Shown piece by piece: positions 1-64,000 of a stretch of DNA of 64,000 bases (the first letter of the stretch is position 1; each line of letters begins with the position of its first letter). The notes beneath the pieces were generated by a model. The model had not been told where the DNA came from, did no database searches, and saw nothing but the letters and a program-made list of their open reading frames with translations. Source of the DNA: Anaerolineae bacterium (GTDB taxonomy: Bacteria; Chloroflexota; Anaerolineae; 4572-78; J111); contig JAFGNV010000008.1 in the NCBI GenBank assembly GCA_016926805.1, positions 1 to 64,000 on the forward strand, in the 5' to 3' direction. The position numbers were made by a program, and so were the translations under genes.

Positions 1-83
1 ATTCACAAAGACAAGTTAGCAACCTTACTCACCCTCAATTTTCAAACTTTCGATAATGTTATTTTATGATGCTGCTTGGTATA

Positions 84-111
84 GTAGATGGTAGACAGTA
101 GACGGTAGACG
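84..111. repeat. Tandem heptamer repeat (GTAGAYG-type)
   Basis: Four consecutive heptamers start at 84, 91, 98 and 105: GTAGATG, GTAGACA, GTAGACG, GTAGACG. The 12-mer CAGTAGACGGTA (96-107) recurs inverted at 310-321, so the gene remnant at 156-311 is flanked by copies of the same repeat. Nothing else is recognisable in 1-155. Confidence 0.7.
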
Positions 112-155
112 GGAAAAGAGGCGATGTCTCCTGTTACCAGTCAGGGTTGTCAACT

Positions 156-311
156 TTATTTCCTTTTGTGGATACTTTTGATTAGGCGGTAAAGCATACG
201 ACTTACGATGTCAGCATCAACCATCAACGGTTCAATATCAGTAATATACGTCAAATCCCGGGATAGAGGCAAATAGTGCTTGAGTTCTTCGAGCGAAGAT
301 TCTCTGATGTA
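156..311 (-). pseudogene. C-terminal remnant of a four-helix-bundle (S23-like) protein
   Basis: The minus strand encodes about 50 residues ending at a TAA (156-158). They include SLEELKHYLPLSRDL, then YITD, then DADIVSRMLYRLIKS and a basic tail HKRK. This is the typical C-terminal helix pair of the small four-helix-bundle family (TIGR02436 type), whose members normally have about 115-130 residues. No start codon or N-terminal half is present: upstream the frame runs into the GTAGACG repeat and then the end of gyrA. I read it as a decayed 3' fragment; the family assignment is from recognition of the sequence pattern only. Confidence 0.55.
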
Positions 312-324
312 CCGTCTACTGCTC

Positions 325-2763
325 CTATCCCAACACCACCAACTGTTCCATCTGATCTTTCCCCCGGATGGCCATCACCTCTTGCCCTCGCTGGTTGCGA
401 TTCAATTTGGGGAGAGATTTGGCATAAACGGTCTTGTTATTACCTTTCTGTGAGACCATCATCACCCGCTCGGAGGCATTAACCGTCGCGGCTACGGCAA
501 TCGGGCCGGAGGCTTTGGTCAGGGGCATGGCGATGACGCCCTGGCCGTAGCGGCCCTGTGTGGGAAATTGGTTCAGGCCGGTGCGTTTGCCCAGTCCTTG
601 CCGGGTAATTACAACCAGATCACCGCGGGGTTTAACCGGCCCGGCCCCGGCCAACTCGTCCTTTTTGGCCAGTTTCATCCCCCACACCCCGGTAGCGGGT
701 AATCCCATGGGACGAACTTCTTCTTCGGCAAAGCGGATGGCCTGACCCTGGGCACTGACCAGCATTACTTCACCCTTACCTTCGGTGGTGAAGGCGGTCA
801 ACAGGGAGTCGCCTTTTTCCAGACCCATCACCACGGTTTCGTTGCCCCGTACCGACACCAATTCGCTCAAAATGATGCGCTTGACCCGTCCCAACCGGGA
901 AACAAGGAAGAGATACCCTTCCGGTTCCTCGGTATCGGCCAGGGCCAGGCCGGCCACCACAGGTTGTAACGGCCCAGAACTGAACTCGCTAATGTTGGCC
1001 CCCTCGCCCGGAGTCTGTCCCGCCGGGGTCTGGTGCATCGGAATAATCACGGCTCGACCATCGGCGGTAAACAGGTAAAGCATGTCGCGGGTATGGGCCG
1101 GGGTAGCCACCACCAGGGGGTCTTTTTGCCGCCCCCGGGCCGGGTCCAGTCCCTTGTTGGCAGGCCAGCGACACACCTGCCCGTTTTGGCTAACACATAC
1201 CACCACATCTTCGTCCGGGAGCAAATCGCCCGCCGTAACCAGTTTGTCGCCGTTAGCTTCTTGTTCAATGATCACCGTCCGGCGAGGGGTGTTGTATTTG
1301 GCTTTTATTTCGATGAGCTCTTCCTGAATGACCTGGAGAATCTGTTTGGGTGTTTTCAACAACTTCTCCAGGTATTTGATGCGTTGCAGCAGCTCTTTGT
1401 ATTCTGTTTCAATTTTCTTGCGCTCCAGCGCAGCCAGCCGGCGCAGAGGCATATCCAAAATGGCAGCGGCCTGAATTTCGCTCAATTTGAATCGCTGGCG
1501 CAGGTTAGTTTTAGCTGTATCGGCCGTTCTGGATTTGCGGATGATCTGGATCACCTCGTCCAAATTATCCAGCGCCACGCGCAAGCCTTCCAGGATGTGG
1601 GCCCGGTTTTTGGCCTGGGCCAGCTCGTATTGGCTGCGGCGGGTGATAATCTCCTGGCGATGCTCAATAAATAGTTGTAGCGCCCGTTTGATAGGCAACA
1701 GCCGGGGTTCGCCGTCCACCAGTGCCAGCATGTTAATGCTGAAGGTAGTTTGCAGCGCGGTCATTTTGAAAAGCTGTTTCATTACGGCCATCGGCTCAAC
1801 GGTGCGGGTCATCTCGATGACCAGCCGCATCCCCTGCCGGTCCGACTCGTCACGCAGATCGGTCAACCCTTCTATTTTGCCCTCGCGGGCCAGTTCGGCA
1901 ATCCTTTCGGTGAGGCTGGCCTTGTTGGTCTGGTAGGGTAACTCGGTAATCACCAGTCGATGGCGGTTACGGCTCATTTCTTCCACGTGAACTTTGGCCT
2001 GCACCGTAATTCGCCCCCGGCCGGTAGCATAGGCCGAGCGGATCAGGTCGTTTTCATCATCGGTACCATTTTTGCTGGTATAACGGTAAACGATGCCGCC
2101 GGTCGGGAAATCGGGGCCTTGAATGTATTTCAGCAATTCGTCGATGGTGGCATCTTTGTTTTTGATCATCCGGCCAATCATAAAAATGAGCGCATCGCAA
2201 ACTTCACCTAGGTTGTGGGGCGGCACGCTGGTGGCCATGCCCACGGCAATACCGGCCGCTCCATTGAGCAGGAAATTGGGCAGGCGGGTGGGCAGGATTT
2301 TGGGTTCGCTCAAACTGCCGTCAAAGTTGTCCACAAAGTCAACGGTGTCTTTGTCGATGTCGGCCATCATTTCCAGGGCCAGGGCATCCTCACGGGCCTC
2401 GGTGTAGCGCATCGCGGCGGGAGGGTCGCCGTCAATCGAGCCAAAATTTCCCTGGCCATCCACCAGTGGGGCACGCATCGAAAAGTCTTGGGCCATGCGC
2501 ACCATAGCCTCGTACACGGCCACATCACCGTGGGGGTGATATTTACCCAACACCTCGCCCACAATCCGGGCGCTTTTTTTATAGGGTTGCGTGGGACGCA
2601 GGCCCATATCGTGCATGGCATATAAGATGCGACGGTGGACCGGCTTTAACCCGTCGCGCACATCGGGCAGGGCGCGTGAAATAATCACGCTCATGGCGTA
2701 ATCCAGGTAAGCTTCCTGCATTTGCTGGTCAATATCTACCTGGCGAACAATTCCAACTTCCAT
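325..2763 (-). CDS. gyrA: DNA gyrase subunit A (or ParC-like type IIA topoisomerase A subunit)
   Basis: Breakage-reunion subunit of type II topoisomerase, acting with GyrB to introduce or remove supercoils. I chose ATG 2763: it follows GGAGG by 5 nt, whereas the upstream in-frame TTG (2775) lies inside that Shine-Dalgarno. The 812-residue protein has the winged-helix/tower core and a C-terminal beta-pinwheel. The active tyrosine is Tyr120 in AAMRYTEAR, after [12 protein letters not shown]. At the quinolone-contact positions (E. coli Ser83, Asp87) it has Val81 and Glu85 in [13 protein letters not shown] canonical GyrA box (QRRGGKG) is not visible; the equivalent region reads [10 protein letters not shown]. 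The length and pinwheel favour GyrA, but the missing box leaves ParC-like function open. It lies downstream of rpsU behind its own promoter. Confidence 0.92.
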
Positions 2764-2847
2764 TATCGCCTCCAACGTTGTTCGCTATATGTTGTATAAG
2801 AACATAAATTCTACACAAGATATGCTATTACGTTATTTATATTGTTA

Positions 2848-2875
2848 ATTATAGGCAGTTTTGCGAATGAGGCAA
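2848..2875 (-). promoter_or_regulatory. Candidate promoter for gyrA
   Basis: On the minus strand TTGCCT (2870-2875) and TATAAT (2848-2853) are separated by 16 nt. It lies between the rpsU terminator (2888-2911) and the gyrA start, so gyrA is probably transcribed separately from rpsU. Confidence 0.5.
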
Positions 2876-2880
2876 AGGCA

Positions 2881-2911
2881 AAATAAAGAGAGGGTGAGAA
2901 ATCACCCTCTC
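2881..2911 (-). terminator. Rho-independent terminator after rpsU
   Basis: A perfect 10-bp stem, GAGAGGGTGA (2888-2897) with TCACCCTCTC (2902-2911), closes a GAAA loop. On the minus strand it is followed by a T-rich tail (TTTATTT). It lies 25 bp past the rpsU stop. Confidence 0.85.
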
Positions 2912-2936
2912 GAAAATTTCTAAACTCTCAACGTGC

Positions 2937-3149
2937 CTAGAAGTTCTGATTTTGCCGACGCATCATTTTGCGGCGGGCCTTGCGAATGGCGCGTTGTTTG
3001 GCTAACCGGCGTTGCTCGCTTTTTGAAACATACCACCGTTTCTTACGATAAGTGCTCAAAATGCGAGATTTTACAATTTCTTTGCGGAATCGCTTTAACA
3101 ACGAATCCTGAGATTCGCCATCTCGTAGTTGTACGCTCAATTCATTCAC
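2937..3149 (-). CDS. rpsU: 30S ribosomal protein S21
   Basis: Small basic protein of the 30S subunit that helps base pairing between the Shine-Dalgarno and 16S rRNA. The 70 residues show the family pattern: an N-terminal strand (SVQLRDGESQDSLLKRF), the central KSRILSTYRKKRWY segment, and a long basic helix rich in Arg/Lys (KQRAIRKARRKMMRR). The ATG follows a strong AAAGGAGG sequence by 5 nt. It sits 56 bp after rpoC on the same strand and ends in a clear terminator, so it is probably the last gene of the Xer-rpoC-rpsU transcript. Length is normal for the family. Confidence 0.95.
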   Translation of the reverse strand: MNELSVQLRDGESQDSLLKRFRKEIVKSRILSTYRKKRWYVSKSEQRRLAKQRAIRKARRKMMRRQNQNF

Positions 3150-3205
3150 ACCTCCTTTCCCTGGGGGATTTTTTAGTGATCTTTAACCATAAGTTGAGAA
3201 GCAAC

Positions 3206-7471
<4,266 letters not shown>

Positions 7472-7500
7472 GGTAAACCTCCTCAAAACTAATAAATTTA

Positions 7501-7550
7501 GAAATTAGGAGTTACGCCTCATCCCATGAAATTCATGGGGTTCTAATTTC
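7501..7550. repeat. Nested inverted repeat between xer-like gene and rpoC
   Basis: CCCATGAA (7523-7530) and TTCATGGG (7532-7539) form an 8-bp palindrome around one base. It is enclosed by GAAATTAG (7501-7508) and CTAATTTC (7543-7550). The structure fills the 87-bp gap before rpoC and could be an RNA processing site or an operator. There is no T-tract after it on the minus strand, so it is not an obvious terminator. Confidence 0.5.
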
Positions 7551-7558
7551 CAATTTCT

Positions 7559-8425
7559 TTAAATGTTTTTATGAACTGCCAGATACTGAGCAGTGATCGC
7601 GCTGTTTTGATGGCCTAACCTTCTGGAAACCAATTCCAAATCATTGGTTTCGGCCAGAAGGTGTAAGGCAAAGGTACGCCGTAGCGACTGGGCCGATACA
7701 CCCTCTAAGGCGGCCGATTTGGCGCAATCGCTAATGATTCGTTGCACCGTACGTTCGGATACGGGATGTCCTTGTTGACTCAGAAAGACGTGGTCGGTAC
7801 CGGTTTGTGGGCGCAGATCTAAATAATCGATAAGAACTTTTTGAGCCTCATGGCAAAGCGGCAGGTATCGAGTTTCTTGACCGTTACCTATTTTCAACCG
7901 GAAACCAGGACTCTCGAAAATAATGTCGTCTTTTTGTAAATCCACAATTTCACTGACGCGCAGACCGGTGTGGAGCAGGAGTTGCAAAATAGCCACATCT
8001 CGACGGATTAAACCGGCCCGCGAACCTTTGGCGGCAGCAGCGAGTAATTTTTTAATATCGTCTTCGGCAAGCGGACGTGAATTGGCCTGTCCATCATTCT
8101 GAACTAACGCGACGCCATTGGTTGGATTGAGCGGCACTGCCCCAAACTCCTTGGCAAAGGCAAAAAACTTTCTCAGGGCCATCAGATGCCGGTTAACGGT
8201 TGAAACCGCCCGGTTGAGTTCCTGGGTCAGGTGAAAGCGATAGAGACGGATATGTTCCTGGGAAACGCTCTCCAGCGAAAATTCCGCGCCGATTTCTTCC
8301 TTACCCCAACGCGCAAACACCCGCAAATCGGCCAGATAATTGACAATCGTGGAAGACGATAAGGCCGATCGCGAGAGTGATTCTTCAAATTTGGTCAGAA
8401 TTACTTCATCCTGCTCCTGAGACAT
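7559..8425 (-). CDS. Xer-like tyrosine recombinase with altered catalytic positions
   Basis: 288-residue protein with the XerC/XerD layout: an N-terminal SAM-like DNA-binding domain (to about residue 100, including TVNRHLMALRKFFAFA) and a C-terminal catalytic domain. The box I arginine (HTGLRVSE), the box II arginine (SLRRTFALHL), the LGH histidine and the nucleophilic tyrosine (ITAQYLAVH) are present. The catalytic lysine position (GKG in XerD) reads GNG, and the HxxR histidine is replaced by Gln (AQSLRR). It may therefore be weakly active or have a non-recombinase role. It is the first gene of a minus-strand unit running into rpoC, behind a strong promoter and a hairpin-bearing leader. No strong Shine-Dalgarno precedes the ATG. 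Confidence 0.85.
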   Translation of the reverse strand: MSQEQDEVILTKFEESLSRSALSSSTIVNYLADLRVFARWGKEEIGAEFSLESVSQEHIRLYRFHLTQELNRAVSTVNRHLMALRKFFAFAKEFGAVPLNPTNGVALVQNDGQANSRPLAEDDIKKLLAAAAKGSRAGLIRRDVAILQLLLHTGLRVSEIVDLQKDDIIFESPGFRLKIGNGQETRYLPLCHEAQKVLIDYLDLRPQTGTDHVFLSQQGHPVSERTVQRIISDCAKSAALEGVSAQSLRRTFALHLLAETNDLELVSRRLGHQNSAITAQYLAVHKNI

Positions 8426-8506
8426 AGATCCAAACTCTTAATCAACCGTTAACTTCAAATGCCTGTCTCATCCAGGCCAAAGATTATCTCATCAGGTACA
8501 GACAAC

Positions 8507-8531
8507 AAAAAAGACCCCTCGTCAACAGGGG
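8507..8531 (-). terminator. Leader terminator/attenuator upstream of the xer-rpoC unit
   Basis: Read on the minus strand, CCCCT, a 7-nt loop and AGGGG (8515-8531) are followed by a TC(T)6 tract (8507-8514). A second small hairpin, CAATCT with AGATTG, precedes it. It lies about 85 bp inside the leader from the promoter at 8606-8634 and upstream of the start codon at 8425. No minus-strand gene lies upstream that it could terminate. This fits transcription attenuation; the controlling signal is unknown. Confidence 0.55.
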
Positions 8532-8605
8532 GCAATCTTACGTAGATTGTATTTGGGTGACGAATGAAGGGGGACTATTTAGGTAAACTTACTTTATACG
8601 CAAGA

Positions 8606-8634
8606 ATTATAACAGATAATGATGAATCCGTCAA
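8606..8634 (-). promoter_or_regulatory. Near-consensus sigma-70 promoter for the xer-rpoC unit
   Basis: On the minus strand TTGACG (8629-8634) and TATAAT (8606-8611) are separated by exactly 17 nt. The predicted transcript starts near 8599 and has a leader of about 170 nt containing the hairpin at 8507-8531. Confidence 0.75.
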
Positions 8635-8689
8635 GTTGAAATTGTAATAATGTGGCGGTAAAATAGTACCATTTGTCTTATATTAATCC

Positions 8690-8735
8690 AAATCGCCTAG
8701 CAAACGTTGGGTTTACGTAGGCTAAATCGCCTAGC
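8690..8735 (+). repeat. Direct repeat upstream of a promoter
   Basis: The 12-mer AAATCGCCTAGC occurs at 8690-8701 and 8724-8735, 34 bp apart (about three helical turns), just upstream of the plus-strand promoter at 8741-8770. This is a plausible activator or repressor site for the secreted-protein gene. Confidence 0.5.
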
Positions 8736-8740
8736 GGCGG

Positions 8741-8770
8741 TTGGCAAATCGTAAGCAATTATGCTACAAT
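8741..8770 (+). promoter_or_regulatory. Candidate promoter for the PPC-repeat protein
   Basis: TTGGCA (8741-8746) and TACAAT (8765-8770) are spaced 18 nt apart. About 180 nt of leader follow before the gene. The leader contains G- and C-rich runs (GGCCGGTGGGTG, ACCCCCCCG) that may fold, but I do not recognise a known riboswitch class in it. Confidence 0.55.
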
Positions 8771-8950
8771 GTTAAATTGTTGTCTGAGGCCGGTGGGTGA
8801 TTACCAAGTTATGTAACCCCCCCGATGGGTCTTGAGTAACAGTAAATAAGTACTAACCCCGGTGATAATAGGACGATTCACCTAATTTGTCCAATGACTT
8901 TTGTGAAATTTAATAATATAATTTATCTGATGGAAGGAAGGAGTTGCATA

Positions 8951-10900
8951 ATGTTTTCTCGATCCCACAGGAGGACCATGGTGAAATTTAAAGAAAGAAA
9001 AACGCTTAACTTGATTAAGGCATTTTCGTTATTGTTTGTTGTTGCTGCTGTTGCCTTAACGGCTTCTCTCTCTATGGCGGCTGGCGGTGGAGGGGACACA
9101 CCTCAAGCAGCCGTTGCTCTGGATAAGGAAGTCAATCGAGGGCATCTTGACCCGCTGGAGCAGCACTGGTTTAAGTTTGTGGCTGATGAGGCCGGGCAAG
9201 CCATCGATATAGAAAAATCACTGACCTTGATTTTTACTCCCAAGCAACCGTACACCATCGACTATGTTAATTTGAACATTTTTGAAGAGAATCAAATTCA
9301 ATATTTCTTCAATGGTGATATCAGCAATATGGCTAACCTGGGAGCGGGCAGTGTGGTTGAACGGGACAGCAACCCCGATACCGGCGAGCTCGTCTGGACC
9401 GGTTGGATTTTTGGCCCTAAAACCTACTACGTGCAGGTCGTCAACAACAGCGACTTCCCGATTGATTACCACCTTTTCAATGCTGATGTGAAACAAGCCG
9501 AGTTGGGCGAGCCCGAACCGCCTCCCACGCCCGCACCGCCCCCTCCGGCTGAGGCGGCTGAAGGCGAGGCAGCGCCGCAAGCCAGTGACGATCCGGTCAA
9601 TCCGTCTTCGTTATCTCCTGATGGACTTACCAAGGGAAAACTGGCGCCCAATACAACCGGCTGGTACGAATTTGAATTCCCTGATTTCAACGACAAGGAA
9701 GGGCTGGAGATTCAAGAATTGGAATTCACCTTGTTCTTTACCCCCGATGATGGCCATCGCCGGCACAATGTTAACTTTGAGCTTTTCCGTAAGGGTGAAG
9801 TCGATTTCTGGCTTCGGGGTGAAGGTAAACCGGGCATGACCAATTTTGGCGCGGGTCAACTGGTTGATCGCGATGGCGACTACCTGACCGGCGAACGTCT
9901 CTGGAGCGGCGCGGTATTGAAGGGTGATAAATACCTGCTGGCGGTTACGAATGGTAACGATGTGGAGATTGATTATTATCTATTCCAGGGCGATGTTTAC
10001 AATGCCGAACTGGGCGAGCCTACGGTTCAGGTAGCCCAGGTTTTCGACCCCGGCGAGTCGCCTCAAACCTCGGTTCCGCTGAAGTTAGGTGAGAATATCG
10101 GTCGTTTGCAGCCCGGTGAGCAGGCCTGGCACAGCTTCTTCATCACCGATTTTGATAACGAGCCTTTTGAGCAAATGGCGCTGACCATGGTGATGACCCC
10201 CGACGACGGAAATCGGATTTATTATGTCCCCTTTGATGTGTTTGCTGCGGGCGACGTTCAGTACTGGTCGCCGACGGATTACGATAACTCGCAGATTACC
10301 AATATGGGGGCAGGCAGTGTTGTTTTCCGAGATGACAACCCCGAAACCGGGGAGCGTTTCTGGAACGGCTGGGTGATTGACAACAGTCTTTACCTGGTTC
10401 AGGTTCGCAATGGCTCTGATGTGGCCATCGATTACCACCTCTATACTGGCGACGTTTACCGGCCTGAATTGGGTGGACCGACCCAGCCTCAGGTTGAGAT
10501 AGCTGCCGCCGAACCAGGAACCGAGCGTAGCGCGCCTTTTGACCTGGCTCTGGGGGTCAACAAAGGTAAACTGGCTCCCGGTGAGGATGTGTGGTACCGC
10601 TTCACCCGGGCCGACGTTGCCGCCACCGGCGACGACACCGCTTTTACCCTGGTGTTTGTTCCCAACGATGGCAACCGCGTTTACAATGTTGGCTTCGACC
10701 TGTATTCCGGCGCAGAACAGAATCGGTTCGGAAGTGGTCAGGTTGTGGAACGCGATCAGGATGTGGTGACCGGTGAACTGCTCTGGACCGGGCAGGTTAG
10801 ACCCAACGAGGTCTATTATATGAGAATTAGTAACGGCACCGATATTGAGATCGAGTACTGGATATTCCCGGATGATGTGGTCAATGCCAGTCTCGAATAG
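8951..10900 (+). CDS. Secreted protein with four PPC-like repeats
   Basis: 649-residue exported protein, function unknown. A signal peptide is clear (KAFSLLFVVAAVALTASLSM then AAG). Two starts are each served by a Shine-Dalgarno: ATG 8951 (AAGGAG, 7-nt gap) and ATG 8978/GTG 8981 (AGGAGG at 8969-8974); the later start gives a more usual signal peptide. The mature part has four repeats of about 130 residues. Each runs from KGKLxPxxxxWYxF through TxDDGNRxYxVxFxxF, GAGxVVxRDxxxxTGExxWxG and VxNGxDxxIDYxLxxxDVxxAELG. The pattern recalls bacterial pre-peptidase C-terminal (PPC) beta-sandwich domains. A Pro/Ala-rich linker separates repeats 1 and 2. Promoter and terminator bracket it as a single-gene unit. 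It is probably a cell-surface or matrix protein. Confidence 0.8.
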   Translation: MFSRSHRRTMVKFKERKTLNLIKAFSLLFVVAAVALTASLSMAAGGGGDTPQAAVALDKEVNRGHLDPLEQHWFKFVADEAGQAIDIEKSLTLIFTPKQPYTIDYVNLNIFEENQIQYFFNGDISNMANLGAGSVVERDSNPDTGELVWTGWIFGPKTYYVQVVNNSDFPIDYHLFNADVKQAELGEPEPPPTPAPPPPAEAAEGEAAPQASDDPVNPSSLSPDGLTKGKLAPNTTGWYEFEFPDFNDKEGLEIQELEFTLFFTPDDGHRRHNVNFELFRKGEVDFWLRGEGKPGMTNFGAGQLVDRDGDYLTGERLWSGAVLKGDKYLLAVTNGNDVEIDYYLFQGDVYNAELGEPTVQVAQVFDPGESPQTSVPLKLGENIGRLQPGEQAWHSFFITDFDNEPFEQMALTMVMTPDDGNRIYYVPFDVFAAGDVQYWSPTDYDNSQITNMGAGSVVFRDDNPETGERFWNGWVIDNSLYLVQVRNGSDVAIDYHLYTGDVYRPELGGPTQPQVEIAAAEPGTERSAPFDLALGVNKGKLAPGEDVWYRFTRADVAATGDDTAFTLVFVPNDGNRVYNVGFDLYSGAEQNRFGSGQVVERDQDVVTGELLWTGQVRPNEVYYMRISNGTDIEIEYWIFPDDVVNASLE

Positions 10901-10931
10901 TCAAACAGATTGAGTAGTTTCCAGATAAAAG

Positions 10932-10965
10932 AAGAGCGGCCCGCAGTAGGCCGCTCTTTATTTTT
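10932..10965. terminator. Bidirectional terminator
   Basis: A perfect 10-bp stem AAGAGCGGCC (10932-10941) / GGCCGCTCTT (10949-10958) closes a 7-nt loop. It is followed by TATTTTT on the plus strand and TCTTTTA on the minus strand. It serves the secreted-protein gene and the convergent prfB. Confidence 0.9.
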
Positions 10966-10978
10966 GTAAGGCAATTCC

Positions 10979-12080
10979 TTAATTTTGGCCAATGGTGTGA
11001 CGCAAATAGGCCTCAATGAAATCATCTATCCGGCCATCCAACACCGCCTCGGTATTACCAACCTCGTGATCGGTGCGATGGTCTTTGATCATTTTGTAGG
11101 GGTGCAACACGTAGGAACGAATCTGGTTGCCCCAACCGGCCTCTATGTGCTGACCCTTGAGCCGGGCCTGTTCTTCCTCTTGCTTCTTTAACTCCAAATC
11201 GTATAAGCGACCGCGGAGGATGCGCATGGCGGTTTCGCGGTTCTGTAACTGGCTACGCTCGTTTTGACAGGTTACCACAAGGCCGGTAGGTAGATGCTTG
11301 AGGCGAATGGCGGTGGAATTTTTCTGCACGTGTTGTCCACCCGCTCCCCCGGATTTGTAAACATCAATTTCCAGATCATCGGGATCGATTTCAATATCAA
11401 TGTCTGTGTTCAAATCCGGTATAACCTCCACCAAGGCAAAAGAGGTATGTCGCCGGTTCGAGGCGTCAAATGGCGAGAGGCGAACCAGCCGGTGGACGCC
11501 CCGTTCTGCCTTGGCGTAACCGTAGGCGTATTCGCCGTCAATCTCCACCGTCACACTCTTGAGGCCCGCTTCTTCGCCTTCGGTCTGGTCAACAATGGTT
11601 GTTTGGTAACCGTTGGCCTCGGCCCATCGCATGTACATTCGCAGCAACATTTGGGTCCAGTCCTGGCTTTCGGTGCCGCCCGCCCCAGCGTGAATGGACA
11701 GCAACGCCGAGTCTTTGTCGTGCGGGCCCGAAAGAACCAATTCGAACTCCAGCTTATCCAGCAATTGCTCCAGCGAGTCAACCTCTGCGGTCAACTCGGT
11801 CAGGAGCGAATCGTCCTCCTCAGCCGTAGCCATTTCGACAAGCTCCAGCGCATCTTTGACCCGGCGGTCAATGCCCTGCCACGTTTTCACCTGCTCGTGC
11901 AGGTCAGACAATTGTTGCATCTTGGCCTGGGCTTTACGTTGGTCGTGCCAAAAGTCGGCGGCGCCTGTTTCTTTTTCTAGCGCTTCAATCTGTTTCGCTT
12001 TCCCTGTGATGTCAAAGACGCACCAGGGTTGAACCGATACGGCGGTCCATATCGGTAAGTCGGCTGCGTAAATCTTCCAT
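10979..12080 (-). CDS. prfB: Peptide chain release factor 2, expressed by programmed +1 frameshift
   Basis: Class I release factor that reads UAA/UGA and triggers peptide release. The gene is in two frames. ATG 12080 (AAGGAG 10 nt upstream) opens a 22-codon frame (MEDLRSRLTDMDRRIGSTLV then RL) that ends at TGA 12014-12012. Skipping one T continues as DITGKAKQIEALEKE to 10979. The combined product is 366 residues, the usual RF2 length. Recognisable are the GGQ peptidyl-transferase loop (SGGAGGQHVQKNST) and the RF2 stop-codon anticodon tripeptide in LSPFDAS. An annotation starting at the internal ATG (11920) would miss the first 53 residues. A promoter lies at 12136-12165. Confidence 0.95.
12011..12023 (-). 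promoter_or_regulatory. RF2 programmed +1 frameshift site
   Basis: On the minus strand CTT TGA C (12017-12011) is the conserved slippery codon, in-frame stop and unfavourable 3' C. A short Shine-Dalgarno-like GGTG lies 3 nt before CTT, the spacing used in E. coli, but it is weaker than AGGGGG. The arrangement is the known RF2 autoregulation: low RF2 slows reading of UGA and favours the shift. Confidence 0.93.
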
Positions 12081-12135
12081 AGTAATTAATCTCCTTCTGG
12101 GTATGGGATAGTAAACTGTTTAAAGCCAATCAAAA

Positions 12136-12165
12136 ATTATAGCATCAATTTGCGATTAAAGCCAA
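12136..12165 (-). promoter_or_regulatory. Candidate promoter for prfB
   Basis: TTGGCT (12160-12165) and TATAAT (12136-12141) on the minus strand, 18-nt spacer, about 55 bp upstream of the prfB start. Confidence 0.55.
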
Positions 12166-12208
12166 GCCGGTGTGGATTTGGGTACACGGTTGTACAAAGC
12201 GGAATATC

Positions 12209-12237
12209 TTGTCTCATTTGGCTTAAAGACGTACAAT
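12209..12237 (+). promoter_or_regulatory. Candidate promoter for the VOC-fold gene
   Basis: TTGTCT (12209-12214) and TACAAT (12232-12237), 17-nt spacer, about 50 bp before ATG 12289. Confidence 0.5.
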
Positions 12238-12288
12238 CACTGAGTTGATGGGCGTCTTTTTGGTTTTGACGTAGTAGGGAGCAATCCA

Positions 12289-12678
12289 ATGTATATTGAA
12301 CATGTGGCTGTTTGGACCAAAAACCTTGAACAACTGAAGACATTTTATGAAACCTATTTTCAGGCGAGCGTGGGGAAGAAGTATCTTAATCCAAACAAGC
12401 AATTTGAGTCTTATTTTCTTACTTTTACCTCCGGCGCCCGGTTGGAACTGATGTATCGACCGACCATCCCGCCGTCACTGGATGATGTAGAGAAGCAATT
12501 CACGGGTTACATTCATCTGGCAATTGCGGTTGGTTCCGAGGCAAAGGTTGACGATTTGACGGCTTGGCTGCAAGAAGATGGTTTCCGGGTGATTGACGGA
12601 CCCCGCCACACCGGCGATGGGTATTACGAGAGTTGCGTGTTGGACCCCGATGGCAACCGGATTGAGATTACGGTGTGA
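12289..12678 (+). CDS. VOC-superfamily (glyoxalase/bleomycin-resistance fold) protein
   Basis: 129-residue single-module vicinal oxygen chelate protein with two beta-alpha-beta-beta-beta halves. Candidate metal ligands sit where the family places them: His5 (YIEHVAVW), Glu in ARLELMYR, His in GYIHLAIAVG and Glu near the C-terminus (GNRIEITV). The DPDGNRIE ending is typical of lactoylglutathione lyase-like proteins. The substrate cannot be read from sequence; glyoxalase I, isomerase or resistance roles are all possible. It has its own promoter, and the next gene begins immediately after the stop. Confidence 0.85.
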   Translation: MYIEHVAVWTKNLEQLKTFYETYFQASVGKKYLNPNKQFESYFLTFTSGARLELMYRPTIPPSLDDVEKQFTGYIHLAIAVGSEAKVDDLTAWLQEDGFRVIDGPRHTGDGYYESCVLDPDGNRIEITV

Positions 12679-12679
12679 C

Positions 12680-13666
12680 GTGACGGATAGGAAGCAATTT
12701 TCCGAAAACCCTGACCATTTTATCATTCCTGTCCTGGTTATCTGTTATTTTCCGGTCAGAAATGGCCGGATTGATCGCACGATAACTGGTGACGTTGATG
12801 CGCCTCTCGATGACGTCCGTGGCCATGTTGAGCGTAGCACACAGCAGGTGGTCCAGGCCCTGGAACAGGGGAGTATTTATCATGGATATAAAGACCCTAC
12901 CGCCAGGCCAAGCCTGCAATACCAAATTCTCGACACGGTTGAATTTTTGGAACCGCTGCCTACGCATCACAAGCCGGGTCACCGCGTGCCGATGACGGAT
13001 TACAAGGCCATCATGCATCGGGTTGGCCTCCGAGAGTGGGTTGAAGAAAAAGGTATCAAAGAGGTCTGGCTGTGGGGGTATCATGGCGGTGTTATCGATC
13101 TTTGGGAATCGAATATGGCCGGGCCGTTTGGCGACATCAGCAACAGCGACCGCGATCCACACGACTTACCCGTGTTGAGTAAAACTTATACTGTATATCA
13201 TTACAATTACCAGCGTGGCCCCTCGGAAGCGGTAGAGGACCATGTGCATCAAATTGAAGCGGTGCTGAATTATGTTGATGGCCGCGACAGGACTCCGCCG
13301 CCGCAATGGTCCAGGCTATTATTTTGGGGAAAGTTTGTGGGAAGCGACCACTCGCACAAAATTGTGCGGCCGGGATGTGGCTGGGCCCACTATCCCCCTA
13401 ACGGTGAACGCGATTACGACTGGGCTAACCCTCGCTCTGTGCTGACCGATATCGAAGATTGGCGACCGGACGGCTCCGGCAAAAAGAAGCCCATCAATTG
13501 CGACCGGTGGAAGGGCGACAGCCTTACCTGGTTTGTCTACTGGATGCAAAATCTGCCCGGCGCGAATAATGGTTTAACCTACCAGGGTCGGCGGTTGCGA
13601 AACTGGTGGACCTTTATCGGTGATTTTGATACGGCGATGCAAAATAGATGGAAACTGATTGAATGA
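12680..13666 (+). CDS. Conserved protein of unknown function
   Basis: The reading frame is open upstream into the VOC gene, but GTG 12680, right after the VOC stop, is the first sensible start. No Shine-Dalgarno precedes it, so the start is uncertain and an N-terminal signal sequence may have been lost. The protein (about 328 residues) begins PVLVICYFPVRNGRIDRTIT after a short leader, continues with WLWGYHGGVIDLWESNMAGP and HCxGWAHYPP-like segments (CGWAHYPPNGERDYDW), and ends NWWTFIGDFDTAMQNRWKL. It is rich in Trp, Tyr and His. The style suggests a secreted or carbohydrate-active protein, but I recognise no family. Confidence 0.6.
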   Translation: MTDRKQFSENPDHFIIPVLVICYFPVRNGRIDRTITGDVDAPLDDVRGHVERSTQQVVQALEQGSIYHGYKDPTARPSLQYQILDTVEFLEPLPTHHKPGHRVPMTDYKAIMHRVGLREWVEEKGIKEVWLWGYHGGVIDLWESNMAGPFGDISNSDRDPHDLPVLSKTYTVYHYNYQRGPSEAVEDHVHQIEAVLNYVDGRDRTPPPQWSRLLFWGKFVGSDHSHKIVRPGCGWAHYPPNGERDYDWANPRSVLTDIEDWRPDGSGKKKPINCDRWKGDSLTWFVYWMQNLPGANNGLTYQGRRLRNWWTFIGDFDTAMQNRWKLIE

Positions 13667-13713
13667 GCAGGACAACCGGAATAATGTCAGTTGGGGTGAT
13701 GACTCCCGAATTA

Positions 13714-13749
13714 GTGATTCATGTCACATTATTTGGTGATTTTTGTCAC
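13714..13749. promoter_or_regulatory. Two tandem CRP/FNR-type palindromes
   Basis: GTGATTCATGTCAC (13714-13727) and GTGATTTTTGTCAC (13736-13749) both fit the CRP core GTGA-N6-TCAC. They are 22 bp apart, two helical turns. They lie about 315 bp upstream of the VKOR gene in the 13667-14063 gap, the only other content of which is the palindrome at 13888-13912. No gene is visible in the gap. A weak -10 (TATATT) follows near 13773. Confidence 0.5.
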
Positions 13750-13887
13750 TAATATTTTGGTAGAAGAAATGATATATTAGGAGCAGGAACATAATTTGTT
13801 ACGAAATCTGAAAGTGGCGGGGGTAGTTTCTGACGATACATTAGTATCTTCTCAATAAATAGGGGCGAATCCGTGTATTTACTCGGC

Positions 13888-13912
13888 AGGGACAGAATAT
13901 TATTCTGTCCCT
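13888..13912. repeat. Perfect 11-bp inverted repeat
   Basis: AGGGACAGAAT (13888-13898) and ATTCTGTCCCT (13902-13912) close a 3-nt loop. The left flank carries TAGGGGCGA (13860-13868), a sequence also found in the palindromic element at 23923-23993, so both may belong to one small dispersed repeat family. Confidence 0.65.
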
Positions 13913-14063
13913 ACCCCAGAATATTGAGAGGATACATACGTTATTGGATTAATGTTGGACAGAAGTGGGGACAACCCGGTGGTTGTCTCCATGTTTTCGT
14001 GTCGCCTTTCGGGTCAATCTATTATACGGTGAATCCGGAGTTGAAGAGTATGGGGAGTCGTTA

Positions 14064-15302
14064 ATGATGGTTAATAGAAGCTTGCGTTTCGTCTTCTTTA
14101 TGCTGATTGTAAGTTTGTTCGTTCCTGCTGTTACTGCGGCCCAAACGGGTGATGAGTCGGACGCCGTGGTGCGGGCGGTGCTATTTTACGGGCCTACATG
14201 TCCCCATTGTCATAAGGTTATCACGGAAGTGATCATTCCCTTGTCCGAGGAATATGGTGATCAATTACAGGTGTTGGGGGCGGACACGTCTCAGCCGGCA
14301 GGCAGCCAACTCTATCAAGTTGCCATTGACCACTTCCAGATTCCGCCGCAACGACAAGGCGTGCCGACCTTGATTATCGGCGAGACGGTATTGGTGGGTA
14401 GTGGCGAGATTCCGGCCCAGTTCCCCACTTTGGTCAAGGATCAATTGGCTGCCGGTGGCATTGATTGGCCCGACATTCCGGGTTTGGTTCAGGCGATTTC
14501 TGCTTCTGAAGAATCTAACCAAGAGGAAGGGACTGAGGAATCCTCGCCAGAAGCAACGACTGAGGCCGCCCTGCCCACGGAAGTGGAGGCCACGCCTCAA
14601 GCCACCGCAACTCTATTGCCAACCCCCACGCCTACAGCTACAGCGGTGCCTGTTGCCGACCAGTCGGTGCTGACTATCGATAAAGACTCGGCCCCGCCAG
14701 TTGAAGAAGTTGAGCCTCCTCCGCCCGATCCGGTCGGTACCGCCCTGGCCGCAATGATTCTGGTGGGGATGGTCGCGGCGCTTGGTTTTGCTATTTGGCG
14801 GGTCGTTACTGCCCCATCGCAACCATTCCGGGTGGACCGCTTGCCGCCGTTGCAGGCAAGTAGCTGGGTTGTTCCGGTTCTGGCCGTGTTGGGATTGGGG
14901 GTGGCAACTTATCTGGCCTATGTTGAAATTACTCATGTCGAAGCCGTGTGTGGGCCCGTGGGTGAGTGCAACATCGTCCAGACCAGTCCTTATGCCCAGA
15001 TTATGGGTATCCCTATCGCTGTGTTGGGCATGTTGAACTACATCGCCGTTATCTTTTTGTGGCTTATACAGAAGTTTGTGCCGGGACGCCTGGCCAATCT
15101 GTCGGTGCTGGCGTTGGCAGCGTTAACGTTTGGGGCCACATTATTTTCAATTTATCTGACCTGTTTGGAGATATTTGCCATTCACGCCGTGTGCGCCTGG
15201 TGCCTGAGTTCGGCCATAATCTCGACGCTTCTGATGCTCTTGGTTGTGATGCCCATAACCGGCGAGTCGCTGCGCTTGCAGCCGGGCGCTTCGTCAGCCT
15301 GA
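14064..15302 (+). CDS. Thioredoxin-like/VKOR fusion, disulfide-bond formation protein
   Basis: Membrane enzyme that would oxidise protein thiols outside the cytoplasm using quinones. ATG 14064 follows GGGGAG by 6 nt and gives a signal peptide (VFFMLIVSLFVPAVTAA); the upstream open frame does not look translated. Residues about 35-160 form a thioredoxin-like domain with CPHC at 46-49. A Glu/Pro/Thr-rich linker follows, then a transmembrane helix (AAMILVGMVAALGFAIW) and a four-helix VKOR domain with the loop pair CGPVGEC and the active-site CAWC. Domain order is thioredoxin then VKOR, the reverse of many cyanobacterial fusions. Together the two domains could form a self-contained DsbB/DsbA-like relay. 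Length 412 residues. Confidence 0.88.
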   Translation: MMVNRSLRFVFFMLIVSLFVPAVTAAQTGDESDAVVRAVLFYGPTCPHCHKVITEVIIPLSEEYGDQLQVLGADTSQPAGSQLYQVAIDHFQIPPQRQGVPTLIIGETVLVGSGEIPAQFPTLVKDQLAAGGIDWPDIPGLVQAISASEESNQEEGTEESSPEATTEAALPTEVEATPQATATLLPTPTPTATAVPVADQSVLTIDKDSAPPVEEVEPPPPDPVGTALAAMILVGMVAALGFAIWRVVTAPSQPFRVDRLPPLQASSWVVPVLAVLGLGVATYLAYVEITHVEAVCGPVGECNIVQTSPYAQIMGIPIAVLGMLNYIAVIFLWLIQKFVPGRLANLSVLALAALTFGATLFSIYLTCLEIFAIHAVCAWCLSSAIISTLLMLLVVMPITGESLRLQPGASSA

Positions 15303-15309
15303 CCAAAAC

Positions 15310-15346
15310 AAAGACCCCGGGTGGATTGAACCCCGGGGTCTTTTAT
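15310..15346 (+). terminator. Rho-independent terminator after the VKOR gene
   Basis: A 12-bp perfect stem AAAGACCCCGGG (15310-15321) / CCCGGGGTCTTT (15332-15343) closes a 10-nt loop and ends in TTTTAT, 8 bp past the stop codon. Confidence 0.9.
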
Positions 15347-15484
15347 GTGGTGGGAAATACCGCCCTTATGGCCTGGCCACAACATTCGAAGGTTGACGCC
15401 AACCGATATTTTTGAAGACGCCATTAACCCCCATGACGTTCGCCAAAATCAAAACACACCCCCCGTATGCTGTCCATCCCTTAC

Positions 15485-17809
15485 TTATTGTAACGTTCTA
15501 AAACGTTGTCTCTGGGCGATCAACTGCTCCAGTATCTGGCGGGTCTCGGTTTCGGTAGACCCAGCCAGCCGCTCGACCTGGCAGCCGGCGGCGCGTAAGG
15601 TCTGTTCGGCCTCGGCCGGAACGCCGCCAACGCCCCCCAAAATGGTGACGTAACGAGCCGATTTTGCCTCTTCAAGAGAGAAACCAACCGTGGGGTGAAA
15701 AGCCCCAATGTAGTCAACGGCTCCCCGCAAATCCCACTCGGCCCAATTGTTGGCGCCACGATGCCACAACAGCAGGTAGTGTTCAATCGGCTTGCCCGGT
15801 GTTGGGGTAGGCGTGGGGGTTGGGGTTGGCATGGTGACCGCCGCGCCGCTGGTCATCAATCGGCTGACTTCGGCCAGCAGCGGCCCTTTCCAGGTGGGCC
15901 AGGTGGCGCCAGGACTGCCGGTAACAACCAAATCGCTGTAACCAAAGATCTGGTCAACGGGAATACTCAACTCGGCGGCCAGTTGGGCCAGCAGGGCGGC
16001 AGTTGCATCTAACTGGGCCTGCGGGGGCGGGTTACTGGAAAAGTCGCCAATCAGGCAGATGCCCACACTGTCGTTGCTGTGATTGCCCGCGTGATTGCTC
16101 ACCACTTCGAGCGGTTGAGTCTGGTAAATCTGGCCCTGGTTTGTGGTACAGAAGTGATAGCTAATGCCCGCCAGACCACGGTTATTCACCTGATATTCGG
16201 CAATGCGTTGCGCCGTTACCGTGGGTGGGGTTACGGAATGGTGCAGAATGATGCGGCGGATAGCAGCGCGGTTTCGTTGGGGATATTGCGCGGTTGGGTG
16301 GTGGGGCAGACTGGCGCTGACATCTTCAATCTGGGCGGCAGCGACCGGGCCGGTGGCAATCGCCACGCCTGGGCTGACGGTGACCGGGCTGATCAATAAT
16401 CCTGCATCTCCCTGGGTGGTGAACCAGGTGATCGCCTCGTGAATCATATCCCAGCGCAAATGGTAAGTGCCCGGCGTGTCGGGCGTGCGCAAACGCGCTT
16501 GCAAGGTTACGGTTCCACCCGTCGGTACATCTGCCGGTAGCGGCGTGTGAAAATCGAGATCGGCGGGAAAGGTCACCATTTGACCGGCGGCATTATACCA
16601 CTGAAAACCTAACCGGATGGGATTAGAGCCACTGCTCGTCCACGTCAACTTGCCCGCATTTTGCAGGGTAATGGTCACGCTAAGGGTCTGGCCGGGTGGC
16701 ATTGCCGTGGGGGTATTATGGTTGAGATAATTTGTTCGATAATCGAATTCTGCCATGGTTATTCCTACGCCTCCTATAGTGGGGTCCCATTGATAGTTTT
16801 TGGCAATGGCTTCTTTGAAATCCTCTTGCACGCCCAGTTTGCCATCGATGTGCCACTGGTCGGCGCGAGGCCAGCGATAGAGTATCATTGCCCGAATTTG
16901 TTGGTTTCCAGCATCATTCCAATTGTCAATTTCTTTGTACGCGTTTTTAACCCAACCCCGGTTAGCATTTTCCCAGGGATCGTCTTCATCGGCCTCGGTG
17001 ATGTAAGCCGGCAGATGACGCATGGTGCGCGGAATGGCGTTCATAAAATCGCGATAGATGCGAAAGTGGTAATGGTATTTCTGAAATGGCGGTCCCATTT
17101 TGACATCGCTAAATACCAGATTGGGGTCGGTCCCGTGGGTATAGGCGTGGATGGCAAAGCCATCGCAGTTCTCGGGGCCGAGGGTCAGGCAGATGTCGGT
17201 GAGGTATCTTACAAAATCGCCGTGGCCGCCGGGCGAGCCAGACAAACGATTGGCCGCGTATATCCCTTGCGAGTCAGCGTCATAAGGGGTCTCGGCATTC
17301 CAGGGGGCCGGCGCGCCAATGAGTACCTGATGGTGATTGGAATCCGGGAGTTGGTGCACGGCCTCGCGGCAGAGCCGGTAACATTCGGCGTAGAGGCGGG
17401 GGGTTATCGGTTCGGGGTCATTGGTGCCGGGTTTGCGCGGCTGCTCCCGGGCAAAATTCATCTCGTTGCCGATAATCCAGATGTGCGCCCCGGTTGAGTT
17501 TTTGACAAAATTGGCCACGCGCCGGGCAAAGTCTCGATAGTAGGCAGGATGGGGGATGGTGCCGTCGGAGCCATAGGCGTGATTCAGGCGGACGATGACG
17601 CCAAAACCCTGATCGGCTAAATCCTTGTAGTTGCCGCCGCTCTGGTCGTTGGGATTGGCCCGGATTTCTTCGGTGACCAGCACCCAGCCTTTGGCCCGGC
17701 CATTGACCCGCATCAGGTGTTCGCCGCCCCGGTCGTGCATGCCGTAGATGTATGCCGATTCGCCATAAGGAACGCCAGAAGAAACAGCCACGTACGACTC
17801 CCGCAACAA
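15485..17809 (-). CDS. Glycosidase-like/N-acetylmuramoyl-L-alanine amidase multidomain protein
   Basis: 774-residue protein with three modules. Residues 1-360 resemble a clan-A (beta/alpha)8 glycosidase: GMHDRGGEHLM, then WIIGNEMNFA with a candidate acid/base Glu, and AYITEADED with a candidate nucleophile Glu. Residues about 365-470 form an Ig-like/NBR1-type beta domain (PPGQTLSVTITLQNAG, TPGTYHLRWDM). Residues about 500-670 are an amidase_2/PGRP domain (IRRIILHHSVTPP, GISYHFCTTNQGQIYQ, NDSVGICLIGDF). A PTPTPTP linker leads to a C-terminal alpha/beta domain. No signal peptide is visible. The start is uncertain: TTG 17809 is the first codon after an in-frame stop and lacks a Shine-Dalgarno. 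A role in peptidoglycan or surface-glycan cleavage is likely. Confidence 0.8.
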   Translation of the reverse strand: MLRESYVAVSSGVPYGESAYIYGMHDRGGEHLMRVNGRAKGWVLVTEEIRANPNDQSGGNYKDLADQGFGVIVRLNHAYGSDGTIPHPAYYRDFARRVANFVKNSTGAHIWIIGNEMNFAREQPRKPGTNDPEPITPRLYAECYRLCREAVHQLPDSNHHQVLIGAPAPWNAETPYDADSQGIYAANRLSGSPGGHGDFVRYLTDICLTLGPENCDGFAIHAYTHGTDPNLVFSDVKMGPPFQKYHYHFRIYRDFMNAIPRTMRHLPAYITEADEDDPWENANRGWVKNAYKEIDNWNDAGNQQIRAMILYRWPRADQWHIDGKLGVQEDFKEAIAKNYQWDPTIGGVGITMAEFDYRTNYLNHNTPTAMPPGQTLSVTITLQNAGKLTWTSSGSNPIRLGFQWYNAAGQMVTFPADLDFHTPLPADVPTGGTVTLQARLRTPDTPGTYHLRWDMIHEAITWFTTQGDAGLLISPVTVSPGVAIATGPVAAAQIEDVSASLPHHPTAQYPQRNRAAIRRIILHHSVTPPTVTAQRIAEYQVNNRGLAGISYHFCTTNQGQIYQTQPLEVVSNHAGNHSNDSVGICLIGDFSSNPPPQAQLDATAALLAQLAAELSIPVDQIFGYSDLVVTGSPGATWPTWKGPLLAEVSRLMTSGAAVTMPTPTPTPTPTPGKPIEHYLLLWHRGANNWAEWDLRGAVDYIGAFHPTVGFSLEEAKSARYVTILGGVGGVPAEAEQTLRAAGCQVERLAGSTETETRQILEQLIAQRQRFRTLQ

Positions 17810-17893
17810 AGTTGACGGTTGAATTATAACCGAAAATCATCATTGGGGGAAGCCGGAGAGGTTTTTTTAACCTAATTGTGACCAATGGCTCTC

Positions 17894-17922
17894 TTGAAAG
17901 AGCCGGTTGATTGTTGTACAAT
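17894..17922 (+). promoter_or_regulatory. Candidate promoter for the pentapeptide-repeat gene
   Basis: TTGAAA (17894-17899) and TACAAT (17917-17922) with a 17-nt spacer, 30 bp before ATG 17953. Confidence 0.6.
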
Positions 17923-17952
17923 CGGGGTGTGCCTTACCGAGGAGATTAAAAA

Positions 17953-18840
17953 ATGGATGCCAAAGAACTTGTTGCCCGTTTTCAGGCAGGTGAACGAAAT
18001 TTTCAGGGAGTCTATCTGAGTCGAGCGAGTCTCGATGGGGTTGATTTGCATGGAGTCAATTTGCAGGGCGCTGTTTTAAGCGGGGCCAGATTACAGGGGG
18101 CTAACCTGTCGGGCGCCAACTTCAACCAGGCCGATTTGAGTTGGGCCTACCTGAGTGGGGCCAATTTGCACGGAGCCAACCTCAGCCGGGCCGACCTGAA
18201 CGAGGCGTTCCTGATGGGTACGGATTTGACCGGCGTCGATTTACGAGGGGCCGATTTGAACGGCGCTTACTTGCAGCAGGCGGAAATTGATGAGGCCACC
18301 CAACTCGACGATAAGTGGCGGCTGGTCTGGCAACTCGTCAATCAAAATGTCAGAGAACAGGACTTCAGCGGCGTCGATTTGCGGGGGGCCAATTTGCAGG
18401 GGATCGATCTGACCAAAATTGGGCTGGTTGAGGCCAACCTCCAAGGGGCCAATCTGGTCACATCGCACCTGGCCGGAGCCAACTTGAGCCGGGCCGACCT
18501 GAGTGGGGCCAATCTGGGTGGGGCGGATCTCAGCGGGGCCGACTTGAGCGAGGCGTGTCTGTTTAAGGCTAAATTGCAGGGGGCCGAGCTGGGGGGCGCT
18601 ATTTTGCAGCAGACCGATTTGAGTGAAGCTAATCTCAGCGGCGCGAATTTGAGTGGAACCATTTTGCGGCAAGCGAATCTGAGTCGGGCGATCCTGATAA
18701 AGGTCAATCTTACCGGTGCCATGTTGAGCCAAACCAATCTGAGCCGGGCCAGCCTGGAAGGCGTGGATTTGGATGAGGCCAACATCGACCGGATCAATTT
18801 GAGCGAGGCCGTTATGCCGGATGGTTCGGTCCACCCATAA
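17953..18840 (+). CDS. Pentapeptide-repeat protein
   Basis: 295 residues built almost wholly of A(D/N)LXX repeats (for example LSGANLHGANLSRADLNEAF), which fold into a right-handed quadrilateral beta-helix. Two repeat blocks (about residues 15-115 and 135-290) are separated by a short helical insert with two Trp (KWRLVWQLVNQ). Such proteins can be DNA mimics, membrane-associated adaptors or structural; nothing here says which. The ATG follows GAGGAG by about 8 nt. The gene converges on nadE with 11 bp between stop codons. gyrA lies 15 kb away, so a Qnr-like gyrase-protection role has no support from context. Confidence 0.92.
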   Translation: MDAKELVARFQAGERNFQGVYLSRASLDGVDLHGVNLQGAVLSGARLQGANLSGANFNQADLSWAYLSGANLHGANLSRADLNEAFLMGTDLTGVDLRGADLNGAYLQQAEIDEATQLDDKWRLVWQLVNQNVREQDFSGVDLRGANLQGIDLTKIGLVEANLQGANLVTSHLAGANLSRADLSGANLGGADLSGADLSEACLFKAKLQGAELGGAILQQTDLSEANLSGANLSGTILRQANLSRAILIKVNLTGAMLSQTNLSRASLEGVDLDEANIDRINLSEAVMPDGSVHP

Positions 18841-18851
18841 GCCGGACGGTC

Positions 18852-20612
18852 CTAACTTTTGGCCTGGTAACGGTTCGTAATTGGCAGCCGCCGGTCTTTG
18901 CCAAAGGATTTGCTGGTAATTTTGGGGCCGGGCGGGGCCTGACGGCGTTTGTACTCGTTGCGATCGACCATGCGGATAACCCGCCGGACCGTCTCTTCGT
19001 CGTGGCCCAGGGCGATAATCTCGCGGGCGCTGTACTCGTCCTCGATGTAGGCGGCCAGAATGCCGTCCAGGATGTCGTATTCCGGCAGCGAGTCGGTGTC
19101 TTTTTGATCGGGACGAAGCTCCGCGGAAGGGGGCTTGACCAGGACGTTTTCTGGAATGGCCGGGCCAATTTTCTGGTTGCGATAGCGACATAACTGGTAG
19201 ACCAGAGTTTTGGGCACGTCCTTGATCACCGCAAAACCGCCGGCCATGTCGCCGTAAATGGTGGCGTAACCCACGGCCATTTCGCTTTTGTTGCCGGTGG
19301 TCAGCACCAGCCAACCGAATTTATTGCTCAAGGCCATCAGAATGTTACCCCGCGCCCGGCTTTGCAGGTTCTCTTCGGCCTCATTGGGGTGGGTGCCGGC
19401 AAAGGCGTCGGCCAGAGTATCCAGATAAGCCTGGTAAATGGTTTCAATGGCAATGGTCTCGTAGCGAATCCCCAACTGCCGGGCCAGTTCTGCGGCGTCA
19501 CTCCGGGAATGGTCCGACGAGTAGCGCGAGGGCATCGATACGCCAATCACGTTTTCTGCGCCCAGCGCATCCACGGCAATAGCTGCCACCAATGAGCTAT
19601 CAATGCCGCCGGATAGTCCCATGGTCACCTTGCTGAAACCATTTTTGTGAACATAATCTCGTGTGCCCAGCACCAGGGCCTGGTAAACTTCCGCAACCGG
19701 CTCCAGCGGAGGAATGAGGTGTGGCGCATCGAGGCGTATGGGGGTCGAGGCCGTTGTTGTGGCTGGCAGCGATACCCGCTCGAAGGTGCAGGTTTGAAGG
19801 TGAGTCAGGCCGTCTTTGCGGTGCCGGGGGTCGGCCAGGCGCTGGCGAAAGACATTGCCGATATTGATGTCGGCCAGTACAAAATCCTCTTCAAACGATT
19901 TACCCCGCGCCAACACGTTGCCCCGCTCGTCGATAACCGAACTGCTACCGTCAAAAATCAATTCATCCTGCCCGCCGACCAGGTTACAGAAAGCCACAAT
20001 GGCGACGTTGTCGGTGGCGCGGGTGGCCAGCATCCGCTCACGGCTCTGGATTTTACCGCTCTGGTAGGGCGAGGCCGAGATGTTGAGCAGCAACTCGGCT
20101 CCGGCCGCAGCCTGAGCCTCCGGCGGTCCCGCCGGATACCAGATGTCCTCGCATACACTGACGCCAAAGCACACCTCACTGCTAACAGCCGAAGCGGCAA
20201 GCGGCAGGCTGAACAGGAATGAGGTGTCGTCTGAGGCAAAATAGCGGTTCTCGTCAAAAACGGCGTAATTGGGCAGCAACGATTTGTGATACACCCCGGC
20301 CAGTTGGCCATCATGCAGAACGGCGGCGGCGTTGAAGAGATCGCGGGCCTTGTCGGCAAAGCCCACCACCGCGGTTAGGCCCTGGCTGTAGGGCAGCAGG
20401 CTTTCCAGAGCAGCGCGATTGGCGGCGACAAAGCCCGGTTTGAGTAGCAGGTCTTCCGGCGGATAACCGGCCAGGGCCAGCTCGGGAAACAGGACGATAT
20501 GGGCCTGGTGCGCCCTGGCTCGTTCCAGATTCTCTTTCACTTTGGCGGCATTGCCCTCGATATCGCCAACCGTAACATTGATTTGCGCCAGGGCGATTCT
20601 GAGCGTACCCAT
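18852..20612 (-). CDS. nadE: Glutamine-dependent NAD+ synthetase
   Basis: Last step of NAD synthesis: deamido-NAD + glutamine + ATP to NAD. The 586-residue protein has an N-terminal nitrilase-fold glutaminase (LRIALAQINVTVGDIEGN; Glu in FPELALAGYPPEDLL, Lys in HKSLLPNY, Cys in VCFGVSVCEDIWYP). The C-terminal synthetase has the PP-loop SGGIDSSLVAAI and GVSMPSRYSSDHS. Length is normal for the bacterial two-domain type. ATG 20612 follows GAGGTGA. The gene lies 30 bp after the ANTAR regulator on the same strand, so it is probably cotranscribed with the two-component system. Confidence 0.96.
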   Translation of the reverse strand: MGTLRIALAQINVTVGDIEGNAAKVKENLERARAHQAHIVLFPELALAGYPPEDLLLKPGFVAANRAALESLLPYSQGLTAVVGFADKARDLFNAAAVLHDGQLAGVYHKSLLPNYAVFDENRYFASDDTSFLFSLPLAASAVSSEVCFGVSVCEDIWYPAGPPEAQAAAGAELLLNISASPYQSGKIQSRERMLATRATDNVAIVAFCNLVGGQDELIFDGSSSVIDERGNVLARGKSFEEDFVLADINIGNVFRQRLADPRHRKDGLTHLQTCTFERVSLPATTTASTPIRLDAPHLIPPLEPVAEVYQALVLGTRDYVHKNGFSKVTMGLSGGIDSSLVAAIAVDALGAENVIGVSMPSRYSSDHSRSDAAELARQLGIRYETIAIETIYQAYLDTLADAFAGTHPNEAEENLQSRARGNILMALSNKFGWLVLTTGNKSEMAVGYATIYGDMAGGFAVIKDVPKTLVYQLCRYRNQKIGPAIPENVLVKPPSAELRPDQKDTDSLPEYDILDGILAAYIEDEYSAREIIALGHDEETVRRVIRMVDRNEYKRRQAPPGPKITSKSFGKDRRLPITNRYQAKS

Positions 20613-20642
20613 ATTTCACCTCACATATCCAACCCTGCCAGG

Positions 20643-21227
20643 TTACTGTTGGTGGGTTTCATGGGCCAGAATAATCGCCTCGGCCACCTCTTTCATGGGT
20701 TTGCGCGTATTCATGCTCATTTTCTGGATTTTGCGGAAAGCTTCTTGCTCGCTCATGCTCTGGGTATCAATTAATATACCTTTGGCCCGCTCCACCAATT
20801 TGCGGGTTTCCAGAGCATTTTGTAAGTCTTCCACTTCTTGCCGGACGGCCTGGAATTCCTTGAAGCGGGAAAGAGCCACCTCGATAGCCGGCATCAGGTC
20901 GGTTTCCCGAAAAGGTTTGATGAGATACCCCACCACCCCGGCGTCTTTGGCCCGGTCGACCAGTTCTTTCTGGCTGTAAGCCGTCAGCAAGACAACCGGG
21001 GCAACCTGCTCTTCGGTCAAAATTTTGGCGGCCTCGATGCCGTCCATATCGGGCATTTTAATGTCCATTAAAACCGCATCGGGTTTTAGCTCGCGGGCCA
21101 GGTTAACGGCGCTGCGGCCATCGCCGACTTCGCCCACCACTAAATAGCCCAGGCTGGTTAGCATTTCTTTCAAATCCGTCCTGACGATTGACTCGTCGTC
21201 GGCAATAACAAGGCGTGCTCTTTCCAT
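20643..21227 (-). CDS. ANTAR-domain response regulator (PdtaR-like)
   Basis: 194-residue regulator. Residues 1-120 are a receiver domain with the acidic pair (IADDES), the phosphoacceptor Asp in AVLMDIKMPDMDG and the conserved Lys in YLIKPFRE. After a coiled-coil linker, residues about 135-190 form the ANTAR RNA-binding domain (LVERAKGILIDTQSMSEQEA, FRKIQKMSMNTRKPMKEVA). ANTAR proteins bind paired hexaloop hairpins and prevent transcription termination. The sensor kinase gene ends 17 bp upstream, and the pair matches mycobacterial PdtaS-PdtaR in architecture. The RNA targets are not identified; terminator-bearing leaders in the same genome are candidates. Confidence 0.93.
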   Translation of the reverse strand: MERARLVIADDESIVRTDLKEMLTSLGYLVVGEVGDGRSAVNLARELKPDAVLMDIKMPDMDGIEAAKILTEEQVAPVVLLTAYSQKELVDRAKDAGVVGYLIKPFRETDLMPAIEVALSRFKEFQAVRQEVEDLQNALETRKLVERAKGILIDTQSMSEQEAFRKIQKMSMNTRKPMKEVAEAIILAHETHQQ

Positions 21228-21244
21228 CTCTGTTAAACCTCCAA

Positions 21245-22780
21245 CTATTGTTTTGGAAATATAATCTTTACGGATAAACCTCCGGCATCACTGATGCCGC
21301 CGGAATCGATGATGCCGTTGCGTAATTCCAGTTGTCCTTTCAAGTCGCTTTCAACCAGGGTTTTGACAATTTGCAGGCCCAGGCTTTTGGTTTGCTCCAG
21401 GGTAAAATCATCCGGCAGTCCCCGCCCGTTATCGGTGACGCTTATAATAGCCTCATCGCCACCATCTTCCAAATTAATGTGGATGAACCCCGATTTTTCA
21501 TCGGGAAAGCCATGCTCAATGGCGTTTTGCAGCAGTTCGTTCATAATCAGCGAGCAGGCGGTGGCTTGCCGGGGGGGGATGGAGATAGAATCGCCGGTAA
21601 TTTTGAACTCAATTTGCTGGTCGGGGCTGAGGACTCCTTGCCGAAGCTGGGCCACAATTTTATGCCCTACCTCTTTGATATTGATGATATCGGCGCTCTC
21701 GTTGGAGAGAAATTCATGAATCACGGCAATGCTGAGAATGCGGTTCTGGGTTTCGGTCAAAACCTGCCGGGCTTCTTCGGATTCGGTACGCCGGGTTTGC
21801 ATTCGCAGCAAACCGGCAATGGTCTGAAGATTGTTTTTCACCCGGTGATGGACCTCTTGAATCATCGCGTTCTTAATCTGGATTTCTCGATCCTGGCGAC
21901 GACTTTCGGTGTCGTCGTGAAGCGTAATGAGAACCCCATATCTTTGTTTGGAGGTCCCCGGCTTGAATGGGTTTGGCCAGCCCCAGCGTGTCAGCGAATA
22001 CGTTTTGAGAGGAAGCACTTTGCGAATCCAGAATCCTTCGGCCTCTTCGGACTCTCGTTCGATGCAGCGATTTTCGGCCAGGGCCAACTGGCGCACTTCC
22101 TCATCGGCTGTTTCCAGGTGGGATAGATGGCGACCTATAAGGGCGTCTTTATAGCCCAATTTGCGATAGAGATTGGCGGCAACCCCGCTGGCATAACGAA
22201 TGATACCGTCACAATCGATAAAAATAATTCCGTCCTGCTCGCCAAACGGTGACAGGTCTTCAGTACCCCACAATTGACCACACCAGACCATCTCCTGAAG
22301 TTTTTTGATGGCCTTTCTGAAGACTTTATTACGCCGCCGATGGCGTTCGTATTCAAGCAGATTGGTCACAATAACCAGGGCGGCAATGACCCGCGATCTA
22401 CCCGGTTTTTTCTGCTCCTCGGATTTGTCACAGCCCAGGGGAGGGAAATAAATGGGTAAGGCTCGTTTGAATACCGGCGCCCCTTCGGAAATGTAGCCGC
22501 CTTTGTCTTTTTGTCGCTGGCCGTGGAGCAGGGCGCGCTTGATTTCCGGCTTTTCCCGCAAGTTGACCACCCGTCCCTGTTGATTTTTGCTGTACACGTG
22601 CGCAATCGAGTGGGGCTGGGCGTGAGTCAAAACCACCGCCTCCAGCGGCGATTGGCGGCCATAGAGCAAAACATCGGCCCGGCTGAGATCGGCCAGGATA
22701 CCCAGTTGTTGTTCAATCGTCTGTAGAAAGGTGGTTTCGTCTTCGGTTAGTTCCAAGTAATCACAAACGAGTTTGTACAT
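21245..22780 (-). CDS. Sensor histidine kinase, HisKA_2 type (PdtaS-like)
   Basis: 511 residues from ATG 22780 (GTGAGG 2 nt upstream; an in-frame GTG at 22798 precedes it). The order is an N-terminal GAF-like sensor domain (about 1-150, YLELTEDETTFLQTIEQQLG), a PAS domain (about 185-300, GIIFIDCDGIIRYASGVAAN), a HisKA_2 dimerisation helix with the phosphoacceptor His in IQEVHHRVKNNLQTIAGLL, and a HATPase domain (MNELLQNAIEHGF, VTDNGRGLP, GLQIVKTLV). No transmembrane segments are present, so it senses a cytoplasmic signal. The gene is coupled to the ANTAR regulator. Confidence 0.92.
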   Translation of the reverse strand: MYKLVCDYLELTEDETTFLQTIEQQLGILADLSRADVLLYGRQSPLEAVVLTHAQPHSIAHVYSKNQQGRVVNLREKPEIKRALLHGQRQKDKGGYISEGAPVFKRALPIYFPPLGCDKSEEQKKPGRSRVIAALVIVTNLLEYERHRRRNKVFRKAIKKLQEMVWCGQLWGTEDLSPFGEQDGIIFIDCDGIIRYASGVAANLYRKLGYKDALIGRHLSHLETADEEVRQLALAENRCIERESEEAEGFWIRKVLPLKTYSLTRWGWPNPFKPGTSKQRYGVLITLHDDTESRRQDREIQIKNAMIQEVHHRVKNNLQTIAGLLRMQTRRTESEEARQVLTETQNRILSIAVIHEFLSNESADIINIKEVGHKIVAQLRQGVLSPDQQIEFKITGDSISIPPRQATACSLIMNELLQNAIEHGFPDEKSGFIHINLEDGGDEAIISVTDNGRGLPDDFTLEQTKSLGLQIVKTLVESDLKGQLELRNGIIDSGGISDAGGLSVKIIFPKQ

Positions 22781-22879
22781 TGCCTCACCGGCCACCATGC
22801 CAGATAAGGGTTATTATAGCCAAAAATCGTCACCGGCCAACCAGTCGTTCTTATTGGTTTTTCAGACCTGTCTGGCGCG

Positions 22880-23842
22880 CTACGCGGTAATACCCAATTT
22901 TGCTCCCCATAAATCGGGTTGGCCGTTCAACATGGCTTCAGCCGTCATTTCTTTTTTGCCCGCCGGTTGGACGGTGACCAGCCGAATCGACCCCTGCCCG
23001 GTGCTTACATAAACGCCGCGCTGGTATTTGAACACCGTGCCCGGTTCGCCCTGGACGGAGTTGGACACCGCAGCGGCGACTTCAACCGCAAGCACCTTGA
23101 ATGGGCCGCGCGGTCCCTCGGTAAACGTGCCCGGCCAGGGATCAAACGCTCTCACCTGCCGCTCGATGGCTATGGCCGGTTGGGACCAGTCAATGGCGCC
23201 ATCTTCCTTTTTAAGCCGGGGGGCCAGCGTCACCAGGGTATCGTTTTGGGGTTGGGGCGTGATGTCTCTGGCCAACCAGGCTGGCAGGGTCTCAACCAGT
23301 AAGGTTGCGCCTAACTCGGCTAACTCGGCGGTGAGGATTCCACCAGTGTGGGAGGTGGTGATCGGTATCCGGCGTTGCGCAATGATCGGGCCGGTGTCCA
23401 AACCCTCGTCCATCAGCATCAGGGTAATCCCTGTTTGGGTATCTCCAGCCTGGATGGCGGCAATGACCGGAGCTGCGCCGCGCCAGCGCGGCAGCAAAGA
23501 GGCGTGGATGTTGAGACAGCCGTGCGGCGGCAGGTCCAACACGTTCCGGCGCAAAATCTGGCCAAAGGCGGCCACCACGATCAAATCCGGTTTGAGCACG
23601 GCCAATCCGGCTACTGCTTCTTGGGTTCTGAGTGTTTTTGGCTGTAATACGTTGATGCCGGCCTGTTGAGCCACCGATTTCACCGGAGGGGCCGCCAATT
23701 TCTTGCCACGGCCTCTGGGCCGGTCGGGTTGGGTTACCACGGCAACAACTTCCCACGGTTTGCTTGCGGCAGAGCTAATCAAAGCCGAAAGCGCGGGTAC
23801 GGCAAAATCGGGGGTGCCCATGAATATAATTCTGGCGGACAA
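22880..23842 (-). CDS. fmt: Methionyl-tRNA formyltransferase
   Basis: Formylates initiator Met-tRNA with 10-formyl-tetrahydrofolate. The 320-residue protein shows IIFMGTPDFAVPAL, TQPDRPRGRGKKL (tRNA-binding loop), the formyltransferase signature with catalytic Asn/His (LNIHASLLPRWRGAAP) and MDEGLDTGPI. The C-terminal OB-like domain is present. TTG 23842 is the start, since AAGGAG lies 6 nt upstream; the first ATG would cut into the Rossmann strand. The def gene, often adjacent, is not here. It lies 99 bp upstream of the sensor kinase on the same strand. Confidence 0.95.
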   Translation of the reverse strand: MSARIIFMGTPDFAVPALSALISSAASKPWEVVAVVTQPDRPRGRGKKLAAPPVKSVAQQAGINVLQPKTLRTQEAVAGLAVLKPDLIVVAAFGQILRRNVLDLPPHGCLNIHASLLPRWRGAAPVIAAIQAGDTQTGITLMLMDEGLDTGPIIAQRRIPITTSHTGGILTAELAELGATLLVETLPAWLARDITPQPQNDTLVTLAPRLKKEDGAIDWSQPAIAIERQVRAFDPWPGTFTEGPRGPFKVLAVEVAAAVSNSVQGEPGTVFKYQRGVYVSTGQGSIRLVTVQPAGKKEMTAEAMLNGQPDLWGAKLGITA

Positions 23843-23922
23843 AAGAGTCTCCTTCTTTCTTCCCCGTTAAAATCGATTCTCGTTATGATAACATCACCTT
23901 GGTTGGCTGGCAATTTTTTGGC

Positions 23923-23993
23923 GTAGGGGCGAGGCAATTCGGATTGAACATATCGACACAACCCAACGATATGTTGGGTGGTCTCGTCCCTGC
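23923..23993. repeat. 71-bp palindromic element
   Basis: GTAGGGGCGAG (23923-23933) pairs with CTCGTCCCTGC (23983-23993) with two G-T wobbles. Inside, CATATCG/CGATATG and the alternative ACCCAAC/GTTGGGT can form. The size and double-hairpin form suggest a miniature palindromic repeat; TAGGGGCGA is shared with the 13.9-kb palindrome. Confidence 0.6.
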
Positions 23994-24020
23994 GGAATTT
24001 CTAAAAATATTTCTTGATTA

Positions 24021-24050
24021 TTGACAGCGCATGGCCAGATATGCTAGAAT
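24021..24050 (+). promoter_or_regulatory. Promoter for the TM2 protein gene
   Basis: Consensus TTGACA (24021-24026) and TAGAAT (24045-24050) with an 18-nt spacer, 44 bp before ATG 24095. Confidence 0.65.
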
Positions 24051-24094
24051 AAGCCATCTTGCAAACCTTTTAGCCTAGAAACAGGAGGAATTTA

Positions 24095-24370
24095 ATGTTT
24101 CAATCAACCCAAACTATTCAACCCAGTGATCCCCCCAAAAACGCAATTGTTGCGCTTCTCTTAAGCCTGATTTTGTTTGGCGGGGTTGGTCAGATGTACC
24201 TGGGACAAATGAAAAAAGGGATCATCCTGATAGTTGCTACCCTTATCCTATCCTGTATTGGAATAGGTCTTCTCATCCCAATTTTGGGAGCCATCGATGC
24301 CTATATGATGGCCGATAAACTCCAAAAAGGCCAGGCCATCGGTGATATGCAGTGGTTCTGGGAAAATTAA
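24095..24370 (+). CDS. TM2-domain membrane protein
   Basis: 91 residues with two hydrophobic helices (AIVALLLSLILFGGVGQMYL and GIILIVATLILSCIGIGLLI) and the TM2 signature GGVGQMYLGQMKKGI between them, followed by DAYMMADKLQKG. TM2 proteins are small membrane proteins of uncertain function. The start has AGGAGG 6 nt upstream. It lies 87 bp before another small membrane protein, probably in one transcript ending at 24832. Confidence 0.85.
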   Translation: MFQSTQTIQPSDPPKNAIVALLLSLILFGGVGQMYLGQMKKGIILIVATLILSCIGIGLLIPILGAIDAYMMADKLQKGQAIGDMQWFWEN

Positions 24371-24457
24371 TCTTACCCCTTAGGTTTATTTGAGAAAAAA
24401 TAGAGGACAATATCTTGCCAGTTTAGTGGTGAGACGTTTAGATACGGAGAAAGTTAC

Positions 24458-24769
24458 ATGAATGATATTAATGATCAAGATAAACTAATGGCAGCATTGT
24501 CTTATCCAATCGGGATTGTGGCCCTGGTGGTGCTCCTGGTTGAGGACATGCGCAATCGACCTTTCCAAAAGTACCATGCGGTTCAGGCTCTGGCCGTAAA
24601 TATTGTGATCATCATCCTGGCCATCGTGCTGGGCTGGACGGTAATTTTGGCCTGTGTGCCAGTCTTGCTTTGGTTTGTCACCCTTTATTGGGCCTACAAG
24701 GCTTACCAGGGTGAATATTTTGAAATTCCCGGCCTGACCGGTTTCCTCAAGGGGCAAAACTGGATTTAG
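24458..24769 (+). CDS. Small membrane protein, DUF4870/Tic20-like
   Basis: 103 residues: a short polar N-terminus (DQDKLMAALSYPIGI), a hydrophobic helix, the FQKYHAVQALAVNIV segment typical of DUF4870-type proteins, then one long or two short hydrophobic helices (IIILAIVLGWTVILACVPVL) and YWAYKAYQGEYFEIP. The family is widespread and uncharacterised. It ends 36 bp before a strong terminator. Confidence 0.75.
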   Translation: MNDINDQDKLMAALSYPIGIVALVVLLVEDMRNRPFQKYHAVQALAVNIVIIILAIVLGWTVILACVPVLLWFVTLYWAYKAYQGEYFEIPGLTGFLKGQNWI

Positions 24770-24805
24770 ATCGTCCCAATCTTGGTAAAAGATGGTGTTT
24801 TTTAT

Positions 24806-24832
24806 CCCCTGTCAATTTGACGGGGGTTTTTT
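24806..24832 (+). terminator. Rho-independent terminator
   Basis: The stem CCCCTGTCA (24806-24814) / TGACGGGGG (24818-24826), with one G-T pair, closes an ATT loop and is followed by six T residues. Confidence 0.9.
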
Positions 24833-24844
24833 GTTTTGACCATT

Positions 24845-24873
24845 TTTGGCCTGTTATCCCTTTGCGCTATAAT
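24845..24873 (+). promoter_or_regulatory. Candidate promoter for recJ
   Basis: TTTGGC (24845-24850) and a perfect TATAAT (24868-24873), 17-nt spacer. The leader of about 125 nt includes the structured region 24899-24985. Confidence 0.5.
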
Positions 24874-24898
24874 AAAGCCCTGCCGACTGACAGACCAT

Positions 24899-24985
24899 TA
24901 GATCACAATTTTGTTGTAGTGCGGCAGAGCCCTATGCCGCCCGCAGAGGCATAAGATGCTCTCGCTACGTTGAATCTGTGATCTA
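24899..24985. repeat. Structured leader/inverted repeat upstream of recJ
   Basis: TAGATCACA (24899-24907) and TGTGATCTA (24977-24985) are a perfect 9-bp inverted repeat. They enclose a hairpin GCGGCA/TGCCGC with an 8-nt loop. It could be a small palindromic repeat or a structured 5' leader; TGTGA also resembles a CRP half site. Confidence 0.5.
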
Positions 24986-25005
24986 CTGAGATCCGGAGTT
25001 ATAAC

Positions 25006-26733
25006 GTGCCTGTTCAACCAAAACGATGGGAAGTAGCTCCTCGCGCTCCCCAGGCTTATTTTGCCAGATTTCCAAACGTACCGCCCTTGATTGTACAAAT
25101 CCTTTACAATCGAGGTTTCACCGAGGTTGACGATGTTAACGATTTTTTGACCTTGCGTTGGTCCCAGGACGACCCCTTTACCATGAAGGGCGTGGCCGAG
25201 GCCGTCGAACGATTACAACACGCCATCAACCGGCAGGAACCCATTGCCGTTTATGGCGACTACGACGCCGACGGCGTAACCGCCACCGCCCTGATGATGC
25301 ACATTCTTACTGCCCTGGGGGCCAAGGCCCAGCCCTATATCCCCAACCGGTTTGACGAGGGCTACGGTTTAAACAACGATGCCCTGGCCGAATTGGCCAG
25401 TCAGGGCATCAAAGTTGTCCTCACGGTCGATTGTGGGATTCGTTCGGTCCAAGAGGTAGTTTATGGTAATAGTTTGGGGCTGGACATTATCATTACCGAC
25501 CACCATACCGTGAGTGAAGAAATCCCACCCGCTCTGGCCGCGATCAATCCCAAACAACAGGACTGTCCGTATCATTTTGAGGAATTGGCCGGGGTTGGTC
25601 TGGCTTACAAGCTGGCCCAGGCTCTGCTCCAGCCGGAAGCTGCCGGTAATGGGCGGCCCGAGGTTGGGCCGTTATCCGATGATTTTCTTGATCTGGTTGC
25701 CGTGGGGACCGTAGCCGATCTGGCCCCCCTGTACGGCGAAAATCGGGTTCTGGTTAGCCGGGGTTTGCGCCTGCTCAACCAATCATTACGGCCGGGTTTG
25801 AAAGCCCTGCTAGAACAGGCCGGACCAAGATCCGACGCCATCTCGGCCGGTACAATTGGGTTTGTCATTGGCCCCCGGCTCAATGCCGCCGGTCGCTTGG
25901 ACAGCGCCCTCGCTGCTTACCATCTACTGATGGCTCCCAACGAGGCCGAAGCCAGAGAATTGGCCGTCCACCTGGATGCCCAAAATAGAGAGCGGCAGAA
26001 GCTGACCCTGGACACGGTCGAAGTCGCCCGCCAGGTGGTGCTGGCCGACGAAGCCCAACAACCGCTCTATTTTATCAGCCATCCCGATTTCAACCCGGGC
26101 ATTGTGGGGCTGGCTGCTTCTCGCCTGACCGAGGAATTCTACCGGCCCACCCTCATTGCCGAACAGGGTCCGGAATTTACCAGGGGCTCGGCCCGCAGTA
26201 TCCGCGAGTTTCACATCACCGAGGCGTTGGACCAATGCGCCGATTTGTTGGCGCGTTACGGTGGGCATGCCGCGGCGGCCGGTTTTACCCTTAAAAACGA
26301 AAACGTGCCGGCCTTCAAAGAACGATTACTGGATATTGCCCGGCAGAAACTGGAAGTTGACCGGCTGCGCCCAACCATCACGATTGACGGCGAGGTGAAT
26401 TTGCGCGGCGTGCAACCCGCCCTGGTTGAAGCCATTACGGCGTTACAACCGTTTGGTTGCGGTAACCCGACCCCTTGTTTTCTGACTCGAAACCTGGCGG
26501 TAAAGTATTTGAAGACAGTGGGTCACGAGGAGAGTCACCTGCGCTTGACCTTACACGACGGTCGTCAGGCCTGGGGCGCCATTGCTTTTCGACAGGGACA
26601 TTGGATCAATAAATTGCAGCCCAATCAACACATTGATGTGGTGTACCACCTTGAATTCAACGAGTGGAATGGTGAGCGGCTGATGCAGTTAAACATCAAA
26701 GACCTACGCCTCGCCAGTGATCCCCAACCGTAG
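25006..26733 (+). CDS. recJ: Single-stranded-DNA-specific 5'-3' exonuclease RecJ
   Basis: DNA-repair exonuclease of the DHH family, used in recombination and mismatch repair. The 575-residue protein has all DHH landmarks: motif I AVYGDYDADGVTATAL, motif II LTVDCGI, motif III ITDHHTVS, motif IV in VAVGTVADLAPL, and the DHHA1 RNA/DNA-binding segment (GGHAAAAGFTLK). The C-terminal OB domain (ITIDGEVNLRGVQPALVEAI) follows. The start is GTG 25006; a strong Shine-Dalgarno is not obvious (CCGGAG 13 nt upstream). Length fits bacterial RecJ. It is a single-gene unit. Confidence 0.95.
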   Translation: MPVQPKRWEVAPRAPQAYFARFPNVPPLIVQILYNRGFTEVDDVNDFLTLRWSQDDPFTMKGVAEAVERLQHAINRQEPIAVYGDYDADGVTATALMMHILTALGAKAQPYIPNRFDEGYGLNNDALAELASQGIKVVLTVDCGIRSVQEVVYGNSLGLDIIITDHHTVSEEIPPALAAINPKQQDCPYHFEELAGVGLAYKLAQALLQPEAAGNGRPEVGPLSDDFLDLVAVGTVADLAPLYGENRVLVSRGLRLLNQSLRPGLKALLEQAGPRSDAISAGTIGFVIGPRLNAAGRLDSALAAYHLLMAPNEAEARELAVHLDAQNRERQKLTLDTVEVARQVVLADEAQQPLYFISHPDFNPGIVGLAASRLTEEFYRPTLIAEQGPEFTRGSARSIREFHITEALDQCADLLARYGGHAAAAGFTLKNENVPAFKERLLDIARQKLEVDRLRPTITIDGEVNLRGVQPALVEAITALQPFGCGNPTPCFLTRNLAVKYLKTVGHEESHLRLTLHDGRQAWGAIAFRQGHWINKLQPNQHIDVVYHLEFNEWNGERLMQLNIKDLRLASDPQP

Positions 26734-26756
26734 CCAAGTATCCCCCATTAGTATTA

Positions 26757-26785
26757 TTGAAATCCCCTTGCCAACCTGATACAAT
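26757..26785 (+). promoter_or_regulatory. Candidate promoter of the interrupted lipoprotein gene
   Basis: TTGAAA (26757-26762) and TACAAT (26780-26785), 17-nt spacer, about 60 bp before ATG 26844. Confidence 0.6.
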
Positions 26786-26843
26786 TAATTTAGGGAAAAG
26801 AGGAGGGTCGTTTGCGCTAAACTAGAAAGAAGGTTGGTCTCAC

Positions 26844-27691
26844 ATGCGCCGACCCAGACTTTTAATCTATCCGCTACTTTTCTTTTTGGTAGTTGGACCG
26901 GCTTGTAGCCTGACTTCTCACCTGGCCTCGCGTGCTGCCACGGTCAAACAGCCCACTTCCACCTCTGTACGACGTTTTGTCCGTTTTCCGCCCATTTCAC
27001 CTAAACCAATAAATACGCCTGCTGGGCTTGCTGCGAATAACGACGAACTGGTGGTTCCCACCCCGTCACCGGAACCGGCTCCAGTGGACATAACTGAAGA
27101 TGCAGGGATACCGGCTGAGACGGCACCTCCTTTTACTGAGGGTCTGGAAAACTCCGAACTTTTTTCGATGCCGGAGCAGTCATTGGCTCTCGTTGAGGCG
27201 ACGAATGAAATCCCTGCTTCCGTTGTAGCCGACGCACCCCCGGCTGTTGTTTCGCCGTCCAATACCTTTGCCCCAACCTCCCTTCCCGTTGATCCTACCC
27301 AAACTGTCCCGGTGGCAAAAAATATTCCTCGGCCCGCTCCAACAGCCACGCCAGCCATCAATCTGATGACGAACCTGCTCAACGCCTTAAGCCAGCTAAC
27401 ACCCACTCCCACGCGAACCCCCTTACCCACTTTCACGTCTACCCCGACTCATACTCATACACCGACCCCATCGCCCACGCCGACAGATACCGCCACGCCC
27501 ACCGAAACAGCTATACCCACCATCACCCCCACCCCTACCGATACGGCCACGCCTACCCACACGCCAATTCCTGCTGACACTCCTACGCCAACCAAAACCC
27601 CAACGGCGACACTCAGGCCACCGCCAACCGCCACCCTCTCACCAACCCACACGCCGTTGCCAGAGTACGACTTTATAGTGGCCGAGTTTTT
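26844..27691 (+). pseudogene. 5' part of a Pro/Thr-rich lipoprotein gene split by the integrated element
   Basis: The N-terminus is a lipoprotein signal (LLIYPLLFFLVVGPACS, lipobox cysteine at residue 22). A disordered Ser/Pro/Thr region follows, with PTPT-type repeats from about residue 170 to 270, a surface stalk typical of Chloroflexota lipoproteins. Host coding ends at the TT core (27690-27691) in EYDFIVAEF. The open frame continues 12 codons into the element (LNTPIPPLNYLI) before a stop, so a truncated 294-residue product may still be made. Joining to 37610-37946 restores a 394-residue protein. Loss of the C-terminal globular domain probably inactivates it. Confidence 0.85.
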
Positions 27692-27705
27692 GAATACACC
27701 GATAC
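27676..27705. other. attL of the integrated element
   Basis: Host left arm (to 27689), TT core (27690-27691) and element arm GAATACACCGATAC (27692-27705). The core is inferred from symmetry with attR: with TT as centre, the reconstructed attP arms are 11/14 identical as inverted repeats. Confidence 0.8.
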
Positions 27706-27779
27706 CGCCCCTAAATTATCTTATCTAATCTTTGACCCCATAGTTTTAACGCTTGAGCCTGTTGCCATAGGTTAAACGG

Positions 27780-28307
27780 ATGATAACCATTGTCTTGGTG
27801 GTTGCCATTGTTTTTGTAGCTCTTTTGGTCAGTTGGCTTTTTTCTGATACGTCGCACCGAGTCGAGTACCAAGAACCTGAACCGCCGCCGTTCTGGACGC
27901 CGCCTGATATTAACGAGCCGCCGCCAAAAGTTGAGCCAGAGCCAACGCCCTATATACCGGATTGGTATCCTGAATGGTGGTTGGAGTTGGCTGAATTGGG
28001 CCGGGTTAGCCTTCTGAGTCCAGAAGACGACGATCTTGACGAATGGGTCTTTGAGGTTGTGCGAATTGCCTACACTCAATTTGAGGGCCGCCTATCGCCC
28101 AAGATGAACCTATACCCCTTTTTCAGACACAACACCGATTATGGGCATATTCCCCCCCGTTGGAAATCTTTACACTTCTTTGAGGGACTGTCCGCTATTC
28201 TTCGCAAGGCCGGTTTTGCCGAAATGACAAGCCAGCGTTCAGGTTTGCGATTGAACGAAAAAGGGATAGAGCAATTTCGGGCAGACCCTAACCGATGGTA
28301 TCCCTAA
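27780..28307 (+). CDS. Unknown membrane-anchored protein of the element
   Basis: 175 residues: an N-terminal transmembrane helix (ITIVLVVAIVFVALLVSWLF), a Pro/Glu-rich spacer (PEPPPFWTPP, PPPKVEPEPTP), and a folded C-terminal part of about 100 residues (EWVFEVVRIAYTQFEGRL, then SLHFFEGLSAILRKAGF) ending RADPNRWYP. The C-terminal segment looks like a winged-helix-type helical fold but matches nothing I know. It is the first gene inside attL; no clear Shine-Dalgarno precedes ATG 27780. The single helix and spacer suggest a surface- or membrane-associated transfer or exclusion role (inference). Confidence 0.7.
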   Translation: MITIVLVVAIVFVALLVSWLFSDTSHRVEYQEPEPPPFWTPPDINEPPPKVEPEPTPYIPDWYPEWWLELAELGRVSLLSPEDDDLDEWVFEVVRIAYTQFEGRLSPKMNLYPFFRHNTDYGHIPPRWKSLHFFEGLSAILRKAGFAEMTSQRSGLRLNEKGIEQFRADPNRWYP

Positions 28308-28522
28308 TTTGTTACTCATTACTCGCATTTCAAAAAAAGTGCCCAACAGGTATACCCTGATTCCTCAAAATCGCCGGGAAAGATAGCTAAATGGGTTGTA
28401 GCCCTGTTTACCAACTTGAGCGAATCTGGTAAAATCAACGGAGAGCTAGTTTAGCCAAAGGCCCGATGACCGCCCGGCCCGGTGAGCGATTGAGCCATCC
28501 GGCCAACCGGCCAAAACAAAAA

Positions 28523-28570
28523 TACGTCCGATTGGTCTTTTTGCTTGGGAGCAATTCACAATCGGACGTA
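28523..28570. promoter_or_regulatory. 12-bp inverted repeat abutting a Shine-Dalgarno
   Basis: TACGTCCGATTG (28523-28534) and CAATCGGACGTA (28559-28570) are perfect partners with a 24-nt loop. The right arm abuts AAGGAGG (28570-28576), the ribosome-binding site of the gene at 28585. It may be a DNA operator or an RNA hairpin controlling access to that site. The rest of 28308-28522 holds no gene. Confidence 0.6.
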
Positions 28571-28584
28571 AGGAGGTAAACCCT

Positions 28585-29133
28585 GTGAAAATAGTCTCTG
28601 GTATTGTCGCATTTATTCTTACTATTGTCAAGAACGTCTTCACGTCGGCCAAACGGTGGTTTGTATCAGATGGCCTTGAAATTGAATGGGTACAAGAACC
28701 GCCCATTCAAAGGGCTATTTTCCTTCCCTCACTACCCCCCAAAATTCAATGTGGCGATTATGAAAAACTTCGCTTGGCTGAGATCACTATAGATGACTTA
28801 GAAATCTACGACAAAATGGTAACAATGGCAGAAAAAGACCCTGAATTTATGAAGATGGTCTTTTTTGAACTGGTACGGATTGCCCCTTCCGAGTGGTTGA
28901 AAACTCGATTGATTGATGGTTATGAAAGATTAAAAGAGGAATGGGCAGTTGAGTCAGGCAGACCACGTTATAAGGCTGACGAAAAGGCGAGACAACGACA
29001 TTGGAATGAGCAAAAGCTATTTGATGAGAATTTAAAATTATGGATGAGTGAAGCCAAAGAAGAAAAACCCAATAGAAGGTGGAAAGACCCCTTCAAAAGT
29101 TTTAGGGATATTCTGAAGAGAAAACCGGAGTAA
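28585..29133 (+). CDS. Unknown protein of the element
   Basis: 182 residues from GTG 28585, with AAGGAGG 8 nt upstream. The N-terminus has a moderately hydrophobic helix (IVSGIVAFILTIVKNVF), the middle is acidic/hydrophobic (EITIDDLEIYDKMVTMAEKD, then FELVRIAPSEWL), and the C-terminus is strongly basic and helical (KAKEEKP-like, RRWKDPFKSFRDILKRKPE). FELVRIAPSEW echoes FEVVRIAYTQF in the preceding gene, so the two may be distant paralogues. No known family recognised. It is followed by two hairpins, the second a terminator. Confidence 0.7.
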   Translation: MKIVSGIVAFILTIVKNVFTSAKRWFVSDGLEIEWVQEPPIQRAIFLPSLPPKIQCGDYEKLRLAEITIDDLEIYDKMVTMAEKDPEFMKMVFFELVRIAPSEWLKTRLIDGYERLKEEWAVESGRPRYKADEKARQRHWNEQKLFDENLKLWMSEAKEEKPNRRWKDPFKSFRDILKRKPE

Positions 29134-29146
29134 GTAGGGGCAATCG

Positions 29147-29220
29147 ACAGTAAACCCTTTTTACTGTTAAAATTTCCTGTTACAATAGGCTCAATTTCAA
29201 CATTGAGCCTATTTTGTTTT
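29147..29220 (+). terminator. Tandem hairpins with terminator
   Basis: ACAGTAAA/TTTACTGT (29147-29167) is followed by AATAGGCTCAAT (29184-29195) / ATTGAGCCTATT (29202-29213), a perfect 12-bp stem with a 6-nt loop and a TTGTTTT tail. It separates the first two element genes from the replication genes; the next Shine-Dalgarno follows at once, so attenuation is possible. Confidence 0.8.
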
Positions 29221-29231
29221 GGAGGTGTACT

Positions 29232-29426
29232 ATGGAGCAGTTATTGATAAATTTTCGGCTGATGGGTGAGGAGGCCATGCACCTTCGGCTTTTGTGTGCT
29301 GAGGAACTCCGTAAACCCATTGACCAAATTCGCTGGCTCTTACAGCAAGAGTTTGAGCGGCGGGGTTATCTTTCCCCTGAAGATCGGGAAATTCGAAGGG
29401 AGGTAAACCGTGAGCAACAGTCTTAG
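29232..29426 (+). CDS. Small unknown protein of the element
   Basis: 64 residues from ATG 29232, chosen because GGAGG lies 6 nt upstream. Mostly helical and charged: LINFRLMGEEAMHLRLLCAE, then RKPIDQIRWLLQQEFERRGY and DREIRREVNREQQ. It may be a small DNA-binding or replication accessory protein; there is no recognised family. The stop overlaps the start of the next gene by 17 bp. Confidence 0.65.
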   Translation: MEQLLINFRLMGEEAMHLRLLCAEELRKPIDQIRWLLQQEFERRGYLSPEDREIRREVNREQQS

Positions 29427-29628
29427 CGAAACGCAAAGTAATGTTCTCCTTCGCGCCTACCGGTTTTTGATGGATTTGGGGCGAGACGAAAAGGCCGCCG
29501 CGCTGGGTTCTCAGGCCGAAAACGCGGCGGCCCATGCCGAGTCAACCGAGGCCGCCCGGCCATTTGATTATACTATATTTGGCCAGACCTGTGCAACGGG
29601 AGGGATAGATGAGCGATCCCAAAGGTGA
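29410..29628 (+). CDS. Small unknown protein upstream of the primase-helicase
   Basis: 72 residues from GTG 29410 with GGGAGG 6 nt upstream. The N-terminal half is helical (SETQSNVLLRAYRFLMDLGR), followed by an Ala/Glu-rich stretch. The end overlaps the primase-helicase start by 20 bp, which suggests translational coupling. Function unknown. Confidence 0.65.
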   Translation: MSNSLSETQSNVLLRAYRFLMDLGRDEKAAALGSQAENAAAHAESTEAARPFDYTIFGQTCATGGIDERSQR

Positions 29629-31657
29629 GGTAAAAGCCCGCCTGAATATTGTTGATCTGGTTAGTGAAACCGTTACCCTGAAAAAATCCGGGGCAAGCTA
29701 TACCGGGTTCTGCCCATTTCATAATAATAACAATACCCCGGCCCTGGCCGTTTTCCCGGAGACAAACACTTGGCACTGCTTTGGGAGTTGTGGTGATGGT
29801 GGGGATATTTTTAGCTGGGTCATGCGCCGGGATAATCTTGATTTTAAGGCCGCCCTGGAAATGCTGGCTGAAAAGGCCAACGTCAACCTGAACGGCCACG
29901 AACCAAAAACCAGTAAACGGCCCTACGGCAACCTGGCCGATTATGCCCAAGCGCACGGCGTGACCGCCGAGGTGTTTAAATCGTCTGGTTGGTCAGAAAC
30001 CACCCACGCAGGCCGCCCGGCCCTGGTCATCAAAACCGATACCGGCCCGCGCTGGCGTTTTGTGGACGGTAACGACCCCACATACATTCATGGCCGGGGC
30101 TATCGCCGTTGCTGGTATCGGCTCAAAGAGGCCGTGGCGTTGGCCAAAGATCATCTGATTATCTGCAACGGGGAAGCATCTGCCATTGTGGGCCAACATT
30201 ATGGCTTGGCCGCCGTGTGTCTGACCTCTGGCAGCGAAAAGCCCACCATCCCCACCGGCCTGCTTAAAGAACTACAGGCGGCCTACACCGGGCCGATCCT
30301 GGTTGCCCTGGACTGCGACCAGGCCGGGCGAACTAAAGCCCCTAAATTGGCCCAATTTCTGGCCCAGGCCGGTTATCGGGCCCGCGCCGTTGACCTGGCT
30401 TTGGGCAACAACGGCCAAGACCTGGCCGATTTTTGCAAGCTGCACGGTCAAGAGGCCGCCGCCAAATTGCAAACCCTCAACGATGTGACGCCCCAGGCCA
30501 GCAAAAAAGACCACCCCGAAGGCAAGCCCAAAACCGCCGATTATATGGCAACCCTGCAAAAATTGGGCTATTCCTTCCGGCTGAACGCATTAGACGATAC
30601 CATTGAAGTAAATCAAACCCCTATCACCGACCTGATAGCCGATGAAATTCTTGGCCGGATGTGGGACATTGGCTATACCAAATATCAAAAAATGATAGAA
30701 GTGGCCTATGGGATTGAGGCCAAAAATAATCCGTATCACCCTATCAAAACCTATCTGGAATTACTCACCTATGATGGTTTATCCCACATTGATACCCTGG
30801 CAACCTACTTCACTGATACCCAGGGGATTTTTGGCCTATGGCTTAAAAAGTGGCTGGTGGGAGCTGTGGCCAAAATCTATCAACAGTACCAAAATCCAAT
30901 GTTCGTTTTGGATGGGGCGCAGGGTAAAGGTAAAAGTCATTTTGCCGCCTGGCTTTGCCCGCTTAATGACCATTTTGTTGAGTCGGCCATTCAGCCGGAA
31001 AACAACGACCACCGGCTATTGTTGGCAACCACCTGGTTATGGGAAGTGTCAGAATTAGGCGCAACCACGCGCAAGGCAGACCGGGAAGCCTTGAAAGCCT
31101 TTATCACTGTACAATGGATAACGGCCCGCAAGCCCTACGGCAAACTGCCCATTCACAAACCGGCAATGGCTTCCTTTATTGGCACGGTCAACGATGAGGC
31201 CGGATTTTTGAACGACCCCACCGGCAGCCGCCGCTTTTTGACCTGCACCCTTACCCGGATTGATTGGGACTATACTCAAATCTTGGTGCATGATATTTGG
31301 GCCGAAGCCTATCACCTGTACCAATCGGGCTACAATTGGCAACTAACCCCGTCAGAAAAGAAATTACAGGCCGAAATAAACGAACATTATGAAGTGGAAG
31401 ACCCCCTAATCCCTGAAATCTTGCGTCACTATGCCCAAACCGGCAACCCCGATGATTTTGTCTCAAGTAGTGAAGTTTTACTAAGAATGGGGCTAGACCA
31501 TTTGAACCGGGGCAACACCATGCGCTTGGCCCAAGCTATGAAAAAGTTAGGCGTCAATAAGGGGAAACCTTCAAAACCAGATGACAACGGCCAACGGCCC
31601 AACGGCTATTTTGGCCTTAAATCTATGACGGAAGAAAAGGCCGCCCCAAAAAGTTAG
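29609..31657 (+). CDS. CHC2 zinc-finger primase fused to VapE/VirE-type helicase
   Basis: 682-residue replication protein. Residues about 10-90 are a DnaG-type CHC2 zinc domain (GFCPFHNNNNTPAL, TWHCFGSCGDGGD, IFSWVMRRDNLDF). Residues about 170-280 resemble a TOPRIM fold (LIICNGEASAIVGQHYGL, ILVALDCDQAG). The C-terminal half is the virulence-associated-E P-loop NTPase (Walker A DGAQGKGKSHFAAWL; TVNDEAGFLNDPTGSRRFL). Such fusions initiate replication of phage satellites and integrative plasmids. ATG 29609 follows GGGAGGG. The iteron-like array at its 3' end is a good candidate for its origin. Confidence 0.88.
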   Translation: MSDPKGEVKARLNIVDLVSETVTLKKSGASYTGFCPFHNNNNTPALAVFPETNTWHCFGSCGDGGDIFSWVMRRDNLDFKAALEMLAEKANVNLNGHEPKTSKRPYGNLADYAQAHGVTAEVFKSSGWSETTHAGRPALVIKTDTGPRWRFVDGNDPTYIHGRGYRRCWYRLKEAVALAKDHLIICNGEASAIVGQHYGLAAVCLTSGSEKPTIPTGLLKELQAAYTGPILVALDCDQAGRTKAPKLAQFLAQAGYRARAVDLALGNNGQDLADFCKLHGQEAAAKLQTLNDVTPQASKKDHPEGKPKTADYMATLQKLGYSFRLNALDDTIEVNQTPITDLIADEILGRMWDIGYTKYQKMIEVAYGIEAKNNPYHPIKTYLELLTYDGLSHIDTLATYFTDTQGIFGLWLKKWLVGAVAKIYQQYQNPMFVLDGAQGKGKSHFAAWLCPLNDHFVESAIQPENNDHRLLLATTWLWEVSELGATTRKADREALKAFITVQWITARKPYGKLPIHKPAMASFIGTVNDEAGFLNDPTGSRRFLTCTLTRIDWDYTQILVHDIWAEAYHLYQSGYNWQLTPSEKKLQAEINEHYEVEDPLIPEILRHYAQTGNPDDFVSSSEVLLRMGLDHLNRGNTMRLAQAMKKLGVNKGKPSKPDDNGQRPNGYFGLKSMTEEKAAPKS

Positions 31658-31871
31658 ACAGGTTAGACAGTTGGACACATTAAAAAAGAACCTTTGCGGT
31701 TAGGGAATTTTATCAAGGAATCATCCCCAAAATGACCCAAAATAGGGGTAAAATGTCCAACCGTCCAACGAGTCTAACCAACTGGCTATATTTAAAAAAA
31801 CGGAAAAAACACCAAAAGGTATGTCCAACCTTTTTGGCCCAAGTTGGACATAACCCGCCAAAGGTTGGACA
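31653..31871. repeat. Iteron-like array (GTTRGACA), candidate replication origin
   Basis: Octamers on the plus strand: GTTAGACA at 31653 and 31662, GTTGGACA at 31670, 31843 and 31864. On the opposite strand: TGTCCAAC at 31754 and 31822, with partial copies GTCCAAC (31763) and GTCTAAC (31772). The pair at 31820-31829/31843-31852 is a perfect 10-bp inverted repeat (TATGTCCAAC/GTTGGACATA). A/T-rich runs lie between (around 31790-31810). The array fills the gap between the primase-helicase and the HTH gene and fits an origin or a recombination/partition site. Confidence 0.7.
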
Positions 31872-31883
31872 GTGACACATTTT

Positions 31884-31947
31884 ACCTGTCAAGATTTTGA
31901 CAGGTAATTGAGGGCGTGTTATAATACCTGTCAATACCTTTACAGGT
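31884..31947 (+). promoter_or_regulatory. Consensus promoter embedded in repressor operators
   Basis: A perfect TTGACA (31897-31902) and TATAAT (31920-31925) have a 17-nt spacer. ACCTGTCAA (31884-31892) with TTGACAGGT (31897-31905) forms one palindrome overlapping the -35. ACCTGTCAA (31926-31934) with ACAGGT (31942-31947) forms another just after the -10. The arrangement is that of a strong promoter shut by a dimeric repressor. It drives the HTH gene and probably the transfer genes. Confidence 0.8.
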
Positions 31948-31972
31948 AAATCTAACAAGTAGAGCGAGGTAA

Positions 31973-32179
31973 ATGGAAGATGTCATGACCACCAAAGAAG
32001 CCGCCAAACTTTTAGGAATAGCCCAAGAGAGTGTGTCCCGTTTAATCAAACGGGGCGAACTCAAAGCAACAAAGTTTGGGTATGCTTGGATGATTGACCG
32101 GAACAGCGCAGAGGAATATTTAAAGCGTATTGAGGGAAAATCTAAGTATGACCCAACCAGAGGCAAAACAAAAAAGTAA
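31973..32179 (+). CDS. Excisionase-family helix-turn-helix protein
   Basis: 68 residues with the MerR-like excisionase HTH: MTTKEAAKLLGIAQESVSRL, IKRGELKATKFGYAWMIDRN, then SAEEYLKRI. Proteins of this family act as recombination directionality factors or as repressors/activators of integrative elements. ATG 31973 has a GAGG four nucleotides upstream. It is the first gene after the operator/promoter and is likely autoregulated. Whether it controls the serine or the tyrosine integrase cannot be told. Confidence 0.82.
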   Translation: MEDVMTTKEAAKLLGIAQESVSRLIKRGELKATKFGYAWMIDRNSAEEYLKRIEGKSKYDPTRGKTKK

Positions 32180-32254
32180 AAGGTGGCTGCCCGATGCCCC
32201 GCCGCCAAGCAAGAACATCGGGCAATGTCACCGGACACAATACAGGAGCGTACC

Positions 32255-33016
32255 ATGTCCAAAAATATTGTACCACAATCAACCCTGCCCGACAACGGGC
32301 AACCATCCCCAAAGAGTAACAATCGAATAGTGACTATCCTTTTTTGGTTTGTGGCGTTGGCGGTTATGGCCCTGGCCGCCGCCGCCTTTGCCCTATCCTT
32401 TAACGCCCTGTTTGAACTGGCAACCAAACAAGGGGGAGTGCCAAAACATCTTGGCTGGATTTGGCCCGTTATCGTTGACCTATCGTTGTGTGTCTATACC
32501 GCCGCGATCCTGGTCGCCCAATTGCAGAGTCGCCCGGCCAAGCTGCCCGTGGCCCTGGTCATTTTCTATGCCCTGGTCACAATCGTTGGCAACGTATTAC
32601 ACGCCCCACCCACCCCCATTGGTTGGTTTGTCGCCAGCTTGCCGCCCTTATCGCTCATCTTTGGCACGGAGATTTTACGCACAATGGCCCATCACATCAT
32701 CGAACGCCAAAACGTGACCGCCTCTCTTGCCGATGTGACGGCACGCCGGAAAACCCTGACCCGTGAAACGGAAACCCTGGCCAGCAAGGTTCACACCCTC
32801 AAAGCAGAATTGGCAGAACTGAGACAGGAAAAGAAACAATTCTACGCAATCAGCGAAAACACGCGGGAACAGGCCCGGCTGATTTTATCGGAACGTTCCG
32901 ACCTATCGGGCAAAGAATTGGGGGAGTTATTGGGCAAAAGTGCCAGCTTGGGCCGCAAGCTGAAACGGGAATTGCTGCCCGACCTTCACCCCAACGGGAA
33001 GGGGGTAACACTATGA
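32255..33016 (+). CDS. DUF2637/Spd-like membrane protein
   Basis: 253 residues from ATG 32255 (CAGGAG 6 nt upstream; the open frame before it lacks a ribosome-binding site). About four transmembrane helices lie in residues 25-150 (TILFWFVALAVMALAAAAFA, then HLGWIWPVIVDLSLCVYTAA). The FNALFELATKQGGVPKHLGW...PVIVD pattern is that of DUF2637, found on actinobacterial conjugative plasmids and AICEs near spread and transfer genes. A long coiled coil (ARRKTLTRETETLASKVHTL) and a basic C-terminus follow. It overlaps the next gene by 4 bp. Confidence 0.75.
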   Translation: MSKNIVPQSTLPDNGQPSPKSNNRIVTILFWFVALAVMALAAAAFALSFNALFELATKQGGVPKHLGWIWPVIVDLSLCVYTAAILVAQLQSRPAKLPVALVIFYALVTIVGNVLHAPPTPIGWFVASLPPLSLIFGTEILRTMAHHIIERQNVTASLADVTARRKTLTRETETLASKVHTLKAELAELRQEKKQFYAISENTREQARLILSERSDLSGKELGELLGKSASLGRKLKRELLPDLHPNGKGVTL

Positions 33017-33303
33017 GTCGCGCTTTGCTGCAAAGTTCTCAAGTTGCGGTGACGTTATCGCTCAACATTATCACCGAAGATAAGGACGCTTATCACCTGG
33101 CTGTGATTCCCCTGCTTCGATTGTCGCCGCTTGGTTTGATGGTATTGTATTTTACGGTAATGGAAAATCCAATAACAAGGTACATCTCAAGGGTCACGGC
33201 CAAAATAACCCGCTTCATTCGAGATACCGCCCGCGCCCTGTCAATCACCGGCAAGATGTTGACTATCGGCGTTAACTCGCTGGCATGGGGGGTGCTGTTA
33301 TGA
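33013..33303 (+). CDS. Small membrane-associated protein of the element
   Basis: 96 residues, ATGA overlap with the preceding gene. Two hydrophobic stretches (AVIPLLRLSPLGLMVLYFTV and a C-terminal TIGVNSLAWGVLL) flank an amphipathic basic segment (RVTAKITRFIRDTARALS). It overlaps the translocase start by 4 bp. Unknown family; position suggests a partner of the translocase in a membrane transfer complex (inference). Confidence 0.6.
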   Translation: MSRALLQSSQVAVTLSLNIITEDKDAYHLAVIPLLRLSPLGLMVLYFTVMENPITRYISRVTAKITRFIRDTARALSITGKMLTIGVNSLAWGVLL

Positions 33304-34565
33304 AAAGTGAAATAAAACTCAGTAGCCCCAACTGGAAAATCTCAATTGTAGTCGGGTTCTTTGTCACCGTCCTGATTATCTTCCTGTCGCTGGTCTTTCG
33401 GGTCGAGTTTGGCGTTATCCTGCTTTCGGTTGCTGGCTCTATTGCTGGCATTGGTCTTGTGGCCATTGTCGGCAAGGTGGTCAGTCTGCTTTACTGGCGC
33501 GAATTCAAGAGACTCGAACTTGAAACGGCAAGGCAGGAATTGAGGCTAACCACTTTCAAAGCAGACCGGGCGCAATTGGAAGCCTTTGTCATTTCCATAC
33601 CCAAAACCCAACGGGTTATCACCCGGCCCGATAGCCCTATCCGGGTGATTGAGGCCCTGCCCGAACCGGCCCACGCCCTGTTACCCGCAACCACCCACGA
33701 ACTTGACCTGTTGACCGTTTTCACTCAACCAACGCAGTCTTATGCGTGCGTAGGAGGCCAGCAAACGGGCAAAACCTACCAGATGCGACACATTGCCCAA
33801 CATTGGCTAAATAACGGCTCACGGCCCATTGTGGTTGGTCCAAAGTGGGATCGGGGCGAATGGGCCGGGTGTTTGCTGTTTGGGGGAATGGGCGACTTTG
33901 CCGAAGTGAGCAAAGGCATAACCATTGTCAGGCAGGAGGCCCAACGACGGCATGCCGACCTGGACAGGCTGCACAAAGACCATTCGATCCTGCCCGTGTT
34001 CTTTGACGATTGGACGCCCATCGTTGACGCGGTAGACAATGCCCGTGAATTGGTGCTCCAGGCCACCACCCTATACGCCAGCGTCAATATCATTCTATAC
34101 TTCATTCTTCACTCTGACACGGCTAACGCTTGGGGCGTCGATAGAAAAGGCGCAGCCCTGAAAGACAATTTCATCAAGTTGTTCATTGTGCCGCACTACG
34201 ACGCTAACGGGCTGATTGTGAGGGAAAAGACCAGGGGCTATGTCAAGTTTGCGGGTGACAATCAAGAGTACCCGGTCAAGCTGTTCAACACTCCCCTTGT
34301 GACCACCTATACCCCCATTCTGGAAACAGAGGAGTATATCAACCTGGAAGTTGAGCCTACCCCCACCGAAGCCTACATCTTGAACCTACACGGTAGAGGA
34401 TACTCCCACGCCCGGATATGTGAACATGTTTATGGGTACAAATCATCTAACAAATACCCTGAAATTGACCGGGTATTAGCCAAGTTTGGCGCGTGCAACG
34501 TGCAAAACACGCTTGCACGCCCACTTTGCACGCCTTTGCACGATGCACGAGAGGACGTAGGATGA
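33300..34565 (+). CDS. Membrane-anchored P-loop DNA translocase (TraB/FtsK-like candidate)
   Basis: 421 residues from ATG 33300. Two N-terminal transmembrane helices (ISIVVGFFVTVLIIFLSLVF; GVILLSVAGSIAGIGLVAIV) are followed by a charged linker and a P-loop ATPase: Walker A in ACVGGQQTGKTYQMRHIAQ, Walker B in SILPVFFDDWTPIV. The C-terminus resembles a small DNA-binding HTH (ILNLHGRGYSHARICEHVYG). Architecture matches FtsK/TraB-type translocases, though the ATPase is small and diverged. The last 20 codons contain the TTGCACG repeat cluster. It is translationally coupled to both neighbours. Confidence 0.72.
   Translation: MKSEIKLSSPNWKISIVVGFFVTVLIIFLSLVFRVEFGVILLSVAGSIAGIGLVAIVGKVVSLLYWREFKRLELETARQELRLTTFKADRAQLEAFVISIPKTQRVITRPDSPIRVIEALPEPAHALLPATTHELDLLTVFTQPTQSYACVGGQQTGKTYQMRHIAQHWLNNGSRPIVVGPKWDRGEWAGCLLFGGMGDFAEVSKGITIVRQEAQRRHADLDRLHKDHSILPVFFDDWTPIVDAVDNARELVLQATTLYASVNIILYFILHSDTANAWGVDRKGAALKDNFIKLFIVPHYDANGLIVREKTRGYVKFAGDNQEYPVKLFNTPLVTTYTPILETEEYINLEVEPTPTEAYILNLHGRGYSHARICEHVYGYKSSNKYPEIDRVLAKFGACNVQNTLARPLCTPLHDAREDVG
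34492..34549. repeat. TTGCACG repeat cluster in the 3' end of the translocase gene (clt/TRS-like)
   Basis: Six heptamers in 58 bp: CGTGCAA at 34492 and 34499 (reverse orientation), TTGCACG at 34513, 34526 and 34536, and ATGCACG at 34543. The repeats lie in coding sequence but impose unusual residues (CNVQNTLARPLCTPLHDA). In Streptomyces elements TraB recognises short repeats (TRS) in a clt locus near traB; this cluster is the positional analogue here. Confidence 0.7.
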
Positions 34566-34792
34566 TGATAATTGACAAACACGACTTAGCCGATGTAATT
34601 CTTGCCTTATCCAGTGCAGCAAGTCGGTACAACGATCCAACATTTGCCAGTGGTTATCAAGCTGCCCTCAGAGATGTTCTTATCAGTTTGGGGGCAAGTG
34701 AGGCCGTGATTAGGCAAGTTCAAACCCGTATCAAGCTGCTAGACACCAAAATAGATGTTGTATCTAAAACTCAATGGGAAGTAAGGAATTAG
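34562..34792 (+). CDS. Small unknown protein of the element
   Basis: 76 residues from ATG 34562, overlapping the translocase stop (ATGA). Helical: MMIIDKHDLADVILALSSAA, GYQAALRDVLISLGASEA, then VIRQVQTRIKLLDTKID. Unknown family. The next gene's Shine-Dalgarno (AGGAG) lies directly at its stop codon. Confidence 0.65.
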   Translation: MMIIDKHDLADVILALSSAASRYNDPTFASGYQAALRDVLISLGASEAVIRQVQTRIKLLDTKIDVVSKTQWEVRN

Positions 34793-34803
34793 GAGAAAAA
34801 ACA

Positions 34804-35103
34804 ATGTCCCTAAAAACGAAAGATAAAGTATCTGTAGGATTCCCAATTGGCAAAACTTACTTGACTTTTACCTTCTCCAAAAGCGCACTTTTACAAGCAG
34901 CCCTCGAAGTCATAGAGAATGACCGTTTTAACTATGTGACCGCCCTGGATATTTTGGGGATTGGTCATTCAGAAAAAGATACAGTTGAGCAACTAAAAGA
35001 GAGGATGTTAAACTGCATTGATGACTTTATTTCTAACATTCTGCCTTTTTCTGATGACCTGTTCTACCACGCTTTAATTATGGGCATAGTTGAGGGTAGT
35101 TAA
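34804..35103 (+). CDS. Small unknown protein of the element
   Basis: 99 residues from ATG 34804, with AGGAG 8 nt upstream. It begins with a basic beta-rich part (KDKVSVGFPIGKTYLTFTFS) and continues as acidic helices (LQAALEVIENDRFNYVTALD; VEQLKERMLNCIDDFISNIL). Unknown family and function. It is in the same transcript as the integrase 12 bp downstream. Confidence 0.62.
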   Translation: MSLKTKDKVSVGFPIGKTYLTFTFSKSALLQAALEVIENDRFNYVTALDILGIGHSEKDTVEQLKERMLNCIDDFISNILPFSDDLFYHALIMGIVEGS

Positions 35104-35115
35104 AGGGGAATAGCC

Positions 35116-36018
35116 ATGCTGATGTCCGAAGCATTAGAGTTGTTGATTAAGTACCGCTTCGACAGGTCGGAAAGAACAAAGAAGATATATCGGGAGCATG
35201 TCACCCGGTTTATTGATTTTGTGGGAGATATAGCACCTTCTGAGGTGAACACCGGGCAAGTGGTAGACTTCTTCATTCAGCTTAAAAAGGTTGACGGGAG
35301 CGAATATAGTAAGTCATTTCAAAATCAAGTTTGGCGCACCCTGCATTTGTTCTTTGAGTTTTGCCGCGACCAGGAAATGACTTACAAAAACCCGATCAGA
35401 GGTTGTCCCAAGCCCAAAGTGCCAATAGGCCCCAAGCCAAAACTATCATTGCGTGAAGTTAGGCGGTTACTTGAGGTTATTGAGGAAACTGAGACAAAAC
35501 GCTTTGATTGTGTCGCCAGAAATAGAGCTATGGTGCTTTTGATGCTGGATTGTGGCTTAAGACGGGGTGAAGTTATCGAGCTAAGATTTTCTTGCCTAAA
35601 TCTTGATGAGGGAGAAATTTTGGTCTGGTCTAACAAGACCCAAACAAGCCGACTTGTCCCAGTAGGGCAAGAGACCACCGAAGCTATTTTGGCTTACCTG
35701 GAGCAGCGTGGGCCGGGTCTGGCTGATGAAAAAATATTTCTAACCGTTTACGGCACGCCGGTTAAAGAGCATACCATAGACCTGTTGTTTGGCAGAATAA
35801 AAAAGCGATTTGATGACAAGTTACACCCTCACTTACTACGCCATACTTTCGCCCGGCATTATATCAACAAGGGTGAATTGAGGAAGTTACAAAAAATCTT
35901 GGGCCATAGTGATGTTAGAACAACAGCCACTTATTATGCTGAACCAGATATAGAAGCCATAAAAGCTGAGTTTAAAATCGCATCCCCAATGGCCCAACTT
36001 GTTTTGGCCCTAAAATGA
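35116..36018 (+). CDS. Tyrosine recombinase/integrase of the element
   Basis: 300-residue phage/Xer-type recombinase with a complete active site: Arg in DCGLRRGEVIELR, Lys in VWSNKTQTSRLVPV, HxxR in HPHLLRHTFARHY, His in LGHSDVRTTATYY and the nucleophilic Tyr in that motif. An N-terminal SAM-like core-binding domain (ERTKKIYREHVTRFIDFVGD) precedes it. GGGGAA lies upstream of ATG 35116. It sits 19 bp before the serine recombinase. The att structure implicates the latter in integration, so this enzyme may resolve multimers or act on another site. Confidence 0.93.
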   Translation: MLMSEALELLIKYRFDRSERTKKIYREHVTRFIDFVGDIAPSEVNTGQVVDFFIQLKKVDGSEYSKSFQNQVWRTLHLFFEFCRDQEMTYKNPIRGCPKPKVPIGPKPKLSLREVRRLLEVIEETETKRFDCVARNRAMVLLMLDCGLRRGEVIELRFSCLNLDEGEILVWSNKTQTSRLVPVGQETTEAILAYLEQRGPGLADEKIFLTVYGTPVKEHTIDLLFGRIKKRFDDKLHPHLLRHTFARHYINKGELRKLQKILGHSDVRTTATYYAEPDIEAIKAEFKIASPMAQLVLALK

Positions 36019-36037
36019 CCGAGGGAGCAAAAACACG

Positions 36038-37615
36038 ATGACAAAGACAATCTTATATACCAGGGTTTCAACCGACGATCAAAAAGATAAAGGCGTTAGC
36101 TTGGACGTGCAATCTTCTAAAGTCCAAGCCTACGCCACTCTTAACGATATGCGGGTGATTGCTGAATTTGCCGACGATTTTAGCGGGACTAAATTAGAAC
36201 GCCCGGCATTTAAGAAGGTTTTGGCTTTGCTCAGAGAGGGCAAAGCCAAAGCCCTTGTTTGTTATGATAATGACCGGCTGACCCGTAACCCCACAGATTA
36301 CATGTTACTGCGTGACGAATTTGCTCAACTTGGGGTAGAATTGCACTATGTAACCCGTGGTAAAATTAACCTAAACGACGAGATCATGCAGGGGGTTGAG
36401 GATTTTCAAGGCCGGTTTGCTAAACAATGGCTCAAAAAGATTGTGCAGGGTTGCACCGATGGCCGCCGGGAGAAGGCCAGACAAGGCGGGTATATGGGCC
36501 ACGGTCAAACGCCTTATGGTTACGATGTGGTCAAGGATGGAAAATTGTTCAAACTGGTCATAAACGAGGGTGAAGCCGAAATAGTCCTCTTAATTTTCAG
36601 ACTGTATGTTTTTGGTGATGAGTCCGGCCCAATGTCAATTAAAGAGATCGCCAACCATCTCAATTTGTTGAGTATTCCCCCTGCAATCAGCAAGCGCAAT
36701 GATGAACGCAAGGCGTCAAGATGGCAGGTCTGGCGAATTGCGGACATTTTGAAAAGTCGGGTTTACTTGGGCGAATGGTATTACGCCAAAGACAGTGACA
36801 ACCCCATTAAGGTCAGTATACCGGCAATTGTTGAACAAGAAATTTTTGACGCAGCCAGCGCAAGACGCATTAAAAACAAAAAGGGGTTCAGAGCGACACG
36901 GATCGGGACACATCAAGCCCTGGTGCGTGGTTGTGTTGTTTGTGGGCATTGCGGATATGCTATGTATGCGATGACGACCAAAACCAAAACGGGCAAATAT
37001 TACACTTATTATGTTTGCGGGTGTGCTAAGGGAGTCCAGTATAACGGTACGTGTGAAAATCGTCATCACTTTAACGCCCAACGTATTGACGCCGATATTT
37101 GGCAACGACTCAAGGGTTTATTGACTGATAAGGATAAATTTGATCGGGCAATTGATGAACTTAATCAGAATTATGATACCCAAAATCAAGAAATTATTGA
37201 CGAATTAAACCGGGTTGAAACCAGTATAGCCAAGCGCAACAAAGAACTTGAAAAGGCCGTTGATGGCTGGATCAGCATGGAAAAAGGCACTACCACTAAA
37301 GAATATCTCAAAAAACGATGTGACGAAATTGAACTTAATTTGGCTGAATTGCAAGCCAAAAAAGAAAAATTGCAAGGCCGGTTAAGTGGGCAACGATTGA
37401 CACAAGATAGAGTTACTAGCTTGTCTCAAACCGTTTTAAGTATCGGGAGGGGACTCGAAAAGGCAGATCATATCTTTGAGGCAAGGCGTCAACTTGTAGC
37501 CGACATTTTTAACGTCAAAGTTGCCTTATCATTCGATGGTCAAGAGGACATCCAGGCTACTTGTGAACTTGGCCCATTAGAGAATTATGAGCCGTGTCGG
37601 TCAATTCTTCAATAG
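36038..37615 (+). CDS. Large serine recombinase (site-specific integrase)
   Basis: 525 residues. The resolvase catalytic domain (about 1-150) has the nucleophile Ser11 in LYTRVSTDDQ and the CYDNDRLTRNPTDY motif. A recombinase domain (about 165-270) and a zinc-ribbon domain follow, with cysteines in GCVVCGHCGYAM and YYVCGCAKGV, then a long coiled coil (NRVETSIAKRNKELEKAVDG). These parts identify a large serine integrase. The stop codon TAG (37613-37615) is supplied by host DNA: the coding region crosses attR. In an excised circle the frame would run on from CRSIL through EYTDTAPKLSYLIF for 27 residues to a TAA at 27774-27776. Confidence 0.95.
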   Translation: MTKTILYTRVSTDDQKDKGVSLDVQSSKVQAYATLNDMRVIAEFADDFSGTKLERPAFKKVLALLREGKAKALVCYDNDRLTRNPTDYMLLRDEFAQLGVELHYVTRGKINLNDEIMQGVEDFQGRFAKQWLKKIVQGCTDGRREKARQGGYMGHGQTPYGYDVVKDGKLFKLVINEGEAEIVLLIFRLYVFGDESGPMSIKEIANHLNLLSIPPAISKRNDERKASRWQVWRIADILKSRVYLGEWYYAKDSDNPIKVSIPAIVEQEIFDAASARRIKNKKGFRATRIGTHQALVRGCVVCGHCGYAMYAMTTKTKTGKYYTYYVCGCAKGVQYNGTCENRHHFNAQRIDADIWQRLKGLLTDKDKFDRAIDELNQNYDTQNQEIIDELNRVETSIAKRNKELEKAVDGWISMEKGTTTKEYLKKRCDEIELNLAELQAKKEKLQGRLSGQRLTQDRVTSLSQTVLSIGRGLEKADHIFEARRQLVADIFNVKVALSFDGQEDIQATCELGPLENYEPCRSILQ

Positions 37616-37623
37616 CCCAACCA
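37594..37623. other. attR of the integrated element
   Basis: Element arm GTGTCGGTCAATTC (37594-37607), TT core (37608-37609) and host arm CAATAGCCCAACCA (37610-37623). Joined to the attL element arm it forms an imperfect inverted repeat centred on TT; symmetry continues weakly 9 nt further on each side (6/9). Confidence 0.8.
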
Positions 37624-37946
37624 CCAACTCGTTCCTGGTGATTTACGTTGCGATTGTGGACGCCAACGAGATTCCCATTGGCGATATGAGAATTGTCGGC
37701 ACTCGATTGGATCACAACCTCATCTATGAGAGTCCCCTATCAACGTGGTATTTTGAGGGCTACAATGCGCCGGGCCAGGTCATAAAAACCGGCAACGTGA
37801 AATTTGAGCCACCTGGCGGTATCGAAACCACCTCTTGGGTATTGCACCTGGAGGATGCTCAGGGCAATCGTCATTCTGCCGAAATTCCGTTTGATACGGC
37901 TGAACATGCCAAACAATGGTATTTTATCAAACTGAAACGGAAGTAA
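37610..37946 (+). pseudogene. 3' part of the split lipoprotein gene
   Basis: Encodes the C-terminal globular domain: FNSPTTNSFLVIYVAIVDAN, EIPIGDMRIVGTRLDHNLIY, then KFEPPGGIETTSWVLHLEDA and EHAKQWYFIKLKRK. The start of this fragment lies inside attR, so it has no natural promoter or ribosome-binding site, and the frame before it is the recombinase region read in another frame. It joins 26844-27691 in frame through AEF-FNSPTTN. The domain resembles a beta-sandwich that ends many Pro/Thr-stalk lipoproteins in this lineage (recognition only). Confidence 0.82.
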
Positions 37947-37953
37947 TTCTACG

Positions 37954-38092
37954 ATGTCACATTTGAGGATGATGGTTGCAGTTATTCAACGGTAACGGGC
38001 CATTTACCGAGTTAACTCGGCCTGTCGGGTTACAGTTTCAAAACTGTAACCATCAGGTGGAGATTCCTCTCTCTGAGGCCCTAATGTGACAT
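37954..38092. repeat. 139-bp palindromic element
   Basis: ATGTCACATT (37954-37963) and AATGTGACAT (38083-38092) are perfect terminal inverted repeats. Inside are CCGAGTTAACTCGG (38007-38020, a perfect palindrome) and GGTTACAGTTT (38028-38038) with AAACTGTAACC (38041-38051). It could be a MITE-like element or a structured RNA. With the terminator at 38131 it accounts for the 37947-38249 gap; no gene is visible there. Confidence 0.7.
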
Positions 38093-38130
38093 TGTCGAAG
38101 TAGGCACAAAACTTTTTGGCTGAACTAATA

Positions 38131-38163
38131 AAAAGACGGCATCGGTTGACGCCGTCTTTTTTT
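38131..38163. terminator. Bidirectional terminator
   Basis: AAAAGACGGC (38131-38140) and GCCGTCTTTT (38151-38160) form a perfect stem. A T-tract of seven follows on the plus strand and TTTTTATT on the minus strand, serving fabF from the other side. Confidence 0.9.
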
Positions 38164-38249
38164 ACGCTGGCTCTTCTTGCTGCCTCAACCTGTTTGAGAT
38201 CAAACTCAGGTTGGCAACAAAGTAATTGGTGGTGTTCCTGCTCGAGTTC

Positions 38250-39509
38250 CTACTCGTCCCACATTTTCAGAACCACACAGGCATTTTGTCCCCCAAAACC
38301 GAACCCGTTGACCAGGGCCACCTTCACGGCAGCGGGGCGGGGGTGGTTGGGGACATAATCCAGGTCACATTCGGGATCGGGTGTTTCCAGGTTGATGGTC
38401 GGCGGAATCATCCCTTCGTGCATGGTCTTTATCGTCGTAATGGCCGAAATGGCCCCGGCGGCGCCCAGAGTATGGCCGGTCATACTTTTAATGGAACTGA
38501 TGGCTACCTTGTAAGCCGATTCACCCAGTGCCTTTTTGATGGCCGTGGTTTCGGTGGCGTCATTCATGGGCGTGCCCGTGCCGTGCGCCGCAATGTAGTC
38601 TACGTGGTGTGGCTCGAGGTTGCCGTCCTTCAGCGCGTTGCTCATGGCCTGCGCCGAACTGAGGCCATCCTCACGCGGTGAGGAGATGTGATAAGCGTCG
38701 CTGGTGAGGGCGTACCCCTTAACTTCGGCCAAAATTTTTGCCCCCCGCGCCTGCGCGTGTTCCAGAGACTCCAGAACCATCACCCCGGCTCCTTCGCCAA
38801 CCACGGTTCCGTCGCGATTCGCGTCAAACGGGGTAATGGACCGCTTGGGGGTGTCGTTGCGACGTGACAGCGCGGTCAGCCGACCAAAGGCGCTCACGGT
38901 CAGGGGGGTGATGGCGCTCTCGGTGCCGCCAGCCAGCATTACCTCGGCGTCGCCCCACACAATGCGGCGCATCGCCTCGCCAATGCCGGAAATGCCGGTG
39001 GCGCACGCCGTTACCGAAGCATTGACCGGGCCCCGAATATCGTAACGAATTGCCACAAAACAGCCGGGCATATTGATTAGCAGGGCCGGGATAGCGGCAG
39101 GGTTGACCTTTCTGGCCCCCTGTTCTTCCAAAATAAGGCGCTGCGTTTCAACTACATCGGCGCCGCCAATGGCGCTGCCAATCTCAATCCCCACCCGGGT
39201 AGGGTCTTCGAGACTAAAATCCAGCCCCGCCGCCGTAACGGCTTGCTGGGCTGCGGCCACAGCAAAATGTAAAAACGAGGCCATCCGGCGGGCATCCCGC
39301 TTATCCATATACCCCAGTGGGTCGAAATCCTTCACAAAAGCCGCAATGGCGCAGGGAAAATCGGTGGTATCAAACCGGGTAATCGGTTCCACACCGCATT
39401 GGCCCTGCATCATGGCCTGCCAGGTCGATTCAAGATCATTACCTAATGGGCTGACCATTCCCATCCCCGTGACGACCACGCGCCGTCGCTTGCCATTTTC
39501 ATTGAACAT
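38250..39509 (-). CDS. fabF: 3-oxoacyl-[acyl-carrier-protein] synthase II
   Basis: Condensing enzyme of type II fatty-acid synthesis. 419 residues with the ketosynthase triad: Cys in NASVTACATGISGIGEA, His in YIAAHGTGTPMNDATET and His in SIKSMTGHTLGAAGAI. The thiolase-fold start RRVVVTGMGMVSPLGND and the C-terminal VNGFGFGGQNACVVL are typical. Length is normal. It stands alone on the minus strand and ends near a bidirectional terminator at 38131-38160. No acpP or fabD neighbours are present; another fatty-acid gene (FabL-like) lies at 45317. Confidence 0.95.
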   Translation of the reverse strand: MFNENGKRRRVVVTGMGMVSPLGNDLESTWQAMMQGQCGVEPITRFDTTDFPCAIAAFVKDFDPLGYMDKRDARRMASFLHFAVAAAQQAVTAAGLDFSLEDPTRVGIEIGSAIGGADVVETQRLILEEQGARKVNPAAIPALLINMPGCFVAIRYDIRGPVNASVTACATGISGIGEAMRRIVWGDAEVMLAGGTESAITPLTVSAFGRLTALSRRNDTPKRSITPFDANRDGTVVGEGAGVMVLESLEHAQARGAKILAEVKGYALTSDAYHISSPREDGLSSAQAMSNALKDGNLEPHHVDYIAAHGTGTPMNDATETTAIKKALGESAYKVAISSIKSMTGHTLGAAGAISAITTIKTMHEGMIPPTINLETPDPECDLDYVPNHPRPAAVKVALVNGFGFGGQNACVVLKMWDE

Positions 39510-39680
39510 CGTCGGTTACTGTTCACTCCCTGATTTAGGTAGAATAATGCAGCAATTCTAAACGCTTTTTGATTATAAGCAAAATAACGGAAAACAGACG
39601 AAAGTAGAAACCCTTGACCCGTCCAGATGTTACGTTTTATCTGGAAATAGCTGGGGTAGCCTACTTTTACTACGGCCAAA

Positions 39681-39763
39681 TTCACCACGGAGGCACAGAG
39701 TTCACGGAGATTTTACCCTGTTAGGCTTGATTTCCTCCGTGTTCTCCGTGTTTCTGTGGTGAA
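39681..39763. repeat. Imperfect palindromic repeat (CACGGAG type)
   Basis: TTCACCACGGAGGCACAGAG begins the left arm (39681); the right arm ends TTTCTGTGGTGAA (39751-39763). The arms of about 28 nt, built of repeated CACGGAG/CTCCGTG, pair imperfectly. Such CACGGAG palindromes are common dispersed repeats in environmental genomes. The rest of the gap 39510-39890 holds no visible gene. Confidence 0.65.
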
Positions 39764-39890
39764 AATCCGGCTCGAGTTAGAATTTGTCGATTAACCAGGA
39801 CTGATACGCTATTTTGTTTTTTCCGCCGCTTGAGTTATGATTAGGGAAATTCCCTCGTCCGAAACCTTGTACTTTCAAGGAGAAGAACCG

Positions 39891-41249
39891 ATGCAAGTGA
39901 ACCCCACCATATTTAGAGCTTATGATATTCGAGGCATTTACCCTGACGAGTTGAACGAGGGGGTTGGTTATGCTGTGGGCCGGGCTTTTGTCACCTTTCT
40001 GAAACGTGATCAAGAAGTTGGCCCGGTAATAGTAGGGCGTGATATGCGCCTTTCTGGCCCGCAAATGTTCGATGCGGTAACCTGTGGCCTCATGGACCAG
40101 GGCGCGGATGTGATCAACGTCGGCATGGTCAGTACCGACCAGTACTATTACGCCTGTGCTACCCTGGGCCACGCCGGGATTATGGTCACAGCCTCACACA
40201 ATCCGGCGCAATACAACGGCTTTAAAATGGTCAAAAAAATGCCCCAATTGTTGAGTGGCGATGAAGGCATTAAGGATTTGTACAATATTATTAAAGATGA
40301 TGCTTACGCCTCGCCAACGCGTAAGGGCACGATGAGCGAGATGGATTTGAGTGAGGATTTTGTGAAGATGGTGCTGGGCCTGATTGACGGGGTGGCGTTG
40401 GCTCCGCTCAAGGTCATTGCCGACACCGGCAATGGCATGGTCGGCCCGATTCTCAGCCGGATTTATGAACGCCTGCCCTCCATTAACCTGACCGGCATGT
40501 ATCTGGACCCCGATGGCAGCCTGCCAAATCATGGCTTAGACCCTTTGCAACCGGAAAATCGAGCCGAACTGGAGCAGCGGGTAGGGGCCGAAAACGCCGA
40601 CATCGGCTTTGCTTTTGATGGGGATGGCGACCGATTTTTTACCATTGACGACCGGGGCTGCTTTGTTTCTGGTGATTTTATGACCGCTCTGATGGGCCTG
40701 TACTATTTGGAGAAATATCCCGGGGCCAACATTTTGTACGATGTGCGGGCTTCTTGGGCCGTACCCGATTTAATTAAGGCTGCCGGGGGCACACCGCTGA
40801 TGGAGCGAGTTGGCCATGCCTTTATAAAAGCTCGCATGGCCAGGGAAAATGCCGTGTTTGCCGGTGAGGTTACCGGCCATTATTATTTTAAAGATTTCTT
40901 CTTTGCCGACTCGGGGATTGTCCCTTCGCTGGTGATTCTGGAAATTCTCTCCAAAAAGAAGGCCAAATTATCTGAATTGCTCAAACCGTTGGAGGAGAAA
41001 TATTTCATCTCCGGTGAGATCAATACCCGCATCTCCGGCGACCCTAAAGCCAAAATGCAAGAATTGGCCGATACCTTTAGCGATGGCAAAATCGAGTGGT
41101 TTGACGGCATTTCGGTGACTTATGGAAACTGGCACTTTAACGTGCGGCCTTCCAACACCGAGCCGTTGTTGCGCCTGAATCTTGAAGCCATGTCAAAACC
41201 CTTGATGGAAGAAAAACGGGATCAAGTTTTAGCAATCATTCGCAGTTAA
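39891..41249 (+). CDS. Phosphomannomutase/phosphoglucomutase
   Basis: 452-residue alpha-D-phosphohexomutase interconverting hexose 1- and 6-phosphates to supply nucleotide-sugar synthesis. ATG 39891 follows AAGGAG by 8 nt; the frame upstream of it is not expected to be translated. Motifs: FRAYDIRGIYPDEL (N-terminal loop), the phosphoserine loop MVTASHNPAQYNGFKM, the metal loop FAFDGDGDRFF, the sugar-binding EVTGHYYF and the phosphate-binding RPSNTEPLLRLNLEA. This is the AlgC/ManB-like type, and the dual specificity is not resolved by sequence. It probably feeds the glycan locus downstream. Confidence 0.93.
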   Translation: MQVNPTIFRAYDIRGIYPDELNEGVGYAVGRAFVTFLKRDQEVGPVIVGRDMRLSGPQMFDAVTCGLMDQGADVINVGMVSTDQYYYACATLGHAGIMVTASHNPAQYNGFKMVKKMPQLLSGDEGIKDLYNIIKDDAYASPTRKGTMSEMDLSEDFVKMVLGLIDGVALAPLKVIADTGNGMVGPILSRIYERLPSINLTGMYLDPDGSLPNHGLDPLQPENRAELEQRVGAENADIGFAFDGDGDRFFTIDDRGCFVSGDFMTALMGLYYLEKYPGANILYDVRASWAVPDLIKAAGGTPLMERVGHAFIKARMARENAVFAGEVTGHYYFKDFFFADSGIVPSLVILEILSKKKAKLSELLKPLEEKYFISGEINTRISGDPKAKMQELADTFSDGKIEWFDGISVTYGNWHFNVRPSNTEPLLRLNLEAMSKPLMEEKRDQVLAIIRS

Positions 41250-41256
41250 TTTACGT

Positions 41257-41330
41257 CTATACTCAACAGCATTAAAAAGTAACAAGATTCTTTCGGAATT
41301 TGTGTTCTTTTATGACGCTGTTGAGTATAG
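41257..41330. promoter_or_regulatory. 14-bp perfect inverted repeat before the phosphatase gene
   Basis: CTATACTCAACAGC (41257-41270) and GCTGTTGAGTATAG (41317-41330) flank a 46-nt loop. It fills the gap between the mutase stop and ATG 41343. As RNA it would form a long stem directly in front of the start region; as DNA it could be an operator pair or a mobile-repeat footprint. Confidence 0.6.
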
Positions 41331-41342
41331 CAAGGCGCCGCC

Positions 41343-42710
41343 ATGAACCGATTGAAAATATTCAAGCAATGGTGGGAACAACTGGCTGCCCCGCCTGAAG
41401 ACGTCGAGCGAGAACTGGCCTGGCGGGGATACGTGCTCAATACCCTCCTCTTGGGGATGATTTTGTTTTCTATTCCCTTTGCCATTGCCAACTTCACCCA
41501 TTGGTTGGACGGTTTGGATGATGGTGGGGGCGTCATCGCCGCTATTTCTGGCGGTGCCGCCTTTGTTTTTATCTTGTGGGTTTCGCGAACCAAGAGTATT
41601 ATCCTGGCCATCCGATTATTGAGCAGTTTACTGGTTGTCCTGAGTTTCATTCTCAGTTTTGGCTGGGGCGTGGCCGATATTACCACTAACGCTTTTTACG
41701 TGATGGCCATTACCTTGACCAGTTTTTTGCTCCAGCATTGGTTTTTTGCCGTTGTCTCGGGTGCTTTGCTGGTAGGGTATGTGGTCATTGGTTGGGCTGA
41801 ACTGGACGGCTGGTTCACACCGCCTTTTTATACCGAGTTAGGCGGCAATTACATCAATGTGGCGGTCATCTTGCTGTTCCTGACTTTTTTGGGTTACATT
41901 ACGGCGCAGTTGGTCGATAAGGTTTTGGCAGCTCAGGTCATGGAAGCAGCGCGTCGCCAGGAACTGGAAAGTCGAACCCGAATTGCTGCCGAAGTGCAGA
42001 TGAGCATGCTGCCCGCCGAAGCGCCAATCTATGCCAGTTTTGACATTGCCGGGCAATCCCTGCCCGCGCTCAATGTTGGTGGTGACTTTTACGATTACCA
42101 TCAATTAGCCAGCGGACAACTGGCTATCATTATCGGTGATGTCACCGGCAAAGGAATGTCGGCGGCGTTGCTGATGGCCGTCACCACCGGCATGATCGAT
42201 AGCCTGATTCCTACGGCAGCAGAACCCATCGACCTGCTTCTGGTGACGGCCTCTCGTTTGCAGAAGCACAGCCAGCGCAGCGGGCTAAATGCCGCGTGTC
42301 TGGCCGCCTTCCTCAGGGAAAACGGCGACTTATGCGTGGCCAACGCCGGTTGCATCGCGCCGATCATTCGCCGCACCAATGACCGGCTTGAATGGTTGAA
42401 GGTGCGGGGACTGCCGATGGGGGTCGAAAGCGATTTTCTCCGCTACGAACAGGTCGTCACAACCCTGGAGCCGGGGGATTTGATTATCTTCACCACCGAT
42501 GGCATTGTCGAAGCGCAAAATAAACACCAGGGCATCTTGGGCTTCGACCGCCTGGAGCGCATCATCGCCTCCGGTCCAACTCATAGCGCCCAGGCGATGA
42601 AAAACTATATTTTGAATCAGGTGCAACTCTATCAACACTCGGTCGAACAGTTTGATGATATGACTGTGGTAGTGGTGCGGGTAAAAAGAGATTTGCCCCT
42701 GGTTATATAG
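41343..42710 (+). CDS. Membrane PP2C-type (SpoIIE/RsbU-like) serine phosphatase
   Basis: 455 residues: six or so transmembrane helices in residues 30-200 (LNTLLLGMILFSIPFAIANF; VAVILLFLTFLGYITAQLV), a coiled-coil linker (ARRQELESRTRIAAEVQMSM) and a SpoIIE-type phosphatase domain with metal-binding Asp residues in NVGGDFYDYHQL, IIGDVTGKGMSAAL and the C-terminal QFDDMTVVVV. RsbU-like enzymes dephosphorylate anti-anti-sigma factors in partner-switching stress pathways. No anti-sigma or STAS gene is adjacent, so the target is elsewhere. Confidence 0.9.
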   Translation: MNRLKIFKQWWEQLAAPPEDVERELAWRGYVLNTLLLGMILFSIPFAIANFTHWLDGLDDGGGVIAAISGGAAFVFILWVSRTKSIILAIRLLSSLLVVLSFILSFGWGVADITTNAFYVMAITLTSFLLQHWFFAVVSGALLVGYVVIGWAELDGWFTPPFYTELGGNYINVAVILLFLTFLGYITAQLVDKVLAAQVMEAARRQELESRTRIAAEVQMSMLPAEAPIYASFDIAGQSLPALNVGGDFYDYHQLASGQLAIIIGDVTGKGMSAALLMAVTTGMIDSLIPTAAEPIDLLLVTASRLQKHSQRSGLNAACLAAFLRENGDLCVANAGCIAPIIRRTNDRLEWLKVRGLPMGVESDFLRYEQVVTTLEPGDLIIFTTDGIVEAQNKHQGILGFDRLERIIASGPTHSAQAMKNYILNQVQLYQHSVEQFDDMTVVVVRVKRDLPLVI

Positions 42711-42794
42711 CAGGTTTTTGGCAAAACCATCAGCCAACGATGCTGCGAGTCCTTTGCGGTCTCGATCCCTCACCTGGGGAACAACAAAACCATT

Positions 42795-44318
42795 ATGAAA
42801 ATCGGCATTCTGGAATTGCTGGCCGGCCGTTTGAACCCGGTCAGTCCCGGCCAATACCTTGACCATTTTTTTGCCAGAAAGCAATACGCCTCCGTGATGC
42901 CCCAGGCTATTTCGGCCTGGTGCCGGCAAATGGGCCACGTCACCTTCTACGCCACCTACTATGGTTTGGGCGACCCCAAAAACAGGTTGCCCCCCGACCT
43001 TGACCTTGTTTTTATCTGTACCCATTCTTTTTCAGCCCCGTTAGCTTATGGCTTGGCCCGGGCTTACCAACGCGAAGGAACGCTGACCGTGATCGGCGGC
43101 CCCCATGCCAAATCGTATCCCCAGGATTGCCTGCGCTATTTTGACCTGGTAGTGTTGGAATGTGACCAAACCCTTATTGCCGACATTGTGGGCGGGCAGT
43201 TTGACCCTCCCGCCGTCATCTCCAGCCCCAGGCCCCTGGCCGAGTTGCCCTCCATTGCCGAACGCCTGCCCGAAATTCGGACGGCAACATTTTTAAAGGG
43301 TAAACCGTTTCCGGGCAGTTTTATCCCTTTGCTAACCAGTTTGGGCTGCCCCTATACCTGCGATTTTTGCAGCGACTGGAATAGTCCCTATCGCAGTCTC
43401 TCCCCTCACCGGCTCAAGGCTGATTTACAATTCATTGCCCAAAACCTGCCCGGCGTGAAATTGGCTATTTTTGACCCTAATTTTGGGGTGAGGTTTGATG
43501 AGGTGATGGGCGTCTTTGAAAGTATTCCGCCCAACCGGCGTAGCCCCTACGTTATCGAAAGTTCGTTGAGCCTGCTGAACCCAGAACGCATCAAACGCTT
43601 GCATCGCACCCGCTGTGCGGCCATGATGCCCGGCGTGGAGTCCTGGTCGGCTTATTCCCATAAAGCCGGGGTGGGTCGGGCGATTCTGTGGCGCAAACTC
43701 GAGGGGGTGGTGGAGCAGTTTTATTTACTCAAGGATTATATTCCCTATTTGGGAGTTAATTTTATCCTCGGCCTCGACCTGGATGCCGGGGATGAGCCGT
43801 TTGAATTGACCAGAGAATTTATGTATCGCACCCCCTTTGTCTGGCCTTCAATTAACATTCCTATGGCCTTTGGTGGTACGCCCCTCTTTGATACCCTTCT
43901 GGCCGGCGGACGCATTTTAAACGCCATGCCCTTTACCTTTTACACCATCCCTTACCTTACGGTGATTTTGAAAAACTACGATCCCCTCACCTATTTCCAG
44001 AAAATGGTTGACCTGTATGCCTTGTTGGCTTCCCCTGGCTGGCTGACACAGCGATTAGCCAGCATGTCCTATGGCCTGGGTAAAGCGGTGCATTGTCTGC
44101 GCACCCTGGCTGCCAGAAGCCGTCTTCAGTTGATGCGGACGATGGTGGAACAATTGCAAACCGATGCCCATTTTTATGCCTTCCACGCCGGCCAAACCGA
44201 TGTTTTGCCCCATTTTTATGCCGTTATCTACACCCGCCAATTAGGCCCATATATCGAACTGGTGCCGCTGGCCGAAAGCCGGCCAGTTCTCGACGGAACG
44301 CCGGAGATTTTAATGTAG
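42795..44318 (+). CDS. B12-binding-type radical SAM protein
   Basis: 507 residues. The N-terminal part (about 1-150) resembles a cobalamin-binding Rossmann-like domain (VFICTHSFSAPLAYGLARAY, LTVIGGPHAKSYPQD), lacking an obvious DxHxxG. The radical SAM core has the iron-sulfur cysteines in TSLGCPYTCDFCSDW, then AIFDPNFGVRFDEVM and GVESWSAYSHKAG. The C-terminal 120 residues are unassigned. Members modify lipids, hopanoids or peptides; the reaction is unknown. ATG 42795 has no strong Shine-Dalgarno. It is followed after 51 bp by proline dehydrogenase. Confidence 0.8.
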   Translation: MKIGILELLAGRLNPVSPGQYLDHFFARKQYASVMPQAISAWCRQMGHVTFYATYYGLGDPKNRLPPDLDLVFICTHSFSAPLAYGLARAYQREGTLTVIGGPHAKSYPQDCLRYFDLVVLECDQTLIADIVGGQFDPPAVISSPRPLAELPSIAERLPEIRTATFLKGKPFPGSFIPLLTSLGCPYTCDFCSDWNSPYRSLSPHRLKADLQFIAQNLPGVKLAIFDPNFGVRFDEVMGVFESIPPNRRSPYVIESSLSLLNPERIKRLHRTRCAAMMPGVESWSAYSHKAGVGRAILWRKLEGVVEQFYLLKDYIPYLGVNFILGLDLDAGDEPFELTREFMYRTPFVWPSINIPMAFGGTPLFDTLLAGGRILNAMPFTFYTIPYLTVILKNYDPLTYFQKMVDLYALLASPGWLTQRLASMSYGLGKAVHCLRTLAARSRLQLMRTMVEQLQTDAHFYAFHAGQTDVLPHFYAVIYTRQLGPYIELVPLAESRPVLDGTPEILM

Positions 44319-44369
44319 CTCAGTTTGGTGTTAGAATGTAAGGAGATGGCAGGTTAAGGAGGATTGGCC

Positions 44370-45299
44370 ATGCTCCGCAATATTCTGCTCAAACTCTCAA
44401 CCAGTGATACCGCCCGGCAGATCATCTCCCATTTTGGCCCGGCTCGTCGCGTGGCCCGCCGGTTTGTGGCCGGTGAAACTCTGGATGAAGCGGTAGCTGT
44501 GACCAGGAGTCTCAACCGGCGCGGTATCAAAGCTATCTTGAACGAGGTGGGAGAAGAGGTGGCCAGCAAGGCTGAGGCTGTAGCAGCAGCTCGGTCTTGC
44601 CAGGTTTTGTTGCAGCGAATTGAGGCCGAAAAGTTGGATGCGACCATTTCGCTCAAACCGTCCCACGTGGGGCTGGCCTTTGGCCCGGACTTCTGCTATG
44701 AAAACATCGCCGGCGTGGTTCAAGCTGCCCAAACGTTAGGAATCACCGTCGAGATCGATATGGAGCACAGCGCCGATGTTGATGACACCCTGGCCATTTA
44801 TCACCGGCTATTGGACACGTTTGGCGAAGGAATCCGGCAGGCGCTTCAGGCATATCTCTATCGCACCTCCGCCGACTTACAGCGCATCATTGCCCGAGGC
44901 GGGGGCGTTCGCCTGGTGAAAGGAGCCTACCGCGAGTCAAAAGAAATTGCCTACCAGGGAAAAAAGGACATCTGGCAGGCGGCAAAGGTGTTGATCGTCC
45001 AGTGTTTCACGCCTGAAGCCAGAAAAAATAGGCTTTATCTGGCCCTGGGCTCTCACGATCCGGCGCTGATTGAGTGGCTCATCCAAATTGCCGAAACGCG
45101 TAAGATCAGCCGGAGCAGTTTTGAGTTTCAAATGTTGCTGGGCGTGCGTCACGGCGAGCAGCAGCGTCTGGCCGATTTGGGGTATCAGGTGCGGGTGTAT
45201 GTGCCGTATGGCCGGGCCTGGTATCCCTATTACATGCGCCGGATGGCCGAATATCCGGCCAATGTGTGGTTGATTGGCCGGGCGATGTTTGAAGGATAA
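44370..45299 (+). CDS. Proline dehydrogenase
   Basis: FAD enzyme that oxidises proline to pyrroline-5-carboxylate. 309 residues from ATG 44370 (AAGGAGG 7 nt upstream; TTG 44364 is less likely). Monofunctional PutA-like TIM barrel: ISLKPSHVGLAFG, VEIDMEHSADVDDTL, RLVKGAYRESKEI (flavin/substrate Lys), and the conserved end VPYGRAWYPYYMRRMAEYPAN. The P5C dehydrogenase partner is not in this window. The next gene begins 17 bp downstream, so an operon with the FabL-like reductase is likely, although the link is not metabolic. Confidence 0.9.
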   Translation: MLRNILLKLSTSDTARQIISHFGPARRVARRFVAGETLDEAVAVTRSLNRRGIKAILNEVGEEVASKAEAVAAARSCQVLLQRIEAEKLDATISLKPSHVGLAFGPDFCYENIAGVVQAAQTLGITVEIDMEHSADVDDTLAIYHRLLDTFGEGIRQALQAYLYRTSADLQRIIARGGGVRLVKGAYRESKEIAYQGKKDIWQAAKVLIVQCFTPEARKNRLYLALGSHDPALIEWLIQIAETRKISRSSFEFQMLLGVRHGEQQRLADLGYQVRVYVPYGRAWYPYYMRRMAEYPANVWLIGRAMFEG

Positions 45300-45316
45300 A
45301 TGTTTCAGCGTAATCT

Positions 45317-46084
45317 ATGGATCAATTTTTAATCGATAAAGCTGCTCTCATTACCGGCTCTTCGCGGGGAATTGGCCGGGCCATTGCCCTGGCCCTGGCC
45401 GAACGCGGCGCGGACATTGTGGTGCACTACCTGCGCAAAAAAAGCGCCGCCGGGGAAGTGGCGGCTGCGGTCGAAGCTTTGGGACGACGCGCCGTTGTCG
45501 TTAAGGCCAATCTGGCGGAGGCCGATCAGATCGAGGCCCTGGTGGACGAGATCGAGTCTGCCTTTGGCCGCTGCGATATTTTGGTGGGCAACGCCGCCAG
45601 TGGCACGCCCCGCGACGTGCTGGATGTAAACGATAAGTATTGGGATTGGACCATGGACGTCAACGCCCGATCCATCCTGCGCCTGGCGCAGCGACTGGTG
45701 CCGCCCATGGCGCAGGCCGGTTGGGGACGTATCATCAACATCACCAGCCCTGGCAGTACGCGGGTGCTGCCTTACTACGGCGCAATTGGCCCCTCCAAAG
45801 CTGTGGTGGATGCCCTGACCCGCTACCTGGCCGTGGACTTGGCCTCCCAGGGCATTATCGTCAACGCCGTGTCGCCGGGGTTGGTCAAAACCGATGCCGT
45901 GGCTGCTTTTCCGGTGGATCTGAAAGAAGTGTTTGATTACGCCGCCAGCCATTCCCCCACTCGCCGTTTGGTGACGCCGGAGGAAATTGCCCAGGTTGTG
46001 GCCTTTCTCTGCTCCGACGCCGCTGCTGCGATTGTCGGCCAGACAATCATGGTGGATGGGGGATACGGGTTGTTGTTGCATTGA
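45317..46084 (+). CDS. FabL-like enoyl-ACP reductase (SDR family)
   Basis: 255-residue short-chain dehydrogenase. It has the NADP-binding TGSSRGIGRAIALALAERG, NAASGTPRDVLD, the catalytic Ser in INITSPGSTRV and the end VGQTIMVDGGYGLL. The catalytic pair is Tyr-x6-Lys (YGAIGPSK) rather than the Tyr-x3-Lys of FabG. That spacing plus the WDWTMDVNARS segment matches Bacillus FabL, an NADPH enoyl-ACP reductase. The function is assigned by motif, so another enoyl or keto reductase is possible. It lies 18 bp before the kinase-ATPase gene. Confidence 0.82.
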   Translation: MDQFLIDKAALITGSSRGIGRAIALALAERGADIVVHYLRKKSAAGEVAAAVEALGRRAVVVKANLAEADQIEALVDEIESAFGRCDILVGNAASGTPRDVLDVNDKYWDWTMDVNARSILRLAQRLVPPMAQAGWGRIINITSPGSTRVLPYYGAIGPSKAVVDALTRYLAVDLASQGIIVNAVSPGLVKTDAVAAFPVDLKEVFDYAASHSPTRRLVTPEEIAQVVAFLCSDAAAAIVGQTIMVDGGYGLLLH

Positions 46085-46102
46085 CAGGGGATAAGATAAA
46101 TC

Positions 46103-47995
46103 GTGACTGCCATAGATTTGTCCGGCCAAAAACTCGGACTTTATCAAATCGAAGCCATCCTCGGTAGCGGTGGCATCGCCACGGTCTACCGCGCCCGCAA
46201 TCCGCAAAGTGAGGTTGTGGCCCTCAAAGTGTTGGCGCCGCCGCCCAAGGCAGGTCGGGAGATATTGGCCCGCTTTGAACGTGAAGCCCGCACCGCCGCC
46301 CGGCTGAATCACCCGGGTATCGTGCAGGTGTTAGATGTGGGTCAGGCGAAGGGTTGTGCTTTTATGGTCATGCCCCTGATCGAAGGCCAATCCCTGGCCG
46401 ACAGATTGACGCAAGTTGAACGGTTAGACGAAACCACCGCCGCCGACATTGCTTGGCAGGTGGCTGATGCCCTGCACTACGCTCACCAGCAAGGGGTTAT
46501 TCACCGCGATGTCAAGCCCTCAAATATCTTGCTGGCCAGCGGCGGTCAGGCTTTGCTGACCGACTTTGGCGTGGCATTGGCCCTGGACGATCCGGTGTTG
46601 ACTCTGGCTGGTCATACGGTGGGCACGCCCGTTTATATGGCGCCGGAGCAGGCCGCGGGTGTTGGAACCGTTGATGGCCGGGCCGACCTCTACAGCCTGG
46701 GCGTGGTGTTGTATCACATGGTCACCGGGCTTGTGCCGTTTCAGGGCAACACGCCCCAAATCCTCCACGCCCACGTATACCAACCGCCCGCCGCGCCTTC
46801 GACCATTACCGACGTGTCGCCCGCCATGGAGGTGATTATTTTGCGGGCGCTGGCCAAAGAAGTTTCGGAACGATTTCAGACCGGCGCGGCCATGGCCGAG
46901 GCGCTGGCTCGTCTGAGCCATCAACCACCCACCAAAACCTTTGTCGCTTCAATCCAGTCGCCCCGGCTAAAAACACCCCAACTTACCGAGGTGGTTCAAC
47001 CCTCCGGCCAGGCGTCGAGAATTCAGAACCCGTTTTTCTACGGCGGGGCAGTGGCGCCAGAATTGTTCTACGGGCGAGAGGAGATCCTCAAGGCCATTGT
47101 CAACCGGGTGGGCGGGCGGACCGCGCAATCCATTTCAATTGTTGGCGAGCGTCGTATGGGTAAATCCTCACTGCTGAACTATTTCCGCGCCCGGGCCGAC
47201 CAGCTTCTGCCCGGCGGCATCAAGTTCATCATCATTTACCTGGATTTGATGAAAGCCTATTGCCACACCTGGGCCGGGTTGATGCGCGTTCTCCGCCGCG
47301 AGTTGACCTCGGTCTGGCGGCAACCCTGGTCGGCCAGCGAGGATGGCGATCTGGTGGCCTTTGACTTTGCCCTGGAGGAGCTACAGGCCGACGGTATTCG
47401 CTTTTTGCTCTGCCTGGACGAGATCGAAAATCTCACCCAACGCGCCGGTGAGTTCAACGAAGTGCTGGAAGATTGGCGGGCTTGCGGTTCGATGGGGCAA
47501 ATGGCCATGATGACCGCCTCGGCCCAACCACTGGCCGACCTGTGCGCCAGCAGCGGCCTGACCTCACCCTTTTACAATATCTTCTCTCAACAGTGGCTTG
47601 GTTTGCTTCCGGCCGAATCGTGGCAGGCGCTGGTCACGGAGAATATGGCTACCACGGCGGATGATTTGGCCTTTATCGACAAAATTGCCGGTGGCCATCC
47701 TTTTTTTACGCAAATAGCGGCCAGCCATCTGTGGGAAGCAAAAACCAGAGACGAGGTGGACTATGTCCAACTTCGGGAGGAATTGTGGTTTCAATTCCAG
47801 CCGCATCTCCAGCACCTGTGGCGCAAACTCGCCGCCGATGAGCAAACTATCTTGCGCCGGTTGGCCACATCGGACTCGATGGAATCGGACTCGATACGGC
47901 TGGCGGCGTTGGAACGGCGTGGTCTGGTGCGTCAATATAAACCCTTTAGCGAGTTATTTGGCCAGATGATTGTTGGCGGTCATTTGGATGAATGA
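46103..47995 (+). CDS. Ser/Thr protein kinase fused to a STAND-like ATPase
   Basis: 630 residues from GTG 46103. Residues about 10-270 form a Hanks-type kinase: glycine loop ILGSGGIATVYRAR, Lys in VALKVLAPP, catalytic loop VIHRDVKPSNILL, DFG in LLTDFGVAL, GTPVYMAPEQAAG. Residues about 310-530 form a P-loop ATPase of AAA/STAND type (FYGREEIL, Walker A GERRMGKSSLL, Walker B FLLCLDEIENL). The C-terminus looks like a winged helix (DEQTILRRLATSDSMESDSI). No transmembrane segment, so it is cytosolic. ATGA overlap with the next gene implies equal expression and a shared complex. Confidence 0.88.
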   Translation: MTAIDLSGQKLGLYQIEAILGSGGIATVYRARNPQSEVVALKVLAPPPKAGREILARFEREARTAARLNHPGIVQVLDVGQAKGCAFMVMPLIEGQSLADRLTQVERLDETTAADIAWQVADALHYAHQQGVIHRDVKPSNILLASGGQALLTDFGVALALDDPVLTLAGHTVGTPVYMAPEQAAGVGTVDGRADLYSLGVVLYHMVTGLVPFQGNTPQILHAHVYQPPAAPSTITDVSPAMEVIILRALAKEVSERFQTGAAMAEALARLSHQPPTKTFVASIQSPRLKTPQLTEVVQPSGQASRIQNPFFYGGAVAPELFYGREEILKAIVNRVGGRTAQSISIVGERRMGKSSLLNYFRARADQLLPGGIKFIIIYLDLMKAYCHTWAGLMRVLRRELTSVWRQPWSASEDGDLVAFDFALEELQADGIRFLLCLDEIENLTQRAGEFNEVLEDWRACGSMGQMAMMTASAQPLADLCASSGLTSPFYNIFSQQWLGLLPAESWQALVTENMATTADDLAFIDKIAGGHPFFTQIAASHLWEAKTRDEVDYVQLREELWFQFQPHLQHLWRKLAADEQTILRRLATSDSMESDSIRLAALERRGLVRQYKPFSELFGQMIVGGHLDE

Positions 47996-50748
47996 GTGGT
48001 ATGGCTGACCCAATCCCTGTCTCCCTAAAAAACTTTTTTCAAGACACGCGCCGTTTGCTGCAATGGAGCCTGTTGCAGCCAGGCAAAGTAACGGCATATC
48101 AGCAGGCCGTGCATCCGGCCCTGGCCCATCATGCGGGTTTATGTCGGCAATTGGCGCTGGCTTTGCGTCGTAGTGAGGCGCGTCGTTTTCTGGGTATGCA
48201 AATTTCTCTATGGTTTTCGGCGGGCTTGTTGGGCAGTTTTCTGCTCATTTTAATCAGAGACATCCCCAACCTGCCAGCCCTGCCCACCTGGCCCGACATC
48301 GCCCTGGGCCTGGCCTTGGGGCTGGCCGGAGGTGTGGTTCTCGGGTTGGCGGGTACCATGGCCGGGGATGTGGCTTATGGCGTGACGCTCAGTTTTGTGG
48401 GGGGCATTTTGTTGGGTATTACCATGGGCCTTGCCTTTGTGGTGGCGTTGGGGGGTGTAATGTTCAGCCTGGCCCTGGCCTTAACGAGTGGCATTGCTAT
48501 TGGCGCGGCCAGTTCCTTGTTTGACCACCTCCGGCAGCGAATGTTCGATTTGTGGACCTTTAACTACTGGGGACGAGCAATTGTGGGGGTTATCTACAGT
48601 GCGGTCATTGTGGTGGCGCTGATAGCGCTCGTCTTAATTATCGGCCTGACTGGCAGCACCGAGTTCAGTCTTGAAACACAGGTAACCATCGGCGTGGCCA
48701 TCGGGTTGCTGGGAGGGCTGGCCTTGAGTCTGGCCTTTGGCCTGGAAATGTTGATCGAGCAACGCCGTCTTAGCGCCGGTTCGCTCAAATGGATCATTGT
48801 CGATTGCTTGCTGTTGGGTCTCATCGGTGGGGCAGCTGGTGCTCTGACGGTAGGGGTAACAACTGTTGTCAACACGGTCACGCTCATTGTGTTGTGGGCG
48901 GTGCTGGCTGCGGCCGGTGGGGCGCTGTCGATGCGGGTGGGTAATGGCCTGTCGGCCTTGCTGGCCGTGGCCGGTTTGGCCTGGTTATTTTCGGCCTCGT
49001 TGAGCGACCCCCTGGCGTTGAACAGCCTGCTGTTGGTGGTCATTGCCCTGCTGATTGGGTTTTATGGCTACGTGCGGCTGCTCGTTTATCCACTGGAAGC
49101 GTTACTGAGTTGGTGGGCTTATCGCCAGGCCCGGCGCGATCCCACCCAATCTCTGTCCCGTTTGCGACGAACGCCTGTTTATTGGGATGATCTTATCTTT
49201 TATCCATTGCCCATGCTCGACCAGCTTCTCCTGCTGGCCTTGCGAATCAATCGGTCTCAGGGTTTGCAAGAAGCCAGATTCATTGCCGGTTCTTTCCGGC
49301 AGGATTGGGCTGCCACCCAGGCCCGGTTAATGTATGCCGTGAAAACACTGACCAACTGCACCTCACCCGCAATGATCGCCAGCGCTCCCCAGGAGTTAGA
49401 TTGGCTGGCCGACGAGGTGATGGTTACGCTAGAACAGGGGACTCATGAAATCGTGCCTCGTCTGTTGGCTATTGCTGGAGGGGTACGGGTGACTCTGAGC
49501 GCGGACAATCTCTACAGCCGTCGCCTGGGCTACCGGGAAGCGCTGGACGGGCTGGACATGCTGCGCCGGCGCCTGCCTTCGTTGGGCCAGCCGGCCGGCC
49601 AACACTGGCTGCCGGTGATTGACCAGTGGCAGCAAATATTATTGAATCAATTGGAAGCAATCTCGGCCAACGCCGAAGTAGCCACGGCCATTGAAAATCC
49701 TTACCAACCCGGCACGCCGTTACAGCTATCGCGGCAGGAGTTGTTCAAAGGCCGCCGCGAGTTGCGTGATGCGGTGGTCAATGCCCTGTTGGAGCGGCAC
49801 CGGCCCACCCTGGTTTTACACGGCCCGCGACGGATGGGCAAAACGTCTTTCTTGCTGCAATTGTCTGCCCTGCTGCCCGGCAACACCTTGCCGGTTTTTC
49901 TCGACCTGCAGCGTCCAACTGCAACCCAAAGCACGGCCGCCTTTCTCTACAGTATTACCCGGGCCATCAGCCGCGACGCCCGGCCTTACCGCCTGATAGT
50001 TGGGTTGCCCCAGCGCACCGACTTTGACGCTTCACCCTTTGAAGCCTTTGCCGAGTGGCTGGAAGATGTAGCCTTGCCAGCGTTGCAGGATTTCAATTTG
50101 CTGCTGACTTTTGACGAGTTTGAGAAATTGGGTGAAGCCGTCGAGTCGGATCGTATTGGCGAGCAAGTTTTTGACGAACTGCGCTATCTGATTCAGCATC
50201 AAACCCGGCTGGCTCTGCTCTTTGCCGGGGTACAGACGCTGGACGAGTTGGGCCCGGCCTGGTCGTCCTATTTTATCAATGTCAAACCGTTGACTATTGG
50301 TTATCTGCGTCCTGACGAGGCCGAGGAACTGATTCGCCAGCCCGATTTGCAGGCGGATTTCAAACTGGTTTATGCCGACGAGGTGGTGATTGAGATCATG
50401 ACTCAGACCCATTGCCATCCCTATCTATTGCAATTGGTTTGCTCTGCCGTGGTAGAGGAAGGCAATGCCCGGAGCACTCGCCACATTGATCGGCGGCTGC
50501 TTGAGGCCGCGCTGCTGCGGGCGCTTGATCAGGGCGAGCCATACTTCCACAACATCTGGCAGGAAATGGCCGGGACGGACGGCCAGCCGTTCTTGCGTCA
50601 GATTGCTGCTGCCGAAACCCCGCTGGCTCTGCCCTCTCATCCTGCTTTGGATAGATTGGTTCGTCGTCGCATCCTGACTCGTACTGACGGTGATTATTCC
50701 GTTGAGGTGCCGTTGGTGCGGCGCTGGCTCAGCGAGCGGGCACCATGA
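47992..50748 (+). CDS. Polytopic membrane protein with STAND-like ATPase
   Basis: 918 residues. Residues about 60-370 contain around ten hydrophobic Gly/Ala-rich helices, several with GLALGLAGGVVLGLAGT-type repeats. A soluble middle follows. Residues about 580-850 form a P-loop ATPase homologous to the one encoded just upstream: FKGRRELRDAV, Walker A HGPRRMGKTSFLLQL, Walker B NLLLTFDEFEKLGE. A winged-helix-like end (FLRQIAAAETPLALPSHPAL) matches the partner's layout. I infer a membrane receptor-ATPase working with the kinase. The ligand and output are unknown. Confidence 0.8.
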   Translation: MSGMADPIPVSLKNFFQDTRRLLQWSLLQPGKVTAYQQAVHPALAHHAGLCRQLALALRRSEARRFLGMQISLWFSAGLLGSFLLILIRDIPNLPALPTWPDIALGLALGLAGGVVLGLAGTMAGDVAYGVTLSFVGGILLGITMGLAFVVALGGVMFSLALALTSGIAIGAASSLFDHLRQRMFDLWTFNYWGRAIVGVIYSAVIVVALIALVLIIGLTGSTEFSLETQVTIGVAIGLLGGLALSLAFGLEMLIEQRRLSAGSLKWIIVDCLLLGLIGGAAGALTVGVTTVVNTVTLIVLWAVLAAAGGALSMRVGNGLSALLAVAGLAWLFSASLSDPLALNSLLLVVIALLIGFYGYVRLLVYPLEALLSWWAYRQARRDPTQSLSRLRRTPVYWDDLIFYPLPMLDQLLLLALRINRSQGLQEARFIAGSFRQDWAATQARLMYAVKTLTNCTSPAMIASAPQELDWLADEVMVTLEQGTHEIVPRLLAIAGGVRVTLSADNLYSRRLGYREALDGLDMLRRRLPSLGQPAGQHWLPVIDQWQQILLNQLEAISANAEVATAIENPYQPGTPLQLSRQELFKGRRELRDAVVNALLERHRPTLVLHGPRRMGKTSFLLQLSALLPGNTLPVFLDLQRPTATQSTAAFLYSITRAISRDARPYRLIVGLPQRTDFDASPFEAFAEWLEDVALPALQDFNLLLTFDEFEKLGEAVESDRIGEQVFDELRYLIQHQTRLALLFAGVQTLDELGPAWSSYFINVKPLTIGYLRPDEAEELIRQPDLQADFKLVYADEVVIEIMTQTHCHPYLLQLVCSAVVEEGNARSTRHIDRRLLEAALLRALDQGEPYFHNIWQEMAGTDGQPFLRQIAAAETPLALPSHPALDRLVRRRILTRTDGDYSVEVPLVRRWLSERAP

Positions 50749-50792
50749 TGTGAAATCTCCAGAAGTAGCACTTGCCACTTAAATTCTGACTT

Positions 50793-51560
50793 ATGGCTTA
50801 CTCAACGCGTACCCCCCAATTCATCGCCGACGTTGCCTTGGCCTGGCGGTTGTTAACCGTTATCCCCTTACCCTTTATTGCGGATGAACCTCATCCCGCG
50901 CCCGGTCGAGCTGCCGGCTATTTCCCCTTGGTTGGCTTGATTTTGGGGCTGATTCTGGTTGGAGCCAATTGGATTTTTCAACTGTTTTTGCCGGGAGCTG
51001 TGGCGGCGGCGTTGGTAGTGGCGGTGTGGGCCGGTCTGACCGGCTTGCTACACCTGGATGGTTTCATGGACTCCTGCGATGGTTTACTGCCGCCTCGTGA
51101 TCCGGCGCATCGCTTGGAAATAATGAAAGACAGCCGGGTCGGCGCGTTTGGGGTGGTGGGGGCGATTCTACTATTGCTGGTAAAATTCATTGCCCTGGTC
51201 GCACTCCCGGCCTCGTCTCGCCTGCCGGCGTTGATTGCCGCCCCTGTTTTGGCTCGCTGGGCAATGACTTGGGCAATGGCGCGTTACCCGCTCGCCCGGT
51301 CGGAAGGACTGGGCGTGTTGTTCAAGACCGGTTTGGGGTGGCTCCAGGTCGGTCTGGCTTCAGTTGTGGGGATGGTTGTTCCTCTTCTTTTGCTCGGCTG
51401 GCCGGGCCTGTTGTTGGTAGCTGTAGCCTGGCTGACGACGTTTCTAGTGGCCCGGCTGGCTATGGCCCGTATCGCCGGCCTCACCGGCGATGTGTACGGC
51501 GCGATTTGCGAGGTGGGGGAAACTGTGGCGTTGTTGGGTGTTATCGTTTTGCCCGACTGA
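50793..51560 (+). CDS. cobS: Adenosylcobinamide-GDP ribazoletransferase
   Basis: Cobalamin synthase, joining adenosylcobinamide-GDP to alpha-ribazole in the membrane. 255 residues, polytopic, with the family landmarks LLTVIPLPFI, the acidic motif LHLDGFMDSCDGLLPPRDP, the KDSRVGAFGVVGAI segment, and the C-terminal GLTGDVYGAICEVGETVALL. Other late cob genes are absent nearby. It follows the ATPase gene by 44 bp and may share its transcript. Confidence 0.94.
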   Translation: MAYSTRTPQFIADVALAWRLLTVIPLPFIADEPHPAPGRAAGYFPLVGLILGLILVGANWIFQLFLPGAVAAALVVAVWAGLTGLLHLDGFMDSCDGLLPPRDPAHRLEIMKDSRVGAFGVVGAILLLLVKFIALVALPASSRLPALIAAPVLARWAMTWAMARYPLARSEGLGVLFKTGLGWLQVGLASVVGMVVPLLLLGWPGLLLVAVAWLTTFLVARLAMARIAGLTGDVYGAICEVGETVALLGVIVLPD

Positions 51561-51652
51561 GGTGAAATGTGTGTCTTCTCAGGGTATATCAACTCACCAT
51601 CATCTCGGCCTTTGAAACTGCCTGCCGGACGCCAACTAAATTCTAATTATTT

Positions 51653-51685
51653 TCTGGGTGTTTTCTAACCCAGAGGTCCTATAAT
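51653..51685 (+). promoter_or_regulatory. Hairpin plus -10 element upstream of the glycan locus
   Basis: TCTGGGT (51653-51659) and ACCCAGA (51668-51674) form a 7-bp inverted repeat directly before TATAAT (51680-51685). No good -35 is seen; the palindrome occupies its place, as an activator site would. The -10 is 60 bp before GTG 51746. Confidence 0.4.
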
Positions 51686-51745
51686 TTCATCTGGTGACCG
51701 TTCAGATTATCCAGAATCGCTTAAAGAATTGTGTAGAGAAACAGA

Positions 51746-53596
51746 GTGAAGACCTTGCTTCATAGAGTCCCGGTGTTGTTGGTGATACAGGGTGTACTGC
51801 TGGGATTATACCTCTTGGTGATTAGCCTTGTGGTACCCATCACAAAACTAAACGATTTCCCAATTTTGCATCTGGATTATTCCTATCATTATGCCCAAAT
51901 TGTGGAAATTAACGAGTTGTTTACGTTTCAAGGGACTTCCTGGGGTTATAGCCCTCTCTTTTTTGCCGGATACCCCGTCGGCATTACCTCGAATTTAGGA
52001 GCAAAAGGCTGGACCTGGTTTGTCTATCTCCTTTCATATTTCTCCATACCGGCTGTAACTGCATTCAATTTATTTGTGGTATGGTGGCTGGTTGTCACAC
52101 CTTTGCTCATCTATCAGTCAAGCCGATGGTTTAGTTTATCTCCTGGAGTCGCCACGCTAGCTACAATCTTGGGGATGTTTTACTGGTGGGTTTCTGTTAT
52201 TTATATCTATTTTATCCTGTATGGCATGGTTTCATTTGCTGCCACCATACCGCTGGCTATGTTTGGTATAGCTGCGTTTGTTGCCTTTATTTACCGAAGA
52301 CGATGGTTCTATTTGGGTGTAATGGGTGTGACGGTGACGCTGTGTGGTTGGTTGCACATCCTTTCTGCAATTTTTATTGTCGTTGGTGTAGGTGTTGTTT
52401 ATTTATTTAACTTGCGTCGTCTCAGTTTGATACAGCATGGAGCGATTCTTTTGATCGGCGCGTTGGCTGTGATTGCGCAGTGGCCGTGGTTGGGTCCATA
52501 CTTAAGTATCGGAAAGTGGTTTGCCGGGAGTGATGGACACGAGTTTTTTTTCCAGGCAAATGGCTTTGCGGCCATTCGACGGGATATTCTCAGTGAATTG
52601 CCGCTGGCATCGCTGCATCGTTTGGTGCTGGTTGGTTCAGTTGTAGGGTTGTATCAATGGTGGCAAAAAGGAAAGTATTCACTGGCGGCCCTTTTTACGA
52701 TCTTGCCAGCAACGTTATTATTTCTGGGATATTTTGGTTCGGTTTTGGCTAAATTTCAGCCGGAGCGAAACCTGCCTGTTGCCTATCTATGGTTAACTAT
52801 CCCGGCAGTAGTTGGTGGTCAATATGTTTATAATATGTTGCGACAAAACAACCATCGTTGCGTTCTAACGATTGCCGGTCTTATTCTGTTGATTCTCACC
52901 TTGTGGCCCAATCTTCCAGAATTCTCCGAACGAGCTATCGAAGAATTTGGCAGACCCTATACGCCCGGCCAATTGATTCATCCGCCAAGTGATAATGCAA
53001 CAATACTGATAAACTGGCTGCAAGCAAACACCACCCAGGCAGGGCGGGTTTTGTTTGAGGAGTCTACCTGGTATTGGGATAATCAGACCCAAGTGGTGGC
53101 AGGTTACCTGGCCTACGCCAGCCAGCGCTCTTTTATTGGAGGCCCCTTTCCCTGGGGTGGGCCGGTTGATTTTGTGGATGGTCATCCTTTTGACCGGCCT
53201 ATTGAAACCATGACCACGTTTCAAATGGCTGATTATCTGAGTTTATATAATATTCACTGGGTTATCGTCTATTCTGAGGAGTCTCAGACGTTTTTTGATG
53301 GCCGACCGGAATTGGTTGAACCTCTACAAGACCTATCCTTTGCCAAAACCTATCGTGTCAAATCCCCGGGCAATTATTTTCTAACAGGTACGGGGCAGGT
53401 CAAGGTTGAGGGTCATCGGATCAAGCTCTGGGATCTGCAAGGATCCGAAATTGTGTTGAAATATCATTGGGTCCCATATTTGCAGAGCGACTCCGAGGTT
53501 GTTATCGAACGAGAAATGATTGCATCTGATCCTCATGGATTTATAAAGATTGTTGATCCCCCCGAGCAAATCACCCTCTGGGTTGACCCTCAATAA
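51746..53596 (+). CDS. Polytopic membrane protein, glycosyltransferase-like (GT-C style)
   Basis: 616 residues from GTG 51746. About a dozen hydrophobic helices cover residues 10-400 (LLVIQGVLLGLYLLVISLVV; AVTAFNLFVVWWLVVTPLLI), with a C-terminal extracytoplasmic domain of about 200 residues (INWLQANTTQAGRVLFEEST; IHWVIVYSEESQTFF). The first loop has acidic residues (HLDYSYHYAQIVEINE) where GT-C enzymes carry catalytic Asp/Glu. The layout resembles YfhO/PMT-type integral membrane sugar transferases, but the family is not certain. It heads the surface-glycan locus. Confidence 0.7.
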   Translation: MKTLLHRVPVLLVIQGVLLGLYLLVISLVVPITKLNDFPILHLDYSYHYAQIVEINELFTFQGTSWGYSPLFFAGYPVGITSNLGAKGWTWFVYLLSYFSIPAVTAFNLFVVWWLVVTPLLIYQSSRWFSLSPGVATLATILGMFYWWVSVIYIYFILYGMVSFAATIPLAMFGIAAFVAFIYRRRWFYLGVMGVTVTLCGWLHILSAIFIVVGVGVVYLFNLRRLSLIQHGAILLIGALAVIAQWPWLGPYLSIGKWFAGSDGHEFFFQANGFAAIRRDILSELPLASLHRLVLVGSVVGLYQWWQKGKYSLAALFTILPATLLFLGYFGSVLAKFQPERNLPVAYLWLTIPAVVGGQYVYNMLRQNNHRCVLTIAGLILLILTLWPNLPEFSERAIEEFGRPYTPGQLIHPPSDNATILINWLQANTTQAGRVLFEESTWYWDNQTQVVAGYLAYASQRSFIGGPFPWGGPVDFVDGHPFDRPIETMTTFQMADYLSLYNIHWVIVYSEESQTFFDGRPELVEPLQDLSFAKTYRVKSPGNYFLTGTGQVKVEGHRIKLWDLQGSEIVLKYHWVPYLQSDSEVVIEREMIASDPHGFIKIVDPPEQITLWVDPQ

Positions 53597-53779
53597 AAGT
53601 CATCAGTGATTTCTTTTCTTCCACAAGGTTAGAGAATTGCTGATTTCTCTAACTAATTTCAAATAATCTTCTGGGGCCTCTCTAAGAATACGGTGTTAAA
53701 ATTCTTTTTATATTACCGGGGTGAGAACGCCGGATGTTGGTGGGCGTAGGCTTTCCTTTATTGTGATGGGGAGGACGTG

Positions 53780-54691
53780 ATGATCAACTGCTGTATAGGG
53801 ATTATGGCCTACAACGAAGAGGCCAATATTGGCCGATTATTAGAGGCTTTACTGATTCAGCAAGCCGAAACGGTGAATATTGAAAAAATAATTATCGTAG
53901 CCAGTGGCTGCACCGATACAACCGAAGCCATTGTTGAGAAATTTACCGTCCAGGACGGCCGTATTCAATTGCTAAAACAGCCTCGACGGGAGGGTAAAGC
54001 ATCTGCGGTAAATTTACTCCTGAAAAACACCCAATGTGAAATCGTAGTTCTCCAAAGCGCCGACACTTTGCCCACACCTCATACGATTGAAGCGCTAGTA
54101 TTACCTTTTGTCGACCCCCGGATAGGCATGGTGGGTGGACGTCCGGTACCGACCAATCCCGACCATACGTTTATGGGCTATGGGGTTCATCTTCTTTGGG
54201 AATTGCATCATCAAGTTGCGTTACGACGCCCCAAGATGGGCGAACTTATTGCCTTTCGTAATATTTTCCGCCAGATTCCCCATGACTCGGCTGTTGATGA
54301 AGCCAGTATTGAACCGCTGATTGTCGGCCAGGGGTTGTCTCTTGTTTACGCGCCCGAGGCCATTGTCCTTAACAAAGGCCCTGAAACCGTGCAAGATTTT
54401 CTCAAACAGCGCCGCCGTATCTTTGCCGGACACCTTTACGTGAAGGACATGTTGGGATATCGAGTTTCCACGATGAATGGGACTCGTATTGTGTGGTTGT
54501 TGTTTAAAAGTCTCAAACTGGATTGGCGATCTTTTGTTTGGGCGCCAGCTATTGTTGCCATCGAAATATTCGCTCGACTGCGGGGCGCTTACGATTATAT
54601 CGTCTGGAAACGCAAACCCTTTGCCTGGTCTATAGCAGAATCAACCAAGAGTCTGGCCGAAAACTCAAGCAGTCTGGTAGAAACCACCTGA
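53780..54691 (+). CDS. Glycosyltransferase family 2
   Basis: 303 residues from ATG 53780 (GGGGAGG 5 nt upstream). GT-A fold start (CCIGIMAYNEEANIGRLLEA), then IIIVASGCTDTTEAIV and a DXD-like position that reads QSADT rather than DxD. RRREGKAS-like KQPRREGKASAVNLLLKN binds the nucleotide sugar. The QRRRIFAGHLY segment is the Q/RXXRW-like motif of processive enzymes. A C-terminal hydrophobic helix may contact the membrane. Donor and acceptor are unknown. The DXD change deserves note but is seen in some GT2 members. Confidence 0.85.
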   Translation: MINCCIGIMAYNEEANIGRLLEALLIQQAETVNIEKIIIVASGCTDTTEAIVEKFTVQDGRIQLLKQPRREGKASAVNLLLKNTQCEIVVLQSADTLPTPHTIEALVLPFVDPRIGMVGGRPVPTNPDHTFMGYGVHLLWELHHQVALRRPKMGELIAFRNIFRQIPHDSAVDEASIEPLIVGQGLSLVYAPEAIVLNKGPETVQDFLKQRRRIFAGHLYVKDMLGYRVSTMNGTRIVWLLFKSLKLDWRSFVWAPAIVAIEIFARLRGAYDYIVWKRKPFAWSIAESTKSLAENSSSLVETT

Positions 54692-54713
54692 TATCCTTAT
54701 ATAAAAATGAGAT

Positions 54714-54812
54714 GGGTGTGTTTCATTTGAGTCAGAGAAAGGAGAAGTTGGGGGGACACCCCCCAAGCCCCCCGGCCTGCGGCGCTTTTTTCGACTCATT
54801 TGAAATACACCC
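54714..54812. repeat. 99-bp inverted-repeat element
   Basis: Two 20-nt arms (54714-54733 and 54793-54812) pair with only three non-Watson-Crick positions. The centre holds G- and C-runs (GGGGGGACACCCCCC) that can form an inner hairpin. On the plus strand T6 (54785-54791 region) precedes the right arm. It is probably a miniature palindromic repeat between two genes of the locus, and may act as a terminator or processing signal. Confidence 0.65.
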
Positions 54813-54848
54813 AAATGAGATACAAGACCGTCGGTTGGGTTAACAATC

Positions 54849-56000
54849 ATGCTCGAGGTATTACCCAGGATACCGCTTTACCAACTGTATCGCAAATTTG
54901 GTTGGCCCCGGTTACTTCCCACCAACCTTACCATCACACCTTCACCTCGTTGTAATTCAACTTGCCTTACTTGTAACATTTGGAAAAAACGGGAAAATGA
55001 ACTCAGCACTGAGGAGTGGCTGAAGGTATTTAAATCTTTGGGGAAGGCACCCTTTTGGTTCACCATCAGTGGTGGTGAGCCATTTATGAACAAGAATATT
55101 GTTGAACTGGCTCAAGGAGCCTACAAGTATTGCCGGCCGGGTATTATCAATATCCCCACCAATAGCCTGATGGCCAGGTTTATCCCCCCCAAAGTTGAAG
55201 CGATTGCCAAAAGTTGTCCCCAAACTCAGATCATTATCAACCTCTCCTTGGATGGACTTGGCCAAAATCACGACAAAATCAGAGGGGTTCCCGGCAATTT
55301 TAAAAAATTTGAGTACACTCTGGAGGCACTCAAAACTCTATCGGAACAATATCCTAATTTAGCCATTGGCATTCATACGGTCATCTCAAAATTCAATGTA
55401 GACCATGCCCTGGAGATTTTTGATTATGCCTTTGCCAAAGCCCCGGGCGCTTTTATCACCGAGATTGCCGAGGAACGGGTCGAACTGGATACAATAGGCC
55501 TGGACATTACCCCCCTTCCCCAGGATTACAGCCGGGTGATCGATGATTTGATTCGCCGGATAAAAAATGAAAAATATCTGGGAATTGCAGCCATTACCCA
55601 GGCCTTTAGAGTGCAATACTATAACCTGGTCAAAAGAATTCTGGTTGAAAAAACCCAGGTCATTGATTGTTACGCGGGGTGGGCTTCGGCGCAAATCTAT
55701 GCCAACGGTGATGTATGGCCGTGTTGCGTGCGGGCTGATAATATCCTGAATTTACGTGACGTAAATTATGATTTCAAAGAGGTCTGGTTCAGTGCGGAGG
55801 CAGATCGGATTCGACGCAGTATTTATCAAAAAGAATGTTATTGTCCCCTGGCCAATGCCAGTTACACCAATATGCTTCACAACTATGCTATTATGGGTAA
55901 GGTTGCCTGGAAGGTTGTTTTGGCTTCATTTTTGCAAAGGGCCCTCCAACAAGGCTCTGAACAGACCAGTTCAAAACTTATCAGAGGAGAGTCGATGTGA
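54849..56000 (+). CDS. Radical SAM/SPASM-domain protein
   Basis: 383 residues. Radical SAM core with the iron-sulfur cysteines in SPRCNSTCLTCNIWKKR, the GGEP motif in FWFTISGGEPFMN, and INLSLDGLGQNHDKIRG. The C-terminal SPASM-type cysteines occur in IDCYAGWASAQIYANGDVWP, CCVRADN and CYCPLANASYTNM. SPASM enzymes mature peptides or modify sugars and alcohols; here the glycan or peptide substrate is open. The next gene overlaps the stop by 4 bp (GTGA). Confidence 0.9.
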   Translation: MLEVLPRIPLYQLYRKFGWPRLLPTNLTITPSPRCNSTCLTCNIWKKRENELSTEEWLKVFKSLGKAPFWFTISGGEPFMNKNIVELAQGAYKYCRPGIINIPTNSLMARFIPPKVEAIAKSCPQTQIIINLSLDGLGQNHDKIRGVPGNFKKFEYTLEALKTLSEQYPNLAIGIHTVISKFNVDHALEIFDYAFAKAPGAFITEIAEERVELDTIGLDITPLPQDYSRVIDDLIRRIKNEKYLGIAAITQAFRVQYYNLVKRILVEKTQVIDCYAGWASAQIYANGDVWPCCVRADNILNLRDVNYDFKEVWFSAEADRIRRSIYQKECYCPLANASYTNMLHNYAIMGKVAWKVVLASFLQRALQQGSEQTSSKLIRGESM

Positions 56001-57043
56001 AAGTTTTGGTTACGGGGGCAACCGGATTTATTGGCGGCCATTTAGCTCAAACCCTGCTGGCCCAGGGACACCATGTTCGTCTTCTGGTTCGGCCTGCCTC
56101 CATCCCCCCACCCTGCTTGGGGTTCGAAATATGTTGGGGTGATGTAAGCGACTCAGAAACAACCAGAACTGCCGTAAAAGGAATCGATTTGGTCTACCAT
56201 TTGGCCGCGATCCGTGACCGTTGGGGTATTCCTTACCGGGATTATTATCGGGTGAATGTCGAAGGGACTCGTCATCTGCTTCAGAGCGCAGCCGACCAGG
56301 GAAGCCGTTTCGTCTATTGCAGTTCGGTGGGGGTGATGGGCCATCCTGGTTGTTTGGATATTGACGAAGGATTCCCTTATGCGGCTGGTGATGGGAAATA
56401 TAACTACAGCCACACCAAAGCTCTGGCCGATGAAATGGTTCTTGATTACGGGGCAAAAAAGCGTTTATTTGCCACCGTGGTTCGCCCGGTTATTACTTAC
56501 GGGCCGGGCGATACGTGGGGTATGGTTACCCGCCTGATCGACTTGTTAGCCCGAGGTCGCTTCTTGCCGGTGGGTAATGGTCGTAATTATTTGCACCTGG
56601 CCTATATAGCTGACGTGGTGCAAGGGTTTTTATTGGCAGCCGAAAATGATCGGGCCAACGGCCAAGTTTATATTATTGCCGGGCCTGCACCGATTACGCT
56701 CAATGATTTGGTGGATAAGATGGCGCAGTTGCTCGAAATGCCAGTACCTAGTTGGCACGTTCCAGCCTACCTGGCCCGGATCGTAGGCCGAGGGTTGGAA
56801 ACATTTTATGCGTTAAAACAGTATATGGGGATTGAGACTCTTGGCTCGGTGCCCTTTATTACCCGCGATAAGGTGGATACCCTGGTGATCAACCGAAGCT
56901 ACAGTATTCTGAAAGCCCAGAAGGAATTAGGTTTCAAACCCATTGTGGGCTATGATGAAGGGCTGTCAAAAACCATTGCCTGGTGGCGCGGCCCACAATC
57001 AGAAAGGGCGCAACGTTATGCATCCGGTCCGGCATTGGCGTAA
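55997..57043 (+). CDS. NAD-dependent epimerase/dehydratase (extended SDR)
   Basis: 348 residues from GTG 55997, overlapping the radical SAM stop. Rossmann start VLVTGATGFIGGHLAQTLLA, then LVYHLAAIRDRWG, Ser in VYCSSVGVMG and the catalytic Tyr-x3-Lys in YNYSHTKALADE. The region VVRPVITYGPGDTWGMVTRL and the C-terminal half resemble 3-beta-HSD/nucleoside-diphosphate-sugar epimerases. Probable role: modifying a sugar or lipid precursor of the locus. It overlaps the next gene by 26 bp. Confidence 0.87.
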   Translation: MKVLVTGATGFIGGHLAQTLLAQGHHVRLLVRPASIPPPCLGFEICWGDVSDSETTRTAVKGIDLVYHLAAIRDRWGIPYRDYYRVNVEGTRHLLQSAADQGSRFVYCSSVGVMGHPGCLDIDEGFPYAAGDGKYNYSHTKALADEMVLDYGAKKRLFATVVRPVITYGPGDTWGMVTRLIDLLARGRFLPVGNGRNYLHLAYIADVVQGFLLAAENDRANGQVYIIAGPAPITLNDLVDKMAQLLEMPVPSWHVPAYLARIVGRGLETFYALKQYMGIETLGSVPFITRDKVDTLVINRSYSILKAQKELGFKPIVGYDEGLSKTIAWWRGPQSERAQRYASGPALA

Positions 57044-57824
57044 TTTTCGGCAGCGATACCACTTGCTTGGTTCCTATTGTAGCAGTTGCGGAACCAAGTT
57101 TATTTCACCCAATCAACGATGTCCTAATTGCACCGCCCTGATCAGGCGAGAACAAATGACCGGGGCGCAAGTTACCGTTGAGACTCTCCCCACCTCGTCT
57201 CCATCGCGGCTCAACCGGATGCAATATTTTCTCCGTTGGCGAGATTGGGGATTCAGCAAAGTCCCGCTTATCTGTACGGTCTTCTTTTACCTGGCTTTAA
57301 CCTACCACCACCGGTCCCTGGTATTTGTGATTTCCTGTCTGGCCTTTTTGCTTTTTGCCGCCAGTCATTCGGCCCTGGCGTATGTGATGAATGATTGGGG
57401 AGATCGTTTCGCCGACCGGCGTCGTGGGAAATGGAACGTTTTTCTTGGTTTAAGTCAAAGGAAATCGTTGATTTCATTGGGAGTGTTGGTGTTTATCGCG
57501 GGGTTATCGGCAGTCCCCTTTGTTATGCAACCGTGGTTTCTGCTGCTTTGGTTGATCTGGCTGGCTGTGGTTGCCGCTTACTTGTTGCCTCCCCTGCATT
57601 TGAAAGAGTACGGTCGCTGGTGGCGGGTGCTGGAAGTAATCGCGCAGTGGGTTCTGCCGGTTGGCCTGGCTTTTGCCGCTTTTGGACACTTTGGCGGTTG
57701 GGATATGTTCCTTTATGCTTTGGTTTTGGCCGTTGTGGGTCTCAGCCTGGACCAGAGCCAGGTTAAACCTACCCACTCTGATCAGTTGTTGGAAATCCGT
57801 AAGCAGGGGAGTGGCCATAGTTGA
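57018..57824 (+). CDS. Zinc-ribbon protein fused to a truncated UbiA-like prenyltransferase
   Basis: 268 residues from ATG 57018, inside the end of the epimerase gene. Residues about 18-40 form a zinc ribbon (SYCSSCGTKFISPNQRCPNC). Hydrophobic helices follow, and residues about 130-150 carry the first UbiA aspartate motif N-D-x2-D-x3-D (YVMNDWGDRFADRRRGK), then LLPPLHLKEYG, like the Y-x2-K loop. The second Asp-rich motif of full UbiA proteins (usually about 290 residues without a ribbon) is not visible. A role in attaching or making a prenyl-linked carrier is inferred. Confidence 0.7.
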   Translation: MHPVRHWRNFRQRYHLLGSYCSSCGTKFISPNQRCPNCTALIRREQMTGAQVTVETLPTSSPSRLNRMQYFLRWRDWGFSKVPLICTVFFYLALTYHHRSLVFVISCLAFLLFAASHSALAYVMNDWGDRFADRRRGKWNVFLGLSQRKSLISLGVLVFIAGLSAVPFVMQPWFLLLWLIWLAVVAAYLLPPLHLKEYGRWWRVLEVIAQWVLPVGLAFAAFGHFGGWDMFLYALVLAVVGLSLDQSQVKPTHSDQLLEIRKQGSGHS

Positions 57825-58774
57825 TGCATCACGATTTTCCGGTTTCAGTGGTTATCCCTTCCTTCCAGTCGGCCCGGACAATTGTCGCCTGTCTTGAAGC
57901 TGTCTTCAATCAGAAATTTGACAAGCCGTTTGAGGTGATTGTGGTCGATAGTTCAACCGACGAAACCGCTACCATTGTTCGGAAGCAATTTCCCCGGGTT
58001 ACAATCATTGCCCTGTCCCAACAGACTCTTCCCGGCCCGGCCCGTAATCTGGGCCTACAGCAAGCCAGAGGCGATATTATCGTTTTCTTGGATTCGGATT
58101 GTGTTCCCGCGCCGGATTGGTTGCAAAGAATGGTGGCAACCCATGCCGCCGGACATACCATTGTCGGTGGTGCGGTTCTAAATGGTACCCCAGACAACGC
58201 CGTTGGTTGGGCTGGTTACATCAGCGAGTTCCGGGAATTTCTGCCCCAGGGAGAAGCCCGGATGGTGGGCCATCTTCCCACTTGCAACATTTCGTATCGG
58301 TCCGATCTATTTGATAAATACGGCGGATTCCCAAACGAATATTATCCCCAGGAAGATCTGCTTTTTAACTGGCAGTTAGGCCAGCTTGGCGAATCGATCT
58401 TGTTTGATCCGGCGATTCAAGTTGCCCATCTCAATCGTACCCAGTTTTCCAGTTTTCTGACCCATCAACGCCGAATTGGCCGGGCGACAACTCAGGTATT
58501 ACGCCTGACGGATTTGCCCGGCGCGTGGTTGGCTCGCCGATGGGGTCTGGCGCTGTTGGGATTACCTTTTATGACCATCTTGAAGTTTGTGAACACGTTG
58601 CGAGTTTTTTGGCGCTGGCGTATATCATCTGTGGTGGGACAACCCCTCGCCTGGTTACTGGTTGCTCTGGGTCTGATTAATTGGGCGATCGGCTTCAGTG
58701 CCGGTTTGAAAGTTCCATCGGCTTCTACCGACCAAATCCAGATTTTTGCCACTTTGAAGAGCAAACTAGTGTAA
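57824..58774 (+). CDS. Glycosyltransferase family 2
   Basis: 316 residues from ATG 57824, which shares one base with the preceding stop (TGATG). GT-A features: VSVVIPSFQSARTIVACLEA, VIVVDSSTDETATIV, GPARNLGLQQARGDIIVFLD with the DxD in LDSDCVPAPDW, and YPQEDLLFNWQLGQLGE (ED acid motif). A C-terminal pair of hydrophobic helices (PLAWLLVALGLINWAIGFSA) anchors it. This is the more complete of the two GT2 enzymes here. Substrate unknown. Confidence 0.9.
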   Translation: MHHDFPVSVVIPSFQSARTIVACLEAVFNQKFDKPFEVIVVDSSTDETATIVRKQFPRVTIIALSQQTLPGPARNLGLQQARGDIIVFLDSDCVPAPDWLQRMVATHAAGHTIVGGAVLNGTPDNAVGWAGYISEFREFLPQGEARMVGHLPTCNISYRSDLFDKYGGFPNEYYPQEDLLFNWQLGQLGESILFDPAIQVAHLNRTQFSSFLTHQRRIGRATTQVLRLTDLPGAWLARRWGLALLGLPFMTILKFVNTLRVFWRWRISSVVGQPLAWLLVALGLINWAIGFSAGLKVPSASTDQIQIFATLKSKLV

Positions 58775-58811
58775 TTACCAACCACTGACATTAAAGGTCA
58801 GGCAAATCCGA

Positions 58812-59912
58812 ATGTCTCAAAAACAAGCGTCAACCAATAATACCTCTTTCACTGTTTCGCTTCACGGCGCAACCCTTCGGCTGGAAACAGAGCAGCAGCT
58901 TTTTCTAACTTACGCGCAGCAATATCTGGCCGATTTGTTAACCAGCGAAGAAACCTCGCCAGGGGTACGGGTTTGCTTGCATTGGGATGCATGCCCCTCT
59001 CAAGCCTGGTATAACGGATCTGTTCGCTATTGGGGTCGGCGTATCTGGCAGGTTGGTAACAAAGTTTTGCAGACAGAAACCCTTTATCTCCCTGGCCTGC
59101 AATTGGCGGCCGAATGGTCCAATCGGACCTTGATAATCGATGCTTATTACCGGCCTGTTTCCAAATTACAACGACTGAGGTTCCGGTTTGGCCGGGAAAT
59201 CCCGTCTGTCTTCATTATCCTCATTTATTATCTCATCTACTTTCCGTTAATCAACTATTTGGAGCAAACCCGGGGTTGGGGCTTGTTGCACGCCGGGGCT
59301 GTCTCGAGGCCAGACGGCGCCTGGATTCTTTCTGGTTTGCCCGGTAGTGGGAAATCGACGTTCACGTTTTCGCTTCTGGCCCATCCTCAGGCGCGGTTTC
59401 TTGCTGATAATTTGTTGCTATTTGATGCGGAGGCCGTCTACGCCCTTCCCGAACCTATTCGCCTGAGTCTCGACAGCCGGGCCTTGTTGCCTTCTGCGGC
59501 CAAACAGCGTCTGGTTGATACCGGGCGAAATTTCACGCACGGTCGCCGCGATTTTCTGTTGCGGCCTGAGGATCGAGATTGGCAAAACCAACCGCAGGCG
59601 CTCCTGTTTTTGGGATTGGCCAATCGGGCCGGTTGCCAGCCTATCTCCCCCGGCATGGCCCTGGACCGGCTTCTGGCTTCAAATCAGACGGCCAGGGAGA
59701 TACATCTATATACCCAGTTTGCTGCTGCCCTCAACCTCATAAGCCCAAACCCTGATATGATGGGAGATCGGCACATTGCCACCCTCAGAACTCTGCTGTC
59801 GCGGTTGGCTTGCTATGAATTCTGGCTGGCAAAAGGGCAAGAGTTGGACCAGGCTGTTGATCTGGCTAATCAAATCCTGACGGTAGCCCCGGCAGTTATG
59901 GAATTAGAGTAA
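58812..59912 (+). CDS. HprK-like P-loop kinase
   Basis: 366 residues. The C-terminal half resembles the HPr kinase catalytic domain: GLLHAGAVSRPDGAWILSGL, then Walker A GLPGSGKSTFTFSLL and FLADNLLLFDAEAVY (acidic site). The N-terminal 150 residues are a beta-rich domain with a basic/hydrophobic segment (FIILIYYLIYFPLINYLEQT). Such HprK-like proteins occur in lasso-peptide and exopolysaccharide loci and are not true HPr kinases. The gene lies 5 bp before the RtcB-like gene, implying a joint function. Confidence 0.82.
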   Translation: MSQKQASTNNTSFTVSLHGATLRLETEQQLFLTYAQQYLADLLTSEETSPGVRVCLHWDACPSQAWYNGSVRYWGRRIWQVGNKVLQTETLYLPGLQLAAEWSNRTLIIDAYYRPVSKLQRLRFRFGREIPSVFIILIYYLIYFPLINYLEQTRGWGLLHAGAVSRPDGAWILSGLPGSGKSTFTFSLLAHPQARFLADNLLLFDAEAVYALPEPIRLSLDSRALLPSAAKQRLVDTGRNFTHGRRDFLLRPEDRDWQNQPQALLFLGLANRAGCQPISPGMALDRLLASNQTAREIHLYTQFAAALNLISPNPDMMGDRHIATLRTLLSRLACYEFWLAKGQELDQAVDLANQILTVAPAVMELE

Positions 59913-59917
59913 CAAAT

Positions 59918-61420
59918 ATGGAAGTGAAAGCTTGGCAGTCAAATCTACCTTCTCGAGGCAATCAGCTGGTTTCTCCTGATACTGAGCCAGAACACACCTG
60001 GTCAGCTGGTAAAAAGACGGATCGAATTCGTTTGTTCGCCAGTGATTGTTTGCCGCCGTCGGCGGAGGATTTGGCTGGCCTGGCCAGGGCGGCAGAATTG
60101 GTTGACGTTGTTCAGGTTGTGGCTTTGCCCGATTTGCACATCAAACCGCAATTAGAGACACCTTCGAGTACAGCGGTAGCCACGCGCAACACAATTGTGT
60201 TGGGCTTATCCAGTCCTTCACCCAATTGTAGTATGGCTCTGGCCCTCACTTCATTGCACCTTGACGATCTTAATGATGAACGCCTGGATAGGCTGTTTGG
60301 CGCATTGATCCACAGACTGCCGCTGCATCGTCAGTCGCGGGTTTTATCTCTGCCGGAATTGGCCGATATTCTATTAAGGGGAGGGGCTGCGGCGGTAGAA
60401 CGTTACAACCTGGACCCCGCCATTTTGCGCCACATGGATCAGCAGGGCAATGCCATAACGTCGGCAAATGTCGATGTTGAGGCTGTGTTACAGGTGATTC
60501 CCCGGATGTTGCAGGAAGTGGGAAGTTGGCATTTTGCCTTGATTGGCCGGGGGAACCATTTTCTGGAACTTCAGGTTGTGGACGAGCTTTTGAATGATGA
60601 AGTTGCCTCCTTGTGGGGCCTGTCGCCGGGCCAGCTTGTGGTTATGTACCATGCCGATTCTGGCTATCTGGGAGCCTTTACAGGGCGTCTATACGCTCAC
60701 CGTCGAAAGAACAGTTGGCGGGGCCGGCTGCACGAGTGGCGGCTCAAATTCCCATTTCATTTGACAACCGGCCAGCTTGGTCGATTGCTTCACCGGATCA
60801 ATTACCATGTTCTTCCTCGTTATTTAACCCCCATTCCGGTTGATTCCGAAGAAGGGCGACGGACCCTGCTCGCTTTGCAGGCGGCCAGTAATTATGCTTA
60901 TGCCAATCGTCTGGCTATCCTGGCGGCGCTACGTGATTCGCTTCGAGTTGTATGGGGGCAACGTTGCGCTTCTCCGGCTTTGTTGTGGGACGCGCCGCAT
61001 AACAGTATTCGTCAGGAGACTATTGCCGGGGAAGAACTGTGGGTGCATCGCCATAACGCGACCCGGGCGGTGCCGCCCTCGGATCTGCCGGGTGAATCGC
61101 CGTTTGCCCGTACGGGCCAGCCGGTCCTTCTACCTGGCCTCGAACGGACTTCATCCTACCTGTGTGTGGCCGGTAATGGCGCAGCTCATACGCTGCACTC
61201 GGTTGATCACGGGACGGGACGTTCGGTAATGAAAATGGGTCGATTGTTAAATGGAACAAGAACTACCCGACTGTATACCTACCAGGGTGGTCTGACCCAA
61301 AGCCGGCCTCATCTTTCAGACGAGGGACTGGAAGCAGTGCTGGCCATTCTGAAATCTAACGATATTGCGTGGCCCGTGGTTCGATTACGCCCGTTGGCCG
61401 TTTTAAAGGATCAAGGCTAA
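59918..61420 (+). CDS. Divergent RtcB-like RNA ligase homologue
   Basis: 500 residues. Segment-by-segment match to RtcB: VALPDLHIKP (PDxH), PNCSMALALT (where RtcB has DINCGVR), ALIGRGNHFLELQVVDE (GGGNHF), MYHADSGYLGAFTG (HSGSRGLG), ASNYAYANRLAI, LLWDAPHNSIRQE (HN), LWVHRHNATRAVPP and HTLHSVDHGTGRSVMKMG, with the histidine guanylated in RtcB. Most metal ligands are kept, but the Asp of DINC is Ser-Pro. RtcB joins RNA ends via 3'-phosphates; a member in a glycan locus, coupled to an HprK-like kinase, suggests a changed substrate. No archease gene is nearby. Confidence 0.85.
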   Translation: MEVKAWQSNLPSRGNQLVSPDTEPEHTWSAGKKTDRIRLFASDCLPPSAEDLAGLARAAELVDVVQVVALPDLHIKPQLETPSSTAVATRNTIVLGLSSPSPNCSMALALTSLHLDDLNDERLDRLFGALIHRLPLHRQSRVLSLPELADILLRGGAAAVERYNLDPAILRHMDQQGNAITSANVDVEAVLQVIPRMLQEVGSWHFALIGRGNHFLELQVVDELLNDEVASLWGLSPGQLVVMYHADSGYLGAFTGRLYAHRRKNSWRGRLHEWRLKFPFHLTTGQLGRLLHRINYHVLPRYLTPIPVDSEEGRRTLLALQAASNYAYANRLAILAALRDSLRVVWGQRCASPALLWDAPHNSIRQETIAGEELWVHRHNATRAVPPSDLPGESPFARTGQPVLLPGLERTSSYLCVAGNGAAHTLHSVDHGTGRSVMKMGRLLNGTRTTRLYTYQGGLTQSRPHLSDEGLEAVLAILKSNDIAWPVVRLRPLAVLKDQG

Positions 61421-61423
61421 GCC

Positions 61424-62743
61424 GTGTTTATCCGTAACGTGTTCTACACCTTTTCAACCGAGATATTTGCCGTTGGCGCCACCTTTTTAACCGGGGTTAT
61501 ATTGGCTCGTGCTCTGACCCCTACCGACCGGGGAATAATGGTTTTGGTAATGACTCTTCCCTGGCTGGTGGCTAGCTTTGCCCACTTAGGTTTATCGCAA
61601 GCAAACATTTACATGGTGGGCAGAAAAAAGTACAGCGCCACGCTGGTTTTGGGTAATGCCTTGGCCATTGCCCTTGTATTCGGATTGTTGTGCGTTATTG
61701 TTTTGGATCCGTTTAAAGAGCCGGCCTTACAAACAGTACTTAGAGGATTACCACAACAATACTGGCTGCCGTTGATATTATTGGTTCCTGCGCTGCTGAT
61801 AGATATGGCCACTCTCTCTATGTTGCGCGCCTGCCAGCGATTTGATTTATTCAACTTGCGGCGTCTGGTATCGTCGGTTTCAATGTTGGCGGGGTTTGTT
61901 ATCGTTTTGGTTTTTGGCCGGGGAGGCTTGATGGCCGCCGTATGCGTTTACCTCGCCGTTACCATTTTTATGGTGATTTTGAGTTTGTGGTTGATTAAAA
62001 AAGAAACGCCCTTAACCCTTGCTTTCAATCGCCAATTGACCAAAACCTCGCTGAAATTTGGGCTGAAATCGTATTTGCAAAATTTGGTGGGCATGCTCAA
62101 TTACCGACTCGATGTATTTCTACTGGCCTATTATCTGAATCCTGAGCAGGTAGCTTTTTATGGTGTGGCTACGGCCCTGGCCGAAATCGCCTGGTATTTT
62201 CCTGATTCGGTGGGGGTGGTTCTTTTTCCCCGTCTATCCAATGTACCCGAGGAAGAAGTGCATCGGATCACGGCCCGGGTATGTCGTGACACCCTGACTA
62301 TCACCGGGATTATTGTGATGGGGATGTTGGCCATAAGTTGGCTGTTTGTTCCGTTGGTTTATGGCAACGTCTACCGTGCTTCGGTGCTGCCCTTATTGAT
62401 TTTGCTACCCGGGGTGATGACAATGGGGGTTTATAAAGTGCTCACGCGCAATTTTACCAGTCGGGACAAGCAGCAAGTCTCAATATTGGTTTCCAGCGTT
62501 GCCCTTATTCTGAATGTCGGGTTGAACATCATCCTCATTCCTCTATGGGGCGTAGCCGGTGCTGCCATAGCTTCAACGGTGGGGTATACGGTGGCTGGAG
62601 CCATGTTGTTGAGTTTCTTTTTGGCCGACTCAAAACTCTCCTGGCAGGAGGTTTTGTTGCCGAAACGTAGTGAACTGGTGGGACATTTGTATTGGGCCAA
62701 AGAGCGGCTTCAAGGACGCCGCCATAGAGTTAAGGTGTTGTAG
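61424..62743 (+). CDS. Wzx/MurJ-type lipid-linked oligosaccharide flippase
   Basis: 439 residues from GTG 61424, 3 bp after the RtcB-like stop. Twelve or so transmembrane helices with the MATE/polysaccharide-transporter pattern: GATFLTGVILARALTPTDRG, VGMLNYRLDVFLLAYYLNPE (helix 7 region), GVATALAEIAWYFPDSVGVV and LLILLPGVMTMGVYKVLTRN. It would move the locus product across the membrane. The close spacing of 58812-62743 puts the kinase, ligase and flippase in one unit. Confidence 0.9.
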   Translation: MFIRNVFYTFSTEIFAVGATFLTGVILARALTPTDRGIMVLVMTLPWLVASFAHLGLSQANIYMVGRKKYSATLVLGNALAIALVFGLLCVIVLDPFKEPALQTVLRGLPQQYWLPLILLVPALLIDMATLSMLRACQRFDLFNLRRLVSSVSMLAGFVIVLVFGRGGLMAAVCVYLAVTIFMVILSLWLIKKETPLTLAFNRQLTKTSLKFGLKSYLQNLVGMLNYRLDVFLLAYYLNPEQVAFYGVATALAEIAWYFPDSVGVVLFPRLSNVPEEEVHRITARVCRDTLTITGIIVMGMLAISWLFVPLVYGNVYRASVLPLLILLPGVMTMGVYKVLTRNFTSRDKQQVSILVSSVALILNVGLNIILIPLWGVAGAAIASTVGYTVAGAMLLSFFLADSKLSWQEVLLPKRSELVGHLYWAKERLQGRRHRVKVL

Positions 62744-62758
62744 ATATCCGGGTGGTGT

Positions 62759-64000
62759 ATGAAGGCTATTTTTGTTGTGAATAAATTTATTAAATCATTT
62801 CAAATTTTCGGGTCAATAGCAATTGTGGGTGTGATGCTGGTTTCTTGTCAATTAGAAATCGGTCAGCCTGCAACATTGCTGGTGAGTACGATTGAACCTG
62901 ATCCGATGTCATCGCCTGCCGCAGGTCAAAAACCCGATATTAGCATTGATTACCAGACCATTACCGGCCCAAGCCCCGTTGAATATGGCACAAATGGCTG
63001 GTGGACCGACCAAGACGCCGATTTGTGGCGCGAACGTTATGCCCAACTCAACCCGGCGCTGGTTCGCATTCACGCCGTGCAGGGTATGCTTGAACCGCAA
63101 AATGATGATGCCGACCCGCAGCACATCAATTGGCAGGGGTTTATGTTTGACCAACCGCTGCCCTGGTTTGAACGAACCATCACGTTTAGGCAGTGGTTGG
63201 AAACACTGCGCGATAACGATATGACTGTGATGCTTACCGTTTCTTATTTATCCGGTTGGCTCAGCGCCAACGGTGATAAGCAGCTTTTTTCAACCTATCC
63301 GCCCCGTGAACCGGCCGAATACCGCGAATATTTGCTGGCCCTTTTAACCTTTGTTATTAATGAGGTTAGCTATCCGCCCGAACTAGTGATTTTGGAACCG
63401 GTGAACGAACCCGATTTGGACTGTGGCCAGGACCCTAACGTACCCTGTTTCTGGGAGAATTGGCAAATGGATGATCTGGTCGCCGTGTTGGGTCTGGCCG
63501 ATGACGTTGCCGCTACCGTTGACCCGGCCATTCGCCTTGTGGGCGTATCAGAGTGTTGTGGCACCCGGTTGGCCGATCAATTAATGGCCGAATACGATGG
63601 GCAAACCTGGCTGGATGGTTTTACCTATCACCGTTATGTTAATAAATTTGATTTTAGTGATGGTTTGGCCCAAGGCGAGCATTTGGCCGGTTACCGCAAG
63701 CCCGTTTATCTCAACGAATATGGTAATACTCGTTCCTGGAGCAATGGCCGCGAGGGCGCTTTGTGGCACGCCGTAGTGCTGCCTCAAATATGGCAGGCCG
63801 GCATCAACCCGGTCCAGTTCACCATAGCCGAGTTCCCGGGTTCTCACGAAGAGTACAAACAATTAGGCCTTTTTAAGGATTGGGAAAACGACTGGCAGTT
63901 GAAACCAGCCTATTGGGTCTACCGCAACTTTTATCATTACTTTGGCCGGAGCGAACTCGTTTCTGTCACCAAATCGGTTCCTGTAACGATTCTGGCCGGT
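62759..64000 (+). CDS. Glycosidase lipoprotein, clan A-like (runs past window end)
   Basis: ATG 62759 opens a frame that stays open to the last base (414 codons in the window). A lipoprotein signal (SIAIVGVMLVSCQ, lipobox Cys) is followed by a (beta/alpha)8 glycosidase: YGTNGWWTDQDADLWRERYA, ELVILEPVNEPDLDCG with a candidate acid/base Glu in NEP, and KPVYLNEYGNTRSWS with a candidate nucleophile Glu. It resembles GH5/GH39-like surface enzymes. It is 15 bp after the flippase gene and probably trims or hydrolyses the surface polymer. The C-terminus is outside the window. Confidence 0.85.
   Translation, partial: MKAIFVVNKFIKSFQIFGSIAIVGVMLVSCQLEIGQPATLLVSTIEPDPMSSPAAGQKPDISIDYQTITGPSPVEYGTNGWWTDQDADLWRERYAQLNPALVRIHAVQGMLEPQNDDADPQHINWQGFMFDQPLPWFERTITFRQWLETLRDNDMTVMLTVSYLSGWLSANGDKQLFSTYPPREPAEYREYLLALLTFVINEVSYPPELVILEPVNEPDLDCGQDPNVPCFWENWQMDDLVAVLGLADDVAATVDPAIRLVGVSECCGTRLADQLMAEYDGQTWLDGFTYHRYVNKFDFSDGLAQGEHLAGYRKPVYLNEYGNTRSWSNGREGALWHAVVLPQIWQAGINPVQFTIAEFPGSHEEYKQLGLFKDWENDWQLKPAYWVYRNFYHYFGRSELVSVTKSVPVTILAG

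Follow-up and report, generated by a model that had tools for sequence, protein, structure and literature searches.

The cluster of short, oppositely oriented repeats at the 3' end of a translocase gene in a Chloroflexota integrated element is probably a cis-acting, clt-like loading site for the translocase encoded by that same gene, which would pump the excised circle of the element. That this translocase binds the cluster in one capacity or another, with the transfer and partition readings taken together, is very likely. Support comes from sequence comparison, namely from the position of the cluster, its architecture, the covariation of repeat word and recognition helix, the homology of the motor, the lack of a recognised relaxase, and the finding that the cluster is not attP. 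Throughout, the window means the whole stretch of DNA that was analysed, 64,000 nucleotides (64 kb) in length.

A local repeat cluster in the last codons of a translocase gene

The features concerned are the following:

33285..34565, + strand: TraB/FtsK-like P-loop DNA translocase with a membrane anchor, probably starting at the ATG at 33303, with two N-terminal helices, a RecA-type motor and a C-terminal HTH
34362..34511, + strand: codons for the three helices of the C-terminal HTH (residues 354-403 of the AlphaFold2 model), with the recognition helix from 34446 (SSNKYPEI...)
34492..34549, no strand: clt-like repeat cluster, CGTGCAA twice, then TTGCACG three times and ATGCACG, that is, a tandem pair with a 7-bp period followed by inverted copies

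Exact copies of TTGCACG/CGTGCAA lie at 34492-34498 and 34499-34505 on the minus strand and at 34513-34519, 34526-34532 and 34536-34542 on the plus strand, and the sixth copy, ATGCACG at 34543-34549, has one mismatch to TTGCACG. Of the six 7-mers in 58 bp described in the initial annotation, the arrangement of two in one orientation and four in the other stands, with five exact copies and one mismatched; it is the 6-mer TGCACG/CGTGCA that occurs six times exactly, two one way and then four the other. The coordinates also bear out the placement of the cluster within the last codons of a membrane P-loop translocase gene: it sits inside the translocase ORF, after the HTH, whose codons run to 34511 in the model.

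Across the 64 kb, exact TTGCACG occurs 12 times against 11.5 expected, which is chance level, and a KOPS reading was rejected, the word being neither enriched nor dispersed and polar. The cluster is nevertheless unique in the window: nowhere else does a non-simple 7-mer reach four (or five) copies in 58 bp, no cluster of a 7-mer at least four times per 58 bp arose in 60 dinucleotide shuffles of the 64 kb, and TTGCACG pairs within 20 bp are confined to the cluster in a scan of the whole genome to which the window belongs. The density of the cluster is not explained by chance.

The translocase and its relationship to TraB

The translocase has 426 aa and no match in Pfam (including PF01580, FtsK_SpoIIIE), NCBIfam or PADLOC. 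An AlphaFold2 model made with the window protein and relatives from public contigs starts with long hydrophobic helices at the N-terminus, continues as a confident P-loop RecA-type motor and closes with a three-helix HTH at the C-terminus; the membrane anchor is visible as long hydrophobic helices in both model and sequence. The HTH is modelled with a pLDDT of 83-93 over most of its length and has no wing, unlike that of Streptomyces TraB, and the residues that vary between relatives open the recognition helix. Fold matches of the model are to RecA/KaiC and to an FtsK-like EssC domain (EssC D3, TMt 0.56), sequence profiles give weak matches to TrwB, FtsK and VirB4, and alignment by hhalign with a Streptomyces TraB alignment reaches a probability of 97.5 (E 8e-12) over the motor. 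Judged by this profile alignment, the motor is homologous to pIJ101-type TraB. PHROGs gives the relatives' motors only a weak "terminase large subunit" label (phrog_2666), which was judged a superfamily match.

An integrated element without a recognised relaxase

The translocase gene belongs to an element inserted in a host gene, with these parts:

26844-27728 and 37587-37946: threonine/proline-rich host-gene halves, split by the element
27685-27696 and 37603-37614: attachment core of about 12 bp, at the two junctions
27697..37602, no strand: integrated element of about 9.9 kb between the two host-gene halves, with the empty site in G001:C22 (L100)
29609..31657, + strand: primase-helicase with CHC2 zinc finger and VapE-like domain
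31653..31950, no strand: second repeat cluster, candidate replication origin, TTGGACA/TGTCCAA and TACCTGTCA dyads directly 3' of the primase-helicase gene
31973..32179, + strand: small excisionase-like HTH protein of 68 aa, judged by eye
32183..33016, + strand: DUF2637 membrane protein with an HTH-like end, in SpdB position
33013..33303, + strand: small protein (96 aa) that relatives also encode in a conserved position immediately 5' of the translocase gene
34562..34792, + strand: small ORF whose start overlaps the translocase stop (ATGA)
35116..36018, + strand: tyrosine recombinase
36038..37615, + strand: large serine integrase, whose stop codon overlaps the right junction

The host gene is uninterrupted (381 aa, L100) in the sister genome G001 of the same genus. 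Two small ORFs lie between the motor and the tyrosine recombinase. Scans of the main ORFs of 27697-37602 with Pfam and other libraries recognised no relaxase, T4SS, actin, Par or virion genes, in agreement with the earlier description of an element lacking a relaxase, and the DUF2637/Spd-like gene of that description is confirmed by Pfam (E=1.3e-17). The HTH-like terminal segment of the DUF2637 protein reads LSGKELGELLGKSASLGRKLKREL, and its family carries the PHROGs label "excisionase" (phrog_733). Streptomyces plasmids group traB with a member of the DUF2637 family, which lies two genes from it, and with an ORF of about 95 aa; in the window the order is DUF2637, 96-aa ORF, motor. The second repeat cluster is a candidate replication origin, and a cluster is found at the equivalent place, 3' of the VapE gene, in the relative L059.

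Clusters at the same place in relatives

Searches gave 34 members of the translocase family, the window's among them, from viral contigs and from related genomes; the former are of metagenomic origin and could be chimeras or prophages. No relatives of the window translocase came from plasmid and phage reference collections, and a single-protein scan of viral contigs found none either, alignments being needed; later viral-contig scans added four new members, two of them with clusters.

In most relatives short words are clustered at the 3' end of the motor gene, usually as two blocks in opposite orientation, the left block often a tandem pair with a period of 7-8 bp and the inverted copies next to it. 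At least three copies of a 7-mer per 120 bp were present in a fraction of 0.42 of members at the stop codon and 0.36 at +60, against 0-0.12 elsewhere within 1.5 kb of the stop; an earlier pair-count statistic, blurred by low-complexity coding repeats, is superseded by this measure. The words themselves differ (TTGCACG, GGTGTAA, GTGTACC, GTGAGTA, GCTAC/GTAGC, GTGTGAG, CTTCGCA, GACTAAC, TCGTGGC and others), TTGCACG has no second natural example among the relatives' cluster words, and each of the four elements co-resident in G009 has a word of its own. No cluster could be recognised at the stop codon in about nine members, among them L073 and L080, whose HTHs are close to each other, and some of the members without one have other clusters; clear stop-codon clusters are also mostly absent from the distant homologues in two other families that a phylum-wide search returned. 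In the contig G011:C14 the translocase-DUF2637 pair occurs twice (L083, L084), with reversed gene order, at opposite ends.

Two observations had been named in advance as damaging to a transfer-locus reading: absence of the repeats from close relatives, and a codon effect, with the peptide CNVQNTLARP conserved and the DNA not. Neither was found. Most close relatives have repeats at that position, most relatives have their clusters in noncoding DNA, and the peptide is not conserved, most of the relatives' proteins ending right after the HTH.

The repeat word follows the HTH

That repeat word and HTH should covary among relatives was borne out by a partial Mantel test of word against HTH given the motor (r=0.43, p=0.0003, copy-weighted), whereas word against motor given the HTH was not significant. 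The effect of the HTH persisted with strictly noncoding DNA (r=0.41) and, in a test run because cluster-bearing members had partly been chosen by eye, with all members unselected (r=0.37); it was absent in two control stretches, and the recognition segment adds signal beyond the first two HTH helices. An initial version of the Mantel test, based on recurrent 6-mers in common, gave a noisier result (partial p=0.008 for the HTH, p=0.017 for the motor). These permutations, on samples of 24-33 sequences, do not replace a phylogenetic model. In the 14 members with an assigned recombinase, the partial correlation was 0.19 (p=0.046) for the recombinase and 0.24 (p=0.012) for the HTH.

Individual pairs illustrate the same relationship. 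L074 and L079 have similarities of 0.12 between motors, 0.02 between recombinases and 0.66 between HTHs, and both combine the helix GSKGGNQN with the word GGTGTAA, a combination also found in L059 on a phage contig; L074 and L081 have similarities of 0.82 between motors, 0.44 between recombinases and 0.39 between HTHs, with different helices and no common word. L145, found after the tests, shares the word TCGTGGC with L066, and their helices are similar (PNGGQ/PNGRQ). Across these comparisons the word follows the HTH, not the motor, and only weakly the recombinase.

What the cluster is for

How would the cluster work as a loading site? The C-terminal HTH would bind the 7-bp words, and the two opposed blocks would assemble a membrane-anchored motor, presumably a hexamer, on the double-stranded DNA of the element, or could load motors on both sides. 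From there the motor would pump the circle, excised and replicating, through a membrane or septum, in the way that Streptomyces TraB acts from clt. Physical binding, hexamer assembly and pumping of double-stranded DNA are inferred steps, and the least certain part is the outcome, transfer to another cell rather than partition or spreading within a filament.

The same binding of cluster by translocase could instead serve partition, anchoring or spreading in the host cell or filament, with the cluster as a centromere-like site, a reading that we consider rather unlikely though worth keeping in sight. In its favour, translocase and cluster are found together on contigs that also encode terminase, portal or tail proteins (L059, L060, L071), where virions would provide horizontal transfer, and actin-like segregation proteins are encoded in L059, L067 and L078. 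More broadly, family motors lie beside phage terminase, portal or Gp37-like tail genes in five viral contigs (L059, L060, L063, L070, L071), the 3' cluster being present in L059, L060 and L071. Against a partition role, L078 has eight copies of ATTCCCA at 4481-5443 and nearby, close to its actin-like (ALP) gene and apart from the GTGTAA cluster of its translocase, which may be a partition site of its own; moreover, the window element is chromosomally integrated with no actin or Par gene recognised, and its DUF2637 neighbourhood resembles Streptomyces transfer regions. The occurrence of the same cassette on tailed-phage contigs does not require conjugation and is compatible with partition or spreading. 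Of the proposal in the initial annotation, a clt-like site read by the translocase's own HTH with diverged recognition, the reading by the HTH gains from the covariation, whereas intercellular transfer does not follow in the same way.

It is improbable that the cluster is an operator for repression of the recombinase operon downstream, whether by the HTH or by some other DNA-binding protein. The cluster usually lies between the translocase and a recombinase gene, and co-diversification is compatible with any binding role of the HTH; but in the window the cluster lies within the translocase ORF, no promoter-like site was seen there on the + strand, and the next ORF overlaps the stop codon. Moreover, the downstream gene varies among members (serine or tyrosine recombinase, or neither) under a constant architecture, and repression would be an unusual task for a motor anchored in the membrane.

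A recombinase site, whether attP or accessory arms, for either the serine or the tyrosine recombinase, is less probable again. Inverted repeats near integrase genes are typical of such sites, and the 14-member subset gave the weak correlation of recombinase with word reported above. However, L074 and L079 share a word across recombinases that are hardly similar, L074 and L081 have no common word despite more similar ones, and several cluster-bearing members had no adjacent recombinase found. Identity with the serine attP was rejected: the empty site puts the junctions at about 27696 and 37603, and the cluster is intact 3.1 kb inside the element, so it is not attP, which is split at the element junctions.

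An RNA hairpin, terminator or attenuator is hardly credible, for although the inverted copies fold stably (z -3.5 to -5.6 in four of five members), a U tract is absent, no Rfam family is matched, the blocks have unequal copy numbers, and an RNA hairpin has no reason to track the sequence of an HTH. Chance or a codon effect can practically be discounted: the total of TTGCACG in the window is average, but no shuffle reproduces the cluster, and the noncoding clusters of most relatives and the positional peak at the stop codon contradict it.

Returning to the cluster as a loading site, a broader proposition is possible, though we hold it with less than even confidence: that relaxase-independent, TraB-like transfer of whole double-stranded elements exists in Chloroflexota, in integrative elements and tailed phages, with HTH and adjacent repeats swapped together between motors, which would give a readable code (GGNQN/GGTGTAA, GGKQ/GTGTACC, GGAAY/GCTAC, SSNKY/TTGCACG).

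Comparison with known systems

Streptomyces and other actinomycetes are the described cases of relaxase-free transfer by one FtsK-like motor (PMC3218068, PMC12857230). If the loading-site reading is true, a related motor with its own co-diversifying site would carry this mode of transfer to another phylum, the natural series of paired helices and 7-bp words would make a recognition code learnable, and repeats at the 3' end of a motor gene would be a signature by which to locate such elements and predict their specificity. In the literature searches made, no paper linked AICE or TraB to Chloroflexi in this sense.

In FtsK/KOPS, as in the window, a motor has a C-terminal DNA-reading domain, but KOPS are dispersed polar motifs and the window has one local cluster. 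Thermus TdtA, a HerA/FtsK motor for DNA donation (PMC5365140), is likewise a non-actinobacterial motor of the superfamily engaged in DNA export; unlike the window translocase, it has no detected DNA-binding domain or repeat site. AICE share with the window element the integrated state with an integrase (tyrosine or serine), a replication module and an FtsK-like transfer protein (PMC3218068). The window element has a CHC2-VapE primase-helicase rather than RepSA, RepAM or Prim-Pol, its host, which shares a GTDB family with Chloroflexi bacterium isolate J111 (G007, L058), is not in Actinomycetales, and its Tra protein is unrecognised by PF01580; it was not filed as an AICE because replication protein and host do not fit.

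The nearest parallel is Streptomyces TraB/clt (pSVH1, pIJ101, pJV1, pWTY27), which likewise has a single membrane FtsK-like motor with a C-terminal HTH, short repeats, no relaxase and a DUF2637/Spd-type neighbour. TraB of pSVH1 reads 8-bp repeats via helix 3 of its C-terminal domain (PMC3583192, PMC4170104). The clt of pWTY27 also extends into the end of its tra gene and is built of 7-bp repeats: it takes in 16 bp from the 3' end of traA and a further 159 bp, and TraA footprints on four such repeats (PMC3583192). The pIJ101-type Streptomyces plasmids examined as a possible positive control had no cluster at the traB end. The TRS word GACCCGGA is not matched by the window word TTGCACG, but it is not a family-wide requirement because repeat words vary among Streptomyces plasmids (PMC3583192). 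The window system differs from Streptomyces TraB/clt in its Chloroflexota host, in a motor of about 420 aa against about 650 that Pfam FtsK_SpoIIIE does not recognise, in a wingless HTH, in two opposed repeat blocks, in a word that varies by element type, and in that transfer is putative here. With these differences in mind, the window system probably works like TraB/clt and would be a variant of it from outside Actinobacteria.
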